Source: Candidatus Spongiihabitans thiooxidans | GTDB taxonomy: Bacteria; Pseudomonadota; Gammaproteobacteria; Arenicellales; Poriferihabitantaceae | DNA length: 64,000 nucleotides | Reading direction: 5' to 3' | Assembly: GCA_001543005.1 (NCBI GenBank) | Contig: LFLB01000007.1 | Location: forward strand, 124,001-188,000 | Part shown: positions 1 through 64,000 of the stretch, piece after piece | Position numbering within the stretch: position 1 is the stretch's first letter | Layout: every line of letters begins with the position of its first letter | The notes under the pieces: generated by a model | The model's database searches: none | What the model was told of the DNA's origin: nothing | What the model saw: the letters and a program-made list of their open reading frames with translations, nothing else | Translations under genes and position numbers: made by a program

Positions 1-284
1 GTAAGGATCAGTGCATGCGGCAAAGGATTGCTGAAATTGGAAATCGCCGCCGGCATAATGGACCGTGGGATGGACGGCAGAATGGGCGGATGGCCTTGGC
101 TTACTTTCCCCATCGTGATAAATAGTAAAAATACCGCAGATTGAAAAATGTTAAGTCCAATTAGTTTTTTAATGAGATTGCGGCTATCCATGACTATGAT
201 CAATCCACAGACCAATAATATGATCGCTACCCAGTAATTGAGTAATCCGGGCAGGGCGCCGAACCAGGCTTCAACGGAACTCAT
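1..284 (-). CDS. mrpC: Mrp/Mnh-type Na+/H+ antiporter subunit C (partial)
   Basis: This is the N-terminal part of a NuoK-like membrane subunit of the multi-subunit cation/proton antiporter; the 3' end lies beyond the left edge. The translation starts MSSVEAWFGALPGLLNYWVA, contains two hydrophobic segments and reaches the sequence SNPLPHALILT, which is characteristic of MrpC/MnhC just before its third helix. Its ATG overlaps the stop codon of the preceding mrpB by three bases within ATGA, so the two are translationally coupled. The family is known to form, with subunits A and D, the Complex I-like membrane module that exchanges Na+ (or K+) for H+. Confidence 0.85.
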   Translation of the reverse strand, partial: MSSVEAWFGALPGLLNYWVAIILLVCGLIIVMDSRNLIKKLIGLNIFQSAVFLLFITMGKVSQGHPPILPSIPRSIMPAAISNFSNPLPHALIL

Positions 285-1378
285 CCCGGAAATTCATCCT
301 GGCTTTGATTAAAATGGCGCCGATGAAAACTTATAAATAGCGACAGCATGGTCGATGCCACTGTTATACCGACTCCGAGTTCAATCAGAAAAATCCCCAA
401 GTGTTGCCCGGCTGTTTGCGACTCAGACAGCACCGAGTAATCGAGAAAATTCCCACCAAAAAAAAGCGCCGCCACACCCACCGCGCCGTACAGCAGGACA
501 CCGAAGGCCATGCCTGAGATGACCATTCTTTCGCTGATGACGTTTTGCAATTTTTCCGAATCGGCAAGCAGGCCAAACGTAATCAGTCCAACACCAAAAA
601 TAATCCCGGCCTGGAAGCCGCCACCGGGACCATAGTCACCGTGAAATTGCACATACAATGCAAACAAAATTACGATTGGGACAAAGCGCAACAACACTGT
701 TTTTAGCACCGGGTTTGCAATGAGCGGGGTGCGCCGAGACCAAAGCCGGGGCGGTTTGCCGCGCCGTTTAGTTGTGCTCACCCCCTCTACCTCGGACTTT
801 ATTTTTTGATCGGGCATAAACGCCAGTAGCAGTAATACCGCCATTCCGGCAGTAAAAATCACCACCACCTCTCCCAGTGTATCGTAGCCTCGATAGCTGG
901 CCAGCACCGAGGTTACCACGTTTGGAATGCCGATCTCAGCACCCGATTGGCCCAGAAAGCGTGGCGCCAAATAATGGTGGATGGCTGCCGCCGGATCCCC
1001 ATACAATGGCATGTCCGCGGTGCCTGAAATGAGCAAAATACCGAGCGCCAATCCAAGGCAAATGGATAGCCCGGAGGGCCAGGCGGATTTCAATTCCGGC
1101 GCGTCATTGCCCAGTTTGTTATTGCCACGTTTGTTATTGCTTGGCTCGTCATCGTGGCGGATGACGGCAACAAACAATACCGATGAAATTCCCGCGCCCA
1201 CTGCGGCTTCGGTAAAAGCCACATCCACCGCATCCAGCACCACAAACAGGGCGCAGATTATTAAACTGTAGATTGACGATAGAATGGTAATCGACAACGG
1301 GCTTTGGCTACGCATCATCAATAGTGCCGTTGCCAGCAACAGGCCGAGCAAGCCAATGTCAACAACCGTATTAATCAC
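281..1378 (-). CDS. mrpB: Mrp antiporter subunit B fused to MbhD/MbhE-like domains
   Basis: A 365-residue membrane protein. Residues about 1-75 resemble the DUF4040/MbhD domain, residues about 100-195 an MbhE-like segment (with GYDTLGEVVVIFTAG), and residues about 220-355 the MrpB/MnhB domain (FHGDYGPGGGFQAGIIFGVG). In many Mrp systems the first two regions are the C-terminus of the large A subunit; here they are joined to B. The start is GTG at 1378, overlapping the mrpG stop (GTGA). Residues 81-92 (NNKRGNNKLGND) are a short repeated low-complexity insert in the loop after the first domain. Cytoplasmic-membrane location is inferred from the helices. Confidence 0.88.
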   Translation of the reverse strand: MINTVVDIGLLGLLLATALLMMRSQSPLSITILSSIYSLIICALFVVLDAVDVAFTEAAVGAGISSVLFVAVIRHDDEPSNNKRGNNKLGNDAPELKSAWPSGLSICLGLALGILLISGTADMPLYGDPAAAIHHYLAPRFLGQSGAEIGIPNVVTSVLASYRGYDTLGEVVVIFTAGMAVLLLLAFMPDQKIKSEVEGVSTTKRRGKPPRLWSRRTPLIANPVLKTVLLRFVPIVILFALYVQFHGDYGPGGGFQAGIIFGVGLITFGLLADSEKLQNVISERMVISGMAFGVLLYGAVGVAALFFGGNFLDYSVLSESQTAGQHLGIFLIELGVGITVASTMLSLFISFHRRHFNQSQDEFPG

Positions 1379-1716
1379 GGTGATTTACCCGACCAGGTTT
1401 GTTTGTTGCGGCCTTGTTTTGTTACGGCTTGCTGAACGCCGATTCCAGCTTGTCGCGCGGATTTTGCCAGCGCATGAGCGACCACCGGGGAAAGAAAAAA
1501 TATAAAGATGCCGATCATCAAAATCTTGGCTGCAATGAGCAAGGATCCGGCCAACAACAGCAGACCAAACAGGGTTATGCCGGCCCCCAGCGTATCGATC
1601 ACACCAGCGCTGTGAAGGCGACAGTAAAAATCCGGGAAGCGCAATAACCCCACCGCGCCGAGCAGCACAATGCCGGCTCCAACAAGCAATGCCGTCGCGC
1701 CTATAATTTCAATCAT
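1375..1716 (-). CDS. mrpG: Mrp antiporter subunit G
   Basis: A 113-residue protein beginning MIEIIGATALLVGAGIVLLG, with three hydrophobic segments and the RLHSAGVIDTLGAGITLFGL region typical of MrpG/MnhG. I prefer the ATG at 1716 to an in-frame start 51 bases further upstream, because the family begins at this point and a GGCGG ribosome-binding site precedes it. It overlaps the end of mrpF by eight bases and the GTG of mrpB by four, so the operon is tightly coupled. MrpG is a small accessory subunit needed for assembly of the complex. Confidence 0.88.
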   Translation of the reverse strand: MIEIIGATALLVGAGIVLLGAVGLLRFPDFYCRLHSAGVIDTLGAGITLFGLLLLAGSLLIAAKILMIGIFIFFLSPVVAHALAKSARQAGIGVQQAVTKQGRNKQTWSGKSP

Positions 1717-2020
1717 CCGCCGGCCCATTGGTTGTCGTCGCATCCGTTGGCGCGCCCATCCGTTCATCCTGGCGATTAAAATAATCCACTAAGGCAATGT
1801 TGCCGACATACTGGATCAAGGCATACAGCAAGGCAATATCAATGTACTGCGGATGCCCGGTGGCAAAGAAATAAACCGCAATCAATAAAATAGTCTTGGT
1901 GCCAAATGTGTTGGCAGCCAGAATGCGATCAAACAATGTTGGACCTAATCCCGCTCGAATTAATGAACACAGGTTGGCAATCAAAAGAATGACCAGCGTC
2001 AATAAATAAATTGTTTCCAT
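1709..2020 (-). CDS. mrpF: Mrp antiporter subunit F
   Basis: A 103-residue, three-helix membrane protein beginning METIYLLTLVILLIANLCSL. It contains RAGLGPTLFDRILAANTFG and PQYIDIALLYALIQYVGNIA, the usual MrpF/MnhF landmarks. It starts three bases after mrpE ends and overlaps mrpG. Mrp operons with an E-F-G-B-C order are known in Proteobacteria; MrpF belongs to the accessory part of the complex. The C-terminal 20 residues are polar and not conserved. Confidence 0.9.
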   Translation of the reverse strand: METIYLLTLVILLIANLCSLIRAGLGPTLFDRILAANTFGTKTILLIAVYFFATGHPQYIDIALLYALIQYVGNIALVDYFNRQDERMGAPTDATTTNGPADD

Positions 2021-2023
2021 TGG

Positions 2024-2503
2024 TTATCTGTTGGCGGCCAATTGGCGCACCTTGGTTAGCATTTTGTTATCCATCAAACCGGCTTTTGAACGTGCCAGCA
2101 ACCCGTGCACCTGGATTTCGGTTTCACTCACATCGACGCTGACGGTTCCCGGTGTGCGGGTAATCGAGTTGGCATAAATTACCCGACCCATCTCATCCAG
2201 ACCACTGACTTCAACGTCAAAAAACTGCGGCGCTAATTTTTTGGTGTTAAATATCGCGCCAATCACGGCTATGCTTGATTTTATAATTTCTCCTATCAGC
2301 CAAAGCGTGTAGCTAAACTGTTTCAAGGGATGGAATTTTAGGCTTGCAATTTTAGCTTGCCCGACTATTTTTTGGTAAAAGCCATAGCTAACCAGGCAAG
2401 ACAACGCCCCCAAAGACAATAATAGGCCGGTGTAGTGCCCGGACAGCAAACACCATATCGCCGCCAAGCCGACAAGCGGAATAAGGTGGTTTTTAAGTAA
2501 CAT
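2024..2503 (-). CDS. mrpE: Mrp antiporter subunit E
   Basis: A 159-residue protein with two or three N-terminal hydrophobic segments and a cytoplasmic domain containing VIYANSITRTPGTVSVDV, the hallmark of the MrpE/MnhE family, followed by EIQVHGL. It is the first gene of the visible operon (E-F-G-B-C reading leftwards). The 138 bases between it and the downstream end of the creatinase gene are the likely promoter region, although I see no convincing -35/-10 pair there. Confidence 0.9.
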   Translation of the reverse strand: MLLKNHLIPLVGLAAIWCLLSGHYTGLLLSLGALSCLVSYGFYQKIVGQAKIASLKFHPLKQFSYTLWLIGEIIKSSIAVIGAIFNTKKLAPQFFDVEVSGLDEMGRVIYANSITRTPGTVSVDVSETEIQVHGLLARSKAGLMDNKMLTKVRQLAANR

Positions 2504-2640
2504 TTAAGTAGCCTCTTTAGATTTTGGGTTTTCCGGCTTGGTCTGCATCCATTTGTTGCAAACAGGTTTGATCGACATATCGATAAATTTCCGCCCGGCT
2601 TATTCGTAACCGAATGATGGCCATGTATTATGACTTGGCA

Positions 2641-3846
2641 TTATTTGATTATATTATGCGTCGGGCCGTATGGATATCCGGTAATATTTCTATTGCCGTC
2701 TTCGGTCACAACCAAAATGTCATGCTCTCGATAGCCGCCAGCGCCGGGCAAGCCCTCGGGCAGCATGATCATCGGTTCCATGGAAATCACCATATTGGGT
2801 TTTAGAACGGTTTCGATATCCTCTCGCAGTTCCAATCCGGCTTCACGGCCGTAGTAATGACAAAGCACGCCAAAGGAATGACCATAGCCAAAAGTGCGGT
2901 ATTGCAGTAAATTGTGCTCGGCATAAATTTCGTTCAACGCCTTGGCAATGTCGCAGCAGCGCGCGCCGGGCTTTATCAATTCCTTGCCGGCGTCGTGTAC
3001 CTGGCAGTTGATTTCCCATAGTCGAATATGCTCATCGGTTGCCGACTCGCAAAACAAAGTGCGCTCCAGCGCGACATAGTAACCAGCAACCATCGGAAAG
3101 CAATTCAGGCTGAGAATATCGCCCTTTTCAATCTTTCTGGAGGTCACCGGATTGTGCGCGCCATCGGTATTAATCCCCGATTGAAACCAGGTCCAGGTAT
3201 CAAGCAATTCGCCATCGGGCCAGGTTTTGGCGATTTCCCGAACCATGGTTTGGGTAGAATGCAGCGCCACTTCATGCTCGGCAACGCCGGCGCCGACGGC
3301 TTCCGCGCATGCCGCGCCGCCGAGGTCGGCGATGGCGGTCATTTTGGTGATATGCGCGATTTCCTGTTCGGACTTGATCATCCGCAGCGGCGTAACAATT
3401 GCAGTGATGTCTACAATTTTTGAATCCGGCAACGCCGTTTTTAGCCGTTCAAGGTTTTGGATATTAATATGGTCGTACTCAAGACCCACGGTTTTACCCT
3501 TGCCGATGAGCTTTTGCACGGCTCGAAAATAATTGCCATCGCGCCAGTCGGTAAAAATCAAATTATCCCCATAGGTTCTGCGATAAGGCTGACCGCCATC
3601 GATATTGGCTGAAATGCTCGTTTGATTTTTTTCATCAACCACCAATCCATAAGGCCGCCCAAAACAACAATACAAAAAATCGCTGTAATAATTGATGTTG
3701 TGGTAGGAAGTAAACAACACAACGTCTATGTTATGGTTGGCCATGACAATTCTAAGTCTGGACAAACGGCTTTCCATTTCGGCTGCGGAAAAAGTAGGCC
3801 GGGGTTTTTCACCATTGGGCATGGTGATTAAATCAGGCAGGTTCAT
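2641..3846 (-). CDS. Creatinase (creatine amidinohydrolase)
   Basis: A 401-residue member of the M24 pita-bread family that hydrolyses creatine to sarcosine and urea in the cytoplasm. It resembles, from memory, the Pseudomonas creatinase along its entire length: FTSYHNINYYSDFLY near residue 45, SANIDGGQP near 79, TWTWFQSGINTDGAHNPV near 217-234, TFGYGHSFG, and MEPMIMLPEGLPGAGGYREH near the end. His231 corresponds to the catalytic His232 of the Pseudomonas enzyme. The metal ligands of M24 peptidases are absent as expected for creatinase. It is divergent from ltaE. No sarcosine oxidase or urease is in this window. The substrate assignment is strong by family but untested here. Confidence 0.9.
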   Translation of the reverse strand: MNLPDLITMPNGEKPRPTFSAAEMESRLSRLRIVMANHNIDVVLFTSYHNINYYSDFLYCCFGRPYGLVVDEKNQTSISANIDGGQPYRRTYGDNLIFTDWRDGNYFRAVQKLIGKGKTVGLEYDHINIQNLERLKTALPDSKIVDITAIVTPLRMIKSEQEIAHITKMTAIADLGGAACAEAVGAGVAEHEVALHSTQTMVREIAKTWPDGELLDTWTWFQSGINTDGAHNPVTSRKIEKGDILSLNCFPMVAGYYVALERTLFCESATDEHIRLWEINCQVHDAGKELIKPGARCCDIAKALNEIYAEHNLLQYRTFGYGHSFGVLCHYYGREAGLELREDIETVLKPNMVISMEPMIMLPEGLPGAGGYREHDILVVTEDGNRNITGYPYGPTHNIIK

Positions 3847-4061
3847 GTGTAAAATATTGAATGTAAAATATCGGAAAAGGTTGCGAATATTGGGCGTGAG
3901 CCGATACGAATATAATAACCTTGAATCCGCGCACAGGTTAAAATCAATTGAGATTTTCAGTCCCTGATTATAGTCATGATTATAGTCATGGATTATAGCC
4001 CTGAATCGTAGTTGGCTTTTTTAACCCATAACCCTAAAATGCGTCATCAGAGAGTCGCCCA
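3847..4061 (+). promoter_or_regulatory. Divergent intergenic region, creatinase / threonine aldolase
   Basis: About 215 AT-rich bases separate the two divergent start codons and should hold both promoters. At roughly 3967-4000 the short motif TATAGTCATG is repeated with the variant TATAGTCATGGATTATAG, which could be an operator or just a small tandem duplication. I cannot pick one clear -35/-10 pair. Confidence 0.35.
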
Positions 4062-5081
4062 ATGACAGAACCCATAATAGACCTTAGAAGCGATACCGTC
4101 ACCCAGCCCTGCGAAGGCATGAAGCAGGCCATGTTGGCGGCACAATTAGGTGATGATGTTTACGGCGAAGACCCGACTGTGACCGCGTTGCAGGAGCGCA
4201 TGGCTGAAATGGCTGGGCACGAGTCTGCGCTGTATTTTCCATCCGGAACTCAGAGCAACCTGGTTGCCTTGCTCAGTCACTGCCAGCGCGGTGATGAATA
4301 TATCGTCGCCCAAAACGCGCATACCTATAAGTTCGAGGGGGGCGGGGCAGCTGTTTTGGGCGGAATTCAGCCGCAACCCATTGAGCGCGAACCAACCGGC
4401 ATCCTGGCGCTGGAAAAAATTGAAGCCGTCATAAAAGAAGATGATATTCATTTCGCCAACACCCGCTTGTTGGCATTGGAAAATACCACCACCGAAGGCA
4501 AGGCGGTCGCGGTCGACTATATGGTCGAGGCCGCTGAACTTTGCCGCGCCCATAAAATAAATATCCATCTCGATGGCGCCAGGGTGTTTAATGCGGCGGC
4601 TGAACTCGGTGTCGATGTGTCACAGATAACCCGCCATTTCGATTCGGTTTCGATTTGCCTTTCCAAAGGTTTGGGCGCGCCGGTGGGCTCGGTGCTGTGT
4701 GGTTCGAAAGCACTTATGGAAACCGCCCGGCGATGGCGGAAAACCGTCGGTGGTGGTATGCGACAGTGTGGCATGCTTGCGGCTGCGGGGCTGTTTGCCT
4801 TGGAAAACAATGTTGAAAGATTAAAAGACGATCATGCCCTGGCAACCTACTTGTTCGAGCAATTGAAACCATTCAAGGATATCGAGTTTGCCTACGGCCC
4901 GGCCAGTACAAATATGATTTTTTTTAATTTGGCCCGCGGCAACGTCGATGAATTTCACCGCTTCGGAAAGCAAAATGGTGTGCTGTTTAACGGACCAAAC
5001 CCCATACGCATGGTCACCCATAAGGATTTATCCAAACAGCACATCGACATCGCGGTTGAACGATTATCCGGGTTTTTTTAA
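4062..5081 (+). CDS. ltaE: Low-specificity L-threonine aldolase
   Basis: A 339-residue fold-type I PLP enzyme that cleaves L-threonine/L-allo-threonine to glycine and acetaldehyde. It opens with IDLRSDTVTQP, has YGEDPTV near residue 34, HLDGARVFNAA at 169-180 (Asp171 contacts the PLP nitrogen) and SICLSKGLGAPVGS at 197-210, where Lys202 is the expected Schiff-base lysine. Length is normal for the family. It stands alone on the + strand and is followed by two hairpins, the second a good terminator. Glycine production fits beside creatinase, whose product sarcosine also feeds glycine. Confidence 0.93.
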   Translation: MTEPIIDLRSDTVTQPCEGMKQAMLAAQLGDDVYGEDPTVTALQERMAEMAGHESALYFPSGTQSNLVALLSHCQRGDEYIVAQNAHTYKFEGGGAAVLGGIQPQPIEREPTGILALEKIEAVIKEDDIHFANTRLLALENTTTEGKAVAVDYMVEAAELCRAHKINIHLDGARVFNAAAELGVDVSQITRHFDSVSICLSKGLGAPVGSVLCGSKALMETARRWRKTVGGGMRQCGMLAAAGLFALENNVERLKDDHALATYLFEQLKPFKDIEFAYGPASTNMIFFNLARGNVDEFHRFGKQNGVLFNGPNPIRMVTHKDLSKQHIDIAVERLSGFF

Positions 5082-5083
5082 TT

Positions 5084-5124
5084 AGGGGCAGTAATTTTCG
5101 GCTACACCGAAAATTACTGCCCCT
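5084..5124. repeat. Perfect 18-bp inverted repeat after ltaE
   Basis: GGGGCAGTAATTTTCGG is followed by the five-base loop CTACA and its exact reverse complement; one further A-T pair extends the stem to 18 bp. There is no T-tract on either side, so this looks more like a dispersed palindromic or IS-end relic than a terminator. Confidence 0.6.
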
Positions 5125-5193
5125 TATGTCGCTTTCAAATCGCTTGCGATTAGATTGCGACTTTTTGAGATTGTGACAGGGTTGAGAGGGGGG

Positions 5194-5218
5194 AAGGCGG
5201 TTGGTTACCGCCTTTTTT
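5194..5218 (+). terminator. Rho-independent terminator of ltaE
   Basis: The 8-bp stem AAGGCGGT/ACCGCCTT closes a five-base loop (TGGTT) and runs straight into a T tract. It is oriented to stop transcription from ltaE before the convergent asparaginase gene. Confidence 0.8.
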
Positions 5219-5317
5219 GTGTCCATCATTTTCGCGCAACCAAAAACGCTCCCTAAAATGTCTATATTGGCGGTTTCGTTGCCAATAATCCCGCCCACCG
5301 TCATTGCCGTTGAATAT

Positions 5318-6352
5318 TCAACCACTCATCCAGATCGAAGCTGCCATAATTTTCCCGGTCACTTTCTTTTGAGTGTTGTAAATGATGGGCTCAAAATGGC
5401 GGCCAAGCTGCTTGCGAATCCCGGAGTCGATGGCACCCAGTTTCATTAACAACCCGCCTAAAGCGACTTCGCTGCCACGGGTTGCGCCGTCGTCGATTTT
5501 AAGAGTCAAGCCTAATCCCAATTCAGGCAACACGCCCACGTAAACCCCTTCTGCACCGGTTTTAACCACCACAAAACCGCCTGTCGCCTTGATGACATCA
5601 GTACAGCAGCGAGCGGTTCCGGCAATCATTTGCGGATGCGCCTGAATGCAAGATATTATTCTTGACATCGCCTGCCCCCGCCTGCCGCCCACCACTTCAG
5701 GATTAGCGAATAGCGCGCAACCATATGCCATGCGCTCCATGGGCACACAAATTGCGGGCAATCCACAACCATCGCTTTCCCAATCCAGTGTTGTTGCATC
5801 AATCCCGACCAGTTCGGAAAAAGTTTTCATCCAGGCCTGTTGGGTGGAATGTTGGTAATCACTGTAACCGTTAGTATGTACGCCAAGATGCCGAGCGAGC
5901 GTGAGCATGCCGCAATGCTTGCCCGAGCAATTTTGGTACACTCGGGCAGGCTTTCCCCGACCGGTCAATAACTTACGCTTGCTCGTTGAATTCAGGGCAT
6001 CGGACATCGGAAAGTCCGGGCCGCATTCCAAATCGTCTGTATCAAGACCCAGCCGATGAAGCCAGTTGTGTACGGCATCAATATGAAATTGCTCGGCGTT
6101 GTGAGAAGCACAAGCCAATGCGATTTCTTTATCAGACAGTTCAAATTGATCGGCTGCGCCGGATTCCAACAGCGGAATAGCCTGGAACAATTTTAGCGAA
6201 GACCGTGGGTAAATTTTTCTATCGGTGTCACCGACTGCCAGTACCGTCTTGCCCTTGCTATCGACTACAACAGCACTGCCCCGGTGGCAGGATTCAACAA
6301 CATTGTTCCGGTAAACTTGAGTTAAAACAGGATTCATGGTGTGACTACTCAT
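5318..6352 (-). CDS. L-asparaginase (rhizobial AnsA/PF06089 type)
   Basis: A 344-residue protein of the thermolabile asparaginase family found in Rhizobium, unrelated to the E. coli enzymes. Landmarks are ESCHRGSAVVVD near residue 16, YPRSSLKLFQAIPLLESGA near 48, ALACASHNAEQFH near 78, QNCSGKHCGML near 139 and WESDGCGLPAICVPM near 190; the serine, lysine and cysteine residues in these motifs are the conserved ones. The expected reaction is asparagine to aspartate plus ammonia in the cytoplasm. An internal start six residues in is possible. It lies 28 bases downstream of prfC on the same strand. Confidence 0.85.
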   Translation of the reverse strand: MSSHTMNPVLTQVYRNNVVESCHRGSAVVVDSKGKTVLAVGDTDRKIYPRSSLKLFQAIPLLESGAADQFELSDKEIALACASHNAEQFHIDAVHNWLHRLGLDTDDLECGPDFPMSDALNSTSKRKLLTGRGKPARVYQNCSGKHCGMLTLARHLGVHTNGYSDYQHSTQQAWMKTFSELVGIDATTLDWESDGCGLPAICVPMERMAYGCALFANPEVVGGRRGQAMSRIISCIQAHPQMIAGTARCCTDVIKATGGFVVVKTGAEGVYVGVLPELGLGLTLKIDDGATRGSEVALGGLLMKLGAIDSGIRKQLGRHFEPIIYNTQKKVTGKIMAASIWMSG

Positions 6353-6380
6353 TCGACAATTATTAATTCACTGAAAATAG

Positions 6381-7985
6381 CTAGAACTCGCGGGTGGCGC
6401 GAAACTCCACCTCCGGCCAGCGTTCTATGGCTAACTGTAAATTCGCGCGATTCGGCGCGAGATAAGTCAGCGTATCCAAGGCATCCAGAGACAAATTCTG
6501 CTCATTTCTTCTCCGAAATTCGGTTCCATCGCCTGGATTTTTGAAATATATCCAGCGCGCCGTACTGATCGGCACGGCATCAAAAGCGCACTCTACGCTG
6601 TATTCTGTTTTTAGTCGATGGGCGACAACATCAAACTGCAGAATCCCCACCGCACCCAGCACTAAATCATTGCTGACAAAGGGTCGAAATACCTGGGTTG
6701 CCCCCTCTTCACTGAGTTGCGTCAACCCCTTTTGCAGTGCCTTGGCGCGCAATGGGTCTGCCAGGCGAACCCGCCGAAATAATTCCGGCGCGAAGTTGGG
6801 AATGCCAGTGAATTTGAGCTGTTCGCCTTGAGTAAAGGTATCGCCAATTTGAATCGTGCCATGATTGTGCAATCCTAAAATATCTCCTGCAAACGCCCGC
6901 TCGGCATTGCCTCTTTTTGCAGCCATAAAGGTATGGGCGTTTTGCACTGTAATGGTTTTTTCAGCGCGAACATGGCGCACTTTCATGCCTTTATAGAATT
7001 GCCCTGAGGTGATCCGCAAAAACGCCACGCGATCGTGGTGGGATGGGTCCATATTCGCCTGGATCTTAAATACAAAACCGCTGAATTCTGGCTCGGTCGC
7101 GGCAACTTCTCTAGTTGTGGCTTGCCGGGTTTCAGCTGCTTTGATTTCAGCTTCTCTGGGTTGCGGCGATGGCGCAAAATCCACAAAGTTATCCATCAGT
7201 TCATCCGTTCCTTGTCGGTTCAATGCGGAGCCAAAAAATACCGGGGTTAATCCGCCTTTTAGATAATCGCTTTTATCGAATTCATGGCTTGCACCCTGAA
7301 CCAATTCCATTTCATCGCGTAATTCCGTAGCCAAGCCGCCAATTTTTTTGTCCAGTTCCGGGCTATCCAACCCGACAATGAATATATCCTCGGACAAGCC
7401 GCCGCGCCCGGCGAATAAATGGATGGTGTCATCGTAAAGACGATAAACGCCGACAAATGTTTTGCCCATCCCGATCGGCCAGGTCATCGGCGCGCACTTG
7501 ATTTTCAGGATTTGTTCCACCTGGTCCATGATGTCGATGGGGTCGCGCCCTTCCCGGTCCATTTTGTTCACGAAGGTGATGATTGGTGTATCCCGAAGCC
7601 GACATACCTCCATCAACTTCACCGTCCGTTCCTCGACGCCTTTGGCAATGTCGACAACCATCAGCGCGGAATCCACGGCGGTTAACGTACGATAAGTATC
7701 CTCGGAAAAATCCGCGTGACCCGGGGTATCCAGCAGGTTGACAACTCGATCCTTGTACGGGAATTGCATAACCGAAGAGGTTACGGATATTCCTCGTTGT
7801 TTTTCCAACGCCATCCAATCCGATGTGGCATAGCGCGAACTCTTTCGCGCTTTAACCGTACCCGCTAATTGTATCGCGCCGCCATATTGCAATAGCCGCT
7901 CGGTCAGCGTGGTTTTGCCGGCATCCGGATGGGAAATGATGGCGAAGGTGCGTCGCCGCTGGATTTGATCTGTGAGTGCGCTCAT
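6381..7985 (-). CDS. prfC: Peptide chain release factor 3
   Basis: A 534-residue translational GTPase that recycles RF1/RF2 from the ribosome. The G1 loop SHPDAGKTT lies at residues 18-26, the G3 motif [14 protein letters not shown] near 87, and [10 protein letters not shown] (G4) near 142. Domain II and the C-terminal region ([17 protein letters not shown]) follow in the usual order. Length matches E. coli RF3 (529). The start codon ATG at 7985 gives the typical [21 protein letters not shown]-terminus. The gene appears to share a transcript with the downstream asparaginase. Confidence 0.96.
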
Positions 7986-8043
7986 GGAAGTGGAATAATT
8001 TGGAGCGCGATTATACGGTTAATTATGGCGAATCGATATTTTG

Positions 8044-8398
8044 TGTCCGGGTTCACCATGTATGAGACAAAATCAGGCCGCCAAGGTCAGTTGCAGATTG
8101 CGGGACTAAAGTCCCGCGTCCGAAATGGGCATGATTGCCGGAAGTGAGGCTTTAGCCTCGCCAAGCCATTGCCAAGATGGCAGAACTAAAGTCCCGCGTC
8201 CGAGATGGGCATGATTGCCGGAAGCAGGGCTTTAGCCTCGCCAAGCCACTGCCAAGATGGCAGGACTAAAGTCCCGCGTCCGAAATGGGCATGATTGCCG
8301 GAAGTGAGGCTTTAGCCTCGCCAAGCCATTGCCAAGATGGCAGAACTAAAGTCCCGCGTCCGAGATGGGCATGATTGCCATGTGTCTGAGCCCGGACA
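8044..8398. mobile_element. IS-end-bounded, MITE-like element carrying an 80-bp repeat array
   Basis: The left end reads TGTCCGGGTTCACCATG, followed by a GAGACA box. The right end, read inwards on the other strand, is TGTCCGGGCTCAGACA. The two ends form an imperfect terminal inverted repeat of about 12 bases. The left end also matches the sequence at 16693, which there lies beside a relic of an integrase-type transposase. Nothing inside encodes a transposase; the interior is almost entirely the tandem array described separately. This suggests a non-autonomous derivative of that IS that has captured repeat units. Confidence 0.55.
8105..8379. repeat. Tandem array of 80-bp units (3.4 copies)
   Basis: The period is exactly 80 bp: units start at 8105, 8185, 8265 and 8345, the last being partial. 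Units 1 and 3 are identical, and units 2 and 4 share their own variant bases, so the array arose by doubling of a 160-bp dimer. Each unit holds the palindrome cores GGACTAAAGTCCC-like and GAGGCTTTAGCCTC. Related single units occur at 14993-15193 and 16882-16949. Confidence 0.85.
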
Positions 8399-8434
8399 TT
8401 TTATTTCGCTGGTTCAACTGCCGTGCTGCTGTAC

Positions 8435-9223
8435 CTACCTAAGACAAATTGCGTTAATTTGTCGTCCACAGAACTGATGCCCACGGTGGCAACTTCGTCG
8501 ATGACTAAAAAATCGTTTTTCGTCGGCATAGGTGTCCTCGGTTAGTCGATCAACCTGGCTGACCGCTGCATTCAATAGTCTATGCTCAAGATACAGCGGC
8601 AAATCAAAGCATATTCCCTGCCCATTTTCTCCCAGACTAAAACAATCGTGGCAAGCAATTTCTGATTGTTCCAAGAACCTGGCGGCGAATTCATCCCCGA
8701 CCTCATAGGACGGCTTTTGAATCGCCGGACCGATGGCGGCGACGATATGATTTTTATTAGCGCCAAGATTGCACATCGCGCCAACTACATTGTCAGTCAC
8801 CCCGCACAGCGCGCCCTGCCATCCACCATGCGCCGCGCCGATAACCCGGTTTACCGCATCCGCAAACAATACGCCAGCACAATCCGCGCCGATAACGCCC
8901 AACGCAAGATCCGCCGTGCAAGTTACCAGAGCATCCGCCTCGACCACTTTTTCGTTATCGCTTTGGCGGTCAATGACGACTACATTATTGCCGTGTATCT
9001 GTTTCAGGCTGAACAGTAAACCAGCATCCAGACTGCGCTTAACCAGGCTGCGATTTGCCTGAATGGATTCCAGATTATCGCCTGAAAACTGACTGCAATT
9101 GAGCGACTCAAATTCTCCCGTCGAGACCCCGCCCAAACGAGTAAAAAACCCGTGATTGATTAAATCCAGCGACTGCAGGAGCGCACTGGTAAGCGGCTTG
9201 GTCAGAGGCGGCAGTGACATCAT
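8435..9223 (-). CDS. pgeF: Laccase-domain (YfiH/PgeF) purine nucleoside phosphorylase-like protein
   Basis: A 262-residue protein of the DUF152/LACC1 family, whose members act on purine nucleosides or, in E. coli, correct D-amino-acid errors in peptidoglycan precursors. The zinc ligands are visible: His77 in SLKQIHGNN, Cys115 in GADCAGVLF and His132 in GAAHGGWQG. The N-terminus NHGFFTRLGGVSTGEF and the C-terminal DTYADEKRFFSHRR...GRQINAI pattern are typical. It stands alone between the repeat element and the BrnTA locus. Confidence 0.9.
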   Translation of the reverse strand: MMSLPPLTKPLTSALLQSLDLINHGFFTRLGGVSTGEFESLNCSQFSGDNLESIQANRSLVKRSLDAGLLFSLKQIHGNNVVVIDRQSDNEKVVEADALVTCTADLALGVIGADCAGVLFADAVNRVIGAAHGGWQGALCGVTDNVVGAMCNLGANKNHIVAAIGPAIQKPSYEVGDEFAARFLEQSEIACHDCFSLGENGQGICFDLPLYLEHRLLNAAVSQVDRLTEDTYADEKRFFSHRRSCHRGHQFCGRQINAICLR

Positions 9224-9355
9224 CCATGCAATTTAACAAGAAAATCCCAACATATCCATTACCACAATGTTAAGCGCACTGTGTGGATTCAACTCATAAG
9301 TGCAACTTCCTCGATGAAGGAAAGGTGAGATGCGTTAGCTGCTCAAATATCCATC

Positions 9356-9384
9356 TTGACTTATAACTACAATGTAATTATATT
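9356..9384 (+). promoter_or_regulatory. brnTA promoter with overlapping palindromic operator
   Basis: TTGACT (9356-9361) and TATATT (9379-9384) are separated by 17 bp, a near-consensus sigma-70 promoter. The spacer and -10 carry a palindrome: TATAACTACA (9362-9371), one central A, TGTAATTATA (9373-9382), with one mismatch. BrnA antitoxins of this family autorepress their operons, so this is the likely operator. The -10 ends six bases before the brnT ATG, so the transcript is probably leaderless. Confidence 0.7.
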
Positions 9385-9390
9385 TAGCCT

Positions 9391-9684
9391 ATGGATAGTC
9401 TAAATTTCGAGTGGGATGAAAATAAAAACACCTTAAACCAGAAAAAGCATGGCGTTACATTTGAAGAAGCCAAAACTATTTTTATAGATGAGCTGGCTCA
9501 GTTAATTCCTGACCCAGATAGTTCAAAAGGTGAAGAGCGTTTTATTCTTATGGGAGTGAGTTCACAGTCAAGACTATTAACGGTCTGTCATTGTGAAAGA
9601 GGCTTGGATACTATCCGTATTATTTCAGCTCGAAAAGCTGATAAACATGAACGAAAACAGTATGAGGGTAGTCGCTATGCGTGA
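9391..9684 (+). CDS. brnT: BrnT-family toxin
   Basis: A 97-residue type II toxin, known in this family as a RelE-fold ribonuclease that inhibits translation. The N-terminus LNFEWDENKNTLNQKKHGVTFEEA is diagnostic (WDExKxxxNxxKHGVxFxEA), and the C-terminus has RIISARKADKHERKQYE, the conserved ISAR..ER.YE motif. No ribosome-binding site precedes the ATG, in line with a leaderless mRNA. It overlaps brnA by eight bases. Confidence 0.9.
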   Translation: MDSLNFEWDENKNTLNQKKHGVTFEEAKTIFIDELAQLIPDPDSSKGEERFILMGVSSQSRLLTVCHCERGLDTIRIISARKADKHERKQYEGSRYA

Positions 9685-9886
9685 ATCTTATGATTTTTCA
9701 AAATCGGTTAAAAACCCCTATGCAAAACGCTTAAAAAAACAAATTACGATTAGAATTGATGATGAAACAATTTCTTATTTCAAAGATATGGCTGATACTA
9801 AAGGTATTCCTTATCAAAGTTTAATAAATTTGTATTTAAGAGATTGTGCGAATGAGCATAGGCAACTAGAAACAAAATGGGGTTAG
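9677..9886 (+). CDS. brnA: BrnA-family antitoxin
   Basis: A 69-residue partner of the preceding toxin. The C-terminal half KKQITIRIDDETISYFKDMA and GIPYQSLINLYLRDC is a ribbon-helix-helix (CopG/BrnA) DNA-binding domain. The N-terminal part (ESYDFSKSVKNPYA) is the usual toxin-contacting segment. I chose ATG at 9677, inside the end of brnT, because the family starts there; an in-frame ATG at 9662 would add five residues. It probably binds the toxin and the palindrome at 9362-9382. Confidence 0.88.
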   Translation: MRESYDFSKSVKNPYAKRLKKQITIRIDDETISYFKDMADTKGIPYQSLINLYLRDCANEHRQLETKWG

Positions 9887-9955
9887 AAAATAATAGGGAC
9901 AGGCTACTTTTTATGATGCAAAGCCGACGGCTGAGGTATTGCATCAAGATTTATC

Positions 9956-10043
9956 GGAGAGCTGGCAGAGTGGTCGAATGCGGCGGTCTTGAAAACCGTT
10001 GACTGTAACAGGTCCGGGGGTTCGAATCCCTCGCTCTCCGCCA
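9956..10043 (+). tRNA. tRNA-Ser(TGA)
   Basis: An 88-base class II tRNA. The acceptor stem GGAGAGC pairs with GCTCTCC (10033-10039), followed by discriminator G and encoded CCA (10041-10043). The anticodon loop CTTGAAA gives TGA (reads UCA). A long variable arm precedes the T loop GGTTCGAATCC, as expected for tRNA-Ser. BrnTA upstream and the regulator/adhesin block downstream make it a plausible island anchor, but I see no repeat of its 3' end. Confidence 0.95.
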
Positions 10044-10143
10044 TTACATTACGATAATGAACAAACCCGTCATTTCCGCGAAAGCAGGAACGACGACGGG
10101 AAAGAAAGTAACAGAATTGCTCCCTCGCTGAAACCCGCCCACA

Positions 10144-10557
10144 TCACTGAGCGCCCCGGTCCACTCGGACATTCCTATCCTCAAAAACGGATAAATCACT
10201 CAATCCCTTGACAAACCTCAACAACCGCTTCCGCAATTTCGTCGGCAACAGCCGAAAATGATGCAATAACGCTTTTTCCTCCCCGACCAGTGAAACAGCG
10301 GCTTGTGCGCTCGGCGGTGGCGCCTCCGCCTGCATGCGCCGCAACTGCGGAAAAACCGTGCCGGTCGCCAACCATTGCGAGTCTTGCTGCAACAAACTGG
10401 CGAGCGCGAAAAAGTACTCTAACTTGATGTTTTTGCTGAAACCGCTTTCCCATTGATTGACCGCCGAAGCCGACACCCGCAACGACTTGGCGACATCCGC
10501 TTGCGACAAGCCCGCTTTTTTGCGAGATGCGCGAATTCTCTCTGCCAATGTATTCAT
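10144..10557 (-). CDS. XRE-family helix-turn-helix regulator
   Basis: A 137-residue protein. Residues about 5-60 form a Cro/C1-type HTH: LAERIRASRKKAGLSQADVA, then VSASAVNQWESGFSKN as the recognition region. The C-terminal half has no recognised domain; it contains an alanine/proline-rich linker and a basic helical segment (LLPTKLRKRLLRFVKGL). Upstream on its own strand the heptamer AAGTATA occurs twice, about 30 bases apart, just before the start codon, a candidate autoregulatory site. It is divergent from the autotransporter gene and may control it; that is inference. Confidence 0.75.
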   Translation of the reverse strand: MNTLAERIRASRKKAGLSQADVAKSLRVSASAVNQWESGFSKNIKLEYFFALASLLQQDSQWLATGTVFPQLRRMQAEAPPPSAQAAVSLVGEEKALLHHFRLLPTKLRKRLLRFVKGLSDLSVFEDRNVRVDRGAQ

Positions 10558-10743
10558 GGCAACTATACTTAATTATTTTTAATAAATATACTTGATTTTA
10601 TAAATTCAGTATGCTAATTTCCTTGTCCGATGGCAAAAGGGACTGTCCGCAATGAGAAATAGCACTGTTTGCCAGTCTTTTTCTCAAAAATGTGCAGTCG
10701 GCGATGAATCCTTAGTGTATTTGCCGTGAAGTCACTCAATTTG

Positions 10744-10768
10744 GAAAAACCGCAAAAAACGGTTTTTC
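10744..10768. promoter_or_regulatory. Hairpin in the 5' leader of the autotransporter gene
   Basis: GAAAAACCG and CGGTTTTTC form a 9-bp perfect stem with a seven-base A-rich loop, about 55 bases upstream of the autotransporter ATG. The sequence GCAGTTTTTC follows. It could be a transcript-stability or attenuation element, or a weak terminator; the sequence does not decide between these. Confidence 0.4.
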
Positions 10769-10822
10769 GAGGCGAGCAGTTTTTCAAACTTGATTTTTTA
10801 ACATAATGAGGAAATACGAATA

Positions 10823-12433
10823 ATGAATACTTTAGACAAAAACAGACAGTCTGGCTTCGGCAAAGTGCTTGGGGCTTGGCTCGGATGCGCCGTGCTGTTC
10901 GCGGGTTTGGCGTTGCCGGCTTACGGGCAGGGGATTAGTAATCCTGTAACTTGTACTACGCCAAGGTCTGCTCCTGATGCTAGCGGCACAGGTAGCACTG
11001 GTAATTCTTCTTCTTTCGCCGCTGGCTGCGATGCCGAGGCCCAAACCGATGGCAGCATTGCAATCGGCGAGGATGCGACGGTGGAGAGATATCTCGGGAA
11101 CCCAATTCCCGGAGTAACAACCAGAATGGACAGATTGTCGATTCCAGATTCAACGCAGACAGATCTACAGAGTCCGTTGGTGGTCACTGGGTCTGGTGTC
11201 AATAAGACATTGACTGGTGGTCGGGAATACACTGTTACAGAGATGAGGGATGCCAATAACGTAATCACCCTCTCTCTTTACAGCGATTCGACCGGCATGC
11301 CGATTGATTCGACGAAGCCGGACGGATTAACTTTTAATGAGCTAATAACTTATTTAGAAGCTAGCGAGACCTCTATAACAAGTATGAGCAACCGCGATCT
11401 TCGTACAGTATTTGGCTCTACGATGCCTAGCACGGCCCCTTTGCTAGGGGACAACGCCATAGCACTAGGTGCTCGTACAAGCGTGGTCGGTGAATCGAGT
11501 GTTGCTATTGGCGCAAGTGCACAGATTGGAACAAGAGAAACAACAAGGATAGTTGACGGAGTAACAACCAGAATGGACAGATTGTCGATTCCAGATTCAA
11601 CGCAGACAGATCTACAGAGTCCGTTGGTGGTCACTGGGTCTGGTGTCAATAAGACATTGACTGGTGGTCGGGAATACACTGTTACAGAGATGAGGGATGC
11701 CAATAACGTAATCACCCTCTCTCTTTACAGCGATTCGACCGGCATGCCGATTGATTCGACGAAGCCGGACGGATTAACTTTTAATGAGCTAATAACTTAT
11801 TTAGAAGCTAGCGAGACCTCTATAACAAGTATGAGCAACCGCGATCTTCGTACAGTATTTGGCTCTACGATGCCTAGCACGGTCCCTGTCTCTGCTGTGC
11901 CAGTACTCCGAGCCGTTGCCATCGGCGCGGATTCATCCGTCACTGGCGATAACGGCGTCGCCCTTGGCGCAGGAGCAAGCGCCGGAGAAAACGGCATCGC
12001 CTTCGGTGCTGGTGTTACCGCAGGTGAAAACGAAATCGTCATCGGTTCGGCAGATGCAGCGAGCGTTATGATTGGCGGTGTTGATGTGCGCGAAAACAGA
12101 GACAAAATCGGCACCAACACCACCGACATCGCCACCAACACCACTGGCATCGCCACCAACACCACTGGCATCGCCACCAACACCACTGGCATCGCCACCA
12201 ACACAAAAGCCATCAACACCAACCGCTCCGGCATCGCCATGTCGGTCGCATTGGCGCATCTGCCGACCATCAAGGGCGGCGGCTGGGGCATCGCCGCCGG
12301 CACCTTCGATAGCGAAACCGCGGTTGCCGTCGGCGCGCATTTCAATGTGCAGCAAAACGCCTTCATCAAGATCGGCGCCGCCAGCTCCGGCGGCGAAACC
12401 AGCTTCGGCATCGGTTATGGAAAGGGGTTTTAG
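10823..12433 (+). CDS. YadA-like trimeric autotransporter adhesin
   Basis: A 536-residue outer-membrane protein with a long signal peptide (about 1-36, ending PAYGQ). Head-type repeats such as NAIALGARTSVVGESSVAIG (about residue 213) and NGVALGAGASAGENGIAFGA (about 375) follow, then a stalk of heptads GIATNTT/DIATNTT (about 432-460, a 21-bp DNA repeat), and a C-terminal YadA anchor of about 70 residues ending GIGYGKGF with a terminal Phe. It should form a trimer that adheres to surfaces or host cells. Two 149-codon modules in the head share an exact 325-bp repeat encoding a non-head-like segment (RMDRLSIPDSTQTDLQSPLV). A GAGGA ribosome-binding site precedes the ATG, and a hairpin terminator follows. 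Confidence 0.9.
   Translation: MNTLDKNRQSGFGKVLGAWLGCAVLFAGLALPAYGQGISNPVTCTTPRSAPDASGTGSTGNSSSFAAGCDAEAQTDGSIAIGEDATVERYLGNPIPGVTTRMDRLSIPDSTQTDLQSPLVVTGSGVNKTLTGGREYTVTEMRDANNVITLSLYSDSTGMPIDSTKPDGLTFNELITYLEASETSITSMSNRDLRTVFGSTMPSTAPLLGDNAIALGARTSVVGESSVAIGASAQIGTRETTRIVDGVTTRMDRLSIPDSTQTDLQSPLVVTGSGVNKTLTGGREYTVTEMRDANNVITLSLYSDSTGMPIDSTKPDGLTFNELITYLEASETSITSMSNRDLRTVFGSTMPSTVPVSAVPVLRAVAIGADSSVTGDNGVALGAGASAGENGIAFGAGVTAGENEIVIGSADAASVMIGGVDVRENRDKIGTNTTDIATNTTGIATNTTGIATNTTGIATNTKAINTNRSGIAMSVALAHLPTIKGGGWGIAAGTFDSETAVAVGAHFNVQQNAFIKIGAASSGGETSFGIGYGKGF
11111..11435 (+). repeat. 325-bp direct repeat, copy 1 (inside the adhesin gene)
   Basis: This segment is identical base for base to 11558-11882. 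The copy-to-copy distance is 447 bp (149 codons), so the reading frame is preserved. Perfect identity implies a recent duplication or ongoing gene conversion. Confidence 0.95.
11558..11882 (+). repeat. 325-bp direct repeat, copy 2 (inside the adhesin gene)
   Basis: This is the second copy of the 11111-11435 repeat. The two copies diverge just outside: after CACGG copy 1 continues CCCCTTTGC and copy 2 TCCCTGTCT. Recombination between them would delete or add 149 codons in frame. Confidence 0.95.
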
Positions 12434-12819
12434 TCGGTAGAGTTGTCCTCTTGTGCCCGTTGCCCGGTCAGGATTTGATTGACTTGACCTAACCTGACCA
12501 GCCCGCCGGTTGCAACTTGCGCTGACGCTTGATCCGCCGCTAGAGCTTTGCGGTGGATTAAGCGTTGGTGTTTTTTGTGGGCCGAGACATATAGAATCCG
12601 CGAAGGTTGCCACGATTTCAAATGAAGCCGTCATTCTCGCAAAAGCGGGAATCCAGTCAAGCCCACCAATTATGTATTAACCGGGGCCTGTTTTCACGGG
12701 AATGTCGGCTTCGTTTTTCGTCATTTCCCTGTTCAAACTAAGGACTGCCCCCGCTTTCGGGCGAGGTCCGGCTTTGCGAAAACAGAAATCCGGATTTTGT
12801 CCGCCGCTACAGCAGTTTA
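12434..12819. other. Gene-free interval after the adhesin gene
   Basis: About 386 bases without a convincing gene. It holds the terminator at 12526-12576 and, near 12630-12655, a GTCATTCTCGCAAAAGCGGG palindrome. That palindrome resembles the sequence near 10068-10100 (GTCATTTCCGCGAAAGCAGG), a common dispersed intergenic repeat type. Confidence 0.6.
12526..12576 (+). terminator. Rho-independent terminator of the adhesin gene
   Basis: A 15-bp stem, CGCTTGATCCGCCGC with GCGGTGGATTAAGCG (two G-U pairs), closes a nine-base loop. A TTTTTT run follows six bases after the stem. Orientation fits the adhesin gene that ends at 12433. Confidence 0.65.
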
Positions 12820-13194
12820 TTACAGCAGTTTATTCGCCAGCAGGGTCAGGGTGTAAAGCCCGCCAATCAAGAACATCATCTGCATCATGTTACGGTTCAG
12901 CGCGGTTTGGATTTCGGTCGCTATCTCCTTTTTGAGCGATGCAAAATCCTTCTGCAGCAATGCAAAATCATTTTTCAACCCCACAAAATCCCCTCGCAAC
13001 GCGGCCACGCTGTCGGCCACTTCGTCCAATCGTTGGTCGAGGTGGTGGATGTGGTTGTACTGCGAGTGCAACAGCAAGGTGTTGATGTCATCCGGTTGCA
13101 ACGCCTCGCCGTTGCCGAAGCGCGTTTTGATGTCATCCACCCTTGGGGCGATCATTTCAATCAGTTGTGTCTCAATAGTCATGCTTGGTTTCAT
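12820..13194 (-). CDS. Small coiled-coil protein with C-terminal membrane anchor
   Basis: A 124-residue protein I cannot assign to a named family. From residue about 45 it has a long coiled coil (RLDEVADSVAALRGDFVGLK, then two DFALLQKDF/DFASLKKEI-type repeats), and it ends in a hydrophobic segment (MMFLIGGLYTLTLLANKLL), so it is likely tail-anchored. The ATG at 13194 is chosen because GGAGG lies seven bases upstream; the longer in-frame ORF begins 22 codons earlier without such a site. The architecture recalls DUF1640/CCDC90-like proteins and the damaged genes at 25606-26231, but I cannot show homology. Confidence 0.6.
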   Translation of the reverse strand: MKPSMTIETQLIEMIAPRVDDIKTRFGNGEALQPDDINTLLLHSQYNHIHHLDQRLDEVADSVAALRGDFVGLKNDFALLQKDFASLKKEIATEIQTALNRNMMQMMFLIGGLYTLTLLANKLL

Positions 13195-13504
13195 CGATTT
13201 CCTCCGTGAAACGGGTGACAAGTGGGCATCATAATAACATATTTTCGGCGCGGGGGTCATGGGTTCTCTCGATTGAATTTGCGCGCATCATCGGCTTTGG
13301 CTTCCTGCGTCGCTCTACCTCCGCCCTCCATGGCGTCGTCCTTGATGCGCGTCCTGGCGGACTCGCTTCGCTCGCGAAAAAATTGCCAGGAGCCATTTTT
13401 CACGCAAGCCCCGTCAGGGGTGAGTATCATGGATGATACGAATAAAAATCTCTCCGGGCGATTTTTTGTTATATTTGTTGTTTCTAAAAATCCGATTGAT
13501 GGCC
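13195..13504. other. Intergenic region upstream of cysG
   Basis: About 310 bases between divergent genes. I see no ORF with coding character. The segment 13375-13430 (GCGAAAAAATTGCCAGGAGC, then CAAGCCCCGTCAGGGGTGAG) contains a CCCC-GTCA-GGGG mini-hairpin. Promoters for both neighbours must lie here, but none is obvious. Confidence 0.4.
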
Positions 13505-14926
13505 ATGAAATATCTTCCTTTAATGCACAATTTCGACGGCAAGACCTGCCTGATTGTTGGCGGCGGCAAGGTGGCCTTGCGGCGGGCGAAAAACGTTTTG
13601 GCGGCTGGGGGGATTGTGGATGTTATTGCTCCGACCTGTTTGCCGGAATTATGTGATCTTGTCCATCAACATAAGAGTGGGCGACAGCAAGGCCAGCAAC
13701 ATCAGGGTAAACTCCAGCAAAAACAATATCAGGCGGAAGACATTGACCCGCGCTATGCATTGGTTATTGCAGCGACTAACGATCGGCAAATAAATCAAGC
13801 TATCGCGCAGCAGTGCAAAACGAAAAACATCCTGGTCAATGTGGTGGATGACTCTTCGTTATGTGATGTCACCTTTCCCGCAATCGTTGACCGAAACCCC
13901 ATACTGGTTGCCATTTCGAGTGGCAGCGCTTCACCGCAGTTTTCCAAACTTTTAAGGGACCGTATCAATACCTTCATTCCCAACGGCTACGGCAAACTGG
14001 CCGAGTTATTCGGTCGCTATCGCAAGCGCGTCAAATCCAGCATCCCCAAACCGCAGGACCGAACGGTGTTTTGGAATAAAGTGGTGCACGGCTACATAGC
14101 GGAAAGCGCGTTGTCCGGCAACCTGGAGCAAGCCGAATCGCAACTCAAAAACGCTATCGAAAATCATAGAAAACTTGAGCAGTGTGGCGAGGTATATCTT
14201 ATTGGCGCCGGGCCCGGAGACCCGGACCTGCTGACCTTGCGGGCCTTGCGTTTGCTGCAACAATCGGAGGTCATTATTTACGACCGATTGGTTGCACCGG
14301 AAATTCTCAGTCGCCTGGAGCAAGGCAAAGACTTGATTTATGTTGGCAAACAGCGTGCCAATCACTCAGTTCCGCAACAACAGATAAACGAATTGCTCAT
14401 CCGCTATGCAAACCAGGGGAAAAGGGTGGCCCGGTTAAAAGGCGGCGACCCTTTTATTTTTGGCAGAGGGGGAGAAGAAATTGAAAACCTCGCGGCCCAT
14501 AACATTCCTTTTCAGGTCATTCCCGGCATCACTGCGGCCAATGGTTGCGCCAGCTATGCCGGTATCCCGCTGACCCACCGAGACCATGCGCAATCTGTGC
14601 GTTTTGTCACCGGGCAACTTCAAAATGGCACGGTAAGTCTAAACTGGGCGGAATTAATCGCCCCCGATCAAACCTTGGTTTTCTATATGGGATTGCAAGG
14701 GTTGCCGATAATTTGTAAAAACCTGATCAAACATGGGGCGGCCACGAATACGCCGGCGGCGTTGATAGAAAAAGGCACCACGCTACACCAAAAGGTTCAT
14801 ATCAGCACCCTTGGGGAATTGGCGGCGTTGCTTGAATCCATAGAAATTCATGCCCCCACCTTGACTATCGTCGGCTCGGTGGTCAACCTGCATGCATCAC
14901 TGCGCTGGTTTAATAAATCCGTATGA
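13505..14926 (+). CDS. cysG: Siroheme synthase (trifunctional)
   Basis: A 473-residue fusion that turns uroporphyrinogen III into siroheme for sulfite/nitrite reductases. The N-terminal half is the dehydrogenase/ferrochelatase (MHNFDGKTCLIVGGGKVALR, an NAD Rossmann motif). From about residue 232 comes the SUMT methyltransferase domain: VYLIGAGPGDPDLLTLRALR, then RLKGGDPFIFGRGGEE and VIPGITAANG. The start at 13505 gives the family's MKYLPLMHNF; the open frame upstream has no homology. Residues about 56-78 are a glutamine-rich insert (GRQQGQQHQGKLQQKQYQ) not expected in CysG, located in a surface loop of the first domain. Confidence 0.95.
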   Translation: MKYLPLMHNFDGKTCLIVGGGKVALRRAKNVLAAGGIVDVIAPTCLPELCDLVHQHKSGRQQGQQHQGKLQQKQYQAEDIDPRYALVIAATNDRQINQAIAQQCKTKNILVNVVDDSSLCDVTFPAIVDRNPILVAISSGSASPQFSKLLRDRINTFIPNGYGKLAELFGRYRKRVKSSIPKPQDRTVFWNKVVHGYIAESALSGNLEQAESQLKNAIENHRKLEQCGEVYLIGAGPGDPDLLTLRALRLLQQSEVIIYDRLVAPEILSRLEQGKDLIYVGKQRANHSVPQQQINELLIRYANQGKRVARLKGGDPFIFGRGGEEIENLAAHNIPFQVIPGITAANGCASYAGIPLTHRDHAQSVRFVTGQLQNGTVSLNWAELIAPDQTLVFYMGLQGLPIICKNLIKHGAATNTPAALIEKGTTLHQKVHISTLGELAALLESIEIHAPTLTIVGSVVNLHASLRWFNKSV

Positions 14927-14992
14927 CGTTATTTTTGCGCTCGCCCGGATCGCCTGAACCCCCTTATATTCAGCCGATTACCGGAAATTACT

Positions 14993-15193
14993 GAGACCTT
15001 TGCATCATTGCTGGAAGCGTGGCTTTAGCCGTGCAGAGCCGTTGCAGGGATGGCGGGACTAAAGTCCTGTTTCCGAATAACCGGGTAATGTATGAGTACC
15101 GGAAGTGAGGCTTCAGCCTCGCCCATTGCCAATAGCGGGACTAAAGTCCCGTTTCCGGGATTGGCGGGTAATCTTGAATTATGCAAAGGTCTC
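14993..15193. mobile_element. MITE-like element with 13-bp terminal inverted repeats
   Basis: GAGACCTTTGCAT (14993-15005) and its exact reverse complement ATGCAAAGGTCTC (15181-15193) bound a 201-bp segment. It has no gene, but it holds two degenerate units of the palindromic family seen at 8105-8379 (GGACTAAAGTCC, GAGGCTTCAGCCTC, GGGACTAAAGTCCC). The right end sits seven bases from the nfeD stop. The terminal repeat resembles IS ends, so a non-autonomous element is likely. Confidence 0.7.
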
Positions 15194-15199
15194 TCCAAA

Positions 15200-15667
15200 T
15201 TACTCCGGGGTCTCTTCTACTGCCTCGACCGTAAAAACCGATCCATCAGCACCGGTAATTCTAACCTCGGCGCCTTTCTCTAATCGAGGTCCTGATACTT
15301 TCCAGTGCGTGTCATCCACTTTGATTTTCCCCTCGCCTTGTTCAATGTTCTGGCTCAGGGTAAACACTCTGCCAACATATTGTTCGGCTCTGCGATTCAA
15401 GTTGGGCACCTCGGACTCGGTTTGTCGATTAACCAGAAAGCGCCTTGACAGGATAATGCTGGTTACTGAGAGCGCCGAGAAAATCAAAAATTGCGCCTGC
15501 CAGGTCGTTTCCGGCATCACAAATAATATCAACGCGGTTATCAGCGCCGACGCGCCGAGCCACAGGAAAAATGTAAACGGCGCTAATAGCTCAAAGGCGA
15601 GCAAAACCATGCCAATGAACAACCAGACCCAATACGAGAGTCCAAACAGGCCAAGCAGGAAAGACAC
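15200..15667 (-). CDS. NfeD-family membrane protein
   Basis: A 155-residue protein with three or four hydrophobic segments in residues 1-75 and a soluble C-terminal OB-fold-like domain (about 85-150: VGRVFTLSQNIEQGEGKIKV, then WKVSGPRLEKGAEVRITGAD). This is the short NfeD (NfeD1b) type. Its gene follows the SPFH-protein gene by nine bases, the classic NfeD-stomatin pairing; the partner proteins are thought to organise membrane microdomains. Confidence 0.88.
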   Translation of the reverse strand: MSFLLGLFGLSYWVWLFIGMVLLAFELLAPFTFFLWLGASALITALILFVMPETTWQAQFLIFSALSVTSIILSRRFLVNRQTESEVPNLNRRAEQYVGRVFTLSQNIEQGEGKIKVDDTHWKVSGPRLEKGAEVRITGADGSVFTVEAVEETPE

Positions 15668-15676
15668 GGTTTTCCC

Positions 15677-16612
15677 CTATGATTTGTTATTGTCCGACTT
15701 GCTTTTGAAAGTTTCCTTAACCAGTTCCGAAATACCGCCAATCGAGCCGAGCAGGCTGCTTGTCTCCATGGGCAAGAACATGATTTTTTGGTTATCCGCC
15801 GCTCCAATAGTCTGCAGCGCTTCAACATATTTTATGGCGACAAAATAGTTCACCGCTTGTATGTCTCCCACAGCAATGGCTTCGGATACCATTCGAGTTG
15901 CTTCGGCTTCAGCCTGGGCTAATCTTTCCCGGGCTTCGGCTTGTCTGAAAGCGGCTTCTTTTTCACCTTCCGCATCGAGAATCAATGCGCGTTTTTGACC
16001 TTCCGCTTTGAGAATTTCGGATTGTCTCGAGCCTTCCGCCTCAAGTATGGATGCCCGTTTATCACGCTCTGCCTTCATCTGACGCGCCATTGAATCGACT
16101 AAATCCGCTGGCGGGCTAATATCCTTGATTTCTATTCGGGTCACTTTGATGCCCCAGGGGCTGGTGGCAGCATCCACTACATGTAGCAACGCCGCATTAA
16201 TTTCGTCGCGTTTCGACAACGACTCATCCAGGTCCATCGAGCCTAACACCGTTCGAATATTGGTCATGGTTAAATTCAGCGACGCGTGTTCCAGGTCGTT
16301 GACTTCGTAACTGGCTTTAGCCGCATCAAGCACCTGAAAAAACATGATGCCATCGACTCTAACAACCGCATTGTCCTTGGTGATGACTTCCTGGGACGGC
16401 ACCTCCAGAACGCGCTCCATCATATTGACCTTGGCGCCGATAGCGTCAATAAACGGAACGATTATGTGGAAACCCGGGCGCAGCGATCGGGTGAATCGGC
16501 CGAGTCGTTCTATGGTGTACTCATACCCCTGATGGACGATAACAATGCCTTTAAGGACGATAAGAATTGCGACCACAATGAGGATGATTGCCACGGTAGA
16601 TATTCCGTACAT
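15677..16612 (-). CDS. SPFH/stomatin-like membrane protein (QmcA type)
   Basis: A 311-residue protein with one N-terminal membrane segment (residues about 5-28), a Band-7/SPFH domain from about 25 to 200 ([54 protein letters not shown]) and an alanine/glutamate-rich coiled coil with [19 protein letters not shown]. It probably forms oligomeric rings at the membrane and works with the NfeD protein encoded next to it. Close matches in E. coli terms are QmcA/YbbK. Confidence 0.9.
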
Positions 16613-16692
16613 TTTTTTTCTCCTGTCTGGTTATTTAAGATTAATTTTTGGACTGCTGATGATATAGGATTAATCGGTGAATTATCAATCCC

Positions 16693-16803
16693 TGTCCGGG
16701 TTCACCACATAATGAGACAAAATCAGGTCGCCACGGCGAGTTGCCGATAATACGCCATCGGCATCATTAAATCCAAATTATCGTGTGGTCGGTAATGGTT
16801 ATA
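16693..16803 (-). mobile_element. Relic of an IS3/IS481-type transposase (3' end plus IS terminus)
   Basis: Reading leftwards from 16803 the frame encodes 26 residues, including YNHYRPHDNLDLMMPMAYYR, and a stop at 16723-16725. This is the typical C-terminus of an rve-type integrase/transposase. Thirty bases beyond is TGTCCGGGTTCACCAC plus a GAGACA box, the IS terminus, identical in its first 12 bases to the left end at 8044. The rest of the transposase is missing. Confidence 0.75.
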
Positions 16804-16818
16804 GGGGACTGGTAATGG

Positions 16819-16844
16819 ACCTGACCACTCCAGAGTGGTCAGGT
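16819..16844. repeat. 11-bp inverted repeat beside the IS relic
   Basis: ACCTGACCACT and AGTGGTCAGGT are exact reverse complements with a four-base loop (CCAG). No T tract follows in either direction. It lies in the gene-free interval 16613-17068, which otherwise holds the IS relic and a palindromic repeat. Confidence 0.55.
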
Positions 16845-16881
16845 TGATCGCGGCTGCCGTCAACGGCCCTTCATACCGCGG

Positions 16882-16949
16882 CCGGAAGTGAGGCCTTCAG
16901 CCTCGCCAAGCCATTGCAGATGGCGGGACTAAAGTCCCGCGTCCGAGAC
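16882..16949. repeat. Single copy of the dispersed palindromic repeat
   Basis: This copy carries the same two cores as the 80-bp units at 8105-8379: GAGGCCTTCAGCCTC and GGGACTAAAGTCCCGC, joined by GCCAAGCCATTGCA. It is slightly diverged, and no tandem partner is present. Confidence 0.75.
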
Positions 16950-17068
16950 TTAGCCTTCGGTAACCAACCTTCATGAGGTGCCTGGCGCATGATATTTACG
17001 ATGTCACCAGGAATATCCCGAAACTCTGTGACTGAATCGGAATTTTCTGGATTATTCAGTTTTTCATC

Positions 17069-18469
17069 CTAAAACGGCAGCCCCAGCCCCGGCCGGACCG
17101 ACAAAATAAGCGTCCTGAACCGATCTTGTATGTTTTCCAACTGCGCCTGGGTCGTGGCTTCGAATCGCATAATAACAGTCGGCGTGGTGTTTGATGCGCG
17201 CAGCAACCCGAATCCATTATCGAAATCGACACGAACCCCATCGATGGTATTCACCACCGCATCATCAAATAATGTACTGGCAACTAGCTGGTCAACTAAT
17301 TGCCCGACTAATTCATGCGGCTCCCCCTCCTCCATTTCCAATCTTAGTTCAGGGGTATTGATGGCGTCTGGGATAGCAGCAAACAGCTCCATCGGTGCTT
17401 GCGCTGACTGCGTCAGCAGTTCGCATAGTCTGGCGCCGGCATAAATACCATCGTCAAATCCACCCCAACGGTCATTGAAAAAGATATGCCCGCTCATTTC
17501 CCCGGCCAACGCTGCGCCGGTTTCCTTTAACTTGCTTTTGATAAATGAATGGCCGGTTTTCCACATGGTGGCCACGCCACCATATTGCCGGATTAATTTT
17601 GGAAGAATTTGAGAACATTTGACATCAAAAATAATTTCCGCGCCCGGGGTGACTTGCAATATAGCACGGGAAAACAACGCCATTTGTCGGTCGGGCCAAA
17701 TGACATCGCCATTGGCGGAAACAATTCCCAAACGATCACCGTCGCCATCAAACGCTATACCAAAATCTGCCTTGTTGTTTTGAACTGCCTTTATCAAATC
17801 TTGCAGATTTTCCAATTGGCTTGGGTCGGGATGGTGATTGGGGAAATTTCCGTCCACCTCGCAAAACAATTCGATTACCTCGCAACCGATGCGCCTGAAC
17901 ACGTCTGGCGCCACCGCACCGGCAACACCGTTGCCACAATCGATCACCAATTTGAGCGATCGGGCCAGGGCGATGTCTTCTTCTATCGCCTTACAGTATG
18001 TCGGTAAAATTTCCCGACGATCAAGTTTTCCCTTTCCAGTGGCAGAATCCCCGCTCGCGCAATCATGCGCAAGTACCTTTTGTTTAATTTTTTGAATGGC
18101 CTCGCCTGACAGAGTAGTACCCGCAATCATCATCTTCAGGCCATTGTACTCGGGTGGGTTATGGCTTCCGGTGACCATCACCCCGCTTCCGGTATTGAAT
18201 TCCATTGTTGCAAAATAAAGCGCGGGGGTTGGAACCTGACCAATTTCAATGACATCGCATCCTGTAGACAACAACCCGTTTGCCAGTGCGTTAGCAAGTC
18301 CGGGGCTAGTTAATCTGCCATCCCACCCAACAACAACCTGGTTAATACCCTGTCGTAATGCCTCGGATCCCAACACTTTTCCGATCTGCTGAACAATCTC
18401 CGCAGTCAACGATGTTTCAACAACTCCACGGATATCATAAGCCTTGAAAATTTGGTCAGGGAATGTCAT
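17069..18469 (-). CDS. algC: Phosphomannomutase/phosphoglucomutase (AlgC/ManB type)
   Basis: A 466-residue alpha-D-phosphohexomutase that interconverts hexose 1- and 6-phosphates for polysaccharide precursors. It begins IFKAYDIRGVV; the phosphoserine loop VMVTGSHNPPEYNGLKM places the active Ser at 102. The metal loop DGDGDRLGIV lies near 240, the sugar-specificity loop GEMSGHIFF near 325, and the phosphate-binding RASNTTPT near the end. It follows lpdA on the same strand (53 bases). Mannose or glucose 1-phosphate made here could feed the glycan locus at the right of the window. Confidence 0.9.
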   Translation of the reverse strand: MTFPDQIFKAYDIRGVVETSLTAEIVQQIGKVLGSEALRQGINQVVVGWDGRLTSPGLANALANGLLSTGCDVIEIGQVPTPALYFATMEFNTGSGVMVTGSHNPPEYNGLKMMIAGTTLSGEAIQKIKQKVLAHDCASGDSATGKGKLDRREILPTYCKAIEEDIALARSLKLVIDCGNGVAGAVAPDVFRRIGCEVIELFCEVDGNFPNHHPDPSQLENLQDLIKAVQNNKADFGIAFDGDGDRLGIVSANGDVIWPDRQMALFSRAILQVTPGAEIIFDVKCSQILPKLIRQYGGVATMWKTGHSFIKSKLKETGAALAGEMSGHIFFNDRWGGFDDGIYAGARLCELLTQSAQAPMELFAAIPDAINTPELRLEMEEGEPHELVGQLVDQLVASTLFDDAVVNTIDGVRVDFDNGFGLLRASNTTPTVIMRFEATTQAQLENIQDRFRTLILSVRPGLGLPF

Positions 18470-18522
18470 CGATAAATTACCGCCAGGTCAAACCAGAATT
18501 TCGACTCTAATTAACCTTAGCC

Positions 18523-19962
18523 TTAATTAACCTTGTGAATTGCACGCTTATCGACCGCAAGGGCCGCTTCATGGGTCGCTTCTGAAAGCGTCGGGTGTGC
18601 ATGTATAGTTCGGGCTATATCCTCAGAACTGGCCTGATACGCCATCGCCAATACACACTCACCAATGAGCTCAGAGACGTGTGGGCCGATCATATGCACC
18701 CCAAGCAAACGATCAGTATGTTTGTCGGCGATCATCTTTACCAAGCCAATGGGCTGTTCCATTGCCCGCGCACGTCCGGTTGCAGCAAATGGAAATGACC
18801 CGGTTTTTATTTCGATTCCCTGCTTCTTCAACTCTTTTTCAGTTTGCCCGACCCAGGCAATTTCAGGGGATGTATAGATTACCCAAGGCACACAATTAAA
18901 ATCTACATGTCCTACGCTACCGGCAATTCGTTCTGCCACCGCAACCCCTTCTTCAGCGCTTTTATGCGCCAGCATAGGGCCTCTAACCGCATCGCCGACG
19001 GCCCAGATATGCGGCACATCGGTTTTACACTGATCGTCCACCTCAATAAATCCGCCCTGATTGATGGCAACACCGCAGTCCGGCGACAACAATCCATCTG
19101 TAGCAGGGCGACGTCCCACTGCGACGACAATTCGATCGACTTCAATATTATTGTCTCTGTCTTTTTGCGTATAACTCATTCTTATGCCGCCCTCGTCAAT
19201 GTCGATTTTTTTGACCACGGCACCCATACGAATATCCAAACCCTGTTTGGTAAATTGTTTTTTGGCTTCGCGCGCAATTTGCTGATCGGCAACCACCAAA
19301 AAGTCGTCCAATGCTTCCAATACCACAACTTCCGACCCCAAACGATTCCACACACTACCCAGCTCCAAACCAATTACACCAGCACCAATAATCCCAAGGC
19401 GTTTTGGAACATGGTCAAAACTTAATGCCCCAGTTGAATCAACGATAAACTCATGATCAAACGGCATATCAGGCAATTCAATGGGCACCGAACCCGGCGC
19501 CAGAATTATTTCCCGAGCGATGAGGGTTTGGATAATTTTACCACTGTCATCCAATACATTAACGGTGTTGTCTTGCATCACCCGCCCATGCCCGTGCACC
19601 GACATCACTTTATTGGCTTTGAATAGCTGAGCAATCCCGTCGGTTAGCCCGCTGACGATATTGTCTTTACGCGCTTGCATCTTTGCAACATCTATTGCGG
19701 CATTGTCCACAGAAATACCGTGCGCCGGGAATTGGTGAATGATGTTGTGATACTGCTCAGAAGAATCGAGCAATGCTTTGGAAGGGATGCATCCAATGTT
19801 CAAACAGGTGCCGCCCAGAGACGGCTTGCCCTTTTGGCCGCCGTTTTGCTTGGCCTGACTGTCTATACAAACCGTGGTCAAACCAAGTTGGGCACAGCGT
19901 ATGGCCGCGACATAGCCGCCCGGACCGGCACCGATTACAATTACATCAAAACTCATTGCCAT
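18523..19962 (-). CDS. lpdA: Dihydrolipoyl dehydrogenase (E3)
   Basis: A 479-residue flavoprotein that reoxidises the dihydrolipoyl group of 2-oxo-acid dehydrogenase complexes. It has an FAD motif VIGAGPGGYVAAIRCAQLG near the start, the redox disulphide GGTCLNIGCIPSK (Cys53, Cys58), an NAD motif LGIIGAGVIGLELGSVWNRLG near 190 and the C-terminal catalytic HAHPTLSE. A glycine/lysine-rich insertion (QAKQNGGQKGKPS, residues 36-48) precedes the disulphide, as in several gammaproteobacterial and mitochondrial-type E3 proteins. It starts three bases after sucB ends. Confidence 0.95.
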   Translation of the reverse strand: MAMSFDVIVIGAGPGGYVAAIRCAQLGLTTVCIDSQAKQNGGQKGKPSLGGTCLNIGCIPSKALLDSSEQYHNIIHQFPAHGISVDNAAIDVAKMQARKDNIVSGLTDGIAQLFKANKVMSVHGHGRVMQDNTVNVLDDSGKIIQTLIAREIILAPGSVPIELPDMPFDHEFIVDSTGALSFDHVPKRLGIIGAGVIGLELGSVWNRLGSEVVVLEALDDFLVVADQQIAREAKKQFTKQGLDIRMGAVVKKIDIDEGGIRMSYTQKDRDNNIEVDRIVVAVGRRPATDGLLSPDCGVAINQGGFIEVDDQCKTDVPHIWAVGDAVRGPMLAHKSAEEGVAVAERIAGSVGHVDFNCVPWVIYTSPEIAWVGQTEKELKKQGIEIKTGSFPFAATGRARAMEQPIGLVKMIADKHTDRLLGVHMIGPHVSELIGECVLAMAYQASSEDIARTIHAHPTLSEATHEAALAVDKRAIHKVN

Positions 19963-19965
19963 GAT

Positions 19966-21204
19966 TTATATATCCAGCAGTAATCTTGCAGGATCTTCCA
20001 ATACCTCTTTTACCGTCACTAAAAATTGAACCGCTTCCTTGCCATCAACAATGCGGTGATCATAGGAAAGTGCAAGATACATCATTGGTCTAATAACCAC
20101 ATCACCACTTTCCGCTATGGGTCGCTGCTGAATTTTATGCATGCCGAGAATCGCGCTTTGTGGTGGATTAACGATTGGGGTAGAAAGCAGTGAACCAAAT
20201 ACCCCGCCGTTGGAGATAGTAAAGGTTCCGCCGATTAATTCTTCCATTGTAATCTTGCCTTGTTTAGCGCGTGTGCCAAAATCCTGAATCTGAGATTCGA
20301 TTTCAGCGTAACCGAGTGCTTCACAATTTCGTAAAACAGGCACTACCAACCCGCGTGGCGAAGATACTGCAATACCAATATCATTGTAGTTATGCTGAAC
20401 AATATCGGTGCCATCGATATAGGCATTGACCAATGGAAAGCGTTGCAATGCGACTGTGCTGGCTTTAACAAAAAATGACATGAAACCCAGATTGGTGCCG
20501 TGTTTTTTCTCAAATGCCTCTTTATATTTTGCTCGAAGCGCCATTACAGACTGCATGTTGACTTCGTTAAATGTAGTCAATAAAGCAGCAGTCTGCTGGG
20601 ACTGAACCAGTCTTTTTGCGATAGTCTGTCGCAATCGACTCATCGGCTCTCTGGTTTCTTGCCGTTCTCCTGCAGGCGTTGCTACTACGGGCACCGAGGT
20701 TGTTGTGGAAGATTCGGTTTGTCCAGAAAGCGCTACCGCATCAGCAATGTGCCTGAGGACATCTTGTTTCGTTAACCGACCGTCACGACCTGATCCAGAA
20801 ATAGCATCCGGGTCGATACCGGTTTCGTCAATAAGCCGACGAACAGCTGGGCTTAATGGAGACTTACTTTCGTTCGATGTCGTTTCAGCGGGTACGCCCT
20901 GTTCGACACGGGGTTTTTTAGTCTCAGGCGCAGCGGATGCCTGAGACTGAGACTGAGCCTGAACCTGACCTGGCTCAATTCTGGCTAACACCTGTTCAGC
21001 AAGCACTGTGGCGCCTGCTTGTTCAACAATTTCAGTGAGCACCCCATCTGCAGGAGCAGGAACTTCCAATACGATTTTGTCAGTTTCGACTTCGACCAAT
21101 ATTTCATCCCGACTCACGGCATCGCCAACCTGCTTGGCCCAATCGAGCACCAGCGCATCGGCCACGGATTCAGGCAATACGGGAACTTTAATTTCTATAG
21201 ACAT
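19966..21204 (-). CDS. sucB: Dihydrolipoyl succinyltransferase (E2 of 2-oxoglutarate dehydrogenase)
   Basis: A 412-residue protein with an N-terminal lipoyl domain ([17 protein letters not shown], lipoylated Lys43), a peripheral subunit-binding domain near 118-152 ([20 protein letters not shown]) and a C-terminal acyltransferase domain ending with the catalytic [12 protein letters not shown]. The linker after the lipoyl domain is Gln/Ser-rich ([12 protein letters not shown]). It lies between sucA and lpdA, which identifies it as the E2 of the 2-oxoglutarate complex. Confidence 0.95.
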
Positions 21205-21259
21205 AATATTGTTTTAAATCGGTTTATGAATTTTTGCTTAACTATAATCATACGACTAT

Positions 21260-24085
21260 TCATTGACAATCAAGCGGGCAGTCGAGCGCCTCGCTTACAA
21301 TTTGTTGTTGTTGCTTGACATGCAGCTTATAGTAGCCAACAGCAGGAGACGGTGAGCCTTCACGACCGACATAATCCAAAGTCTGCCGATGGTTTATCAC
21401 CTTGCCCAGGTAATGGCTGATCTGATACCAACAACCTTGGTTCTTTGGCTCTTCCTGACACCATGCCACACTCTTAACTTGAGCATATTTTTCAATTTCC
21501 GCGCGTAGCTCACGGAGGGGAAATGGATGTACCTGTTCGAGTCGAATTATAGCCACATTTTTTTGTTTTCCTGCTTGTTTTTCGAGGCGACGCTGTTCCA
21601 AAATATCATAGTAAACTTTGCCGCTGCATATAACCAGTTTTTTTACCTTGTGATTATTCAAGGAATCTATTTCCCCAAGTACCGGATAAAATTTTCCATC
21701 GGCCAAATCACTCGGGGTTGAAACCGCCAGCTTATGACGCAGCAGACTCTTCGGCGTCATCACAATCAGCGGACGACGAAAAGATCGCAACATTTGTCGC
21801 CTTAGCATGTGAAACATCTGCGCCGGGGTGGTCGGCACACAGACTTGCATATTGTGTTCCGCACAAAGTTGCAAAAACCGTTCCAGTCGGGCCGACGAAT
21901 GCTCTGGTCCCTGGCCCTCCATGCCGTGCGGCAGAAACAGAACTAAACTGCAAATTCTCATCCACTTCGCCTGTCCACTGCTGATGAATTGGTCGATAAC
22001 CACCTGAGCGCCATTCACAAAATCACCAAACTGCGCTTCCCAGATGACCAGTGTCCGTGGCTCTGTGGTCGAGTAACCGTACTCAAAGCCCAATACCGCT
22101 TCCTCGGAAAGCAGAGAATTAATCACCAGAAAATCGCTGTGAGACTGGGTAACGTACTGTAAGGGTATGTGGGTGCGTGCCTGAGATTGATCGTGCAGCG
22201 TGGCATGCCGATGGGCAAACGTGCCCCGGCCCGCATCCTGTCCAGACAGGCGCACCTGATAATTCTGATCAAGCAATGTGGCATAGGCCAACAGTTCTGC
22301 ACAGCCCCAATCCATACCCTTTTCGCCCTTCGCCATCGCCACGCGATCTTCAAGTATTGCCTGAACGCGTTTGTGTACAACAAAATCGTCCGGGAATTCA
22401 GACAGGGTTTGTGCAAGACGGACCAAGCTGTCATGGCCAACCCGGGTATCGACCTGTTCGCGCCAGTCGTCTCCCATATAGGGCTTCCAATCAAGCGTAA
22501 CCAGAGCCTTATTAGGATCGATGACTTGCCCGGCAACAACATGCCCTTCATCGAGCCGATCCCGGTATTGTTGAATCATCTGATTCGCTTTTAGCTCGCT
22601 AATCACCCCTTGGTCGATCAGTTTTTCCGCATAAATTTGGCGGGGTGTTTTATGTTTCCTGATTTTGCCGTACATAATCGGTTGGGTAACGGCAGGCTCA
22701 TCGGCTTCGTTGTGACCATGGCGGCGATAGCAGACCATATCCAAAACCACGTCGCCTCCAAATTTCATCCGATATTCCATTGCCAATCGGGTGGCGTAAT
22801 TTACCGCATCGGCATGGTCGCCATTGACATGGAAAATAGGCGCCTGAACCAATTTTGCGACTTCTGTGCAATACAACGTGGAACGCGCATCCAAGGTATT
22901 GGTGGTGAAACCTATCTGGTTATTGATAATGATATGCACCGTTCCGCCAGTGGAAAAACCCCGAGTATTGGCCATGTTCAAGGTCTCCATGACCACGCCT
23001 TGCCCGGCGAATGCGGCGTCTCCATGAATTATTATTGGGATGATTTGTTTGCGGGCGCTATCTTTTCTTCGTTCCTGTCGCGCACGCACCGACCCTTCGA
23101 CTACCGGGCCGATAATTTCGAGGTGAGATGGGTTGAACGAAAGCGCAACGTGAACGATCCCACCGGCGGTTTGAATATCAGACGATGCACCTTGATGGTA
23201 TTTCACATCTCCTGTGTTGGTGTCCGCATCTTCGGTTTCATAGTCGCCCTCAAATTCACTGAACAAATCTTTGGGCGCCTTGCCAAGAATGTTAACCAAA
23301 ACATTCAATCGACCACGATGGGCCATGCCGATGACGATTTCTTTCACGCCTTGTGTTCCAAATTGCTGGATTAGGTCGGATAGCATGGGTATCAGTGCGT
23401 CACCCCCTTCAAGAGAAAATCGTTTTTGACCGACATACTTGGTATGCAAATATTTTTCCAGGCCCTCGGCAGCCGTGAGCCGGCCCAGCAATTCAATTCG
23501 CTCGGCATCGGGCAAAGGTTTTCTAATCGGCACGGATTCCGCCTGTTCCATTAACCAGGTTCTTTGGTTGATGTTGGTAAGGTAACGAATTTCATAGCCG
23601 ATGGGGCCGCAATACACCTGATGTAAAAATTCAAGAATTTCGCGCAAGGTTTTGCGTCCGCCGTCCGCCATGTCGCCGACATCAAATACCGTATCCAAAT
23701 CCTTATCGTTAAGATCGTATTGATCAGGCTGTATTTCATGGGCATCGCCTCTCGGCATGACCCCAATAGGATCGACATCAGCGAGCAAGTGTCCCAGCGC
23801 CCGGAACGCCATAATTAACTTTTGCACGCCCGCCTGTTTCTGTGCAGTGCTTTCGAACCAGGTCCGGGAGCCACCTTCACTGGGCGACATCCCGGTCGGG
23901 GTGATGTCGGGCAGCGATGAAAAAACCGATTGCCACTGCTTCGCTTCATCGGTAACGTGTTGATCCACGCCGTCATCCAATTCATGACCCGTAGCTTCTT
24001 GATATAGGGATTCCAGATACGACCTGTTAGCGCCACTCAAAAATCCGAGATCAGTTAAATTTTTAGTGTCATTTTTTAGTGGCAT
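21260..24085 (-). CDS. sucA: 2-oxoglutarate dehydrogenase E1 component
   Basis: A 941-residue thiamin diphosphate enzyme of the TCA cycle, similar in length to E. coli SucA (933). It shows the N-terminal E2-binding region (SYLESLYQEATG), EIVIGMAHRGRLNVLVNILG near 246, the ThDP motif GDAAFAGQGVVMETLNMANT near 350, and PRTLVIWEAQFGDFVNGAQV near 675. Transcription continues into sucB (55 bases) and lpdA. No succinate dehydrogenase genes lie upstream, unlike in E. coli. Confidence 0.96.
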   Translation of the reverse strand: MPLKNDTKNLTDLGFLSGANRSYLESLYQEATGHELDDGVDQHVTDEAKQWQSVFSSLPDITPTGMSPSEGGSRTWFESTAQKQAGVQKLIMAFRALGHLLADVDPIGVMPRGDAHEIQPDQYDLNDKDLDTVFDVGDMADGGRKTLREILEFLHQVYCGPIGYEIRYLTNINQRTWLMEQAESVPIRKPLPDAERIELLGRLTAAEGLEKYLHTKYVGQKRFSLEGGDALIPMLSDLIQQFGTQGVKEIVIGMAHRGRLNVLVNILGKAPKDLFSEFEGDYETEDADTNTGDVKYHQGASSDIQTAGGIVHVALSFNPSHLEIIGPVVEGSVRARQERRKDSARKQIIPIIIHGDAAFAGQGVVMETLNMANTRGFSTGGTVHIIINNQIGFTTNTLDARSTLYCTEVAKLVQAPIFHVNGDHADAVNYATRLAMEYRMKFGGDVVLDMVCYRRHGHNEADEPAVTQPIMYGKIRKHKTPRQIYAEKLIDQGVISELKANQMIQQYRDRLDEGHVVAGQVIDPNKALVTLDWKPYMGDDWREQVDTRVGHDSLVRLAQTLSEFPDDFVVHKRVQAILEDRVAMAKGEKGMDWGCAELLAYATLLDQNYQVRLSGQDAGRGTFAHRHATLHDQSQARTHIPLQYVTQSHSDFLVINSLLSEEAVLGFEYGYSTTEPRTLVIWEAQFGDFVNGAQVVIDQFISSGQAKWMRICSLVLFLPHGMEGQGPEHSSARLERFLQLCAEHNMQVCVPTTPAQMFHMLRRQMLRSFRRPLIVMTPKSLLRHKLAVSTPSDLADGKFYPVLGEIDSLNNHKVKKLVICSGKVYYDILEQRRLEKQAGKQKNVAIIRLEQVHPFPLRELRAEIEKYAQVKSVAWCQEEPKNQGCWYQISHYLGKVINHRQTLDYVGREGSPSPAVGYYKLHVKQQQQIVSEALDCPLDCQ

Positions 24086-24297
24086 GGGGCTTCATAAGAT
24101 GAAAATAATGGTATGGGGTCGGTTGTGATGCTGAATTGTCATTGCACGATTAAGTATACCAAAGCAAACGCCGGTTACTACGCTTAAAATCAAAATTCCG
24201 ACCTGGATATCAGATAACTATTCGGAACCGTGCTGCCGTTGTATATGTCGTTCGAGCGATAACTTCGCTATTCACAATGTAACGATTAAATTAAATT

Positions 24298-25068
24298 ATG
24301 GTTTACAATGTAATGCGTATGTATGAATCTAATTTCAACGAACGCTATAGCCGGCAAATCCGGCTACCCCGAATCGGGGAAAAAGGGCAAATAATGCTGG
24401 CTGAATCAAGGATTTTTATTGTTGGCATGGGTGGGCTTGGCTCTCCCGTGGCATTGTATTTAGCGGCGGCGGGTGTCGGCCGGATGTGCATCGCCGATTT
24501 TGATCAGGTGGATGAATCGAATTTACAACGACAGATTATTCATAGCCACAGCGATATTGGAGAACTGAAAGCGTATTCGGCCGCCAACTCTTTGCGCGCA
24601 ATCAACCCTTCGATTGAAGTTGAAACGCTCGATTATTCACTGGAATACGCCGATTTCATCGAGTACAGCCAGGATATCGATTTGATCATTGATTGTACCG
24701 ACAACTTCCCGACCCGATTTGAATTAAACGAAGTTTCACTTCAAACCAAAACACCGCTGGTATCTGGCGCCGCGATTCGTTGGGAGGGGCAAGTCACCGC
24801 TTTCGACCCTCGAAATGAAAAAAGCCCGTGTTATCAGTGTTTGTACCCGAACAAGAATATTGAAAGCGCAACATGCGCGATGGAAGGCGTTGTGGCGCCA
24901 TTGGTAGGCGTCATCGGTACCCTGCAAGCCATGGAAGCGGTAAATATATTGCTCGGCAATGGGCAACTTCACGGCATAGTGTGGTTGTTTGACGCCAGCA
25001 GCATGGTGTGGCAGAAAATGAAACTGCCAAAAAATCCAAATTGCCCAGCTTGTGGCAACCAGGCGTGA
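24298..25068 (+). CDS. moeB: MoeB/ThiF-family adenylyltransferase
   Basis: A 256-residue E1-like enzyme that adenylates the C-terminus of a ubiquitin-like sulfur carrier (MoaD or ThiS). Visible are RYSRQIRLPRIGEKGQ, the nucleotide loop GMGGLGSPVALYLAAAGVG, the basic-residue motif ESNLQRQIIHS, DCTDNFPTRF, and two CxxC zinc pairs (CYQCLYP and NCPACG). There is no C-terminal rhodanese domain. No molybdopterin or thiamin genes are nearby, so MoeB versus ThiF rests on sequence feel only. Three in-frame ATGs lie close together and no ribosome-binding site decides among them. Confidence 0.8.
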   Translation: MVYNVMRMYESNFNERYSRQIRLPRIGEKGQIMLAESRIFIVGMGGLGSPVALYLAAAGVGRMCIADFDQVDESNLQRQIIHSHSDIGELKAYSAANSLRAINPSIEVETLDYSLEYADFIEYSQDIDLIIDCTDNFPTRFELNEVSLQTKTPLVSGAAIRWEGQVTAFDPRNEKSPCYQCLYPNKNIESATCAMEGVVAPLVGVIGTLQAMEAVNILLGNGQLHGIVWLFDASSMVWQKMKLPKNPNCPACGNQA

Positions 25069-25605
25069 AGCCGCCCCAAATCAGAAACGTGCTTACGATG
25101 CAACGCCGGGCTTGGGGTGTAACCGGGATGTCGGCATGACCGCATGGTCTTGGTTAGTCGCTTTAATTGATCCTCAATAACTTCGATTTGAGAAAACAAA
25201 TCTTTTATCCCCGACAACCTGTCGCAAATTGGAATCAGCGATGTGCGGGCTGATGAAATGGGTGAAATGGTCGCCGAGGCGGTATTGGCGGGTTCCGGTG
25301 TCGGACAGAGTGAGGCCGCCGTAGGGGGTTGCCAACCCACGACCGGAGAAAGCGGTCATGCCCTAGCCTAACTCGGCGGCGAAGCGGGCTTGGGGATCGT
25401 TGTCGGTGAATTCCGCGGCCGTCAGATCAGCGACTTTCTGCTCCCGCAACCGCACCGCTTGCTTGACCGTAGGTCGGTTACAGGCTGAACGACAGGCCGT
25501 GGCCGACGATACCGGGACAAAGCATACCCGCTAGCTCCCATTCCTTCGTGGGACAACCACCAATCGGCGACTGGCTTGGCGGGCGGCTCATCCGTCTTGG
25601 AGCAA
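25069..25605 (-). pseudogene. Gene relics, including an autotransporter-barrel-like fragment
   Basis: No intact gene is present. On the minus strand 25250-25359 encodes FSGRGLATPYGGLTLSDTGT and RQYRLGDHF, which resembles the C-terminal beta-barrel of autotransporter-type proteins; the frame soon degenerates. Around 25370-25480 the minus strand also reads KQAVRLREQKVADLTAAEFT before a stop, an unassigned fragment. The interval 25069-26804 as a whole looks like decayed accessory DNA. Confidence 0.4.
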
Positions 25606-25911
25606 TCACGAGAGCAACCCGACAATCAACGTCGTTTGCACCGCCGCCACGCCTAACACTACTCCAACCATCCACTTGGTCATCTCCTGCTTGGCCTGAG
25701 CGATGTCGACCTTGAGGGTCGCCTCAACCCGGGCGATGGTGACCTCAACCTGGGCGATGTCGGTCTTGAGGGTCGCCTCAACCTGGGCGATGTCGGCCTT
25801 GGTCGCCAGATTGGTGTTGAGTAACATCACTTACTGCTCGGTAAAACCGGTCTCAGTCAAATGCTTGATGAAACGATGGGTGTCAAATGCAATGGCTTCG
25901 TTCATGGCCAT
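25606..25911 (-). pseudogene. Damaged DUF1640-like coiled-coil membrane protein gene, copy 1
   Basis: From ATG at 25911 the frame reads MAMNEAIAFDTHRFIKHLTE then TGFTEQ and an in-frame TAA (25831-25833). Directly after, in the same frame, it continues VMLLNTNLATKADIAQVEAT, repeated ADIAQVE-type heptads and a C-terminal membrane segment (WMVGVVLGVAAVQTTLIVGL). Related intact proteins normally read through this point, so the gene probably lost a short middle segment. A shorter product from GTG 25830 or ATG 25827 is conceivable. Confidence 0.6.
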
Positions 25912-25974
25912 TATTCTGCCGTATGCGCCGCCTTGCTGTCAATTACTTTGGGCGGCTCATCCGCCTTGGAGCAA

Positions 25975-26231
25975 TCACGAGAGCAACCCGACAATCAACG
26001 TCGTTTGCACCACCGCCACGCCTAACACTACTCCTCCAACCATCCACTTGATCATCTCCTGCTTGGCCTGAGCGATGTCGACCTTGAGGGTCGCCTCGAC
26101 CTGGGCGATGTCGGCCTTAGTCGCCAGATTGGTGTTGAGTAACATCACTTACTGCTCGGTAAAACCGGTCGCCGTCAAATACTTGATGAAACGATGGTAT
26201 CAAATATGCAATGGCTTCGTTCATGGCCATT
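25975..26231 (-). pseudogene. Damaged DUF1640-like coiled-coil gene, copy 2 (tandem duplicate)
   Basis: A near-copy of the preceding relic, with fewer heptads. The second part (ATG at 26145) encodes 56 residues, MLLNTNLATKADIAQVEATL to LIVGLLS. The first part has a net one-base insertion near 26198-26210 relative to copy 1 and is out of frame. The same TAAGTGATG junction appears in both copies, so the lesion predates the duplication. Confidence 0.6.
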
Positions 26232-26393
26232 ATTCTGCCGTATGCACCGCCTTGCTGTCAATTACCTGTATAAGTCCACCCCATATTTTGCGCAATTGAT
26301 GAAGGATGGATTGCAACAGAGTTTTGAGCCCTTGTCCTTTGTGTGGTCGGACGCTGTTGTAGAGGATCAACCAGGTTCATACCATCACATTAT

Positions 26394-26602
26394 GACAACG
26401 GGCGCGAATTCAGTTACCATGCCAGCATGGCCAGAGACCTTGAGGCGCGGATATACTTCGCCCATCCTTTATGCCCCGTGCTTATGCCTCGTGGTAGCGC
26501 GGACTGAACGAGAACACCAATGGCCTGATTCGCCAATACTTTCCGAAACAGCGGGGGCTGACGACCGTGTACAACGCACAAATCAAGCATGCCAAATGTA
26601 TT
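26394..26602 (+). mobile_element. IS30-family transposase relic
   Basis: Frame 1 from 26394 reads DNGREFSYHASMARDLEARI then YFAHP, and after a frameshift the frame from 26498 reads RGLNENTNGLIRQYFPKQRG then LTTVY before a stop at 26603. These are the second-Asp (DNGxEF) and NxNGLIRQYFPK motifs of IS30 transposases. Neither end of the IS is recognisable. Confidence 0.75.
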
Positions 26603-26804
26603 TGAACTTATACAGAGCGTTTCAATCAGATGGTAGGTGCTTTACTATCGAATACGCCATAAACACTGCTGTACTCATAATCTTCAGGGCCTTGCAATTC
26701 GAGTTAATTATTGCGCGGGTTGGTATTCCAATCAAAAGGTGATTAAACTCAACGATACAAATTCAGGCATACCACTTCAAGGCAGGCGATAACAAAATAT
26801 AAAA

Positions 26805-29150
26805 ATGAATACTGACAACAAACTAGATATCCGATTCAGTTCGCTAATCAGGTCTGGAATGGTGATTTTCAGCATCATGTTGTTGGTATTTGGGTTGTTG
26901 GTATTTGCGGTGATGCCAAACTTTGCGCAGGATAGCGTCCAGGCTGGCCAACAAGGCGGTTCCTCGCAGATTTCCCGGGAGGAATTGCGAGCGGTGCTGA
27001 CCGAAATGCTGCTGGGGGATCAAGTGCAACTTAATGCCGAGCAGACCGACTCTGGCAAAACAGCCCATGCCTATGATACGACTGCCAATAACAAGTCGGG
27101 AATCGAAGACATGGAACAAGGCCAGGCTTCCGTGTTCGGTGAAAAGCTGGCAACGATGGTGCAACAGTTTCCCGATTATCCCGAGGCTTTTTCCAGGGCG
27201 TTTGCAAAGTCGACTAATCCGGAAATTGGCTGGTCCGGTTTCCGGGTGCTAATGGCCATCGTGGTTACTTTTATCGCCGGACTCCTGGCTGAATTATTTA
27301 CAACGCGCAAGCTGCTGGCTCGACTCTATGTTTATGTTGAAGGCAAGGAGAAAACCTCTGCGCTGAAATACAAGTTTATTGTTATCCGGGTGATCATCCA
27401 GCTCATTGGCGTGGCGGTGTTGGCAGTGGGGACCTATACCGTCGGCGCTCTCTCTTTCGCTGACAACCGGTACTTCGAGTTGGTGTTTACCGAACTCCTG
27501 GCTGCGCTGGTGATGCTCCGGTTGTGGATGATTCTGCTCAGAAATATTTTCTCGCCCTACCGGCCGGAGCTTCGGCCAATTCCACTGGACGATGATTCTT
27601 CAAGGCAATTATACCTTTGGTTTATCGTGTTTTTCGCCGTCATCGAGTTTGGCGATGCGCTGTTTAGATATCTGACCCCGGCCGGAATGAGCGAAGCGCA
27701 GGTTAACGGACTGTTGATTCCCTATACCTTGTCCCTGAATCTGATTGTCCTGAGCCGCATCTGGGCGATGCGCAAAAAAATTACCGGCATGTTTATCACC
27801 ACTACAGGCGCCAACTATCAGAATAATTTTGCCCAGGAATTTTTGTATACCGCGTGGCCATTTGTTTTCACTGCCTGGTTGCTGTTGTTGTGGATGCTTT
27901 GGCTTTACAAGGCCTTTCTGGGCCAATGGGATGAAGCTCAATATGTCAGTATCAGCTGGTGGATCACGCTTGCGTTCTTCGTCGCTGACCGGATATTTTA
28001 TGGTCTGGTTAAAAACGTGGTCAACATTGAGTGGTTGCACGGCGTCACATTTGAGGTGCGTTCCAGCCGGTTTATTCGCATCGTTCAGAACGGCTTTCGG
28101 CTGCTTATGATTGCCGTGGCTATCTATATGTTTAGCCTTGCTCTGGGCCTGCCGGCCGATAGCCTGATGGAGAAAAGTGCCGGTAACAAATTTCTGGGCC
28201 AGGCAATCAATTTGTTGTTCATTACCACCATTGCCTACATTGTCTGGGAGTTCTTTAATGCCCTGATTGAACGCAGTTTGCCCGAGGAGATGGACGCCAT
28301 TACCGCGCTTGAAGAAGGTGAGGGCGGCGGGGCCGGAGCGACCCGGGCTGAGACTCTGCTGCCGCTGATGCGAACCTGTCTGACCGTCGTGCTGATTTCG
28401 TTTTTAGTGCTGTCGGTGTTGCATTCTCTGGGCATCGCGATCACGCCGCTGCTGGCGGGCGCAGGGGTTGTGGGTATCGCCATCGGATTCGGCGCACAGA
28501 AACTGGTGCAAGATGTGTTGAGCGGTATTTTCTTTCTTGTGGATGACGCGTTTCGCAAGAACGAGTACATAGAAATGGAAAATCTGCGCGGCACCGTGGA
28601 AAAAATCTCTCTGAGATCGATGCAATTGCGGCATCATTTGGGTGCGGTGCAGACCATTCCCTACGGCGAAATCAAGACCGTTAAAAACCTTAGCCGAGAC
28701 TGGATTACGATGAAATTGGAACTTCGTCTTCCCTATGATGCCGATATTGAGCAGATTCGTAAAATTATCAAGCAGGTGGGGCAGGACATGCTTGAAGATG
28801 AGGAACTCGGGCCCAGCTTCATCCTGCCGCTAAAGTCACAGGGAGTGATGCGGGTTGAGGAATCCGCACTCATCGTGCGCATGAAATTCACCACCAAACC
28901 CGGCGAGCAATGGGTCATCAGACGCGAAGCCTATCGCAAAGTCAGGGACGCTCTGGCAGAGGCTGGAATTTTCTTTGCCCATCGCGAAGTACGAGTTCGA
29001 TTACCCGATGACCAGCCTACCAAAGAATTAACTGGCAACAAATCGGCTGCAAATGAAACATTGGCAAAGGCCGCTGCGGCGGCGGCTGGAAGCATTATCG
29101 CTGAAGAAGCCGAAAAAAAGGGCAAGATTGATCATAGTGACGACATGTAG
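26805..29150 (+). CDS. MscS-family mechanosensitive ion channel
   Basis: A 781-residue inner-membrane protein. A signal-like segment (residues about 15-40) is followed by a periplasmic stretch and about ten hydrophobic helices. The pore/beta region near 540-600 is clear: LLAGAGVVGIAIGFGAQKLV, then QDVLSGIFFLVDDAFRKNEY and VEKISLRSMQLRHHLGAV. A soluble alpha/beta domain follows. Larger MscS homologues of this type release solutes on hypoosmotic shock; which subgroup it belongs to (YbdG-, YnaI- or MscK-like) I cannot say. It is monocistronic, 60 or so bases downstream of decayed DNA. Confidence 0.88.
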   Translation: MNTDNKLDIRFSSLIRSGMVIFSIMLLVFGLLVFAVMPNFAQDSVQAGQQGGSSQISREELRAVLTEMLLGDQVQLNAEQTDSGKTAHAYDTTANNKSGIEDMEQGQASVFGEKLATMVQQFPDYPEAFSRAFAKSTNPEIGWSGFRVLMAIVVTFIAGLLAELFTTRKLLARLYVYVEGKEKTSALKYKFIVIRVIIQLIGVAVLAVGTYTVGALSFADNRYFELVFTELLAALVMLRLWMILLRNIFSPYRPELRPIPLDDDSSRQLYLWFIVFFAVIEFGDALFRYLTPAGMSEAQVNGLLIPYTLSLNLIVLSRIWAMRKKITGMFITTTGANYQNNFAQEFLYTAWPFVFTAWLLLLWMLWLYKAFLGQWDEAQYVSISWWITLAFFVADRIFYGLVKNVVNIEWLHGVTFEVRSSRFIRIVQNGFRLLMIAVAIYMFSLALGLPADSLMEKSAGNKFLGQAINLLFITTIAYIVWEFFNALIERSLPEEMDAITALEEGEGGGAGATRAETLLPLMRTCLTVVLISFLVLSVLHSLGIAITPLLAGAGVVGIAIGFGAQKLVQDVLSGIFFLVDDAFRKNEYIEMENLRGTVEKISLRSMQLRHHLGAVQTIPYGEIKTVKNLSRDWITMKLELRLPYDADIEQIRKIIKQVGQDMLEDEELGPSFILPLKSQGVMRVEESALIVRMKFTTKPGEQWVIRREAYRKVRDALAEAGIFFAHREVRVRLPDDQPTKELTGNKSAANETLAKAAAAAAGSIIAEEAEKKGKIDHSDDM

Positions 29151-29310
29151 GTTACGGGTGTTCACCCAGCACTGGAATCTGATCAAAACTTCTGGCAAAC
29201 AGTCAGGCTAACCGATACGCCGAACGATTGACGGCTGCAATCCCTGGCAAATAAAAAAGGGCGTTAATTTCGTTATTGACAGTGCGCTATTTGACAATCA
29301 GCCACCGCCT

Positions 29311-29862
29311 TTAAATAACCTGGTCCTCAATCATTTTTTGAAGAGCTTTTATATTGCCTTTCAGGCCGGGCAAGTGCGGGTTCGCTTTCAGGGCTCTTTG
29401 CATATACTGCAATGCCAGCCCGCGTTCCTGCAACTGTAGATAAATCATCCCTTGCCCGGACAAAGCGCCAAAATGGCGCGGTTCAAGGTTAAGCGTTTTG
29501 GCGACATCATCGGTGGACAGTTGATATTCCCCGATGAGGTAATAAACCGTTGCCCGGCGATTCCATCCTTCGGCAAATTGCGGGGCAATTTCAATTATCT
29601 CGGTAAAATATTTCACTGCTTCGTCATACTTGGCGCGACGCATACTCAGCTCGCCACGATTCATAAGATCAGTCACTTCAGGAATATCGGATTGATACCA
29701 ATTTTTCCAAATTTGTTTGGTAATTCCCGCGGCTTCAACGGTATCAAGCGTCTTGTTCAATCTGGTAAACAAGACATCCAGTTCGGAATTGTTTTGGTCT
29801 GCGTAGGATGGCATTCCACCGAGCAGAATCGTAAGTGCTGTAACTTGAAGAATTCGCCGCAT
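29311..29862 (-). CDS. TPR-repeat periplasmic protein
   Basis: A 183-residue protein with a signal peptide (MRRILQVTALTILLGGMPSY, then ADQ). Three or so tetratricopeptide repeats cover about residues 65-170 (MNRGELSMRRAKYDEAVKYF; GWNRRATVYYLIGEYQLSTD; GALSGQGMIYLQLQERGLAL). The ATG at 29862 is preferred over one five codons upstream because AGGA lies at the right distance. Function is unknown; it follows the MttB-family gene on the same strand by about 125 bases. Confidence 0.7.
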   Translation of the reverse strand: MRRILQVTALTILLGGMPSYADQNNSELDVLFTRLNKTLDTVEAAGITKQIWKNWYQSDIPEVTDLMNRGELSMRRAKYDEAVKYFTEIIEIAPQFAEGWNRRATVYYLIGEYQLSTDDVAKTLNLEPRHFGALSGQGMIYLQLQERGLALQYMQRALKANPHLPGLKGNIKALQKMIEDQVI

Positions 29863-29986
29863 GTTTAAGTCCTGCATGTTTAAGTCGCCCGCGTTTTCAA
29901 TTTAGAATTGGAAATATTAACATGGTTCACTGGCAATCACACATCGCATGAGGATAACTTACTTGCCGCCCCACTTTTTCATTTTG

Positions 29987-31525
29987 TTAATACCAGGCAT
30001 CAGGGATTTCAGATTTACGTTTTGCGATAAATTCTTTTAATGCTTGATCAACCGCTTGATCCATAGGCGGCACCTCGTAGTCATTTAGCAATTGATTCCA
30101 TCGCTCATAAGCCCGTCTCGCAGAATCCTTGCTACCCCATTCTTGCCATTGCTCGAAGCTTTCGCTATCGGATAATTTGGCATCGTAATACGCGGTTTCA
30201 TAGTTGGCCATGGTGTGGGCACAACCAAGAAAATGCCCTGAAGGTTCCACTTCTTCATAAGCACCTCTTGCCATTGCATTATCATCGAGCGGCAACCCAG
30301 ACAACATCACTTGATAGACGCCGAGACGGTCTGCATCCAGGACTAACTTTTCGTAGCCCGTGGCCAATCCCGCTTCAAGCCAGCCAGCCGCATGTAGCAC
30401 AAAATTGGCGCCACCGAGCACCGTTGACATCATCGAATCGGCGCTTTCCGCAGCGGCCTGGGCATCGGGTAATTTCGACGCCGTCAATGAACCGCCGCTG
30501 CGCAATGGCACGCCCAGTCTGCGAGCAAGTTGCCCGATAATAAAATTAGACATCACCGGCTCAGGCATGCCGAATGTCGGCGCGCCACTTTTTAAACTCA
30601 TCGAAGACAAAAAGTTTCCCAATATAAAGGGCGCACCGGGCCGCACCAATTGCGTAAACGCACCCACCATCATAGCCTCGGCCAAGGCCTGAGCAATTGA
30701 AGCGGCGGTAGTCACTGGCCCCATGGCACCACCCAAAATAAATGGTGCAACGATCAATCCTTGCCCGGCGCCACAATAAACTTGCGCCGCTTCGGTGACC
30801 ACTTTGTCCACCAATAGGGGTGAATTGGTATTGACATTGCCCATAATCACACAGTTGTTTTCCATAACCTGTTCGCCAAACAACACCCGCGCCATGTCCA
30901 CAGAATCCTGGGCGCGGGATTTTTCAGTAATCGCGCCGAGAAAGGGTTTGTCGCTATAGCGCATGTGGGCATACAGCATATCGAAGTGACGTTTGGATAC
31001 GGGCACATCGCAGGGCTCACATATCACCAATCCGGTGTGGTGAATACTCGGCAATTGATAAGCGATTTTGACCAGATTTTCCAGGTCGTTTATCGTACCG
31101 TAACGCCGTCCGCCCTCCAGATCCCGGACAAAGGGCGGCCCGTAAACGCAGGCGAATACCTGAGCGCAACCCCCAATTTCAACGCTGTTCGCCGGATTTC
31201 GCGCTAGTTGAGTGAATTTATGCGGGATGGTTTTGCATAGTTCACGGGCCATACCCTCAGGTAATTTTACCCGCGTGTCTTTTACCTCGGCACCCGCTTT
31301 TTTCCAGATACGCAATGCTTCAGGATCTCCTCGAAACTCAAGACCAATTTCCTGCATTAACCAATCGGCTTGTTGCTCCAGGATAACCAACCCTTCTTCT
31401 CCCAGAAACTCGTAGTACGGTATTTGTCTTTTTATGTATGCCGGTGCAACGAGTTTCGTTCGCTCACGTTTTTTCCTTCGTCCGAATCGCCTTTTGTTGA
31501 CTCGGTCTTTTGTGTTTCCACTCAT
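29987..31525 (-). CDS. MttB-superfamily methyltransferase (non-pyrrolysine)
   Basis: A 512-residue protein of the trimethylamine methyltransferase superfamily (COG5598). The frame has no internal TAG, so it lacks the pyrrolysine of true MttB. Such homologues, for example MtgB, demethylate glycine betaine or other quaternary amines with a cobalamin protein. Visible motifs include FLGEEGLVILEQQADWLMQE near 40, GPPFVRDLEGGRRYGTINDL near 129 and PFILGGAMGPVTTAASIAQA near 260. No corrinoid protein gene is adjacent. The substrate is not deducible; the AllA-like gene upstream may be a partner. The basic N-terminus (about 25 residues) is unusual. Confidence 0.8.
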   Translation of the reverse strand: MSGNTKDRVNKRRFGRRKKRERTKLVAPAYIKRQIPYYEFLGEEGLVILEQQADWLMQEIGLEFRGDPEALRIWKKAGAEVKDTRVKLPEGMARELCKTIPHKFTQLARNPANSVEIGGCAQVFACVYGPPFVRDLEGGRRYGTINDLENLVKIAYQLPSIHHTGLVICEPCDVPVSKRHFDMLYAHMRYSDKPFLGAITEKSRAQDSVDMARVLFGEQVMENNCVIMGNVNTNSPLLVDKVVTEAAQVYCGAGQGLIVAPFILGGAMGPVTTAASIAQALAEAMMVGAFTQLVRPGAPFILGNFLSSMSLKSGAPTFGMPEPVMSNFIIGQLARRLGVPLRSGGSLTASKLPDAQAAAESADSMMSTVLGGANFVLHAAGWLEAGLATGYEKLVLDADRLGVYQVMLSGLPLDDNAMARGAYEEVEPSGHFLGCAHTMANYETAYYDAKLSDSESFEQWQEWGSKDSARRAYERWNQLLNDYEVPPMDQAVDQALKEFIAKRKSEIPDAWY

Positions 31526-31636
31526 GTAATTTTATATCATGATTTTATTTTGGGCGGCAAGTTCCGTGGGCAATGCTGAATTAAAAAATCGATTAGGCGT
31601 TAAGTATTGTGTCCCCCGGAATCTATGAGGCTGGAA

Positions 31637-32329
31637 TTATGCACTTGGAAGCATTAGTGGCACTTTCAGATATACCCCAAATTCTTCGCCAAAATCACAG
31701 CTGACTCGTGCGTGGACTTTGCCTTGGCGGTCGAGAAACCTTTGACGATCACTAATCGGGAATATACCATCATGCCAAATTCCGGGGTGGATATACAAAC
31801 CCTGGCTGCCATCACACCAAAACGCTACAACTTTCTCCGGTTTTATATCATCACCGGGCAAGGCAACAGGCAACAGAAATGGTTGCTGGTCCAGCGGAAA
31901 GAAAAGCTGGCCGCCATCGGGATGATAGTTGAAATGCCACAAAATAATATGTTCTCTGACAATATCCTTTTTGGGCACGCCGGCCTGTGCGGATAACGCT
32001 TGTTGCGGATCACAACTCCAGCCTAAAACATACTCGCCATTAACCGCATCGTTGCGCCCCATAAGCACGTCGCCGTCCCATTCTGCGGAAAAAATACCTT
32101 CGGTAATCCCGCCTTCATCCCCGCTTCCAGCATCAATCGGCCGCCAACCCTGAGCCGGCCACGTTACGATTTCGATCTCGAATTTGTCAGCATCGCTGAC
32201 CAAAGCGCCGTAGCCCTTGACACTCTCGTCGGTTGCCTTTATCAAAGGCACGTCAAACAGCGGCAACGATGGCTTTTCGTTGGCCTCGAAAATATACTGA
32301 GGTGCGGCCCGGGTTGTGGTCTGTGTCAT
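31637..32329 (-). CDS. Ureidoglycolate lyase (AllA)-like cupin-fold protein
   Basis: A 230-residue protein. Its C-terminal half shows the PF04115-like pattern YIHPGIWHDGIFPI, then KVHARVSCDFGEEFGVYLKV; the histidines are those expected to hold a metal or contact substrate. The N-terminal part (PLFDVPLIKATDESVKGYGA) resembles the AllA start. True AllA cleaves ureidoglycolate to glyoxylate and urea, but the size (AllA is about 160 residues) and the neighbouring methyltransferase suggest a related, unassigned activity. It precedes the MttB-like gene by 111 bases and is probably co-transcribed. Confidence 0.6.
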   Translation of the reverse strand: MTQTTTRAAPQYIFEANEKPSLPLFDVPLIKATDESVKGYGALVSDADKFEIEIVTWPAQGWRPIDAGSGDEGGITEGIFSAEWDGDVLMGRNDAVNGEYVLGWSCDPQQALSAQAGVPKKDIVREHIILWHFNYHPDGGQLFFPLDQQPFLLPVALPGDDIKPEKVVAFWCDGSQGLYIHPGIWHDGIFPISDRQRFLDRQGKVHARVSCDFGEEFGVYLKVPLMLPSA

Positions 32330-32445
32330 TGCTTAATAGTCGGTAAATGAAATTAGCAAAATTATAGATGCTGGAAATGAAACCAACAAGCTCAATTTAA
32401 ATATCCGGTTTACCTCCCGACAGAGCGCCAGGCGTACCTGGTTGA

Positions 32446-32613
32446 CCCGTGAAAAATAGCCCGTGAAAAATAGCCCGAGAAAAATAGCCCGAGAAAAATA
32501 GCCCGAGAAAAATAGCCCGAGAAAAATAGCCCGAGAAAAATAGCCCGAGAAAAATAGCCCGAGAAAAATAGCCCGAGAAAAATAGCCCGAGAAAAATAGC
32601 CCGAGAAAAATAG
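32446..32613. repeat. Minisatellite: 12 copies of a 14-bp unit
   Basis: The unit CCCGAGAAAAATAG is repeated without gaps: two first copies with T for A (CCCGTGAAAAATAG), then ten identical copies, 168 bp in all. It ends two bases from the discriminator base of the adjacent tRNA gene, so on the tRNA's strand it forms the immediate 3' trailer with a T-rich run every 14 bases. The long open frame through it is a by-product of the repeat. Confidence 0.95.
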
Positions 32614-32615
32614 GG

Positions 32616-32689
32616 TGGGCCCGGTAGGACTTGAACCTACGACCAATGGATTATGAGTCCACTGCTCTAACCGGCTGAGCTACAGGCCC
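32616..32689 (-). tRNA. tRNA with CAT anticodon (probably tRNA-Ile2)
   Basis: A 74-base tRNA read leftwards. The acceptor stem GGGCCTG pairs with CGGGCCC, the anticodon loop is CTCATAA (anticodon CAT), and the T loop is GGTTCAAGTCC. The body resembles gammaproteobacterial tRNA-Ile2, whose C34 is changed to lysidine by TilS, more than initiator tRNA-Met; elongator tRNA-Met is the alternative. After discriminator A the genome has CCC, not CCA, so the 3' CCA seems not to be fully encoded. Confidence 0.88.
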
Positions 32690-32790
32690 TATAAGGGAGG
32701 CCAAAAAGTCGGCCTGCCACATGAAAGCACAGCAAATATCGACATTGGTGCCCGACCTTGGCCGGGATGACGGCTAAAATTCAAATGCCT

Positions 32791-34692
32791 CTAAGTGCCG
32801 TCCAGAAAACTTTTTAAATGCTCCGACCGACTCGGGTGTCTCAGCTTTCTGAGCGCCTTGGCTTCTATTTGGCGGATACGTTCCCGGGTTACGTCGAATT
32901 GTTTGCCAACTTCTTCCAGAGTATGATCGGTGTTCATGCCGATGCCAAATCGCATTTGCAATACTTTCGCTTCGCGCTCAGTCAGTGATTCGAGAATTTG
33001 ATCGGTCGCGCTTTTTAAGCCAGAAGCCGTTGCGATATCAACCGGCGCTTTGATGTTTTTATCTTCGATAAAATCACCCAGATGAGAGTCTTCGTTATCA
33101 CCGATTGGCATTTCCATCGAAATGGGCTCTTTGGCAATTTTCAACACCTTTCTTACTTTGTCTTCGGGCAGCTCCATTCTTTCCGCCAATTCTTCAGGCA
33201 ACGCATCCCTGCCTTTTTCCTGAAGGATCTGCCTGGAAACCCGATTGAGTTTATTAATGGTTTCTATCATATGCACTGGAATACGAATGGTTCTGGCTTG
33301 ATCGGCGATGGAGCGGGTAATCGCCTGTCGAATCCACCAGGTTGCATAAGTTGAAAACTTATAACCACGGCGATATTCGAACTTATCAACCGCTTTCATC
33401 AAACCGATGTTGCCTTCCTGAATCAAATCCAGAAATTGCAAACCGCGGTTGGTATATTTTTTTGCGATGGAAATAACCAATCTGAGATTGGCTTCCACCA
33501 TTTCCTTTTTAGCGCGGCGCGCTTTAGCTTCGCCGATGGATAACCGCTGACTTAGATCTTTGAGCTCGGCAAGCTCAAGGCCTGCTTTCTCCTGGGTTTT
33601 GACCAACCGTGCGGTGTGTTCGGCGATCGTGCCTTCATATTTTGTCAGACGCGGCGTATCGTTGCCACAGTCCATTACTAACTTATGGAACCACACCAGG
33701 GTGGTTTCATTATCCCGAAAATACGCCAGAAATTGCTTGCGCGGCACTTTGCCGTAGTTAATACAATACCGCGCAATGCTTCGCTCGCAGTCCTTGACTT
33801 CAATCATGCAGTTGCGCAATGCTGCCGATAACGCTTCGACTTTTGCCGGCACAAATTTTATTTGCAACAGTTGGTCACCGAGGTTTCGTCGATTGCGCAA
33901 CGCTTGCTTGCTACCAAGCCCGTGGGTTTCGATTGCTTTGGTTAAGGCATTCCAGGTACGTCGCATGCGCCGGAATCGAACAATCGCATCATCGTAATCC
34001 GGGCCGCTGGGAGACGCTTCTTGTTCGGCTGCATTTTGTCCAGGTTTTCCTGGGATAGCCACAGTCTGGTCGTCCAATGCGTTTAATTCCATGAAAGCCG
34101 CCACCACTTCAGTCAATTTCATTTCACCGGCCTCAATAGCCGCGGCATAATCCAGAAGTTGGCGAATGGCGATGGGGGCAATTACGAATGCTGCGGCACT
34201 TTGTCGATTGCCGGCTTCGATCCGTTTTGCCAAGGCAATCTCATCCTCTCTGGTCAACAATTCAACGGTTCCCATCTCGCGCATGTACATCCGCACCGGG
34301 TCGGTAGTTCGACCAAATTCACTTTCCACCGCAGTTTTAAGCGCAGCACTGACTTCTTCGGCAACCTCCTGGTCTTCCGGGTTGTCACGCTTCAAGGTCA
34401 TGCTATCGGCATCCGGCGCCTTGTCCACCACCTCAATGCCCATGTCATTAATCATGTTGACAACAACCTCAATCTGGTCGGTGTCGTGCATATTTTCAGG
34501 CAGGTGATCATTGATTTCGGGGTAAGTTAAAAACCCTTGATCCTTGCCTTTTAAGATGAGCTTTTTGAGATCAGAAGGTGGCTTCCTTACTACCTTCAAA
34601 TCTTCCTCTGCGGCTGCCTTGGCATCAATCGTTGCGTCAATAATAGCTTTGTCATTGACTTTAGTATTGGGGGTTTGGGGTTTGTTACTCAT
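32791..34692 (-). CDS. rpoD: RNA polymerase sigma factor RpoD (sigma-70)
   Basis: The 633-residue housekeeping sigma factor. Region 1.1 is N-terminal ([20 protein letters not shown]), region 1.2 reads [20 protein letters not shown], and region 2 has [20 protein letters not shown], then [20 protein letters not shown] and [14 protein letters not shown]. The region 4.2 HTH is [20 protein letters not shown]. The non-conserved region after 1.2 is present, as in other proteobacterial RpoD proteins. It lies downstream of dnaG in the classical macromolecular-synthesis arrangement; rpsU is not in front of dnaG here. Confidence 0.97.
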
Positions 34693-34878
34693 AAACAGCC
34701 AGCTGCCTCGGGAAATTGGAGGTCCAAATATGGACCGGATACCGCTAAAAAATGCGACCGCGCATTATACATAAAATGTAGTGCTTTACTTAACTATTTC
34801 AATGGCTTATTTCGACAAAAAATGCCTGATCAAGCTGAAAATCCAGGCCGTTGCCGATTAATTGCGCTTGACCCATGG

Positions 34879-36696
34879 TCAGGATTCCTCCTTCCTGGCA
34901 TTCTTCCTGGCATTTAATAACTCAACCAACGCTACTTTTTCGTCTTCTTTCAGCTCTTTTATGTTTTTTTGCCGCAGTTTTTCGAGCACTTCTTGTCGGT
35001 CATACTCCTTCTGATTTTCCAACAACCGCCCTACGGTATCTTTGAATTGAAGCTCAAGCACATCATCGTCTATGAAATTGGTGCGCATCGCCAATTTTTC
35101 CAGATACCCATGATAAGGCGAATCCCGGAACAGCTCCAGCAACCTTGCCGTGGTTTGCTCAGGCTGGTTTTGAATCAGCTCGACCATTTTAATCAATACC
35201 TCGGCGCCTTGAATTCGAAGCTGTTGTAGCGCGGCAACATCATCAAGCGCCAACGCCAGTTGCGGGTTTTGCAACAATAAACTAATGGCAAATGCCAAGG
35301 GCGAAATCTGGCCGGGCTGATTCGGCTTGTTTTTACTCGGCTTGCGCGTGCGGGAATTGAGATTGTTTGAATATTCCTGCTTGCCCAATTGGGTGCCCGT
35401 CAATCCGCTTAATGAAGTCAGCCTGTCAAACATCAAGTCTCGTAGCGCCCCGACAGGCAGTTGCGCGAGTAAAGGTTTCGCCAAACTGACCAGCTGCGCT
35501 CTCCCATCTCTGCTCGCCATATCGACTTGCTCGGTCAGGTGGTCGAATAAAAAATCCAGCATGGACTTCGCCGTATTGATCCGCTCAACAAATGCCGCTT
35601 GCCCTTGCGTGCGCACTATAGAATCGGGGTCTTCGCCATCGGGAAGAAACAAGAGACCGACTTTTCGGCCATCCTGCATTTCCGGCAAGGAAACCTGCAA
35701 TGCCTTCCAGGCCGCCGCCCGCCCGGCACGGTCGCCATCAAAACAAAACACCACTTCCGCGGCAAGCCGAAATAGTCGTTGCAAATGCATCCTGGTGGTT
35801 GCCGTGCCCAAGGTCGCCACGGCATTATCGACGCCAAACTGCGCCAGGCTGACCACGTCCATATAGCCCTCCACAACAATACTTTTTTTGGCGGCAGCAA
35901 TTGCACGGCGCGCACGATGCAGCCCATAAAGTTCGGCGCCTTTATGAAATAACGGCGTTTCCGGGGAGTTTAAATACTTCGGTTCGCCAGCGCCGATGAT
36001 TCGACCACCGAAGCCGACCACCCGACCGCGATGATCTTCAATGGGGAAAATAATCCGACTGCGAAATCGATCGAAAAACTTAGCGCCGGATTCTGAATTT
36101 TGGCCTGGGCTGGGGTCGTCTTTCTGCATAATTAACCCGGTTTTGACTAATTGCTGTCGCGCTTGAGGAGTGGCTGCTAACGCCAGCACTAAATCGTTCC
36201 AGCTATCCGGCGCGAAACCAATGCCAAAACTTGCAGCGATTTTTCCATCCAGTCCTCGAGTCTTTAAATAAGCAACTGCCTGCCTGGCATCTGGATGCTT
36301 GCGTAATTGCTGTTGGAACCAAAAATTGGCTTGTTTGACCATGCCAAGCAGGTCCCCGGCGCTTTCCCTGGGGGTTGCGGCCTGTGTGCCTGGTGTCTGC
36401 TGAGGCAACTGCAAGCCGACGCCATCCGCCAATTCTTCAATCGCTTCGACGAAACTCAGGTTTGCGTAATCCATTAGAAACCCAATCGCGGTGCCATGGG
36501 CGCCACAACCAAAGCAATGATAGAACTGCTTGGTCGGGCTGACCGTGAATGACGGTGTTTTCTCGTCATGAAATGGGCATCTGGCCTGAAATTCCTTGCC
36601 CTTTCGGGTTAACGGCACTCTACTGTCGATGACCTCGACGATGTCAACTCTTGACACCAACTCATCGATAAAAGTACTTGGTATTTTTCCTGCCAT
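34879..36696 (-). CDS. dnaG: DNA primase
   Basis: A 605-residue replication primase. The N-terminal zinc-binding domain has Cys40, His43, Cys61 and Cys64 (CPFHDEKTPSF and HCFGCGAHG). The TOPRIM core shows VVEGYMDVVSLAQFGVDNAV near 267 and CFDGDRAGRAAAWKA near 317. The C-terminal helicase-binding domain follows. It is separated from rpoD by 186 bases with no gene. The start ATG at 36696 gives MAGKIPSTFIDELVSRVDIV, the usual N-terminus. Confidence 0.96.
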   Translation of the reverse strand: MAGKIPSTFIDELVSRVDIVEVIDSRVPLTRKGKEFQARCPFHDEKTPSFTVSPTKQFYHCFGCGAHGTAIGFLMDYANLSFVEAIEELADGVGLQLPQQTPGTQAATPRESAGDLLGMVKQANFWFQQQLRKHPDARQAVAYLKTRGLDGKIAASFGIGFAPDSWNDLVLALAATPQARQQLVKTGLIMQKDDPSPGQNSESGAKFFDRFRSRIIFPIEDHRGRVVGFGGRIIGAGEPKYLNSPETPLFHKGAELYGLHRARRAIAAAKKSIVVEGYMDVVSLAQFGVDNAVATLGTATTRMHLQRLFRLAAEVVFCFDGDRAGRAAAWKALQVSLPEMQDGRKVGLLFLPDGEDPDSIVRTQGQAAFVERINTAKSMLDFLFDHLTEQVDMASRDGRAQLVSLAKPLLAQLPVGALRDLMFDRLTSLSGLTGTQLGKQEYSNNLNSRTRKPSKNKPNQPGQISPLAFAISLLLQNPQLALALDDVAALQQLRIQGAEVLIKMVELIQNQPEQTTARLLELFRDSPYHGYLEKLAMRTNFIDDDVLELQFKDTVGRLLENQKEYDRQEVLEKLRQKNIKELKEDEKVALVELLNARKNARKEES

Positions 36697-36849
36697 GGCG
36701 GGATTTTACTTTAAATGGCCTTAATGCTGTGCGCTCACAAGAACGGCAGAGTTTACGGGTATTCTTTGGTGACTAATGAAATAGTAATCGGTTAAAATCG
36801 CGCCTTTTACGACACCAACTGCTTCCTGCCCGATCCATTATGATTCCCC

Positions 36850-39333
36850 ATGACCAACCAGTATAATTCCGCTGAAGTAGAGGCTGCCGCCCAAAAATAT
36901 TGGGACGACAATCAGATCTTTGCGGTGACGGAAGATCCGGATCGTGAAAAATATTACTGCCTGTCTATGCTACCGTATCCTTCCGGGCAATTGCATATGG
37001 GTCATGTCAGAAATTATACTATCGGTGATGTGATTAGTCGCTATCAGCGGATGCTGGGCAAAAACGTGATGCAACCTATGGGATGGGATGCTTTTGGCTT
37101 GCCGGCGGAAAACGCGGCCATCGACAACAAAATGCCGGCGGCCAAATGGACTTACGAAAATATAGATTATATGCGTGGGCAGCTGAAGCGTCTGGGATTC
37201 GCCTATGACTGGGCTCGGGAACTCGCCACCTGCACGCCCGAATACTACCGCTGGGAGCAATGGTTTTTTAATCGGCTTTTAGACAAAGGACTGGCCTATA
37301 AAAAAATGGCGGTGTTGAATTGGGACCCGGTCGAGCAAACCGTACTGGCCAATGAACAGGTGGAGAATGGTCGTGGCTGGCGCTCCGGCGCGTTGGTCGA
37401 ACGCCGACAGATTTCTCAATGGTTTATTCGAATCACTGCCTACGCCGAAGAGTTACTGAGTGAAATCGACAATCTGCAAGGCTGGCCGGATGCGGTACGC
37501 ACCATGCAACGCAATTGGATCGGTCGCTCCGAAGGGGTGAAATTTTCATTTGAAATTGAAGGCGAAGCACCTCTCGAAGTTTACACCACCCGGCCCGACA
37601 CGATTATGGGGATCACCTTTATTTCTGTAGCGGCGGAGCATCCGCTGGCATTGAAAGCGGCCCAAAACAATCCGCAAATTGCGAAATTTATCGAGCAGTG
37701 CAAGACCACCCATACTTCAGAGGAAGAATTGGAAACCATGCAAAAGAAGGGGGTGCCTTTAGGCATTGCCGGAATCCACCCGATCAGCGGCGAAAAAATC
37801 GATATCTGGGCGGCAAACTTTATTTTACTGGGATACGGAACCGGCGCGGTGATGGCGGTACCCGCTCACGATCAACGGGATTGGGAGTTTGCTAAACAAC
37901 ATAATCTGGAGATTCGGCCGGTTATTGAATGGCCCGAAGGCAATCAGCATAACTACGATGAATCTTCGCTGACCACAAAAGCAGGGATTGTTTACAATTC
38001 TGGCGAGTTTGATGGCTTGAATTTCGAGCAAGCATTTGATGCAGTGGCAGAATTCCTGGAGAAAAATAAAAGGGGAAACAGGAAAATCAATTATCGGCTG
38101 CGCGACTGGGGTGTTTCCCGTCAGCGATATTGGGGCTGTCCGATACCCGTTGTTTATGACCATCAGGATATTGCACAAGACCATGCCATCGCTGTTGCAG
38201 ATGATCAGTTACCGGTGTTGCTGCCCGAAGACGTTGAGTTTTCCGGGGTCAAATCCCCGCTCAAGAATGACCCGAATTTTTATCAAACCACCTTGCCGGG
38301 CACCGACACGCCAGCCAATCGGGAAACAGATACTTTTGATACTTTCTTTGAATCGTCCTGGTATTTTGCTCGATATTGCTGCCCGGGGGCCGACAATGCC
38401 ATGCTCGATGAACGCGCCAATTACTGGCTGCCCGTCGATCAATATATCGGCGGAATCGAACACGCGGTGTTGCATCTATTGTATGCGCGGTTCTTCCATA
38501 AACTCATGCGCGATATCGGCTTGGTGACCAGCGACGAGCCGTTTACCAAGCTGCTTTGCCAGGGAATGGTTTTGAAAGGCGGGGTAAAGATGTCCAAGTC
38601 CAAGGGCAATACCGTTGATCCCCAATCCATGATCGACCTTTATGGCGCCGATACGGTGCGTTTGTTTATGATGTTTGCCTCACCGGCAGAACAGACTTTG
38701 GAGTGGAATGACGATGCCGTGGCCGGTGCGCACCGCTTCCTGAGGCGCTGGTGGTCATTGATCCAACGGACTAAAAATGCAATTTCTTCGGCCCAGGAAA
38801 CGCTGGCCAATCCGGACTGGGCCAGGCGCATAATCGACCCCGAAGCAAAACAAATACGCCGACTGACCCACCAAATACTGGATAAAGTGCGTCGCGACTA
38901 CGAAAAAATTCACTACAACACCGTAGTCGCCGGGGCGATGGCGTTGCTCAATGCGTTGGATAAATTCGATCCCGAAAAGAACCCTGATTGTGCCGCGGTG
39001 TTACGCGAAAGCGTAGTGATATTGAACAAGGTGCTTGCGCCGATTACGCCGCACATTGCACATCAGCTATGGCGTGATCTTGGCGAATCCGGGGACATTA
39101 TCGATGCAACCTGGCCAAGTGTGGACCCTGAAGCCCTGAACAGCGACAGCATGAAATTAGTGATTCAAGTCAATGGAAAATTACGAAGCGCAATTGAAGT
39201 TTCGGCATCCAGCAGCAAACAGGAGATCGAAACCCTGGCCCTCGCCGATGAAAAAACGCAAAAATACATTGCCGGCAAGCCGATCAGAAAAGTCATTATG
39301 GTTCCGGGGAAACTTGTAAATATTGTTGTTTAG
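36850..39333 (+). CDS. leuS: Leucyl-tRNA synthetase
   Basis: An 827-residue class I aminoacyl-tRNA synthetase. The HIGH motif HMGH is at residues 49-52 within [20 protein letters not shown], the CP1 editing domain includes [20 protein letters not shown], and [12 protein letters not shown] lies near 580. The bacterial C-terminal domain ends GKLVNIVV. It begins the leuS-lptE-holA cluster common in gammaproteobacteria. Confidence 0.97.
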
Positions 39334-39399
39334 ACTTATTTATACGATCCCTTATAATACCTGCCCTTATAATATCTGCATGACCATCGGAAATATCCC

Positions 39400-39948
39400 A
39401 TGTCCAAACGCCTGGCGCTACTCATCCTGAGCCTGACTTTAGTAACCGGTTGTGGTTTTAAGCTTCGGGGAAATTTCGAACTGTCACCAGCGCTCTCTCA
39501 AATTTCCATTGCAGGCGGGAATCGCTCGCTCAATGAGCAACTCCGCGAACAACTCCGCGAACAACGCCATGAACAACTTGGGCAACGTCGACAACAAAGC
39601 GGTTCTGCGGCAGCAGAAGCCGATAGCGACGGTGCCACCCTGTTCATCTCAAAAAGCGAATTCCAAAGGACCGTCAGAACCGTGGATAAAAACGGCCTGG
39701 CCACGAGTTATGACTATATCTACACCATCGACTATAGCGTTACCGACAGCGAAGGGGCGGTCTTGCAACCCCTTGCCACCCTTTCTCAGCACAGAACCCT
39801 GGACTATCAACCTGCTCAAGCATTAGCCATTGAGGAAGAAGAGGAATTTTTAAAACAGGAAATGCAACAGGAAATTATCTTGCAGTTGCTAAGACGGCTT
39901 GGCCGCATATCCGAATATAGGCCCGAATATAGTGGGGAGGCACAGTGA
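39400..39948 (+). CDS. lptE: LPS-assembly lipoprotein LptE
   Basis: A 182-residue outer-membrane lipoprotein that plugs and assembles the LptD channel for LPS. The lipobox LVTGC (Cys18) follows a hydrophobic signal, and CGFKLRGNFELSPALSQISI is typical of LptE. Residues about 44-71 carry an unusual repeated Gln/Arg/Glu-rich insert (NEQLREQLREQRHEQLGQRR) encoded by 12-bp near-repeats. Position between leuS and holA supports the call. Confidence 0.9.
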   Translation: MSKRLALLILSLTLVTGCGFKLRGNFELSPALSQISIAGGNRSLNEQLREQLREQRHEQLGQRRQQSGSAAAEADSDGATLFISKSEFQRTVRTVDKNGLATSYDYIYTIDYSVTDSEGAVLQPLATLSQHRTLDYQPAQALAIEEEEEFLKQEMQQEIILQLLRRLGRISEYRPEYSGEAQ

Positions 39949-40968
39949 TTGCGCGTTAGCCTGCCCGCATTATCCGACCAGCTTAAACAGGGGTTTCAAC
40001 CGCTGTATCTGCTTTTCGGCGCGGAAACACTCTTGGTCGAAGAAACCTTGCAACCAATCCGAACTTGTGCCAAACAAACGGGCTTCCTGGAAAGGCTGCG
40101 CTTCACAGTGGAGCCTGGATTCGACTGGAATAAATTGCGTGAATACAGCCAGACTATGTCGCTTTTCGCCGAAAAGAGACTGATTGAATTGCGCCTACCA
40201 ACGGGCAAGCCTGGCGATGCCGGGGCCAAAGCTTTAATTGATTACGCCGAAAACCAACACGCTGGAGATACCACTTTGGTGATCATTTGCGGCGGCATTG
40301 AAAAACGCGCCCAGAACACAAAATGGTTCAAAGCGGTGGAAGCCGCGGGCATTGTTATAGAGTGCCCAACCATTAGCACGGACAAACTTCCGAACTGGAT
40401 CAGTCAACGATTAACTGCTGATGGTCTTAAATTTGATTCCGATGCGGTTGAACGATTGAGTCATTTTGTTGAAGGGAATCTACTGGCGGCTGCTCAAGAA
40501 ATAAACCTGCTCAGTCTGCTGTACCCCAAACAACAAATCAGCGCGGAAATTATTGAACACGTTATTGCCGATCACGCTCGATTTAATGTGTACAGCTTTG
40601 TCGACGCTTGTCTTGCCGGATCGGTGTATCGGGTAACCCGAATTCTACACAGCTTAAAGCGAGAACAAATGGAGCCGGTTATTATTCTATGGGCGTTGGC
40701 GCGGGATACCCGAATTCTCTGTCAATTATCCGCGGCCATTGAGCAAGGCGAGCGTCCGCAGTTTCAACGCTATGGCATCTGGAGCAGCCGCAGCGACATT
40801 GTCAACGCCGCATTAAAACGCTTGTCCCGACTGCAATGGGAAAATATATTGCGGCGATTGGGGCGAGCCGACCTCATGGTAAAAGGACGCGCGTCGTTAG
40901 TACGAAAGGATATTTGGGAGGAAATCGAGAGTATTTGTGTGGCCATGTGTGGACTGAGAATTCAGTAG
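39949..40968 (+). CDS. holA: DNA polymerase III delta subunit
   Basis: A 339-residue clamp-loader subunit that opens the beta sliding clamp. The N-terminus LPALSDQLKQGFQPLYLLFG plus AETLLVEETLQ is typical of HolA, and the C-terminal domain includes MEPVIILWALARDTRILCQL. The start is TTG at 39949, directly after the lptE stop; GGGGAGG lies about eight bases upstream, and no ATG or GTG in frame fits better. Confidence 0.9.
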   Translation: MRVSLPALSDQLKQGFQPLYLLFGAETLLVEETLQPIRTCAKQTGFLERLRFTVEPGFDWNKLREYSQTMSLFAEKRLIELRLPTGKPGDAGAKALIDYAENQHAGDTTLVIICGGIEKRAQNTKWFKAVEAAGIVIECPTISTDKLPNWISQRLTADGLKFDSDAVERLSHFVEGNLLAAAQEINLLSLLYPKQQISAEIIEHVIADHARFNVYSFVDACLAGSVYRVTRILHSLKREQMEPVIILWALARDTRILCQLSAAIEQGERPQFQRYGIWSSRSDIVNAALKRLSRLQWENILRRLGRADLMVKGRASLVRKDIWEEIESICVAMCGLRIQ

Positions 40969-41029
40969 ATTATGGTCTGATTGCCCGTTAAACGTTATCG
41001 CAAGATCTGTTATGGATGCCGAGACAACT

Positions 41030-41158
41030 CCTCGTTCCCACACCCTCACCACCCCTCGTTCCCACGCTCCCCACCACTCCTCGTTCCCATGCTCCCCACC
41101 ACTCCTCGTTCCCATGCTCCCCACCACTCCTCGTTCCCATGCTCCTGCGTGGGAACGC
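41030..41158. repeat. Tandem array of about five 25-bp units ending in a palindrome
   Basis: Units start at 41030 (24 bp), 41054, 41079, 41104 and 41129; each begins CCTCGTTCCCA and continues with a CACCACT-type tail. The last unit runs into GTGGGAACG, completing the palindrome CGTTCCCA...TGGGAACG also present at 42673-42702. The array is flanked by a 21-bp direct repeat with one mismatch (41006-41026 and 41195-41215, TCTGTTATGGATGCCGA core). Confidence 0.85.
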
Positions 41159-41300
41159 ATACCGATGTCCCACGAATCAAGATCGGTTTTGAATTCTGTT
41201 ATGGATGCCGAAACATTTAACCATCGAAATAAGGCATTATTTCTTTTATAATCCTAACAATCGGCCCACAATCAACCTCAACACAGTCACAAATATCAAC

Positions 41301-42584
41301 ATGCAAGCTACGAACACCGCAAAAAACCTGGATATAACAAGCTATATGGATCGGCTGGGCCGCACCGCGGTGCAGTCGGCGAAAGTTATTGCCCAGGCGA
41401 CCACGCCGCAAAAGAATGCTGCGCTGGAAAGCATTGCGATTGCGATTGAGAAAAATTGCGCCGCCATCCTGGCCGAAAACGCAAAGGACCTGGCCGCTGC
41501 CAGGAAAAGCCGTTTGACCAACGCATTACTCGATCGGCTTGAATTAAATCAAGAGCGAGTTGGGGCGATTGCGGAAGGCTGTCGACAGGTTGCCAAGCTA
41601 AACGATCCGGTGGGTGAAATGACCGAACTCACTGAACAGTCCAGCGGCATAAAAATCGGAAAAATGCGGGTGCCGCTTGGGGTCATTGGAATCATTTATG
41701 AATCCCGTCCCAATGTCACCATTGATGCGGCAATTCTTTGTCTCAAAGCGGGTAATGCCGTGATTTTGCGCGGTGGTTCCGAGTCGATTAACTCAAACCT
41801 TGCGCTTGGAAAATGTCTCGCTCAAGGGCTTGAACAAGCCGCGCTTGCTCCAAATTGCGCTCAACTGATAGCAACCACCGATCGGTCTGCGGTTGGCGAG
41901 TTGATTACCATGCCGCAGTATGTGGATATCATTGTGCCGCGCGGCGGTCAAAGTTTGATCGAGCGGGTCAGTCGCGACGCCACGGTTCCAGTGATTAAGC
42001 ATCTGCAAGGACTATGCCACGTTTATATCGATGATGATGCCGACATCGATCAAGCGATTAAAATCGCCTATAACGCCAAAACCCGCCGCTATGGCGTTTG
42101 CGGCGCGATGGAAACCTTGCTGGTTGCTGAAGCTGTGGCAGATAAAGCGCTTCCGGAATTGGGCAAGCAGTTTCGACAAAAGGGTGTGGAATTGCGCGGC
42201 TGCGAGAAAAGCCGGAAAATTATCCCGGCGTTGAAACCGGCGACCGAAGAGGATTGGAGCACCGAATATCTGGATGCGATTTTATCGGTGCGTATCGTCG
42301 ATGGAATCGATCAGGCGATTGCTCATATTCAAAATTATGGCTCGCACCACACCGACGCCATCATCACCAAAAGCCAAGCGAAGCAGGACAAATTCCTGCG
42401 GCAAGTGGATTCCAGTTCGGTCATGGTTAATGCGTCAACTCAGTTTGCCGATGGCGTTGAGTATGGACTCGGCGCTGAAATCGGCATCAGCACTGACAAA
42501 CTCCATGTGCGCGGTCCGGTTGGCCTTGAGGGATTGACCAGCCAGAAATATATCGTCATTGGGGATGGTCATATTCGCCCTTAG
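41301..42584 (+). CDS. proA: Glutamate-5-semialdehyde dehydrogenase (gamma-glutamyl phosphate reductase)
   Basis: A 427-residue NADPH-dependent enzyme, second step of proline biosynthesis. It has [20 protein letters not shown] near 117, [16 protein letters not shown] near 147, the catalytic Cys in [14 protein letters not shown] near 267 and the C-terminal [21 protein letters not shown] start it at ATG 41301; the frame is open upstream but that part lacks homology. ProB is not in the window. Confidence 0.94.
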
Positions 42585-42672
42585 GATGAGGGGTTTTTGT
42601 TTCAGGTTTATGGTGCGGCAATGTCGTGTTCAAAGCAAGGGAGGCCCGCGTTCAAACCTTGCCCCCTGATTT

Positions 42673-42702
42673 CTCGTTCCCATGCTCCCGCGTGGGAACG
42701 AG
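42673..42702. repeat. Dispersed palindrome (CTCGTTCCCA type)
   Basis: CTCGTTCCCATG and CGTGGGAACGAG form a 12-bp imperfect inverted repeat around a six-base centre. The same palindrome terminates the 25-bp array at 41030-41158, so it belongs to a repeated intergenic family of this genome. Confidence 0.75.
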
Positions 42703-43000
42703 GCATCATCTAAATCCGGGTAACACGCATAAATATCCATAAGCGGCGCTTCAACTTGCTCGGCAATTTCTCCTAGAGTCATTGCCGGCCCAGGATTTTC
42801 GGTCGGGGATCTCCAGGTCGGTATCAACAATCAGTTGCGCCAGCATGGCATGTTTTGTCATGAATTCAAACCCAATCTTTCGCGAATGTAATGTCCATTT
42901 TAACTGATGACAGCAATTTTCGAGTAACGATTGAAATTATGAGTTAGAATTATATTCCGGTCAGATATAGTGATATCAATTTGTGGGCGCGCAATTTTTT

Positions 43001-43056
43001 CAATTCCATTTTTTCAATTCCATTTTTTCAATTCCATTTTTTCAATTCCATTTTTT
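43001..43056. repeat. Minisatellite: four copies of another 14-bp unit
   Basis: CAATTCCATTTTTT is repeated four times exactly, preceded by a partial unit (CAATTTTTT) and followed by CAAT. The unit length equals that of the array at 32446-32613, but the sequence differs. It lies 70 bases upstream of the thioesterase gene, so it could affect that promoter's spacing. Confidence 0.9.
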
Positions 43057-43127
43057 CAATCAAATGGGCACGCACCAGAGTGCAATAATAAACGGGATAG
43101 CATTAACCATTGTATTCGGGATAAAAC

Positions 43128-43580
43128 ATGACCACACTAAAACTCCACTCCGAACCGCTGCAAGACATTTGGCTTGATGCCTACGGGCATTTGAACGAGG
43201 CCTATTATCTGGTTCCGTTCAGCAATACGACCTGGCGGCTACAGGACTACTTTGGGATTGGCGTTGACTATTTTGATAAAACCGGCTGCGCGATTTACAC
43301 CGTGGAAACCCACATGCGTTATTTGCACGAGGTTCGAAAACCGGCGGTGATGAATATCGAAAGCATCATTCTTGGGTCGGAGGCCAAAAAAATCTGGTTT
43401 GCCCACTTGATGTTGGTTGATGAAACGCTGTGCGCTACCGCAGAGTTCATGGCTTTGCATTATGATACGAAGCGAAGTCACACCGCGCCGATGCCGGATG
43501 ATGTGCAGGCGATGCTGAAAGATTTCGAAGTTAAACAAAAACCTGATTGGGCCGGGCGACGAATCAGCTTGGTGAATTAG
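43128..43580 (+). CDS. Hotdog-fold acyl-CoA thioesterase
   Basis: A 150-residue single hotdog-fold protein (4HBT family). The motif DAYGHLNEAYYLVPFSNTTW near residue 16 is the active-site helix region with an Asp and a conserved His-x-Asn. Related proteins sit in carnitine and betaine catabolism clusters as carnitinyl- or betainyl-CoA thioesterases, which would fit the methylated-amine theme of the window, but the acyl group cannot be read from sequence. It is separate from the ABC transporter genes (213 bases). Confidence 0.7.
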   Translation: MTTLKLHSEPLQDIWLDAYGHLNEAYYLVPFSNTTWRLQDYFGIGVDYFDKTGCAIYTVETHMRYLHEVRKPAVMNIESIILGSEAKKIWFAHLMLVDETLCATAEFMALHYDTKRSHTAPMPDDVQAMLKDFEVKQKPDWAGRRISLVN

Positions 43581-43793
43581 CCTGATGAATTAACCCGATG
43601 AAACGCGAAAACAACCGTTGGTACCAAGGTAATGAACGGCTTGTTGTCATAATTTCTTGCCATAATCTCTGGTCACAGAGGGTATAATAACCGCACATTT
43701 GGATAATCAGTTATACTGGCGACTATCAATAAAGATTGTTCAAAAATAACACATAAAACATTTCAAAATTAAAATTCTGAGGAGAATATCATA

Positions 43794-45032
43794 ATGAAAA
43801 AACTAACTTATACTGGCCTGCTTGCAGGGCTAATAGCGGGTGCAAGTATGCTATTCGCGCACAGTAGTATGGCGCAGGAATGTGAAGATCTGGTATTGGG
43901 CTCGGCGATTTCACTGACCGGAAAATATGCTACCAACGGCGTTCATGCCCAGAATGGTTATGAATTTGCGGTTAAGAAAATCGCTCAGGCCGGTGGCGTT
44001 AAGGTTGGCGATAAATGCTACAACTTCAAAGTCGTCTATTATGATGATGAGTCCAAAGGCGATCGGGCAGCGACTCTGGTCGAGAGACTCGTCAATCAGG
44101 ACAAGGTTCAGTACATGCTTGGCCCCTATTCGTCAGGCATGACCAAAGCCATTGCGCCGGTCACGGAAAAATACCAGATCCCGATGGTTGAGGCGGAAGG
44201 GGCTTCTCGTTCGCTGTTTAATCAAGGCTACAAGTACCTGTTTGCGGTGCTGTCCACTTCGGAGCAATATCTTGCTTCTGCCATTGCTTTGGCGGCGGAA
44301 AAAGCGCAGGCATCCGGAAGCACGCCGTCTTCGGTGAAAGTTGCCATTGCGGTTGAGAACGATCCCTTCTCGCTCGATATTCGGGCCGGTGTGCTGGAGG
44401 ATGCCGAAAAATTCGGGATGCAAATTGTCATCGACGAGCAGTTGCCACGGGATTTGTCTGATATGAGCGCCATTCTGACCAAGGTTAAGTTGCTTAAACC
44501 CGATGTGTTGGTCGTCAGCGGCCATTCCAAGGGTGCGGCAACCGCCGTTCGACAAATTGGTGAACAAAACATTGATGTGCCGATGATTGCCATCACGCAT
44601 TGTGAAGCGGCTGACGTAGTCGGTAACTTCGGTGCGGCGGCCAACGATTTTCTCTGTTCAACCCAATGGGCCGAGTCGCTGACCTATGAGGATCCGATTT
44701 TTGGTAGCGCCTCCAATTATGAAAAAGAGTTCAAGTCCGCTTACCCCGAGTACGCACAGAAAAAGGTGCCTTACCAGACCGCTCAGGCCTCGGCGGCGGT
44801 TTATGTGTTTAAGGATGCATTCGAGCGTGCCGGTACGCTGGACAAACAGGCGATCAGAAATGCACTTTCTGCAACTGATCTGGCGACCTTTTATGGTCAA
44901 ATCAAGTTCTCGGAAGCGGGTAACAATATCGCCAAGCCAATGGTGCTGCGCCAGATTCAAGACGGCGTTTATAATGTTGTGGCGCCATCGAACTTCGCTT
45001 CCCATGCGCTGAACTGGCCTCGCAAGCCGTAA
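43794..45032 (+). CDS. Liv-type ABC transporter substrate-binding protein
   Basis: A 412-residue periplasmic protein (signal peptide about 1-28, ending SSMAQ) of the Leu/Ile/Val-binding family: LVLGSAISLTGKYATNGVHA near 33, then ADDESKG-like YYDDESKGDRAATLVERLVN, and a two-lobe type I fold. It opens a five-gene transporter operon. The ligand may be a branched-chain or other amino acid, amide or betaine; the sequence alone does not decide. A good AGGAGA ribosome-binding site precedes the ATG. Confidence 0.9.
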   Translation: MKKLTYTGLLAGLIAGASMLFAHSSMAQECEDLVLGSAISLTGKYATNGVHAQNGYEFAVKKIAQAGGVKVGDKCYNFKVVYYDDESKGDRAATLVERLVNQDKVQYMLGPYSSGMTKAIAPVTEKYQIPMVEAEGASRSLFNQGYKYLFAVLSTSEQYLASAIALAAEKAQASGSTPSSVKVAIAVENDPFSLDIRAGVLEDAEKFGMQIVIDEQLPRDLSDMSAILTKVKLLKPDVLVVSGHSKGAATAVRQIGEQNIDVPMIAITHCEAADVVGNFGAAANDFLCSTQWAESLTYEDPIFGSASNYEKEFKSAYPEYAQKKVPYQTAQASAAVYVFKDAFERAGTLDKQAIRNALSATDLATFYGQIKFSEAGNNIAKPMVLRQIQDGVYNVVAPSNFASHALNWPRKP

Positions 45033-45109
45033 TATAAGCAAAACCTGCCAGGCATCCTGATCAGGCTGCCCTGCTTTTGCACGCATTTCGTTAACCGGCG
45101 ACCATTAAC

Positions 45110-46021
45110 ATGGATCAAATCCTCGGTAATTTATCGCTGTTGTTCGAGTTTCCAGTGGTCAATGTCAAGATCATTCTGGATGGGGTGATGATTGGTGCGC
45201 TGTTTGCGCTGGCCGCATATGGTCTGGCGCTGGTGTGGGGGGTGATGAATGTCAAAAACCTGGCGCAGGGCGATTTTGTCATCACCGGCGGTTATGTCGC
45301 CTGGTGGCTCAGCGGCCAAGGGCTGCCGCCGCTACTGGGCGTGCCCATTGCCTTTGTGGTGCTGTGGGGAATCGGTTGGGTAATATACAAGTTGGTTATA
45401 TCCCGCGTTATTGAACGGGATTTATTCACTTCCTTGTTGGCGACCTTTGGGCTGGCGATTATGATTGCCCAACTGCTTAACTTGATGTTTGGCTCCGACA
45501 CGCAGAGTATTCAACTGAAATACGACACCCTGTATTTCTTCGATGGCTTCGTCGATGTGCCAATCGCCAAACTAATCGGCGTATTGATGGCCATATCCCT
45601 GGCCGCCGCGGTCATCATTTTTATGAAGACCAGCCGCATGGGGCAGGCAATACGCGCCACCGCTCAGGATGCCCGCGCCGCCCGCGTGCTGGGCATCGAC
45701 ACCGACAAAGTGTATGCGTTCACCTTCTCCCTGAATTCCGCTATCTGTGGCGCGGCCGGCGCGATTATCGTCATGGTATGGGTGATTCAGCCATTTTATG
45801 GCATCTCGTATTCAATCCGCGCCTTCGTCATCGTGACCGCCGCCGGACTCGGCAATTTGCCCGGGGTGATCGCGGCTGGTCTCGGTATCGGTGTGGCCGA
45901 ACAATACGGCGCGCATATTTTCGGCATTGGCTACCAGCAAGCGGTTGCCGTATTGTTGTTGCTACTGGTGCTCATGATACGCATGCTCCAACAACGACGA
46001 ATGCGGCAGAGTCTGAAGTAA
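45110..46021 (+). CDS. Liv-type ABC permease, LivH family
   Basis: A 303-residue inner-membrane permease with about eight hydrophobic segments. It contains GALFALAAYGLALVWGVMNV, then NLAQGDFVITGGYVAWWL near 45, and the EAA-like loop GQAIRATAQDARAARVLGID near 182. It pairs with the LivM-type gene that starts 11 bases later. Confidence 0.92.
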   Translation: MDQILGNLSLLFEFPVVNVKIILDGVMIGALFALAAYGLALVWGVMNVKNLAQGDFVITGGYVAWWLSGQGLPPLLGVPIAFVVLWGIGWVIYKLVISRVIERDLFTSLLATFGLAIMIAQLLNLMFGSDTQSIQLKYDTLYFFDGFVDVPIAKLIGVLMAISLAAAVIIFMKTSRMGQAIRATAQDARAARVLGIDTDKVYAFTFSLNSAICGAAGAIIVMVWVIQPFYGISYSIRAFVIVTAAGLGNLPGVIAAGLGIGVAEQYGAHIFGIGYQQAVAVLLLLLVLMIRMLQQRRMRQSLK

Positions 46022-46032
46022 GCACATTGGCA

Positions 46033-47037
46033 ATGAACACAAAAAACATTATTTTCTATGTTGCCCTTCTGGTGCTCACGGCAATCGCCCCCTTCCTGTT
46101 CCCGGATTTTCGCACCCAACTGGCTACGCTGTGGTTGATGATCGTGGTAGCCATGACCTGGGATATGACCGGTGGTCAAATGGGCTATAACTCGCTCGGT
46201 AATATTCTTTTCTACGGCACCGGCATGTACGTCGCTGCGGTGATTTCCATTGGCATGGTACACGACGTTGGCGCCTATACCGATGCCGGGCGCCTCGAAC
46301 TGATGACCTTTACCGAGCGTCAGTATTTTGTCGGCGCGATAGTCGGAATTATCGGCGCCGGACTGTTCTGCTCTGTCACTGCGATCGTTGTCGGCTATGT
46401 TACCTTCGGGCTACGCGGCCCATATTTCGCCATCGGCACTTTAGGTGTGGCCATCGCCGCCGGCGAACTGGTGTCGAACTGGGGCTGGATTGGCGGTGGG
46501 CAAGGCATCTCACTGCCGGTCTATCCGGGTAATTTTGATGTCGGCAAATTGTTTTTCTACTACCTGTTTGCCGGCACCGGCGTGGTTCTTTTTATGTTCT
46601 TGAAATGGCTGTATTCAACTCGCTTTGGCGCCGCCATTAATGCCATAAGGGATGATGAGGAAAAAGCCGAGGCCATGGGCATCCATACCATGCGGTATAA
46701 GTTGACAACCTGGGCGATGGCCGCTTTCTTTGTTGGCATAGTCGGTGGAATCTCTGGTTTTCAGTTGATTCACTTCGAGCCGCTGGAGACCGCTTACCAA
46801 ACCACTAACCTGGGTATTTTTATGGTGGTATGCGTGTTGCTGGGCGGCAAGGGAACACTGTGGGGGCCGGTAATTGGCGCCATATTATTCCACTTCATCA
46901 AGGAAGTTACCTGGAACTATTTCCTCGGCTGGCAATGGGTGGCGTTGGGTGCCTTGATCGTGGTCACGGTGGTTTATTTTCAGGATGGAGTGATGGGTTG
47001 GTTGGCACATCGCAAGCCACAATCACCTCGTTTATAA
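46033..47037 (+). CDS. Liv-type ABC permease, LivM family
   Basis: A 334-residue permease with about nine membrane segments; RFGAAINAIRDDEEKAEAMG near 196 is the conserved cytoplasmic loop. ATG 46033 is taken as the start because it gives a normal LivM N-terminus (MNTKNIIFYVALLVLTAIAP); the frame stays open far upstream only because it overlaps the LivH gene. Confidence 0.92.
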   Translation: MNTKNIIFYVALLVLTAIAPFLFPDFRTQLATLWLMIVVAMTWDMTGGQMGYNSLGNILFYGTGMYVAAVISIGMVHDVGAYTDAGRLELMTFTERQYFVGAIVGIIGAGLFCSVTAIVVGYVTFGLRGPYFAIGTLGVAIAAGELVSNWGWIGGGQGISLPVYPGNFDVGKLFFYYLFAGTGVVLFMFLKWLYSTRFGAAINAIRDDEEKAEAMGIHTMRYKLTTWAMAAFFVGIVGGISGFQLIHFEPLETAYQTTNLGIFMVVCVLLGGKGTLWGPVIGAILFHFIKEVTWNYFLGWQWVALGALIVVTVVYFQDGVMGWLAHRKPQSPRL

Positions 47038-47186
47038 ATTCTCAGAACGTGGCATCGAGTATTGACTATGTTTAAGTTTGATCTTGAATTCATGCTCGTG
47101 CTCGTTCCTTTAAAATATAAGGGGGTGCGAAGTAGGTTCGGGATTCGCGTGGATGACAAAAAAGCAACAGAGACCGGTGCGACACA

Positions 47187-47930
47187 GTGAACGCCATTAT
47201 TGAAGTTCAGGATGTTTCAAAATCCTACGGTGGCGTGGTCGCCAATAAACGGGTTTCCATGACCGTACAAGCGGGCGGTATTACCGGACTCATCGGCCCC
47301 AACGGCTCAGGTAAAACCACACTGTTCAATTCGATTGTCGGCTATCATCCCATTGATTCGGGTTCAATAAAATTTGAGGGTCGGGAAATTTCAAAAATGC
47401 CGGTGCAAAGTATCGCGCGTCTGGGTTTGATACGAACATTCCAGCAAACCCGAATCTATGCTGCGATGGACTGCACCCAAAATATGCTGATCTCATTGCC
47501 ACACCGGAAAATGAAATTCCTTGACGCATTCAGCAAACACGGGGAGTCGGATCATGCGAAAGCGGAGCGCTTGCTGGAATTCGTCGGGTTGTACGAGAAG
47601 CGGTTTCTAAACGCCGGCTCTTTGTCGTTCGGGCAGCAAAAGTTATTGGAGTTTGCGATGGCGTTAATGAATGAACCCACCGGGCTGCTGCTTGATGAGC
47701 CGACTGCCGGGATTAACCCGACGTTGATCAATGGATTGATTGATAGATTGAAACGCGCCAATCGCGAGTTTGGTATAACGCTATTTATTATTGAACATAA
47801 TATGCGCGTGATCATGAACATGGCCGACAAGATTTACTGTCTGGCGCACGGAGAAATGCTGGCTCAGGGCACTCCGCAAGAAATCCAAAACGATCAGCGT
47901 GTGGTCGATGCCTACCTTGGGACGCACTGA
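47187..47930 (+). CDS. Liv-type ABC transporter ATPase, LivG family
   Basis: A 247-residue ATPase with Walker A GLIGPNGSGKTTLFNSIVG, signature LSFGQQKLLEFAMAL and Walker B GLLLDEPTAGINP followed by the LivG-type C-terminus (VVDAYLGTH). About 150 bases without a gene separate it from the permease gene. The N-terminus IEVQDVSKSYGGVVANKRVS is standard. Confidence 0.93.
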   Translation: MNAIIEVQDVSKSYGGVVANKRVSMTVQAGGITGLIGPNGSGKTTLFNSIVGYHPIDSGSIKFEGREISKMPVQSIARLGLIRTFQQTRIYAAMDCTQNMLISLPHRKMKFLDAFSKHGESDHAKAERLLEFVGLYEKRFLNAGSLSFGQQKLLEFAMALMNEPTGLLLDEPTAGINPTLINGLIDRLKRANREFGITLFIIEHNMRVIMNMADKIYCLAHGEMLAQGTPQEIQNDQRVVDAYLGTH

Positions 47931-47942
47931 TGAGTCACGCTG

Positions 47943-48878
47943 ATGGATAATAAAAAAGGGGTTCGCGGTTACGGTTCCGGTGGTGTGGACGCGGTTATCT
48001 CTGTTGAGGAAGTTGAGCGTCGGGCTGCCGCCATTGCCGAAACGATTACCATTGAACAGCTTGATGAGCTGGCAAATGGAGAGGCTTTTGTTGCCATCGA
48101 CAACCTGCGCGCCGGTTACGGAAAAATGGAAATTCTGCATGATATAAATCTGCGCGTGGCGCGCAAACAGTCGCTGTGCTTAATCGGGCCAAACGGCGCC
48201 GGAAAATCCACCATACTGCATTCAATATTCGGGTTTGCTGATATTTTTTCCGGCCGCATTACGATTGGGCCAGGGGCCGGGGCGATTGGCGATGAGCGCG
48301 ACAATTCAGGTAATAACTCCGGCAACAACTTGGGCAACAACCCGGACAATAACCTGGATGTGACATCGCTTAGCCCCAACGAAAAACTCTCTAAAGCCGG
48401 CATCGCCTATATTCTTCAGGATAAGTCTATTTTTCCCGGTATGACGGTAGAGGAAAATCTTTGGATGGGCGGTTTTCTGAAAGCTCAACCAGCGCAAGCG
48501 AAGCAAGCAACAGAAATGGTTTTCGACAAATACCCGCGCCTGGCTGCAAGACGCAAGCATCAGGCAAAAGTCCTGTCCGGGGGTGAACGCCGATTACTTG
48601 AAATCTCCCGAGCTCTGGTTATGAATCCCGAGGTGTTGCTGGTCGATGAACCATCCATCGGACTTGAACCGCGCTTCATCGACATGGTGTTCGAAATCTT
48701 GTATGACCTTCAACACAATGAAGGTAAAACCATCATTATGGTGGAACAAAATGCTAAAAAGGGCCTTGAGTTTGCCGATATTGGCTACGTTTTGGTGTCC
48801 GGCGACATTGCTATCGCAGGAAAGGGAGACGATTTATTGGCTAATCCAAAAGTGGGTGAACTGTTTTTAGGCGGTTAG
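47943..48878 (+). CDS. Liv-type ABC transporter ATPase, LivF family, with insert
   Basis: A 311-residue ATPase, longer than typical LivF (about 235). It has an N-terminal extension of about 50 residues (VEEVERRAAAIAETITIEQL), then Walker A LIGPNGAGKSTILHSIFG near 82, signature LSGGERRLLEISRAL near 203 and Walker B VLLVDEPSIGLEP. Residues about 119-140 hold a tandem four-residue repeat (SGNN, SGNN, LGNN, PDNN; 12-bp units) between Walker A and the signature. The catalytic motifs are intact. Confidence 0.9.
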   Translation: MDNKKGVRGYGSGGVDAVISVEEVERRAAAIAETITIEQLDELANGEAFVAIDNLRAGYGKMEILHDINLRVARKQSLCLIGPNGAGKSTILHSIFGFADIFSGRITIGPGAGAIGDERDNSGNNSGNNLGNNPDNNLDVTSLSPNEKLSKAGIAYILQDKSIFPGMTVEENLWMGGFLKAQPAQAKQATEMVFDKYPRLAARRKHQAKVLSGGERRLLEISRALVMNPEVLLVDEPSIGLEPRFIDMVFEILYDLQHNEGKTIIMVEQNAKKGLEFADIGYVLVSGDIAIAGKGDDLLANPKVGELFLGG

Positions 48879-49026
48879 AAATACGCGGGTCTCATAAGGA
48901 ATCCAAATACCTAATGTCCATTAAAAACACTTCTCTCATTTGCCGTATTTCAAATGATCTCGCCTCGACCATTACTTTGGTATTGCCACATACAACCGAA
49001 TCAGCCGAAAAACAACCCACTTAATA

Positions 49027-50028
49027 CTATATATCAAGACCATTATCTATGTCTGGGCCGCGCTTCCACTCCTCTTTGCCCGGTTCTTTATAGGTGCGGT
49101 CGCCGTTGGAATGGTGGTACTGCCGGGAAGATTTAAGCACCTTTTTTGCCGCTGCCACTGCGTTACGAATAGATAGCGTTGCCAGTGTAGCAAGATGTTG
49201 GGTAAACGGACGCAAATCGCCCGCATCTGCCTCCACAAGCACATCAATGTAAGCCCCTTTTTCCTCCGCCTTGATCACCGGTGGAAATTCACCTCGCCGT
49301 ATGTAGGCATACGCCATAAGCAAACGTGCTGTGCGACCATTGCCGTCCTGAAACGGATGAATCTGGATATAACGATGATGTAACCACGCCGCCTCGACTT
49401 CGGTGGCATAGTTTTGCTCATATATCCTGGCGTACATATCCAACAATCTGTCTAATTCCGAACGCACATGTTCTGGCGGACAATACTCATAAACAGTGCC
49501 ATCCTCTTGTCGCGGGTTGTTCGGGCGAATTTTGTATTCCCCTTTACGTAGCGGAATAGCGACACGTCCGCCGTCTGGTCCTCTGCCTGTTGCAGAGGCT
49601 TGGTGCCGCGTGAGCAGTTGATGCCACTCCTTGAACGCCGTATGGGATAGCGGGCGGCGCTGGGCGACCGTATCAAAGACCATTTCCAATGCGGCTTTCT
49701 GATCCTCCAATAATCCAGTCAGGCTGTTATCTTCCACTTCAAACGCCGCCATGCTATGAGGTAACCGAACGCTCTCCAACCCTTCGGTGATGAGTTGCTC
49801 GGTAATACCTCTGGGAATCGCATACAACCTCTCAACCTGTCCGGTCTCAATGGCAAAACGTCTTTGGTGTTCTTCCGACCAGATGTCCATGATCTTTTTA
49901 TCCAGCTTGGTGCTTTCAAGTTGCGGTCGCAATTCACGCCATTTCGACAAGGCTTCTTGATAGATGGGATCCCGCCACTCAAGTGCGTCTGCCGGCATGT
50001 CTTCGATTGGATACCATTTTTTAGTCAT
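49027..50028 (-). CDS. Fic-domain protein (probable AMPylating enzyme)
   Basis: A 333-residue Fic protein. The Fic motif HPFQDGNGRTARLLMAYAYI lies near residue 220 and is complete (catalytic His, phosphate-binding GNGR). Upstream near 85-100 is MAAFEVEDNSLTGLL, which may hold the inhibitory S/TxxxEG/N-like helix of class II Fic proteins in a variant form. Such proteins transfer AMP or related groups onto Tyr/Thr/Ser side chains. The N-terminal 80 residues and the basic C-terminus (KEPGKEEWKRGPDIDNGLDI) are not recognisable. It is convergent with the Liv operon and divergent from the glycan locus. Confidence 0.9.
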   Translation of the reverse strand: MTKKWYPIEDMPADALEWRDPIYQEALSKWRELRPQLESTKLDKKIMDIWSEEHQRRFAIETGQVERLYAIPRGITEQLITEGLESVRLPHSMAAFEVEDNSLTGLLEDQKAALEMVFDTVAQRRPLSHTAFKEWHQLLTRHQASATGRGPDGGRVAIPLRKGEYKIRPNNPRQEDGTVYEYCPPEHVRSELDRLLDMYARIYEQNYATEVEAAWLHHRYIQIHPFQDGNGRTARLLMAYAYIRRGEFPPVIKAEEKGAYIDVLVEADAGDLRPFTQHLATLATLSIRNAVAAAKKVLKSSRQYHHSNGDRTYKEPGKEEWKRGPDIDNGLDI

Positions 50029-50168
50029 TGTTTAATACTCGATTTACATTAAGAATGTGTGTGATAAGTGCGGATGTTACACTCTGTTCAAACGGAGATG
50101 TGAAAGTTTTTCTATGGCCTATGATAATATGGACACCCCTTTAAAAGGTTAGTGGAAGGCACATTGCA

Positions 50169-50426
50169 GTGAAATTGGCGTTTGCCCTGTTTACCTATTT
50201 TCCTTATGGCGGATTGACCAGAGATGCAATCGCCATCGTGCGCGCCTGTCAGCAACGCGGGCATCAAGTGCGCATGTATGCCAGGGAATGCCGAAACAGT
50301 ATGGGGGGTGGTGCCAATATGCCCGCCGATATGGCCGCGGATGCTGAAATAGAGGCGCAATTATTGCTATACTTGGGTCAATGCCCCCCACAATCTTGGA
50401 AAAATGATCAACGAGTTCATTATTAA
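50169..50426 (+). pseudogene. Truncated glycosyltransferase (WaaG-like N-terminus)
   Basis: From GTG 50169 the frame reads MKLAFALFTYFPYGGLTRDA, then IAIVRACQQRGHQVRMYA, the start of a WaaG/RfaG-type GT4 glycosyltransferase that adds the first core glucose to LPS. After about 40 residues the similarity stops and the frame ends at 50426, inside the next gene. No rest of a GT4 is seen directly downstream; instead an ATPase gene begins at 50404. The gene appears to have been cut by insertion of the 50404-53591 block. Confidence 0.65.
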
Positions 50427-51786
50427 AGATGTTCGCTGCTTTGCAGGTGAACAGCGCATCCGTATTCGCCCGCTGACTTTTTTGGTGGGCGAAAACAGCA
50501 CCGGAAAAAGCACCGTTCTGGGTTGCTTCCAATGTGTGGCGGGTTTGCTCTCGTATTACCCTCACCCCACCGAACTGGGGAACTTTAATGAGCCCCCTTA
50601 CCAAATGGGATCATTTTCGGATATTGCCCGAAAACTTGTTGGCGGCGCGAACAAAAACAGCAAAAATTTCTCGCTTGGATTGCAAATGAATGGAGAAATC
50701 ATGCGGCCCTTTGAGATTATTCTTGAATTTGAAGAAAAGGGTTCGGAGCCGTCCATTTCCACAGTAACCATTGTGGTTCCTGGTTCCGAAGGCGGTAAAA
50801 TTATTCTCACGAAAACTGACACACAAATGGAGGAGTCCGGGGATGCTCCCGCGACCCATATAAAAATAAAAAAACAAGACAAAAATGTTTTTGTTTTGTC
50901 TGTCAACGACAGTAATTTTATTTGGTTTGTGTTGAACCACGTAATATTCGGAGATATCGGCCGCACTCGTATCGCGCGCTTTTTTATAAAAAACGGCAAC
51001 AGTCAGGGTAAGGGGTTTAAGGAACTACAGAAGTTTTTAAAAAAACATTTCCCCAGTGAACGGGAGAACGGGATTTCCGCTGTCGATTCCATGCACGAGA
51101 ACATGTCCAATGTCGTTAGTATGTCCCCCATTCGCTCCAAGCCCCGCCGCACCTACGACCCCCTCGGCGAAACGCAAACGCCGGAGGGGGGCGATGTCCC
51201 CATGTACTTAATGCGCTTGAAACGCACCAACGAGGCAGAGGGAAAGCGAATATTGAAAGATCTTTCCAAATTCGGAAAAGTTTCCGGCTTGTTTGACAAT
51301 ATAAATGTGCATGCCTACGGAGAGAACATGAACGAACCCTTTCAGTTGCAGGTAAAAATCCGCGGGGCCGCAGCCAACAATATTTTGGATGTCGGCTATG
51401 GCGTTAGCCAATTGTTGCCTATTTTAGTCCGCATGTTTTCTGGTGAGTCACGGCAAACACTGCTAATCCAGCAACCCGAGGTGCACCTGCACCCGCGTGG
51501 ACAAGCGGAATTCGCTTCGTTGTTCGTCTCTGCCATCGCCAATCGCAAGCAAAAATTTATCGTGGAAACGCACAGCGACTACATAATAGATCGCATACGC
51601 ATTGAAATTAGCAAAGGCAACATTGCACCAGAAGATGTGGCGTTAAATTATATGTCGCCTGACAAAAACAACAGCGTTAAAGTCCACAACATCGACTTCG
51701 ACGAAGCAGGAAATTTGCTGAATGCGCCGCCCGGCTACCGCGATTTTTTCTTGAACGAATCTGATGAGTTTCTCGGATTCAAATAA
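50404..51786 (+). CDS. AAA (OLD/RecF-like) ATPase of a putative defence module
   Basis: A 460-residue ATPase of the AAA_15/AAA_21 type. Walker A GENSTGKST is at residues 29-37 after FIIKDVRCFAGEQRIRIRPL. A long variable middle follows, then VGYGVSQLLPILVRMF (signature-like), a Walker B-like LLIQQPEVHLHPRGQAEFA near 354 and the H-loop VETHSDYIIDRIRIEI near 385. The C-terminus resembles DUF3696-type ends. It overlaps the truncated glycosyltransferase frame and is followed nine bases later by a PIN-like nuclease gene. Known systems pair such ATPases with effectors (for example PARIS with a TOPRIM protein); this pairing differs. Confidence 0.8.
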   Translation: MINEFIIKDVRCFAGEQRIRIRPLTFLVGENSTGKSTVLGCFQCVAGLLSYYPHPTELGNFNEPPYQMGSFSDIARKLVGGANKNSKNFSLGLQMNGEIMRPFEIILEFEEKGSEPSISTVTIVVPGSEGGKIILTKTDTQMEESGDAPATHIKIKKQDKNVFVLSVNDSNFIWFVLNHVIFGDIGRTRIARFFIKNGNSQGKGFKELQKFLKKHFPSERENGISAVDSMHENMSNVVSMSPIRSKPRRTYDPLGETQTPEGGDVPMYLMRLKRTNEAEGKRILKDLSKFGKVSGLFDNINVHAYGENMNEPFQLQVKIRGAAANNILDVGYGVSQLLPILVRMFSGESRQTLLIQQPEVHLHPRGQAEFASLFVSAIANRKQKFIVETHSDYIIDRIRIEISKGNIAPEDVALNYMSPDKNNSVKVHNIDFDEAGNLLNAPPGYRDFFLNESDEFLGFK

Positions 51787-51795
51787 AAGAACATC

Positions 51796-52236
51796 ATGTG
51801 CATCATCATTGACGCAAATCGCCTCGGTGCGTTTTTTAACCCATCTGAAGACTCATTTGCGGACGTGGAACCGATTCGTAAATGGCTTCGCCAAGGCGGA
51901 AAATTGGTGTACTCCACGGCGGGTAAGTTCAAAGGTGAAATACTGGGAAAGGCGCGGGAACGGTTGAAAGAATACCGCCGAAGAGGATTGGCGAAACTGC
52001 CCTCCGAGACCGCCTTTAACAATGCGCTTCGCGAAGTCAAGGAAAAAGAACACCTCTTGCGGTCCGACGACACACATGTTCTCGCGCTCGCGAAAGCGAC
52101 CGGCGTAAGAGTGTTGTTCACAGGAGATAGAAACTTGATGAACGATTTCAGAAATAAAGCCATAATAGACCCACTGGGAAGAATTTACTCTAGCAGAAGG
52201 AACGCAAACCTTCTGCACCGCAACACTTGCCCCTAA
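51796..52236 (+). CDS. PIN-like nuclease, partner of the AAA ATPase
   Basis: A 146-residue protein with PIN-domain layout: CIIIDANRLGAFF (Asp6), a central acidic/basic helical part with Glu71, LRSDDTHVLALAKATGVRVL (Asp91, Asp92) and FTGDRNLMNDFRNK (Asp111). These acidic residues are the expected Mg2+ ligands of a PIN ribonuclease. It is not a VapC: there is no antitoxin gene, and the N-terminal region differs. The nine-base gap to the ATPase suggests co-transcription and joint function. Assignment as nuclease is inference from the fold pattern. Confidence 0.65.
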   Translation: MCIIIDANRLGAFFNPSEDSFADVEPIRKWLRQGGKLVYSTAGKFKGEILGKARERLKEYRRRGLAKLPSETAFNNALREVKEKEHLLRSDDTHVLALAKATGVRVLFTGDRNLMNDFRNKAIIDPLGRIYSSRRNANLLHRNTCP

Positions 52237-52356
52237 CTCTCCGCTCCGCCACTTCCGACACACGATCAGCCAACCCGCGCTGTAACTTCCGCACTCTTCG
52301 TTAAAGTTTAAAATTTACCGGTCGTTTTTTGGTTGAAGTAGCGTAGATTTTGTTAT

Positions 52357-52397
52357 TTATGTGTAAATCGGGACTTTCATTCCAGATTTACACATAA
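52357..52397 (+). promoter_or_regulatory. 13-bp inverted repeat upstream of the DUF4143 ATPase gene
   Basis: TTATGTGTAAATC (52357-52369) and GATTTACACATAA (52385-52397) are exact reverse complements with a 15-base centre, ending 12 bases before the ATG. This may be an operator, or the footprint of an insertion; there is no T tract for termination. Confidence 0.6.
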
Positions 52398-52409
52398 TAA
52401 ACTCACCAA

Positions 52410-53591
52410 ATGATCCCGCGCATCCTTACCGCTGAGCTGTTGCGACAACTCAAAGAATATCCGGTTGTAACCGTTCTTGGACCACGGCAAGCCGGCAAAA
52501 CCACCTTGGTGCGAGAAGCACTGAAACATTATCAGTACGTCAGCCTGGAGACGCCCGATGTGCGCAGCTTGGCAACGGAAGACCCGAAAGCATTCCTTGG
52601 CCACTATCAACACAAAGTCATTTTAGATGAAATCCAGCGAGCGCCGCATTTACTCAGTTACTTACAGGGAATGGTTGATGAAAATGGAGAAAATGGTCAA
52701 TTTGTTCTCACCGGCTCGCATCAACTCGAACTACGCACGGCCATCACTCAGTCCCTGGCCGGGCGTACCGGCATTCTCAACTTACTGCCATTTTCTATCG
52801 AAGAACTGGAATCCGCAGGCTTACGACTCAACACGTTTGAAGAATACATATTCACCGGGTTTCTTCCCCGTATCTACGCTCAAAACCAGCGGCCGCATAT
52901 TGCCTATTCAAATTACTATCAAACCTATGTCGAGCGGGATATTCGCCAAATTATTAACCTCAAGAATGCCAGCTTGTTTGATAAATTTATCAGGCTATTG
53001 GCAGGGCGAATTGGGCAACTGATTAACTTTCAATCTCTGGCAAGTGATGTAGGCGTTACCGCAAAAACGATCAAGGAATGGCTTTCTATACTAGAGGCTT
53101 CATTTGTTGTTTTTGCGCTTCACCCATACTTCGAAAATTTTGGTAAAAGGGTAACAAAATCCCCCAAATACTACTTCACTGACACCGGACTCCTTGCCTA
53201 CCTGTTGAACATCGAAAAAGTGGCGCAAGTTACCCGCGATCCATTAGTAGGGCATCTTTTCGAAAACCTGGTCGTACTCGAAGCATTAAAGGCACGGTAT
53301 AATTGTGGCTTGAGTCCAAACCTGTATTTTTACCGTGACAGCCATGGCGTCGAGATTGATCTGTTGTATAAATCTGGTCGGAATATTACCGGTATGGAAA
53401 TAAAATCCGCATCAACATTCGATAATAGTTTCAAAAAAACCTTGCTTCGTTTTTCAGAACAACAACATCATCTGGCACACAGCTATGTCGTTTATAACGG
53501 TGACAGCTACTCTTTTAGCGATGGTGTGAAAGCGATCAATTTTCGTAACACGCATGCAATATTTAAGCCGCCTTCAGCAGAAAAGTTATAG
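52410..53591 (+). CDS. AAA_14/DUF4143 ATPase
   Basis: A 393-residue protein of a widespread but poorly understood family often linked to mobile DNA. Walker A is GPRQAGKTTLV near 24, Walker B ILDEIQRAPHLLSYLQ near 71, the arginine-containing sensor FVLTGSHQLEL near 97, and the C-terminal DUF4143 domain follows (about 180-390: YVERDIRQIINLKN; SPKYYFTDTGLLAYLLN; GVEIDLLYKSGRNITGMEIK, a nuclease-like E-x-K pattern). It ends 42 bases before the next glycosyltransferase gene. It may belong to the same inserted block as the ATPase/PIN pair but has its own upstream inverted repeat. Confidence 0.85.
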   Translation: MIPRILTAELLRQLKEYPVVTVLGPRQAGKTTLVREALKHYQYVSLETPDVRSLATEDPKAFLGHYQHKVILDEIQRAPHLLSYLQGMVDENGENGQFVLTGSHQLELRTAITQSLAGRTGILNLLPFSIEELESAGLRLNTFEEYIFTGFLPRIYAQNQRPHIAYSNYYQTYVERDIRQIINLKNASLFDKFIRLLAGRIGQLINFQSLASDVGVTAKTIKEWLSILEASFVVFALHPYFENFGKRVTKSPKYYFTDTGLLAYLLNIEKVAQVTRDPLVGHLFENLVVLEALKARYNCGLSPNLYFYRDSHGVEIDLLYKSGRNITGMEIKSASTFDNSFKKTLLRFSEQQHHLAHSYVVYNGDSYSFSDGVKAINFRNTHAIFKPPSAEKL

Positions 53592-53633
53592 AATTTCACT
53601 AACAATTTTACTAAATAGGGAATCCGTAGTTTT

Positions 53634-54335
53634 ATGTATAAATTATCGGTTGTTATTATCACTAAAAATGAACAAGAGTTTATTGTCGAAGCGATAAAGT
53701 CTGCAACTTTTGCGGATGAGATACTAGTGTTAGACAGTGGCTCGATAGATAAAACCTGCGAAATCGCCGAGGCATTAACCGCCAAAGTTTTGCACCAGGA
53801 CTGGTTAGGTTTTGGTGCGCAAAAAAATAAAGCGATTGAATTGGCTAATAATAATTGGGTATTCGTTTTAGATGCCGATGAGCGGATCACGCCAGAATTA
53901 CAGGAAGAGATAATAAATACCCTGAATGATCCAAAAGCAGACGGTTATCAAGTTGCAAGATTGAATAACTTTTTTGGAAAAACTATTAAAACCTGTGGCT
54001 TGTATCCTGATTATAGTATCCGTTTATTTAATCGCCACAAAGGACAATTCAACCATGTGCCAGTGCATGAAAGGGTGCAGATAAAAGGTAGAGTTGCCAA
54101 ACTAAAACACCCTATGATTCATTTGGCTTATGACAGCATTGATGAATTTATCACCAAACAAAATTTATACTCAAGTTTGCAACACAAGAAAAGAAACTTA
54201 TTGAAAGCCTTGATCAGTCCTTGCTGGACATTTTTTAAATTGTATTTCATAAAATCAGGTTTTTTAGATGGTTGGCATGGCTTTGTCATTGCCAAGCTCT
54301 ACGCCCAATATACTTTCTGGAAGTATATAAAATGA
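53634..54335 (+). CDS. Family 2 glycosyltransferase (WaaE/LgtF-like)
   Basis: A 233-residue GT-A enzyme. It begins LSVVIITKNEQEFIVEAIKS, has DEILVLDSGSIDKT near 33 and VFVLDADERITPELQEEI near 80 with the DxD-type metal site. WaaE/LgtF enzymes add beta-1,4-glucose to the first heptose of the LPS inner core, which fits the neighbours. Its stop overlaps the next start by four bases (ATGA). Base composition drops noticeably toward AT here. Confidence 0.85.
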   Translation: MYKLSVVIITKNEQEFIVEAIKSATFADEILVLDSGSIDKTCEIAEALTAKVLHQDWLGFGAQKNKAIELANNNWVFVLDADERITPELQEEIINTLNDPKADGYQVARLNNFFGKTIKTCGLYPDYSIRLFNRHKGQFNHVPVHERVQIKGRVAKLKHPMIHLAYDSIDEFITKQNLYSSLQHKKRNLLKALISPCWTFFKLYFIKSGFLDGWHGFVIAKLYAQYTFWKYIK

Positions 54336-55450
54336 ATAAAACAATTCGAGTGTTACATACAGAATGGTCTGGCGGGTGGGGCGGGCAGGAGATTCGTATT
54401 TTAGCGGAAAGTCAGGCTTTTATTGCCAAAGGTTATGAAATGACCATTGCAGCACAACCGGATAGTCAATTGTATCAAAAAGCAAATCAAGCAGGTGTGC
54501 CTGCATTTGCCATTAAGATGAATAAAAAAACTAACTTCATAGCAATGATTCGGTTCGTTAACTTCATCAAAAAAAATAAAATTGACATTGTTCACACGCA
54601 TAGTTCTGTGGATTCCCGCACCGCTGGTATAGCAGCGCGTATTTGCGGTATTGCTGTAGTTCGCAGTCGTCATATTAGCGTCCCTCTGAGTCTTCGCAAA
54701 TTCACCTGGTTTCAGTATATGCAATTGGCCGATAAGGTTATTACTTCGGGCAATTTCATCAAAAACATGATGATCTCAAGGAATCACATGCTTACAAGCA
54801 AAATTGCCTCTGCACCCGCTGGAGTTGATATCAATCACTTCTCCATGGACAGGGAAATGATTGATATCAAGCCGCAATTTGGACTCGTCGATTCAAAGCA
54901 CTTTATCGTGGGTATTGTTTCGGTATTAAGGTCATGGAAAGGGCATCATTTTCTGATTGAGGCAATAAAAGAAATCATCAGTGTTATTCCTGATATTCGT
55001 TTATTGATTGTCGGTGATGGACCTCAAAAAAATAATATTATCAATCTCATCAAAGAACTGCATTTAGAAAAATACGTTATTCTTACTGGGCATCAAGAAG
55101 ATCCAGCACCTTTTTTTAAAGCTATAGATGTAATGGTTTTGCCTAGTTATGCCTATGAAGCAACCTCGCAAGTGTTGCCTCAAGCAATGGCAATGGGAAA
55201 GCCTGTTATTTCAACGCATGTTGGCGGACTCCCTGAAGTGGTAATTGATAGGCAGACAGGTTTAGTGGTGCCGCCAAAAGATAGTACCGCTATTGCTAAG
55301 GCCATCCAACTATTATTTAGTGATATAAAGTTACGACAGACATTAGCGAAACAAGGCAGAGAACATACACTTAAAAACTTTACTTTTGAAAAGATGATAC
55401 AAACCACTGAAAATGTTTATTTGGAGGTACTCAAGAAAGACGGAATATGA
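54332..55450 (+). CDS. Family 4 glycosyltransferase
   Basis: A 372-residue GT-B enzyme that begins IRVLHTEWSGGWGGQEIRIL (GG nucleotide-sugar loop), with VHTHSSVDSRTAGIAARICG near 90, VGIVSVLRSWKGHHFLIEAI near 190 and the donor-site YEATSQVLPQAMAMGKPVIS with E-x7-E-like arrangement near 280. I place the start at 54332 because the codons upstream overlap the previous gene and lack homology. It is translationally coupled on both sides. Confidence 0.88.
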   Translation: MNKTIRVLHTEWSGGWGGQEIRILAESQAFIAKGYEMTIAAQPDSQLYQKANQAGVPAFAIKMNKKTNFIAMIRFVNFIKKNKIDIVHTHSSVDSRTAGIAARICGIAVVRSRHISVPLSLRKFTWFQYMQLADKVITSGNFIKNMMISRNHMLTSKIASAPAGVDINHFSMDREMIDIKPQFGLVDSKHFIVGIVSVLRSWKGHHFLIEAIKEIISVIPDIRLLIVGDGPQKNNIINLIKELHLEKYVILTGHQEDPAPFFKAIDVMVLPSYAYEATSQVLPQAMAMGKPVISTHVGGLPEVVIDRQTGLVVPPKDSTAIAKAIQLLFSDIKLRQTLAKQGREHTLKNFTFEKMIQTTENVYLEVLKKDGI

Positions 55451-56526
55451 AATCGACAACGTCGCTGCATATTGTGCGTCGATATGGTTTGGTCGGCGGG
55501 ATGGAAAACTATGTATGGGAATTAACCCACGCACTGCATGAGTTGGGGCAAACCGTTTACGTGGTTTGCGAACAATGTTTGTCCTCGCTCAAGTGCGATA
55601 TTAACGTTATTGAAATGGGGGCGATTAAGCCTCGTCCACGATGGTTATCCATGTTACGATTTTCACGACGTGTTACCCGCGCGGTTGCCCGGATTGTTGA
55701 ATCATCGAACTTAGACGCAATGGTAATCCATAGCCACGAGCGCACCGCGGTGCACGATGTTACTACCTTCCATGGCCCGTTAATCCTGGATCGCAGAGAG
55801 TCATGGGCAGACAAAATTTCCCCAAGAATTATTGCCTGGGAGCATCTTGAGAAAAGGGAGCTTGCCGCAAAAAATGTGCGCTGTGTTATTCCTAATTCCA
55901 TCGCCGTAAGCAAGCAACTAAAACAAGCGTACCCACAGATAGCACACCTTGTCATCGACCCCATGCACCCCGGCGTGGATCCGGGATTGTCTAATATTCA
56001 ATCCAGATCAACGGGTAAAACTGTCGGTTTTATGGGACGCGAATGGAAAAGGAAAGGGCTTGATTTTGCTTGTGAAATTGTTGCCGAACTACGAAAAATT
56101 GATCCTGAAATCCAGTTTATCATTGCCGGCTGTGCCGAAAGCGAAATCAAGCATTTGTTCAAGCATGGGTCGGGAGGGGTTGAAATTTCAGGCTGGATAG
56201 CACCGCAGGATTTTTTTGCAAGAATAGACTTGCTCATCCATCCGGCTCGCAACGAGCCTTTTGGCATGGTCATTGCCGAAGCCAATGCCGCCGGGATTCC
56301 TGTGGTAATTTCAAATCATTGCGGTATTTCATCCATGATTGGCGAAGCGCAAGGCAAGGTACTCCCTTTAGACGAGCGAAACGAGTGGGGCGCTACCTGT
56401 TACAATTATCTAAACCGACCACCCGCCAAAAGGCCAAAAATCACCCCGCTATCACTTTCCTGGGTAGCGTTGGCAAAAAGCCACATCAAGCTTTACACGC
56501 GAATATTGAAAGACAAGGCAATATAA
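55447..56526 (+). CDS. Family 4 glycosyltransferase
   Basis: A 359-residue GT-B enzyme. LHIVRRYGLVGGMENYVWEL is the acceptor-side glycine loop, VGFMGREWKRKGLDFACEIV near 193 starts the donor domain, and HPARNEPFGMVIAEANAAGI near 262 holds the E-x7-E motif. It resembles heptosyl/glucosyl LPS core transferases in general layout. Its ATG overlaps the preceding stop (ATGA), so it completes a three-gene coupled unit. Confidence 0.88.
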   Translation: MKSTTSLHIVRRYGLVGGMENYVWELTHALHELGQTVYVVCEQCLSSLKCDINVIEMGAIKPRPRWLSMLRFSRRVTRAVARIVESSNLDAMVIHSHERTAVHDVTTFHGPLILDRRESWADKISPRIIAWEHLEKRELAAKNVRCVIPNSIAVSKQLKQAYPQIAHLVIDPMHPGVDPGLSNIQSRSTGKTVGFMGREWKRKGLDFACEIVAELRKIDPEIQFIIAGCAESEIKHLFKHGSGGVEISGWIAPQDFFARIDLLIHPARNEPFGMVIAEANAAGIPVVISNHCGISSMIGEAQGKVLPLDERNEWGATCYNYLNRPPAKRPKITPLSLSWVALAKSHIKLYTRILKDKAI

Positions 56527-56577
56527 AGACAAGAAAATGTTACCTTGGAGTCAGTAGGTTGGGATTGTTGAATTTAT

Positions 56578-56606
56578 TTGAAATAGTACCATCTAATTGG
56601 TATACT
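56578..56606 (+). promoter_or_regulatory. Strong sigma-70-like promoter
   Basis: TTGAAA (56578-56583) and TATACT (56601-56606) are separated by exactly 17 bp. The sequence TTGGTATACTGG over the -10 could be an operator. Transcription would begin near 56613 and meet the leader ORF and terminator before the 56734 gene. Confidence 0.7.
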
Positions 56607-56642
56607 GGTCTTAATTAATCACATCACTCAAGGGGAATTACA

Positions 56643-56669
56643 ATGACACGATATCACGAGATACCTTAA
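56643..56669 (+). CDS. Eight-codon leader ORF
   Basis: AAGGGGAATTACA supplies a ribosome-binding site before ATG; the ORF encodes MTRYHEIP and stops seven bases before the terminator stem. Its position between a strong promoter and a terminator suggests a leader peptide or a small-RNA gene. I cannot show that it is translated. Confidence 0.35.
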   Translation: MTRYHEIP

Positions 56670-56675
56670 CAAGTT

Positions 56676-56710
56676 CGCCGCCGTACTTTTGTGCGGTGGC
56701 GATTTTTTTT
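56676..56710 (+). terminator. Strong intrinsic terminator ahead of the 56734 gene
   Basis: CGCCGCCGTAC pairs with GTGCGGTGGCG (11 bp, two G-U pairs) around a TTTT loop and is followed by A and eight Ts. It lies about 65 bases after the likely transcription start and 24 bases before the next gene, so it should attenuate that gene or end a small RNA of about 95 bases. Confidence 0.85.
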
Positions 56711-56733
56711 AACTTTCTTTCTGGAGGTTTATC

Positions 56734-57360
56734 ATGTTGTTGGATAACAACGGCAAAAAAGATCATATCACTATCGGTAACCGCGGCCTTAGCGATGCGT
56801 ATGCCAAACGCATTTTGGATTTTTTACACGGTGAGGTTTATGGTTGGTGTAAAAACAATCCAGGTGAAGAACTTAGTGCCCAAAAATTAGTCGGTGGTGT
56901 AAATAGCAACTGGCAAGAGCCAATCGTGGAAATGTATCGCCATCGTGTACAAGCGGGTTCCTCCGACCCCGTGAAATCTGCCGGGCGAGATTGTGGGTAT
57001 TTTCTTCGTAGGGTGCTACAAGAAGACGATATGCGTGATTACATAAGAACGGGAACAACGTTTCCCGGGCAACACTATAAATGGATGCTTGATTTGAACG
57101 TCGTGCAAAGCATCGAGCAAAAAATCATTCTCGCCGTTCGTGGCATCCAAAACAGAGGCAAGACCAACAGTATAAAATGTGCATTTAATTTATTTACGAA
57201 ACGCTATCCAAACGCAAATACTATCGACTTACCGGCACCCGATAATGAGATTGTAAAAATCGTTACAGTAGGTAATGCCGCCATTGGATTTGCCAGCAAG
57301 GGCGATAATGCGACAACGATAAAAAAGAACTTAGCACTATTGTGTGGCGAACGTGAATAA
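56734..57360 (+). CDS. Uncharacterised protein, KRILDFL family copy A
   Basis: A 208-residue protein that I do not recognise. CTGGAGG lies upstream of the ATG. The segment AKRILDFLHGEVYGWCKN near residue 24 and KSAGRDCGYFLRRVLQEDD near 81 are matched in the protein encoded at 59418-59780, so the two are paralogues. The C-terminal half (NVVQSIEQKIILAVRGIQNR; TVGNAAIGFASKGDNATTIK) has no partner there. No signal peptide or membrane segment is evident. It lies behind a promoter-leader-terminator arrangement inside the glycan locus. Confidence 0.7.
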   Translation: MLLDNNGKKDHITIGNRGLSDAYAKRILDFLHGEVYGWCKNNPGEELSAQKLVGGVNSNWQEPIVEMYRHRVQAGSSDPVKSAGRDCGYFLRRVLQEDDMRDYIRTGTTFPGQHYKWMLDLNVVQSIEQKIILAVRGIQNRGKTNSIKCAFNLFTKRYPNANTIDLPAPDNEIVKIVTVGNAAIGFASKGDNATTIKKNLALLCGERE

Positions 57361-57661
57361 AATAAAACACCATGCGATATTATCATTTGCGCGACGCGCA
57401 CCCAAGGCAAACCATTGAAAGCGATAAAGGGTATGAGCAGAAAAGGATACGCTATTAACTGGTTATACCCACTCGGTTACAAGGATTCGGGGAAAATAGA
57501 ACCCAAATTCTGTCCGAAATTTGAAAAAATGTATCAAACCACTGCTGAATTTATTGTTGATTTCATTGACTACTATCGACCCTAAAAACCTTAAACACCC
57601 GGGGCGAGCGACCGCCCCACCGCCCCATTAGTATGATTCCACGTATCTTACGAATTATATT
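57361..57661 (+). other. In-frame coding-like remnant after the 56734 gene
   Basis: Directly after the TAA at 57358 the same frame stays open to 57585 and reads CDIIICATRTQGKPLKAIKG, then MSRKGYAINWLYPLGYKDSG and on to DFIDYYRP. From ATG 57433 it would give a 50-residue protein, but no ribosome-binding site is visible. It may be the tail of a longer protein cut by the stop, or a separate gene that lost its start. The last 75 bases before the next gene include a GGGGCGAGCGACCGCCCC palindrome. Confidence 0.4.
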
Positions 57662-58174
57662 ATGAAATTAAATATTGGTTGCGGTAATAAAGATATTGCC
57701 GGGTATGCGGGGGTTGATAAGTTTGAATGTGATGCCGCACAATATATTTGTGATATTGAAAATGAAAGGCTGCCGTTTGATAATGATAGTGTCAGTGCGA
57801 TTATCCTGGACAATGTTATTGAGCATTTTAATGATATTCCCAGTGTGATTAAAGAATTAGTTCGTGTGGCAAAAAAAGGCGCGATAATTAAAATAATAAC
57901 GCCACATTTTAGCTCGCTTGCTTCCTGGATAGACCCGACACACGTTCATCACTTGTCTTATTTCTCTTTTGATCATTTTGAGAGGAAAAATGTTGCACAT
58001 TATATTGGAGGGAAAAGTATAAAGGTAAAATATAGAAAGCTATCTTTTGGCGGCGGTGTTTTAGGGCTTACCGGTAGAATGCTATTTAATATTAATCCAA
58101 AAACCTATGAGAAAAAATATTGCTTTATATTCAGGGCATCAACTTTAACTTTTGAACTGGAAGTTATTGTTTAA
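57662..58174 (+). CDS. SAM-dependent methyltransferase (class I)
   Basis: A 170-residue protein beginning MKLNIGCGNKDIAGYAGVDK, a motif I variant common in polysaccharide-cluster methyltransferases, with an acidic strand-2 end. AIILDNVIEHFNDIPSVIKE near 63 and RVAKKGAIIKIITPH near 87 are motifs IV and post-IV. HVHHLSYFSFDHF follows, as in glycan-locus relatives. It probably methylates a sugar or a sugar precursor; the substrate is unknown. Confidence 0.8.
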   Translation: MKLNIGCGNKDIAGYAGVDKFECDAAQYICDIENERLPFDNDSVSAIILDNVIEHFNDIPSVIKELVRVAKKGAIIKIITPHFSSLASWIDPTHVHHLSYFSFDHFERKNVAHYIGGKSIKVKYRKLSFGGGVLGLTGRMLFNINPKTYEKKYCFIFRASTLTFELEVIV

Positions 58175-58233
58175 GAATCCGTATCGTATATTTAAAAAAT
58201 CGCCCAACATAAGCCCAACATAAGCATGAGATA

Positions 58234-59355
58234 ATGAATATTATCATGCCAATAAACCTGCCTTTGTGTGATAGAGGTATATTTGCTTTAGTGTGGGTAA
58301 GATTTGCTCATGCCTTGTCTAAAAAGCGTAAGGTTTATGTCATTTATTCAGGCAAGGTTAGCAATGGCGATATTGAAAAATACTACAATATCAGCATCAA
58401 TAATAATCTTTGTTTTTTATCAACCTGGCGCTGTAAGTTTTTTAAACCATTCAAATTAAGCATTTCTCAAGTTAGTGAATGTCATATCCTTAAACATATT
58501 TTTCAATTAACCAGGAACAATGCGCAAAAAGAATGGATAATTTATAACACCGAAGGGCTATTGCATAATTATTTGAAAAGGTTTTCATATAAAAACCAGA
58601 TTAAATATGTTTATGAAGTGCACAGCTTGTCTCATTTGCCCAACCTTCATAATATTCACTTAATAATAACCACCACAAATTCATTAAAAGATAAAATTGT
58701 CAGCAGTAATAGCAATATAGGAAAGGTGGAAACCAGATATTTATCGCCAAATATCCCGGATATTATTTCATGTGATTATCAAACCAGCGGCGATAGTAAA
58801 ACTTTGATTTATGCTGGAAAATTACATACTGATAGAGGCATTTATGTGCTTTTAGATAGTTTAAAATATTTAGATAACGAATATCAATTAGCAATTTTTG
58901 GTGGCATTGAGCGGGAAATAAAAAAAGCCAAAGATTATTGCAGAGAGCAGCGGATTAACCATAAAATTATCTTTTATGGTCATTTGCCTGTAGTGGAGTT
59001 AGCGGAAGAAATTGCCAACATTAAGGGCATTATTGTTATACCGCCTTTAAATATTAGAGGATATAATGAAATTGCCCACACCAAAGCCTCGGATGCGTTG
59101 GTAGCAGGAAGGGTAATTGTTGCAAGTGATTTATCCTCTATTCGGGAAATTGTACCCGCTGAGAACTATTTCTTTCAAGCTGGCAATGCGTCAGACTTAG
59201 CAAAAAAGATACAAGAAATCACTAATACAAAAGTTGAACAACTTAACGCTATTGTCAAAATTAATAAGGAAGCCGCGCAATTATTAACTTATGACAGTAT
59301 GGCAGATAACTTACTATCAATGCTGAAAAAACAGGCACGGCAAACAATGGGTTAG
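58234..59355 (+). CDS. Family 4 glycosyltransferase (AT-rich)
   Basis: A 373-residue GT-B-type protein. The N-terminal half (FALVWVRFAHALSKKRKVYV) is divergent; the donor domain is clearer: KTLIYAGKLHTDRGIYVLLD near 189, FYGHLPVVELAEEIANIKGI near 248 and NEIAHTKASDALVAGRVIVA near 279. Codon use is markedly AT-rich, suggesting transfer. It ends before a convergent uncharacterised gene. Confidence 0.8.
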   Translation: MNIIMPINLPLCDRGIFALVWVRFAHALSKKRKVYVIYSGKVSNGDIEKYYNISINNNLCFLSTWRCKFFKPFKLSISQVSECHILKHIFQLTRNNAQKEWIIYNTEGLLHNYLKRFSYKNQIKYVYEVHSLSHLPNLHNIHLIITTTNSLKDKIVSSNSNIGKVETRYLSPNIPDIISCDYQTSGDSKTLIYAGKLHTDRGIYVLLDSLKYLDNEYQLAIFGGIEREIKKAKDYCREQRINHKIIFYGHLPVVELAEEIANIKGIIVIPPLNIRGYNEIAHTKASDALVAGRVIVASDLSSIREIVPAENYFFQAGNASDLAKKIQEITNTKVEQLNAIVKINKEAAQLLTYDSMADNLLSMLKKQARQTMG

Positions 59356-59417
59356 CGACGACACGGGTTAGTTATCGAGGACAGCCCCTAAAATTAATTT
59401 TCAGTAGTTTGATTATG

Positions 59418-59780
59418 TCAAAATCGCAAACCATACTGTCTCGCACCGTGTCCATCCTGCATATTAAAATCTTTTTTGTCATTGAAAAGCATCAACTTTA
59501 ATAAGCACCCTACGTCGTGCCTTGATTGCTCCCATGCTGGTTTCCAAACTGCTTTGTCTTCTTTTGGTTTGTTTTTGTCATTGGCGATTTTTTCCAAATT
59601 CGCATCGTAGAGGTCTTGGAGAACAGTGCCATTCCAATCACCTTCGCATAGCGCCATCAAATCCCGAAAATGAAATAACTTGTCTTTTTGGCAACCACAC
59701 CAGCAATAAACAGCACCTTGCAGAAAATCAAGAATTCTCTTTTGTGTAGTGACGGAAATGACGCGAATTCGTTTGACCAT
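59418..59780 (-). CDS. Uncharacterised protein, KRILDFL family copy B
   Basis: A 120-residue protein of unknown function. Residues 13-30 (QKRILDFLQGAVYCWCGC) align with copy A at 56734-57360, as do a Trp/Leu/Tyr pattern (DWNGTVLQDLYDANLEKI against NWQEPIVEMYRHRV) and SRHDVGCLLKLMLFNDKKDF against AGRDCGYFLRRVLQEDDMRD. It lacks the C-terminal 100 residues of copy A and may be either a short form or truncated. It is convergent with the GT gene and followed, on its right, by the VapBC insertion zone. Confidence 0.6.
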   Translation of the reverse strand: MVKRIRVISVTTQKRILDFLQGAVYCWCGCQKDKLFHFRDLMALCEGDWNGTVLQDLYDANLEKIANDKNKPKEDKAVWKPAWEQSRHDVGCLLKLMLFNDKKDFNMQDGHGARQYGLRF

Positions 59781-59897
59781 GCCTTTGTCAGATATTTTTT
59801 TGTCATTTACATAGCGGAAATGCCATTATAAACAAAACAACTGGAAAATCAAATTTCGAAGTGTTCAAGGTCGTAAAGAATATTATTGTGAGCAAGG

Positions 59898-59969
59898 ATG
59901 ATTAAAAAATAACTTTTATTCGCGCCAATAAAATCAAATATGGCGGCGGCGGGGCTGAAGTTTATTGAG
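59898..59969 (+). pseudogene. Truncated duplicate of the 5' end of the 61274 glycosyltransferase gene
   Basis: About 70 bases from ATG 59898 match 61274-61343 with only a few differences. One missing A in the A-run makes the sixth codon position a stop in this copy. In the downstream frame it would encode TFIRANKIKYGGGGAEVY, then a TGA. The vapBC operon lies between the two copies. Confidence 0.75.
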
Positions 59970-60051
59970 TGAAATTTGATAAAAATTGATTAAATAATCA
60001 CCAATAATGGCATCAAATGATGCATAATAAAGATGTCCATAGAGAGGAAAA

Positions 60052-60375
60052 ATGCGAATGCGAACCACAATAAACATAAACGACGAGCAACTGGCAACCG
60101 CCCAAGAGCTGACCGGGATTGAGCAAAAGCCGGCATTGGTGCGTGAAGCGCTTAAAGCGCTGATTGAACGAGAAAGCGCTCATCGACTGGCACGCTTAGG
60201 GGGTGCGTTTCCTAAGTTCAAAGCGGCGCCACGTCGCCGTTTTGAATCTATTGTTGCAGATGAGGAATCATCAGAAAAGCCGTTCCTCTTGGTAAATCTG
60301 AAAAAGGAATTCAAAGCCATGAAAAATGAGTCAGAAGTCGTCAAAACTCAACGCACTCTAAAGAGGAAGCGTTGA
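60052..60375 (+). CDS. vapB: VapB-family antitoxin with C-terminal extension
   Basis: A 107-residue protein. Residues 3-65 are a VapB antitoxin: RTTININDEQLATAQELTG, then ALVREALKALIERESAHRLA and RLGGAFPKFK, with a ribbon-helix-helix DNA-binding start. Relatives end near residue 70 after the PRRR motif; this one continues for about 37 lysine/glutamate-rich residues. GAGGA precedes the ATG. It should neutralise the VapC encoded 64 bases downstream. Confidence 0.85.
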   Translation: MRMRTTININDEQLATAQELTGIEQKPALVREALKALIERESAHRLARLGGAFPKFKAAPRRRFESIVADEESSEKPFLLVNLKKEFKAMKNESEVVKTQRTLKRKR

Positions 60376-60439
60376 AACAAATTAGATTTGGCACGGAGCA
60401 AAAGAAAGTTGGTTCTTAAGAGGACCGGGTCGGTTACAA

Positions 60440-60799
60440 ATGATTTTGATTGACACCTCCATTTGGGTCAACCACTTTCGCAAACCTGATGAAAATTTGT
60501 TAAGCCTACTGAACGACCAAAAAGCACTAATACACCCGATGGTAACCGGCGAGCTATTGTTGGGTGACTTGGACCGCCAAACGTTTCATTATATGAGCAA
60601 ATTGACGCAAGCAATAGTTGCCACCCATAATGAGGTCTTTGATTTTATTTTGGAATATTCATTAGCGCACAGGGGCATTGGGTTTGTTGATGCTCATTTG
60701 CTGGTATCGGCGGTGCTGTCAAATGCCGATTTGATGACTCGTGACAAGTCGCTGGCTAACGTGGCAAATGCAATAGGGTCGCGGCATAAGAAGCATTAA
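60440..60799 (+). CDS. vapC: VapC-family PIN-domain toxin
   Basis: A 119-residue PIN ribonuclease. MILIDTSIWVNHFRKPD carries Asp5; Glu38 is in VTGELLLGDL; Asp84 and Asp102 are in GFVDAHLLVSAVL and LMTRDKSLANVA. All four acidic positions of an active PIN domain are present. VapC toxins cleave tRNA or rRNA. The pair lies between two copies of a glycosyltransferase 5' end. Confidence 0.9.
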   Translation: MILIDTSIWVNHFRKPDENLLSLLNDQKALIHPMVTGELLLGDLDRQTFHYMSKLTQAIVATHNEVFDFILEYSLAHRGIGFVDAHLLVSAVLSNADLMTRDKSLANVANAIGSRHKKH

Positions 60800-61172
60800 A
60801 ACATATGCCATTTGATGGAAACGCGGCAATAAATTGATTCAGTTGCATGAAATATTCCAGACTCCATACCTTTGTTTTCCATAAAGACTACATACATTTT
60901 GAGAAAACCATGCAAATTAAGTTGGAAAACCTTGCTTGGCAACAAAGCGACCTAACAGTTTTTAAAAAATCATACTATCCAACAAATAGAAATCAAGGAG
61001 TCGTATAAAGATTTAGGCTTATTCTCGCTGAGGTAATAAACTATCCTGAAAATTTGCTAAATTTAAGCAGCAAGGGAAATCAAGTGATACCATCCCTTGA
61101 TTCGCTCTAGTTTCAGATTCATCCATCATCGTTTCCTGTTTTGATGGGAAATTTCTCAATGGGAGAAAATCC
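60800..61172. other. Gene-free interval between vapC and the next glycosyltransferase
   Basis: I find no supportable gene. One 32-codon frame (60910-61008, MQIKLENLAWQQSDLTVFKK and on) lacks other support. Around 61070-61110 AAGGGAAATCAAGTGATACC is followed by ATCCCTTGATT, a loose inverted repeat. The region probably arrived or decayed together with the vapBC insertion. Confidence 0.45.
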
Positions 61173-61277
61173 ATGGCAGTCGCAAAGCCGATGAAACTCA
61201 AATTCGACATCGTGGTGCCGAGCGTGGCAATCCGCGAGGGCGTGTTGAAAAGCATCGAGATGATTATGCAAAGATGA
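61173..61277 (+). CDS. Small ORF overlapping the next glycosyltransferase start
   Basis: A 34-residue frame (MAVAKPMKLKFDIVVPSVAI, then REGVLKSIEMIMQR) with GGGAGAAAAT upstream. Its TGA overlaps the ATG of the 61274 gene (ATGA), so it could couple translation to that gene after the insertion event. I recognise no family; it may be the tail of a lost gene. Confidence 0.35.
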   Translation: MAVAKPMKLKFDIVVPSVAIREGVLKSIEMIMQR

Positions 61278-62335
61278 TTAAAAAAATAACCTTCATTCGC
61301 GCTAATAAAATCAAATATGGCGGCGGCGGGGCTGAAGTTTATTTATCGCGCTTGTCAGAAGCGCTGGCTAGGCAGAGCATCAGCCATTCAATTGTTCACT
61401 CCATTTTTCCTGAATTCTTGCCTTCCTGGATACGGGTCTTATTATTTAATCTGCAAACCTGCTTAACCAAGGGCGACAAGTTTTATTTTTCACTGGAAAG
61501 AATTACTTGCCCGGATATTTATCGTGCCGGTGATGGTGTTCATAAAGTCTATATGCGTATTGAGAATAAAAGTATTTTCAATTTATTGCATGTCGTGTAT
61601 TTATTTATAGAAAAACGCTGTTTTGAAAATGCCAAACACATCATAGCGAATTCGCAAATGATAAAAGATGAAATTATTGCCACTTATGACATTGACCCAA
61701 AGAAAATAAGCGTTGTTTATAGTGGTATGAATTTCAAAAAGATAGATTACCCGTGCTCTTTTGCAAAGTTATCCAAGGAATTTTCAATCCAGCAGAATAA
61801 AAAAATACTGCTTTATGTTGGTAGCGGTTTTAAGCGAAAAGGCGTTGAAGAATTTTTGCATATTGTTGCTCGACTAAAAAACAAAGACCTCAAAGCCTTT
61901 ATTGTCGGCCGGGAAAGCAACAGTCAATTTTATTGTCAGTTGGCAAAGCAATTAAAAATTGATAATCAAGTTGTTTTTACCGGCATACGAGATGATGTGG
62001 ATGATTTCTACGCTATCAGCGATATTTTTTTATTGCCCACGCATTATGATCCGTTTTCTAATGTCGTTTTAGAGGCGATGAGTTTCGAAAATGCAGTTTT
62101 TACGACAAAACAAAATGGCGCCAGTGAGATACTCAAGCAACCGTTTATAATGGAAAACCCTAAAGATTTTTCAATCGTGGAAAAGATTGATAACTTGCTG
62201 AATAATGCTGAAGACTTGCAAAATATCAAACAACAGAACAAATTCAAATCAGCAGAGTTTTCTATTGATGCTAACCTTGAGAAAACATTGGCTATTATAA
62301 ATGGAGCGAATGAAGGCGCGGATTTCACGAATTGA
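61274..62335 (+). CDS. Family 4 glycosyltransferase (LPS core-like)
   Basis: A 353-residue GT-B enzyme beginning FIRANKIKYGGGGAEVYLSR (GGGGAE acceptor loop), with DIYRAGDGVHKVYMRIENKS near 79, HIIANSQMIKDEIIATYDID near 121, LLYVGSGFKRKGVEEFLHIV near 178 and HYDPFSNVVLEAMSFENAVF near 256 (E-x7-E-like). The pattern resembles WaaG-family LPS core transferases. AT-rich. A short duplicate of its 5' end lies 1.4 kb upstream. Confidence 0.86.
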   Translation: MIKKITFIRANKIKYGGGGAEVYLSRLSEALARQSISHSIVHSIFPEFLPSWIRVLLFNLQTCLTKGDKFYFSLERITCPDIYRAGDGVHKVYMRIENKSIFNLLHVVYLFIEKRCFENAKHIIANSQMIKDEIIATYDIDPKKISVVYSGMNFKKIDYPCSFAKLSKEFSIQQNKKILLYVGSGFKRKGVEEFLHIVARLKNKDLKAFIVGRESNSQFYCQLAKQLKIDNQVVFTGIRDDVDDFYAISDIFLLPTHYDPFSNVVLEAMSFENAVFTTKQNGASEILKQPFIMENPKDFSIVEKIDNLLNNAEDLQNIKQQNKFKSAEFSIDANLEKTLAIINGANEGADFTN

Positions 62336-62544
62336 TGTGCCTTCCTTGTCATGCTGGAGCGAAGCAAAGAATCCAGGGTTTTCCTTTTCTCCAATCTACG
62401 TTCACCCGCAGATAAACATGGTGCATAACAGTCTTAAAAGATGCCAGGGTCTGTGGTAATCAGTTATGATTCAACTCGTGAAGCGGGTTTCGACGATATT
62501 CGATGCCATTGGTACACCGACGAAATGGTTATACATTACTTTTC
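62336..62544. other. Convergent intergenic region
   Basis: About 210 bases between convergent genes. It includes GTCATGCTGGAGCGAAGCAAAG near 62348, which resembles the dispersed 'TCATGCTGGAGCG...AATCCAGGG' type of intergenic repeat, but I see only this one copy. No terminator stands out. Confidence 0.35.
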
Positions 62545-63807
62545 TCAGGGGATAAGTTCGAGAACTTTTTTAATCGGTATAAGCGTTGCATCTGCTTCTG
62601 CTGAGCGGCTATGCGTGAGAATTGACTCGGCAGTTTTAACCATCGCCGGATATGCGGCGCGTAATAAATGATTAGCATAAATAACAATATTGACACCCTG
62701 TTTTTCAAGTTCATCTTCGGTCGCTTCATTGCCACTCGGTGGAACTACAATCAAATGCACATTCTTCGAGAAATTTTTATAATGATTACAAAATTCAAAA
62801 ATTTCTGTCGGATCTTTTTTATGGCTATGAATCATAATACCATCCACACCGGCTTCAATGTATGCTTTCGCTCTGGTAACCGCATCATCCATTCCCGCAT
62901 CGACAATCAGACTTTCAATGCACGCAAAAATCATAAAGTCTGCGGTTACTTGTGCGGCTTTTCCTGCTCTGATTTTGGCGCAAAAACCTTCAACCGTATC
63001 CTGATTTTGTGCAAGCGCAACTTTATCGGCTATAGCCGCCGCCGAAACACCCAATCGTTCAAGGGTGCGAATGGTGAACTTAAAATGCTCTATTTTCCCA
63101 CCCGTACCAGCATCATAAACAATAGGCTTGGTAGTCACTTCCATAATGTCATTCAGTGTATTGCTACGCGAAGTAACATCGACCGCTTCTATATCCGGCT
63201 TACCTTTGGCGGTGGATTCGGTGAGGCTACTCCCCCACATACCGTCAAATTCACGAACACCATTGTCGCTATGAACCTCGATAGTTTCTGCAATTAACCC
63301 GGTCAGTCCGTTGTGTACTTCAATCAGGCGAACAAGCGGTTTTGCATAAAGCAGGCGTCGTAGTTTGTTTCTGCGAATATCTGGAGTGGTACCAATATCC
63401 CTTAATGCTTTGTTGATCTGGGTAGATGAAATGTTATCTGTATAAGCAATTTCAATTAACTTGCCATCCCATTTTGCAAGCGTAGTGATAACGGTTTCAC
63501 GAGTTTTGCGTTGCACACCCTCGCGCCAGTCGTCGCCATGTACGACATAATCAGGTTTAATTTTTAGTAGATTCGGAACATAGTCAAGAGTTTCTTGGGG
63601 TATAACCTGAGTGACACCTTTGATATTTTCTATGACTAGCTTGCGTTGTGCAAACGGCATATAGGGCAACCGCTTATAACTGGCAATGGCTTTATCGGTC
63701 AGCAAGCCAACGATTACTTCACCTAAACCTGAAGCGGTTTTGAGCACATTAAGATGCCCCGGATGCACCAAGTCAGCACTCATTCCGACATAAACTATTT
63801 TCTTCAT
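62545..63807 (-). CDS. Cytidylyltransferase/PEP-mutase-like fusion protein
   Basis: A 420-residue two-domain protein. Residues 1-135 are a nucleotidyltransferase ([15 protein letters not shown] with HxGH at 15-18, [15 protein letters not shown], and ISSTQ at 126-130). Residues about 155-410 are a PEP-mutase/isocitrate-lyase barrel ([20 protein letters not shown]). Active fusions make phosphonopyruvate and activate phosphonates for surface glycans. Here key sites are changed: the metal-binding DGD-type loop reads YDAGTGG (232-237), the EDK motif reads ADK (260-262), and the K-x-NS lid appears deleted ([12 protein letters not shown]). The mutase half is probably inactive or altered. It follows a LicD-like gene. 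Confidence 0.85.
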
Positions 63808-63831
63808 AAAAAAGTCGCGCTGGTTTTTTAA

Positions 63832-64000
63832 TTATATGGTTGTACTTTTTGTTCCTGTCCAAACGGTTTTCTCTATGATGGCTTGACAATCTTCATAAAA
63901 CCGATATTTTGGATTAGGTGTTCGCCAGTCACCATACATGGAAGTCAAATATAATTCATGGTCAGCGGGTTTCAGCCACTCTCTTTCGTAGAGTTCAATC
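63832..64000 (-). CDS. LicD-family protein (C-terminal part)
   Basis: The last 55 or so codons of a gene entering from the right edge. The translation includes ELYLTSMYGDWRTPNPKYRF and YEDCQAIIEKTVWTGTKS before TAA at 63832. The MYGDWRTPNP pattern is the conserved C-terminus of LicD nucleotidyltransferase-fold proteins, which attach phosphocholine or other phospho-substituents to surface glycans. Being 25 bases upstream of the cytidylyltransferase fusion, it probably transfers the group that protein activates. Confidence 0.7.
   Translation of the reverse strand, partial: IELYEREWLKPADHELYLTSMYGDWRTPNPKYRFYEDCQAIIEKTVWTGTKSTTI

What the first reader, a model, noticed from the sequence alone, without database searches (positions are those of the whole stretch)
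56734..59780. A small unrecognised protein family in two divergent copies inside the glycan locus
The proteins at 56734-57360 (+) and 59418-59780 (-) share KRILDFLxGxVYxWC, a following Trp/Tyr pattern and a GRDxGxxL-like block (SRHDVGCLL in copy B), in the same order, but differ in length (208 and 120 residues) and strand. Two copies within 3 kb between glycosyltransferases, with no known domain, suggests a mobile or immunity-type family rather than glycan synthesis.
Basis: seen in the sequence. Interest (0 to 1): 0.6.

Follow-up and report, generated by a model that had tools for sequence, protein, structure and literature searches.

The report
Unnamed winged-helix family in defence islands
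Two very different copies of a small, previously undescribed winged-helix protein sit in a sugar-chain gene cluster; relatives are rare, scattered over at least seven bacterial phyla and often found beside anti-phage and toxin-antitoxin genes, so this looks like a travelling gene of bacterial conflict rather than a sugar-making enzyme.

Summary
A profile built only from outside relatives picks out copy A (E 1.3e-25) and copy B (1.6e-24), and nothing else, among 813 open frames of the window. Both are divergent members of one unnamed family of about 115 residues with the core FLQGAVYCWCKNRxxEWFxxRDLxGG...AGKDxGWLLK...YRW. No Pfam, NCBIfam, PHROG, PADLOC or PDB-sequence match reaches a cut-off. 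Both copies are predicted to fold as a winged helix (B mean pLDDT 88). Copy A also has an unmatched 88-residue C-terminal extension.

I found 41 relatives in 84,980 species genomes and about a dozen more by whole-genome search, usually one per genome, across at least seven phyla, and none in phage collections. Neighbours are strongly enriched for defence genes (263 PADLOC models matched by 104 neighbours, 9 by 97 control proteins).

Best explanation: a horizontally spread single-gene accessory of defence and mobile islands that acts by binding nucleic acid. An auto-repressor with a shared operator is not supported: no common upstream operator was found. The biochemical activity is unknown.

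The parts
56734..57360 (+). Copy A, 208 aa: winged-helix core (about residues 17-118) plus unmatched C-terminal extension (about 121-208)
57094..57357 (+). Copy A C-terminal extension, no relative in plasmids or the loci held; predicted helix-helix-three strands-helix at low confidence
59418..59780 (-). Copy B, 120 aa, core only; has lost several near-invariant residues (GGxN, P, final W)
56578..56606 (+). Promoter-like TTGAAA-17-TATACT ahead of copy A (promoter-like sites in this stretch do not exceed chance in number)
56643..56669 (+). Possible 8-codon leader peptide MTRYHEIP* between that promoter and the terminator
   Evidence: read from sequence
56675..56710 (+). Strong intrinsic terminator (12-pair stem plus T8) 23 nt before the start of copy A; either the end of the upstream glycosyltransferase unit or an attenuator of copy A
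59345..59388 (-). Solitary IS1595-type terminal sequence fused to the 3' end of the glycosyltransferase at 58234-59355 and close to the 3' end of copy B
59825..59852 (-). Promoter-like TTGATT-16-TATAAT ahead of copy B
59892..59966 (+). Broken duplicate of the 5' end of the glycosyltransferase at 61274 (other copy 61268-61343, 93%), bracketing vapBC
60052..60375 (+). VapB-type antitoxin, conflict-gene neighbour of copy B
60440..60799 (+). PIN-domain (VapC-type) toxin

Best explanation
Both genes are divergent members of one unnamed family of compact, mostly single-domain winged-helix proteins. Shown here: common descent of the two cores, predicted winged-helix fold, patchy single-copy distribution across phyla, presence in conjugative elements, and enrichment of anti-phage and toxin-antitoxin genes next door. 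Inferred: the protein is an autonomous accessory of defence and mobile islands that works by binding nucleic acid through its recognition helix and basic wing, either as a sensor or effector of invading DNA or as a modulator of neighbouring conflict genes. In this genome the glycan locus acts as an insertion hot spot (Fic, AAA_15 plus PIN, DUF4143 ATPase, copies A and B, VapBC, IS1595 relic), and the copies are cargo rather than part of glycan synthesis.
For: Leave-out profile finds A and B and nothing else in the window. AlphaFold core of A has blocks of pLDDT 72-94 and B averages 88; both show helices followed by a C-terminal hairpin. VIA-align rows are mostly winged helices (B: CST/Stn1 Z 7.2, 97 residues, 3.4 A; MukE Z 7.0, 90 residues, 3.4 A; A: p45C Z 7.8, 88 residues, 2.7 A; SCCmec LP1413 Z 6.2, 79 residues, 3.2 A), all below Z 8. 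Relatives in at least seven phyla, with phyla mixed in the tree. Immediate neighbours include Zeta toxin, type I RM genes, AAA_13, AAA_15, putAbiC, CAP12-type TIR, caspase-like, AbiJ_NTD4, reverse transcriptase and AIPR. Neighbours match 263 PADLOC models, control genes of a subset of the same host genomes 9. One Bacteroidota lineage sits at the end of a tra operon.
Against: No biochemical activity was tested, and DNA binding is inferred from a fold that can also serve protein contacts (MukE, kleisins). Fold matches stay below Z 8. The 263 v 9 contrast counts models, and restriction-system models are redundant, so the enrichment factor is not literal. Several members sit after housekeeping genes (dnaK in L045, flagellin in L073, parB in L066, atpA in L033). 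No relative was found in phages, which fits defence but also many other roles.
Confidence: 0.5

Rival explanations
1. It is a transcriptional regulator of the adjacent defence or TA operon (and of itself), working like BrxR/CapW or RptR but with a bare winged helix and no sensor domain.
For: Winged-helix fold; tight co-directional neighbours, with overlaps in L038, L042, L047, L053; precedent of small or winged-helix regulators shared by defence systems (PMC9122601, PMC12255303).
Against: No enrichment of inverted repeats upstream (arm 7: 8/46 v 46/332, p 0.5) and no shared upstream word other than A/T runs. It is often the downstream gene of the pair rather than the first gene, and neighbours vary without a constant regulated partner.
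Confidence: 0.25
2. It is a mobile-element protein (anti-restriction or element maintenance) carried by conjugative elements and left behind in islands.
For: Four Prevotella-type chromosomes and a P. nigrescens plasmid carry it beside tra or other conjugation genes; several relatives lie beside type I restriction genes; an IS end lies next to copy B.
Against: Most loci show no conjugation genes nearby; nothing in phages or IMG/VR; no match to any family of the libraries used.
Confidence: 0.12
3. It is an antitoxin or immunity partner of a toxin encoded next door.
For: Small size; VapBC beside copy B, Zeta toxin beside L033.
Against: No constant partner gene: the only recurring neighbours are shared island genes of a few related loci.
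Confidence: 0.07
4. The copies in this genome are decaying and have no present function.
For: Both are the longest branches of the tree; B lacks several near-invariant residues; three of 40 other genomes carry in-frame stops.
Against: Both frames are intact and keep the predicted core fold; without close relatives selection cannot be measured.
Confidence: 0.06

Closest known systems
BrxR/CapW WYL-domain regulators of defence islands (PMC9122601)
   Same: Winged-helix DNA-binding part; one family found beside many unrelated defence systems
   Different: BrxR is 295 aa with a WYL ligand-binding domain and is mostly proteobacterial; this family is ~115 aa, has no WYL match and most of the relatives found are in Bacteroidota and Spirochaetota
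RptR, 79-aa repressor of type I restriction islands (PMC12255303)
   Same: Very small single-domain protein in defence islands, often with type I restriction genes
   Different: RptR has four helices, no wing, a palindromic operator and is the first gene; here a beta hairpin is predicted, no operator was found and position varies
Winged-helix 6mA readers of DpnI/HhiV4I-type type IV restriction enzymes (PMC11037411)
   Same: Winged helix used in conflict systems
   Different: Those are fused to nucleases; no nuclease fusion was seen here and the PDB sequence search gave no such match
LP1413, nucleic-acid-binding winged helix of SCCmec (PDB 6btc)
   Same: Similar small fold (Z 6.2, 79 residues, 3.2 A) on a mobile element
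   Different: No sequence relationship detected; Z is tied with unrelated winged helices

Membership tests
Winged-helix superfamily | Three-helix core followed by a beta-hairpin wing | tested here: met
   Predicted for both copies; PDB rows mostly winged helices but all below Z 8
BrxR/CapW | C-terminal WYL domain | tested here: not met
   Core is ~115 aa and no member of A5 matches a WYL family in Pfam or NCBIfam
BrxR/CapW and RptR type auto-repressors | Inverted-repeat operator upstream of the regulator gene | tested here: not met
   Inverted repeats no commoner than before control genes, no shared word beyond A/T runs; single operators in individual loci cannot be excluded
RptR | 79-aa all-helical homodimer | tested here: not met
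   ~115 aa with a predicted hairpin; dimerisation not testable here; RptR itself was not compared directly
DpnI-type 6mA reader | Sequence or structure match to the DpnI winged helix and 6mA-specific binding | tested here: inconclusive
   No PDB sequence match and DpnI not among rows listed, which does not exclude it; binding not testable
Known PADLOC defence protein | Match to a PADLOC model | tested here: not met
   Best E-value among 36 members 0.0057, single member
SepF / GLGE_C | Pfam gathering score over the domain | tested here: not met
   Below cut-off and only 20-31 residues matched
Polymorphic-toxin immunity protein | Constant neighbouring toxin gene | tested here: not met
   No constant neighbour cluster

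The most novel reading that the evidence does not exclude
A new single-gene anti-phage or anti-plasmid module built from one winged helix, which senses or binds invading nucleic acid and is traded between phyla as cargo of defence islands and conjugative elements.
Probability: 0.2. Interest if true: 0.75.

Novelty: new variant of a known kind. Interest (0 to 1): 0.42.

Why it matters
It defines a protein family that no curated library used here holds, gives it a predicted fold, a distribution and a genomic context, and turns an anonymous pair of ORFs in a sugar locus into a testable candidate of bacterial conflict biology. If members protect against phage or plasmids they would be very small stand-alone defence genes; if they regulate islands they would add a sensor-free regulator.

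Tried and rejected
Self-mobile cassette: flanking direct repeats exist in L033 (28 bp), L035 (45 bp, hsdS end), L039 (91 bp array), L050 (97 bp), L056 (100 bp), but control genes of the same loci show them too (8/34 v 13/116, p 0.09), and the L033 repeat is not followed by atpG. Local duplication of A and B: 24-27% identical and not paired in the tree, but a joint clade is not rejected (AU p 0.26), so undecided. Auto-repressor with shared operator: no support. Phage origin: no match in INPHARED or IMG/VR. SepF and GLGE_C weak hits: short and below cut-off. DpnI was not listed among the fold matches (no conclusion). The A extension resembled parts of terminal uridylyltransferases at Z 5 on a low-confidence model, so not used.

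Full report
Observation. The two open frames are present as described. Directly compared they give BLASTP E 8e-8 over 50 residues and a Smith-Waterman score of 71 against a shuffle mean of 25.5 (sd 4.4, maximum 55 of 5000). Neither has a significant Pfam or NCBIfam match. In their own genome each finds only the other, and both independently find the same outside relatives: a gene in a genome of the same family (G012) and a gene of a Prevotella nigrescens plasmid.

Family. A four-sequence profile found 41 relatives among 84,980 species genomes, none in IMG/VR or in phage records. Most are stand-alone genes of 107-125 codons. The consensus is IRxVxGISxExxxRIxDFLQGAVYCWCKNRxDEWFxxRDLxGGDNxYWEGTPLxxLYxKH...AGKDAGWLLKxVIxxDKRxFET...VRxYRW, with ten invariant columns. 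A profile from the 34 outside sequences alone scores copy A at 1.3e-25 and copy B at 1.6e-24 and nothing else among 813 stop-to-stop frames of the window. No library gives a match above cut-off; GLGE_C and SepF hits cover 20-31 residues below threshold. A text search for the core motif in 5.39 million papers found nothing.

Fold. AlphaFold with the family alignment gives copy B mean pLDDT 88, pTM 0.80, and the core of copy A blocks of 72-94. Both have a long first helix, short second helix, an inserted helix, a long fourth (recognition-type) helix and a C-terminal beta hairpin: a winged helix with one extra helix. Foldseek gives nothing significant. VIA-align rows are mostly winged helices (Stn1/CST, MukE, kleisin ends, Nse3, LP1413 of SCCmec, FOX domains), best Z 7.8 (88 residues, 2.7 A) for A and 7.2 (97 residues, 3.4 A) for B; these are below the tool's trust level for any one relative, so I claim the fold class only. 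The 88-residue extension of copy A has low confidence and no relative in plasmids or in the loci held.

Distribution. Whole-genome searches gave 1/398 Pseudomonadota, 2/395 Bacteroidota, 6/393 of the order of the Paludibacter genome, 11/393 Spirochaetota and 2/24 of the window's own family. These draws include seed genomes, so they are rough. Copies are single in 38 of 40 host genomes examined; three Spirochaetota genomes show two matches. In-frame stops occur in three of the 40 (L056, L061, L072). The tree mixes phyla (Pseudomonadota and Nitrospirota members pair at 100/98; Spirochaetota and Bacteroidota at 99/91). A and B are the longest branches and do not pair, but a clade of both is not rejected (p 0.26), so separate acquisition and old duplication both remain open.

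Context. Neighbour genes were annotated by Pfam and PADLOC. Adjacent or close by are: Zeta toxin (L033), hsdS/AAA_13/hsdM (L035), hsdS repeats (L039), AAA_15 (L040), putAbiC (L041), an N6 methylase-specificity gene and a HEPN-like gene below cut-off (L042), CAP12-type TIR and a caspase-like gene (L043), AbiJ_NTD4 (L045), reverse transcriptase (L063), AIPR (L065) (the hsdS assignment of L035 and L039 rests on my reading and the tally). 104 neighbours match 263 PADLOC models at 1e-10; 97 proteins from arbitrary stretches of a subset of the same host genomes match 9. The restriction models are redundant, so the ratio overstates, but the direction is clear. From sequence alone I also read HsdR-like, AbiEi-like, DUF3800-like, Z1-like and Schlafen-like neighbours among the Spirochaetota and further members; these were not checked against a library. 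Prevotella members lie at the end of a tra operon and are followed by a complete 5S rRNA gene. Other members follow dnaK, flagellin, parB or atpA (read from sequence).

The window itself. The glycan locus holds Fic, AAA_15 plus PIN, an AAA_14/DUF4143 ATPase, copy A, a methyltransferase, copy B and VapBC among glycosyltransferases. Beside copy B lies a solitary IS1595-type terminus, GGGGCTGTCCTCGATAACTAACCC (59365-59388), of the same type as ends next to an IS1595-like transposase elsewhere in the genome; the outer end faces copy B and the inner end supplies the last codons of the glycosyltransferase. The transposase fragment matched PF12762 only below cut-off, and I had mistyped its first residues. 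A 76-nt copy of the 5' end of the glycosyltransferase at 61274 lies at 59892-59966 and brackets vapBC. So this stretch has been rearranged repeatedly. Copy A is preceded by a strong terminator only 23 nt before its start; family members have such terminators within 130 nt more often than other genes (6/38 v 11/329, p 0.004; two of the six are related Prevotella-type loci). This may mean that the gene tends to land behind terminated genes, or that some members are under attenuation; I cannot tell which.

Function. The evidence fits an accessory gene of bacterial conflict that binds nucleic acid. A regulator role like BrxR/CapW (PMC9122601) or RptR (PMC12255303) was tested by looking for shared operators; none was found. 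Repeat-mediated self-mobility was tested and not supported. A toxin-immunity role lacks a constant partner. What remains most likely is a stand-alone accessory protein whose exact act, sensing or blocking invading DNA or tuning neighbours, needs experiments.

Noticed in passing
window 59345-59388: Solitary IS1595-type end fused to the 3' end of the glycosyltransferase 58234-59355, whose last codons appear to derive from it; sign of an IS-mediated rearrangement.
   Followed up: partly
window 59892-59966 and 61268-61343: 76-nt, 93% identical direct repeat of a glycosyltransferase 5' end bracketing vapBC, suggesting vapBC was inserted with duplication of flanking sequence.
   Followed up: partly
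window 56578-56734: Promoter-like site, 8-codon leader ORF ending in Pro-stop, intrinsic terminator and then the ribosome site of copy A: reads like a transcription attenuator.
   Followed up: partly
L068, L070, L071, L072 about 8294-8423: Complete 5S rRNA gene directly after the family gene in Prevotella-type conjugative elements; two of the four genomes also show another 5S match elsewhere.
   Followed up: partly
L039 2365-4255: Tandem array of small genes separated by ~90-bp copies of what looks like an hsdS 3' end, in a Saprospiraceae genome; L035 shows a single such repeat around the family gene.
   Followed up: partly
L033 7854-12384: The normally adjacent atpA and atpG appear separated by a repeat-rich insertion of about 4.5 kb carrying the family gene and a Zeta toxin.
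   Followed up: partly
L073 7352-8107: Two copies of the family domain fused in tandem in one 251-aa frame, after a flagellin array.
   Followed up: no
L149 472-840 and L150 709-1074: Spirochaetota relatives directly after nucleotide-sugar epimerase and dehydrogenase genes (read from sequence): another case of this family in glycan loci.
   Followed up: no
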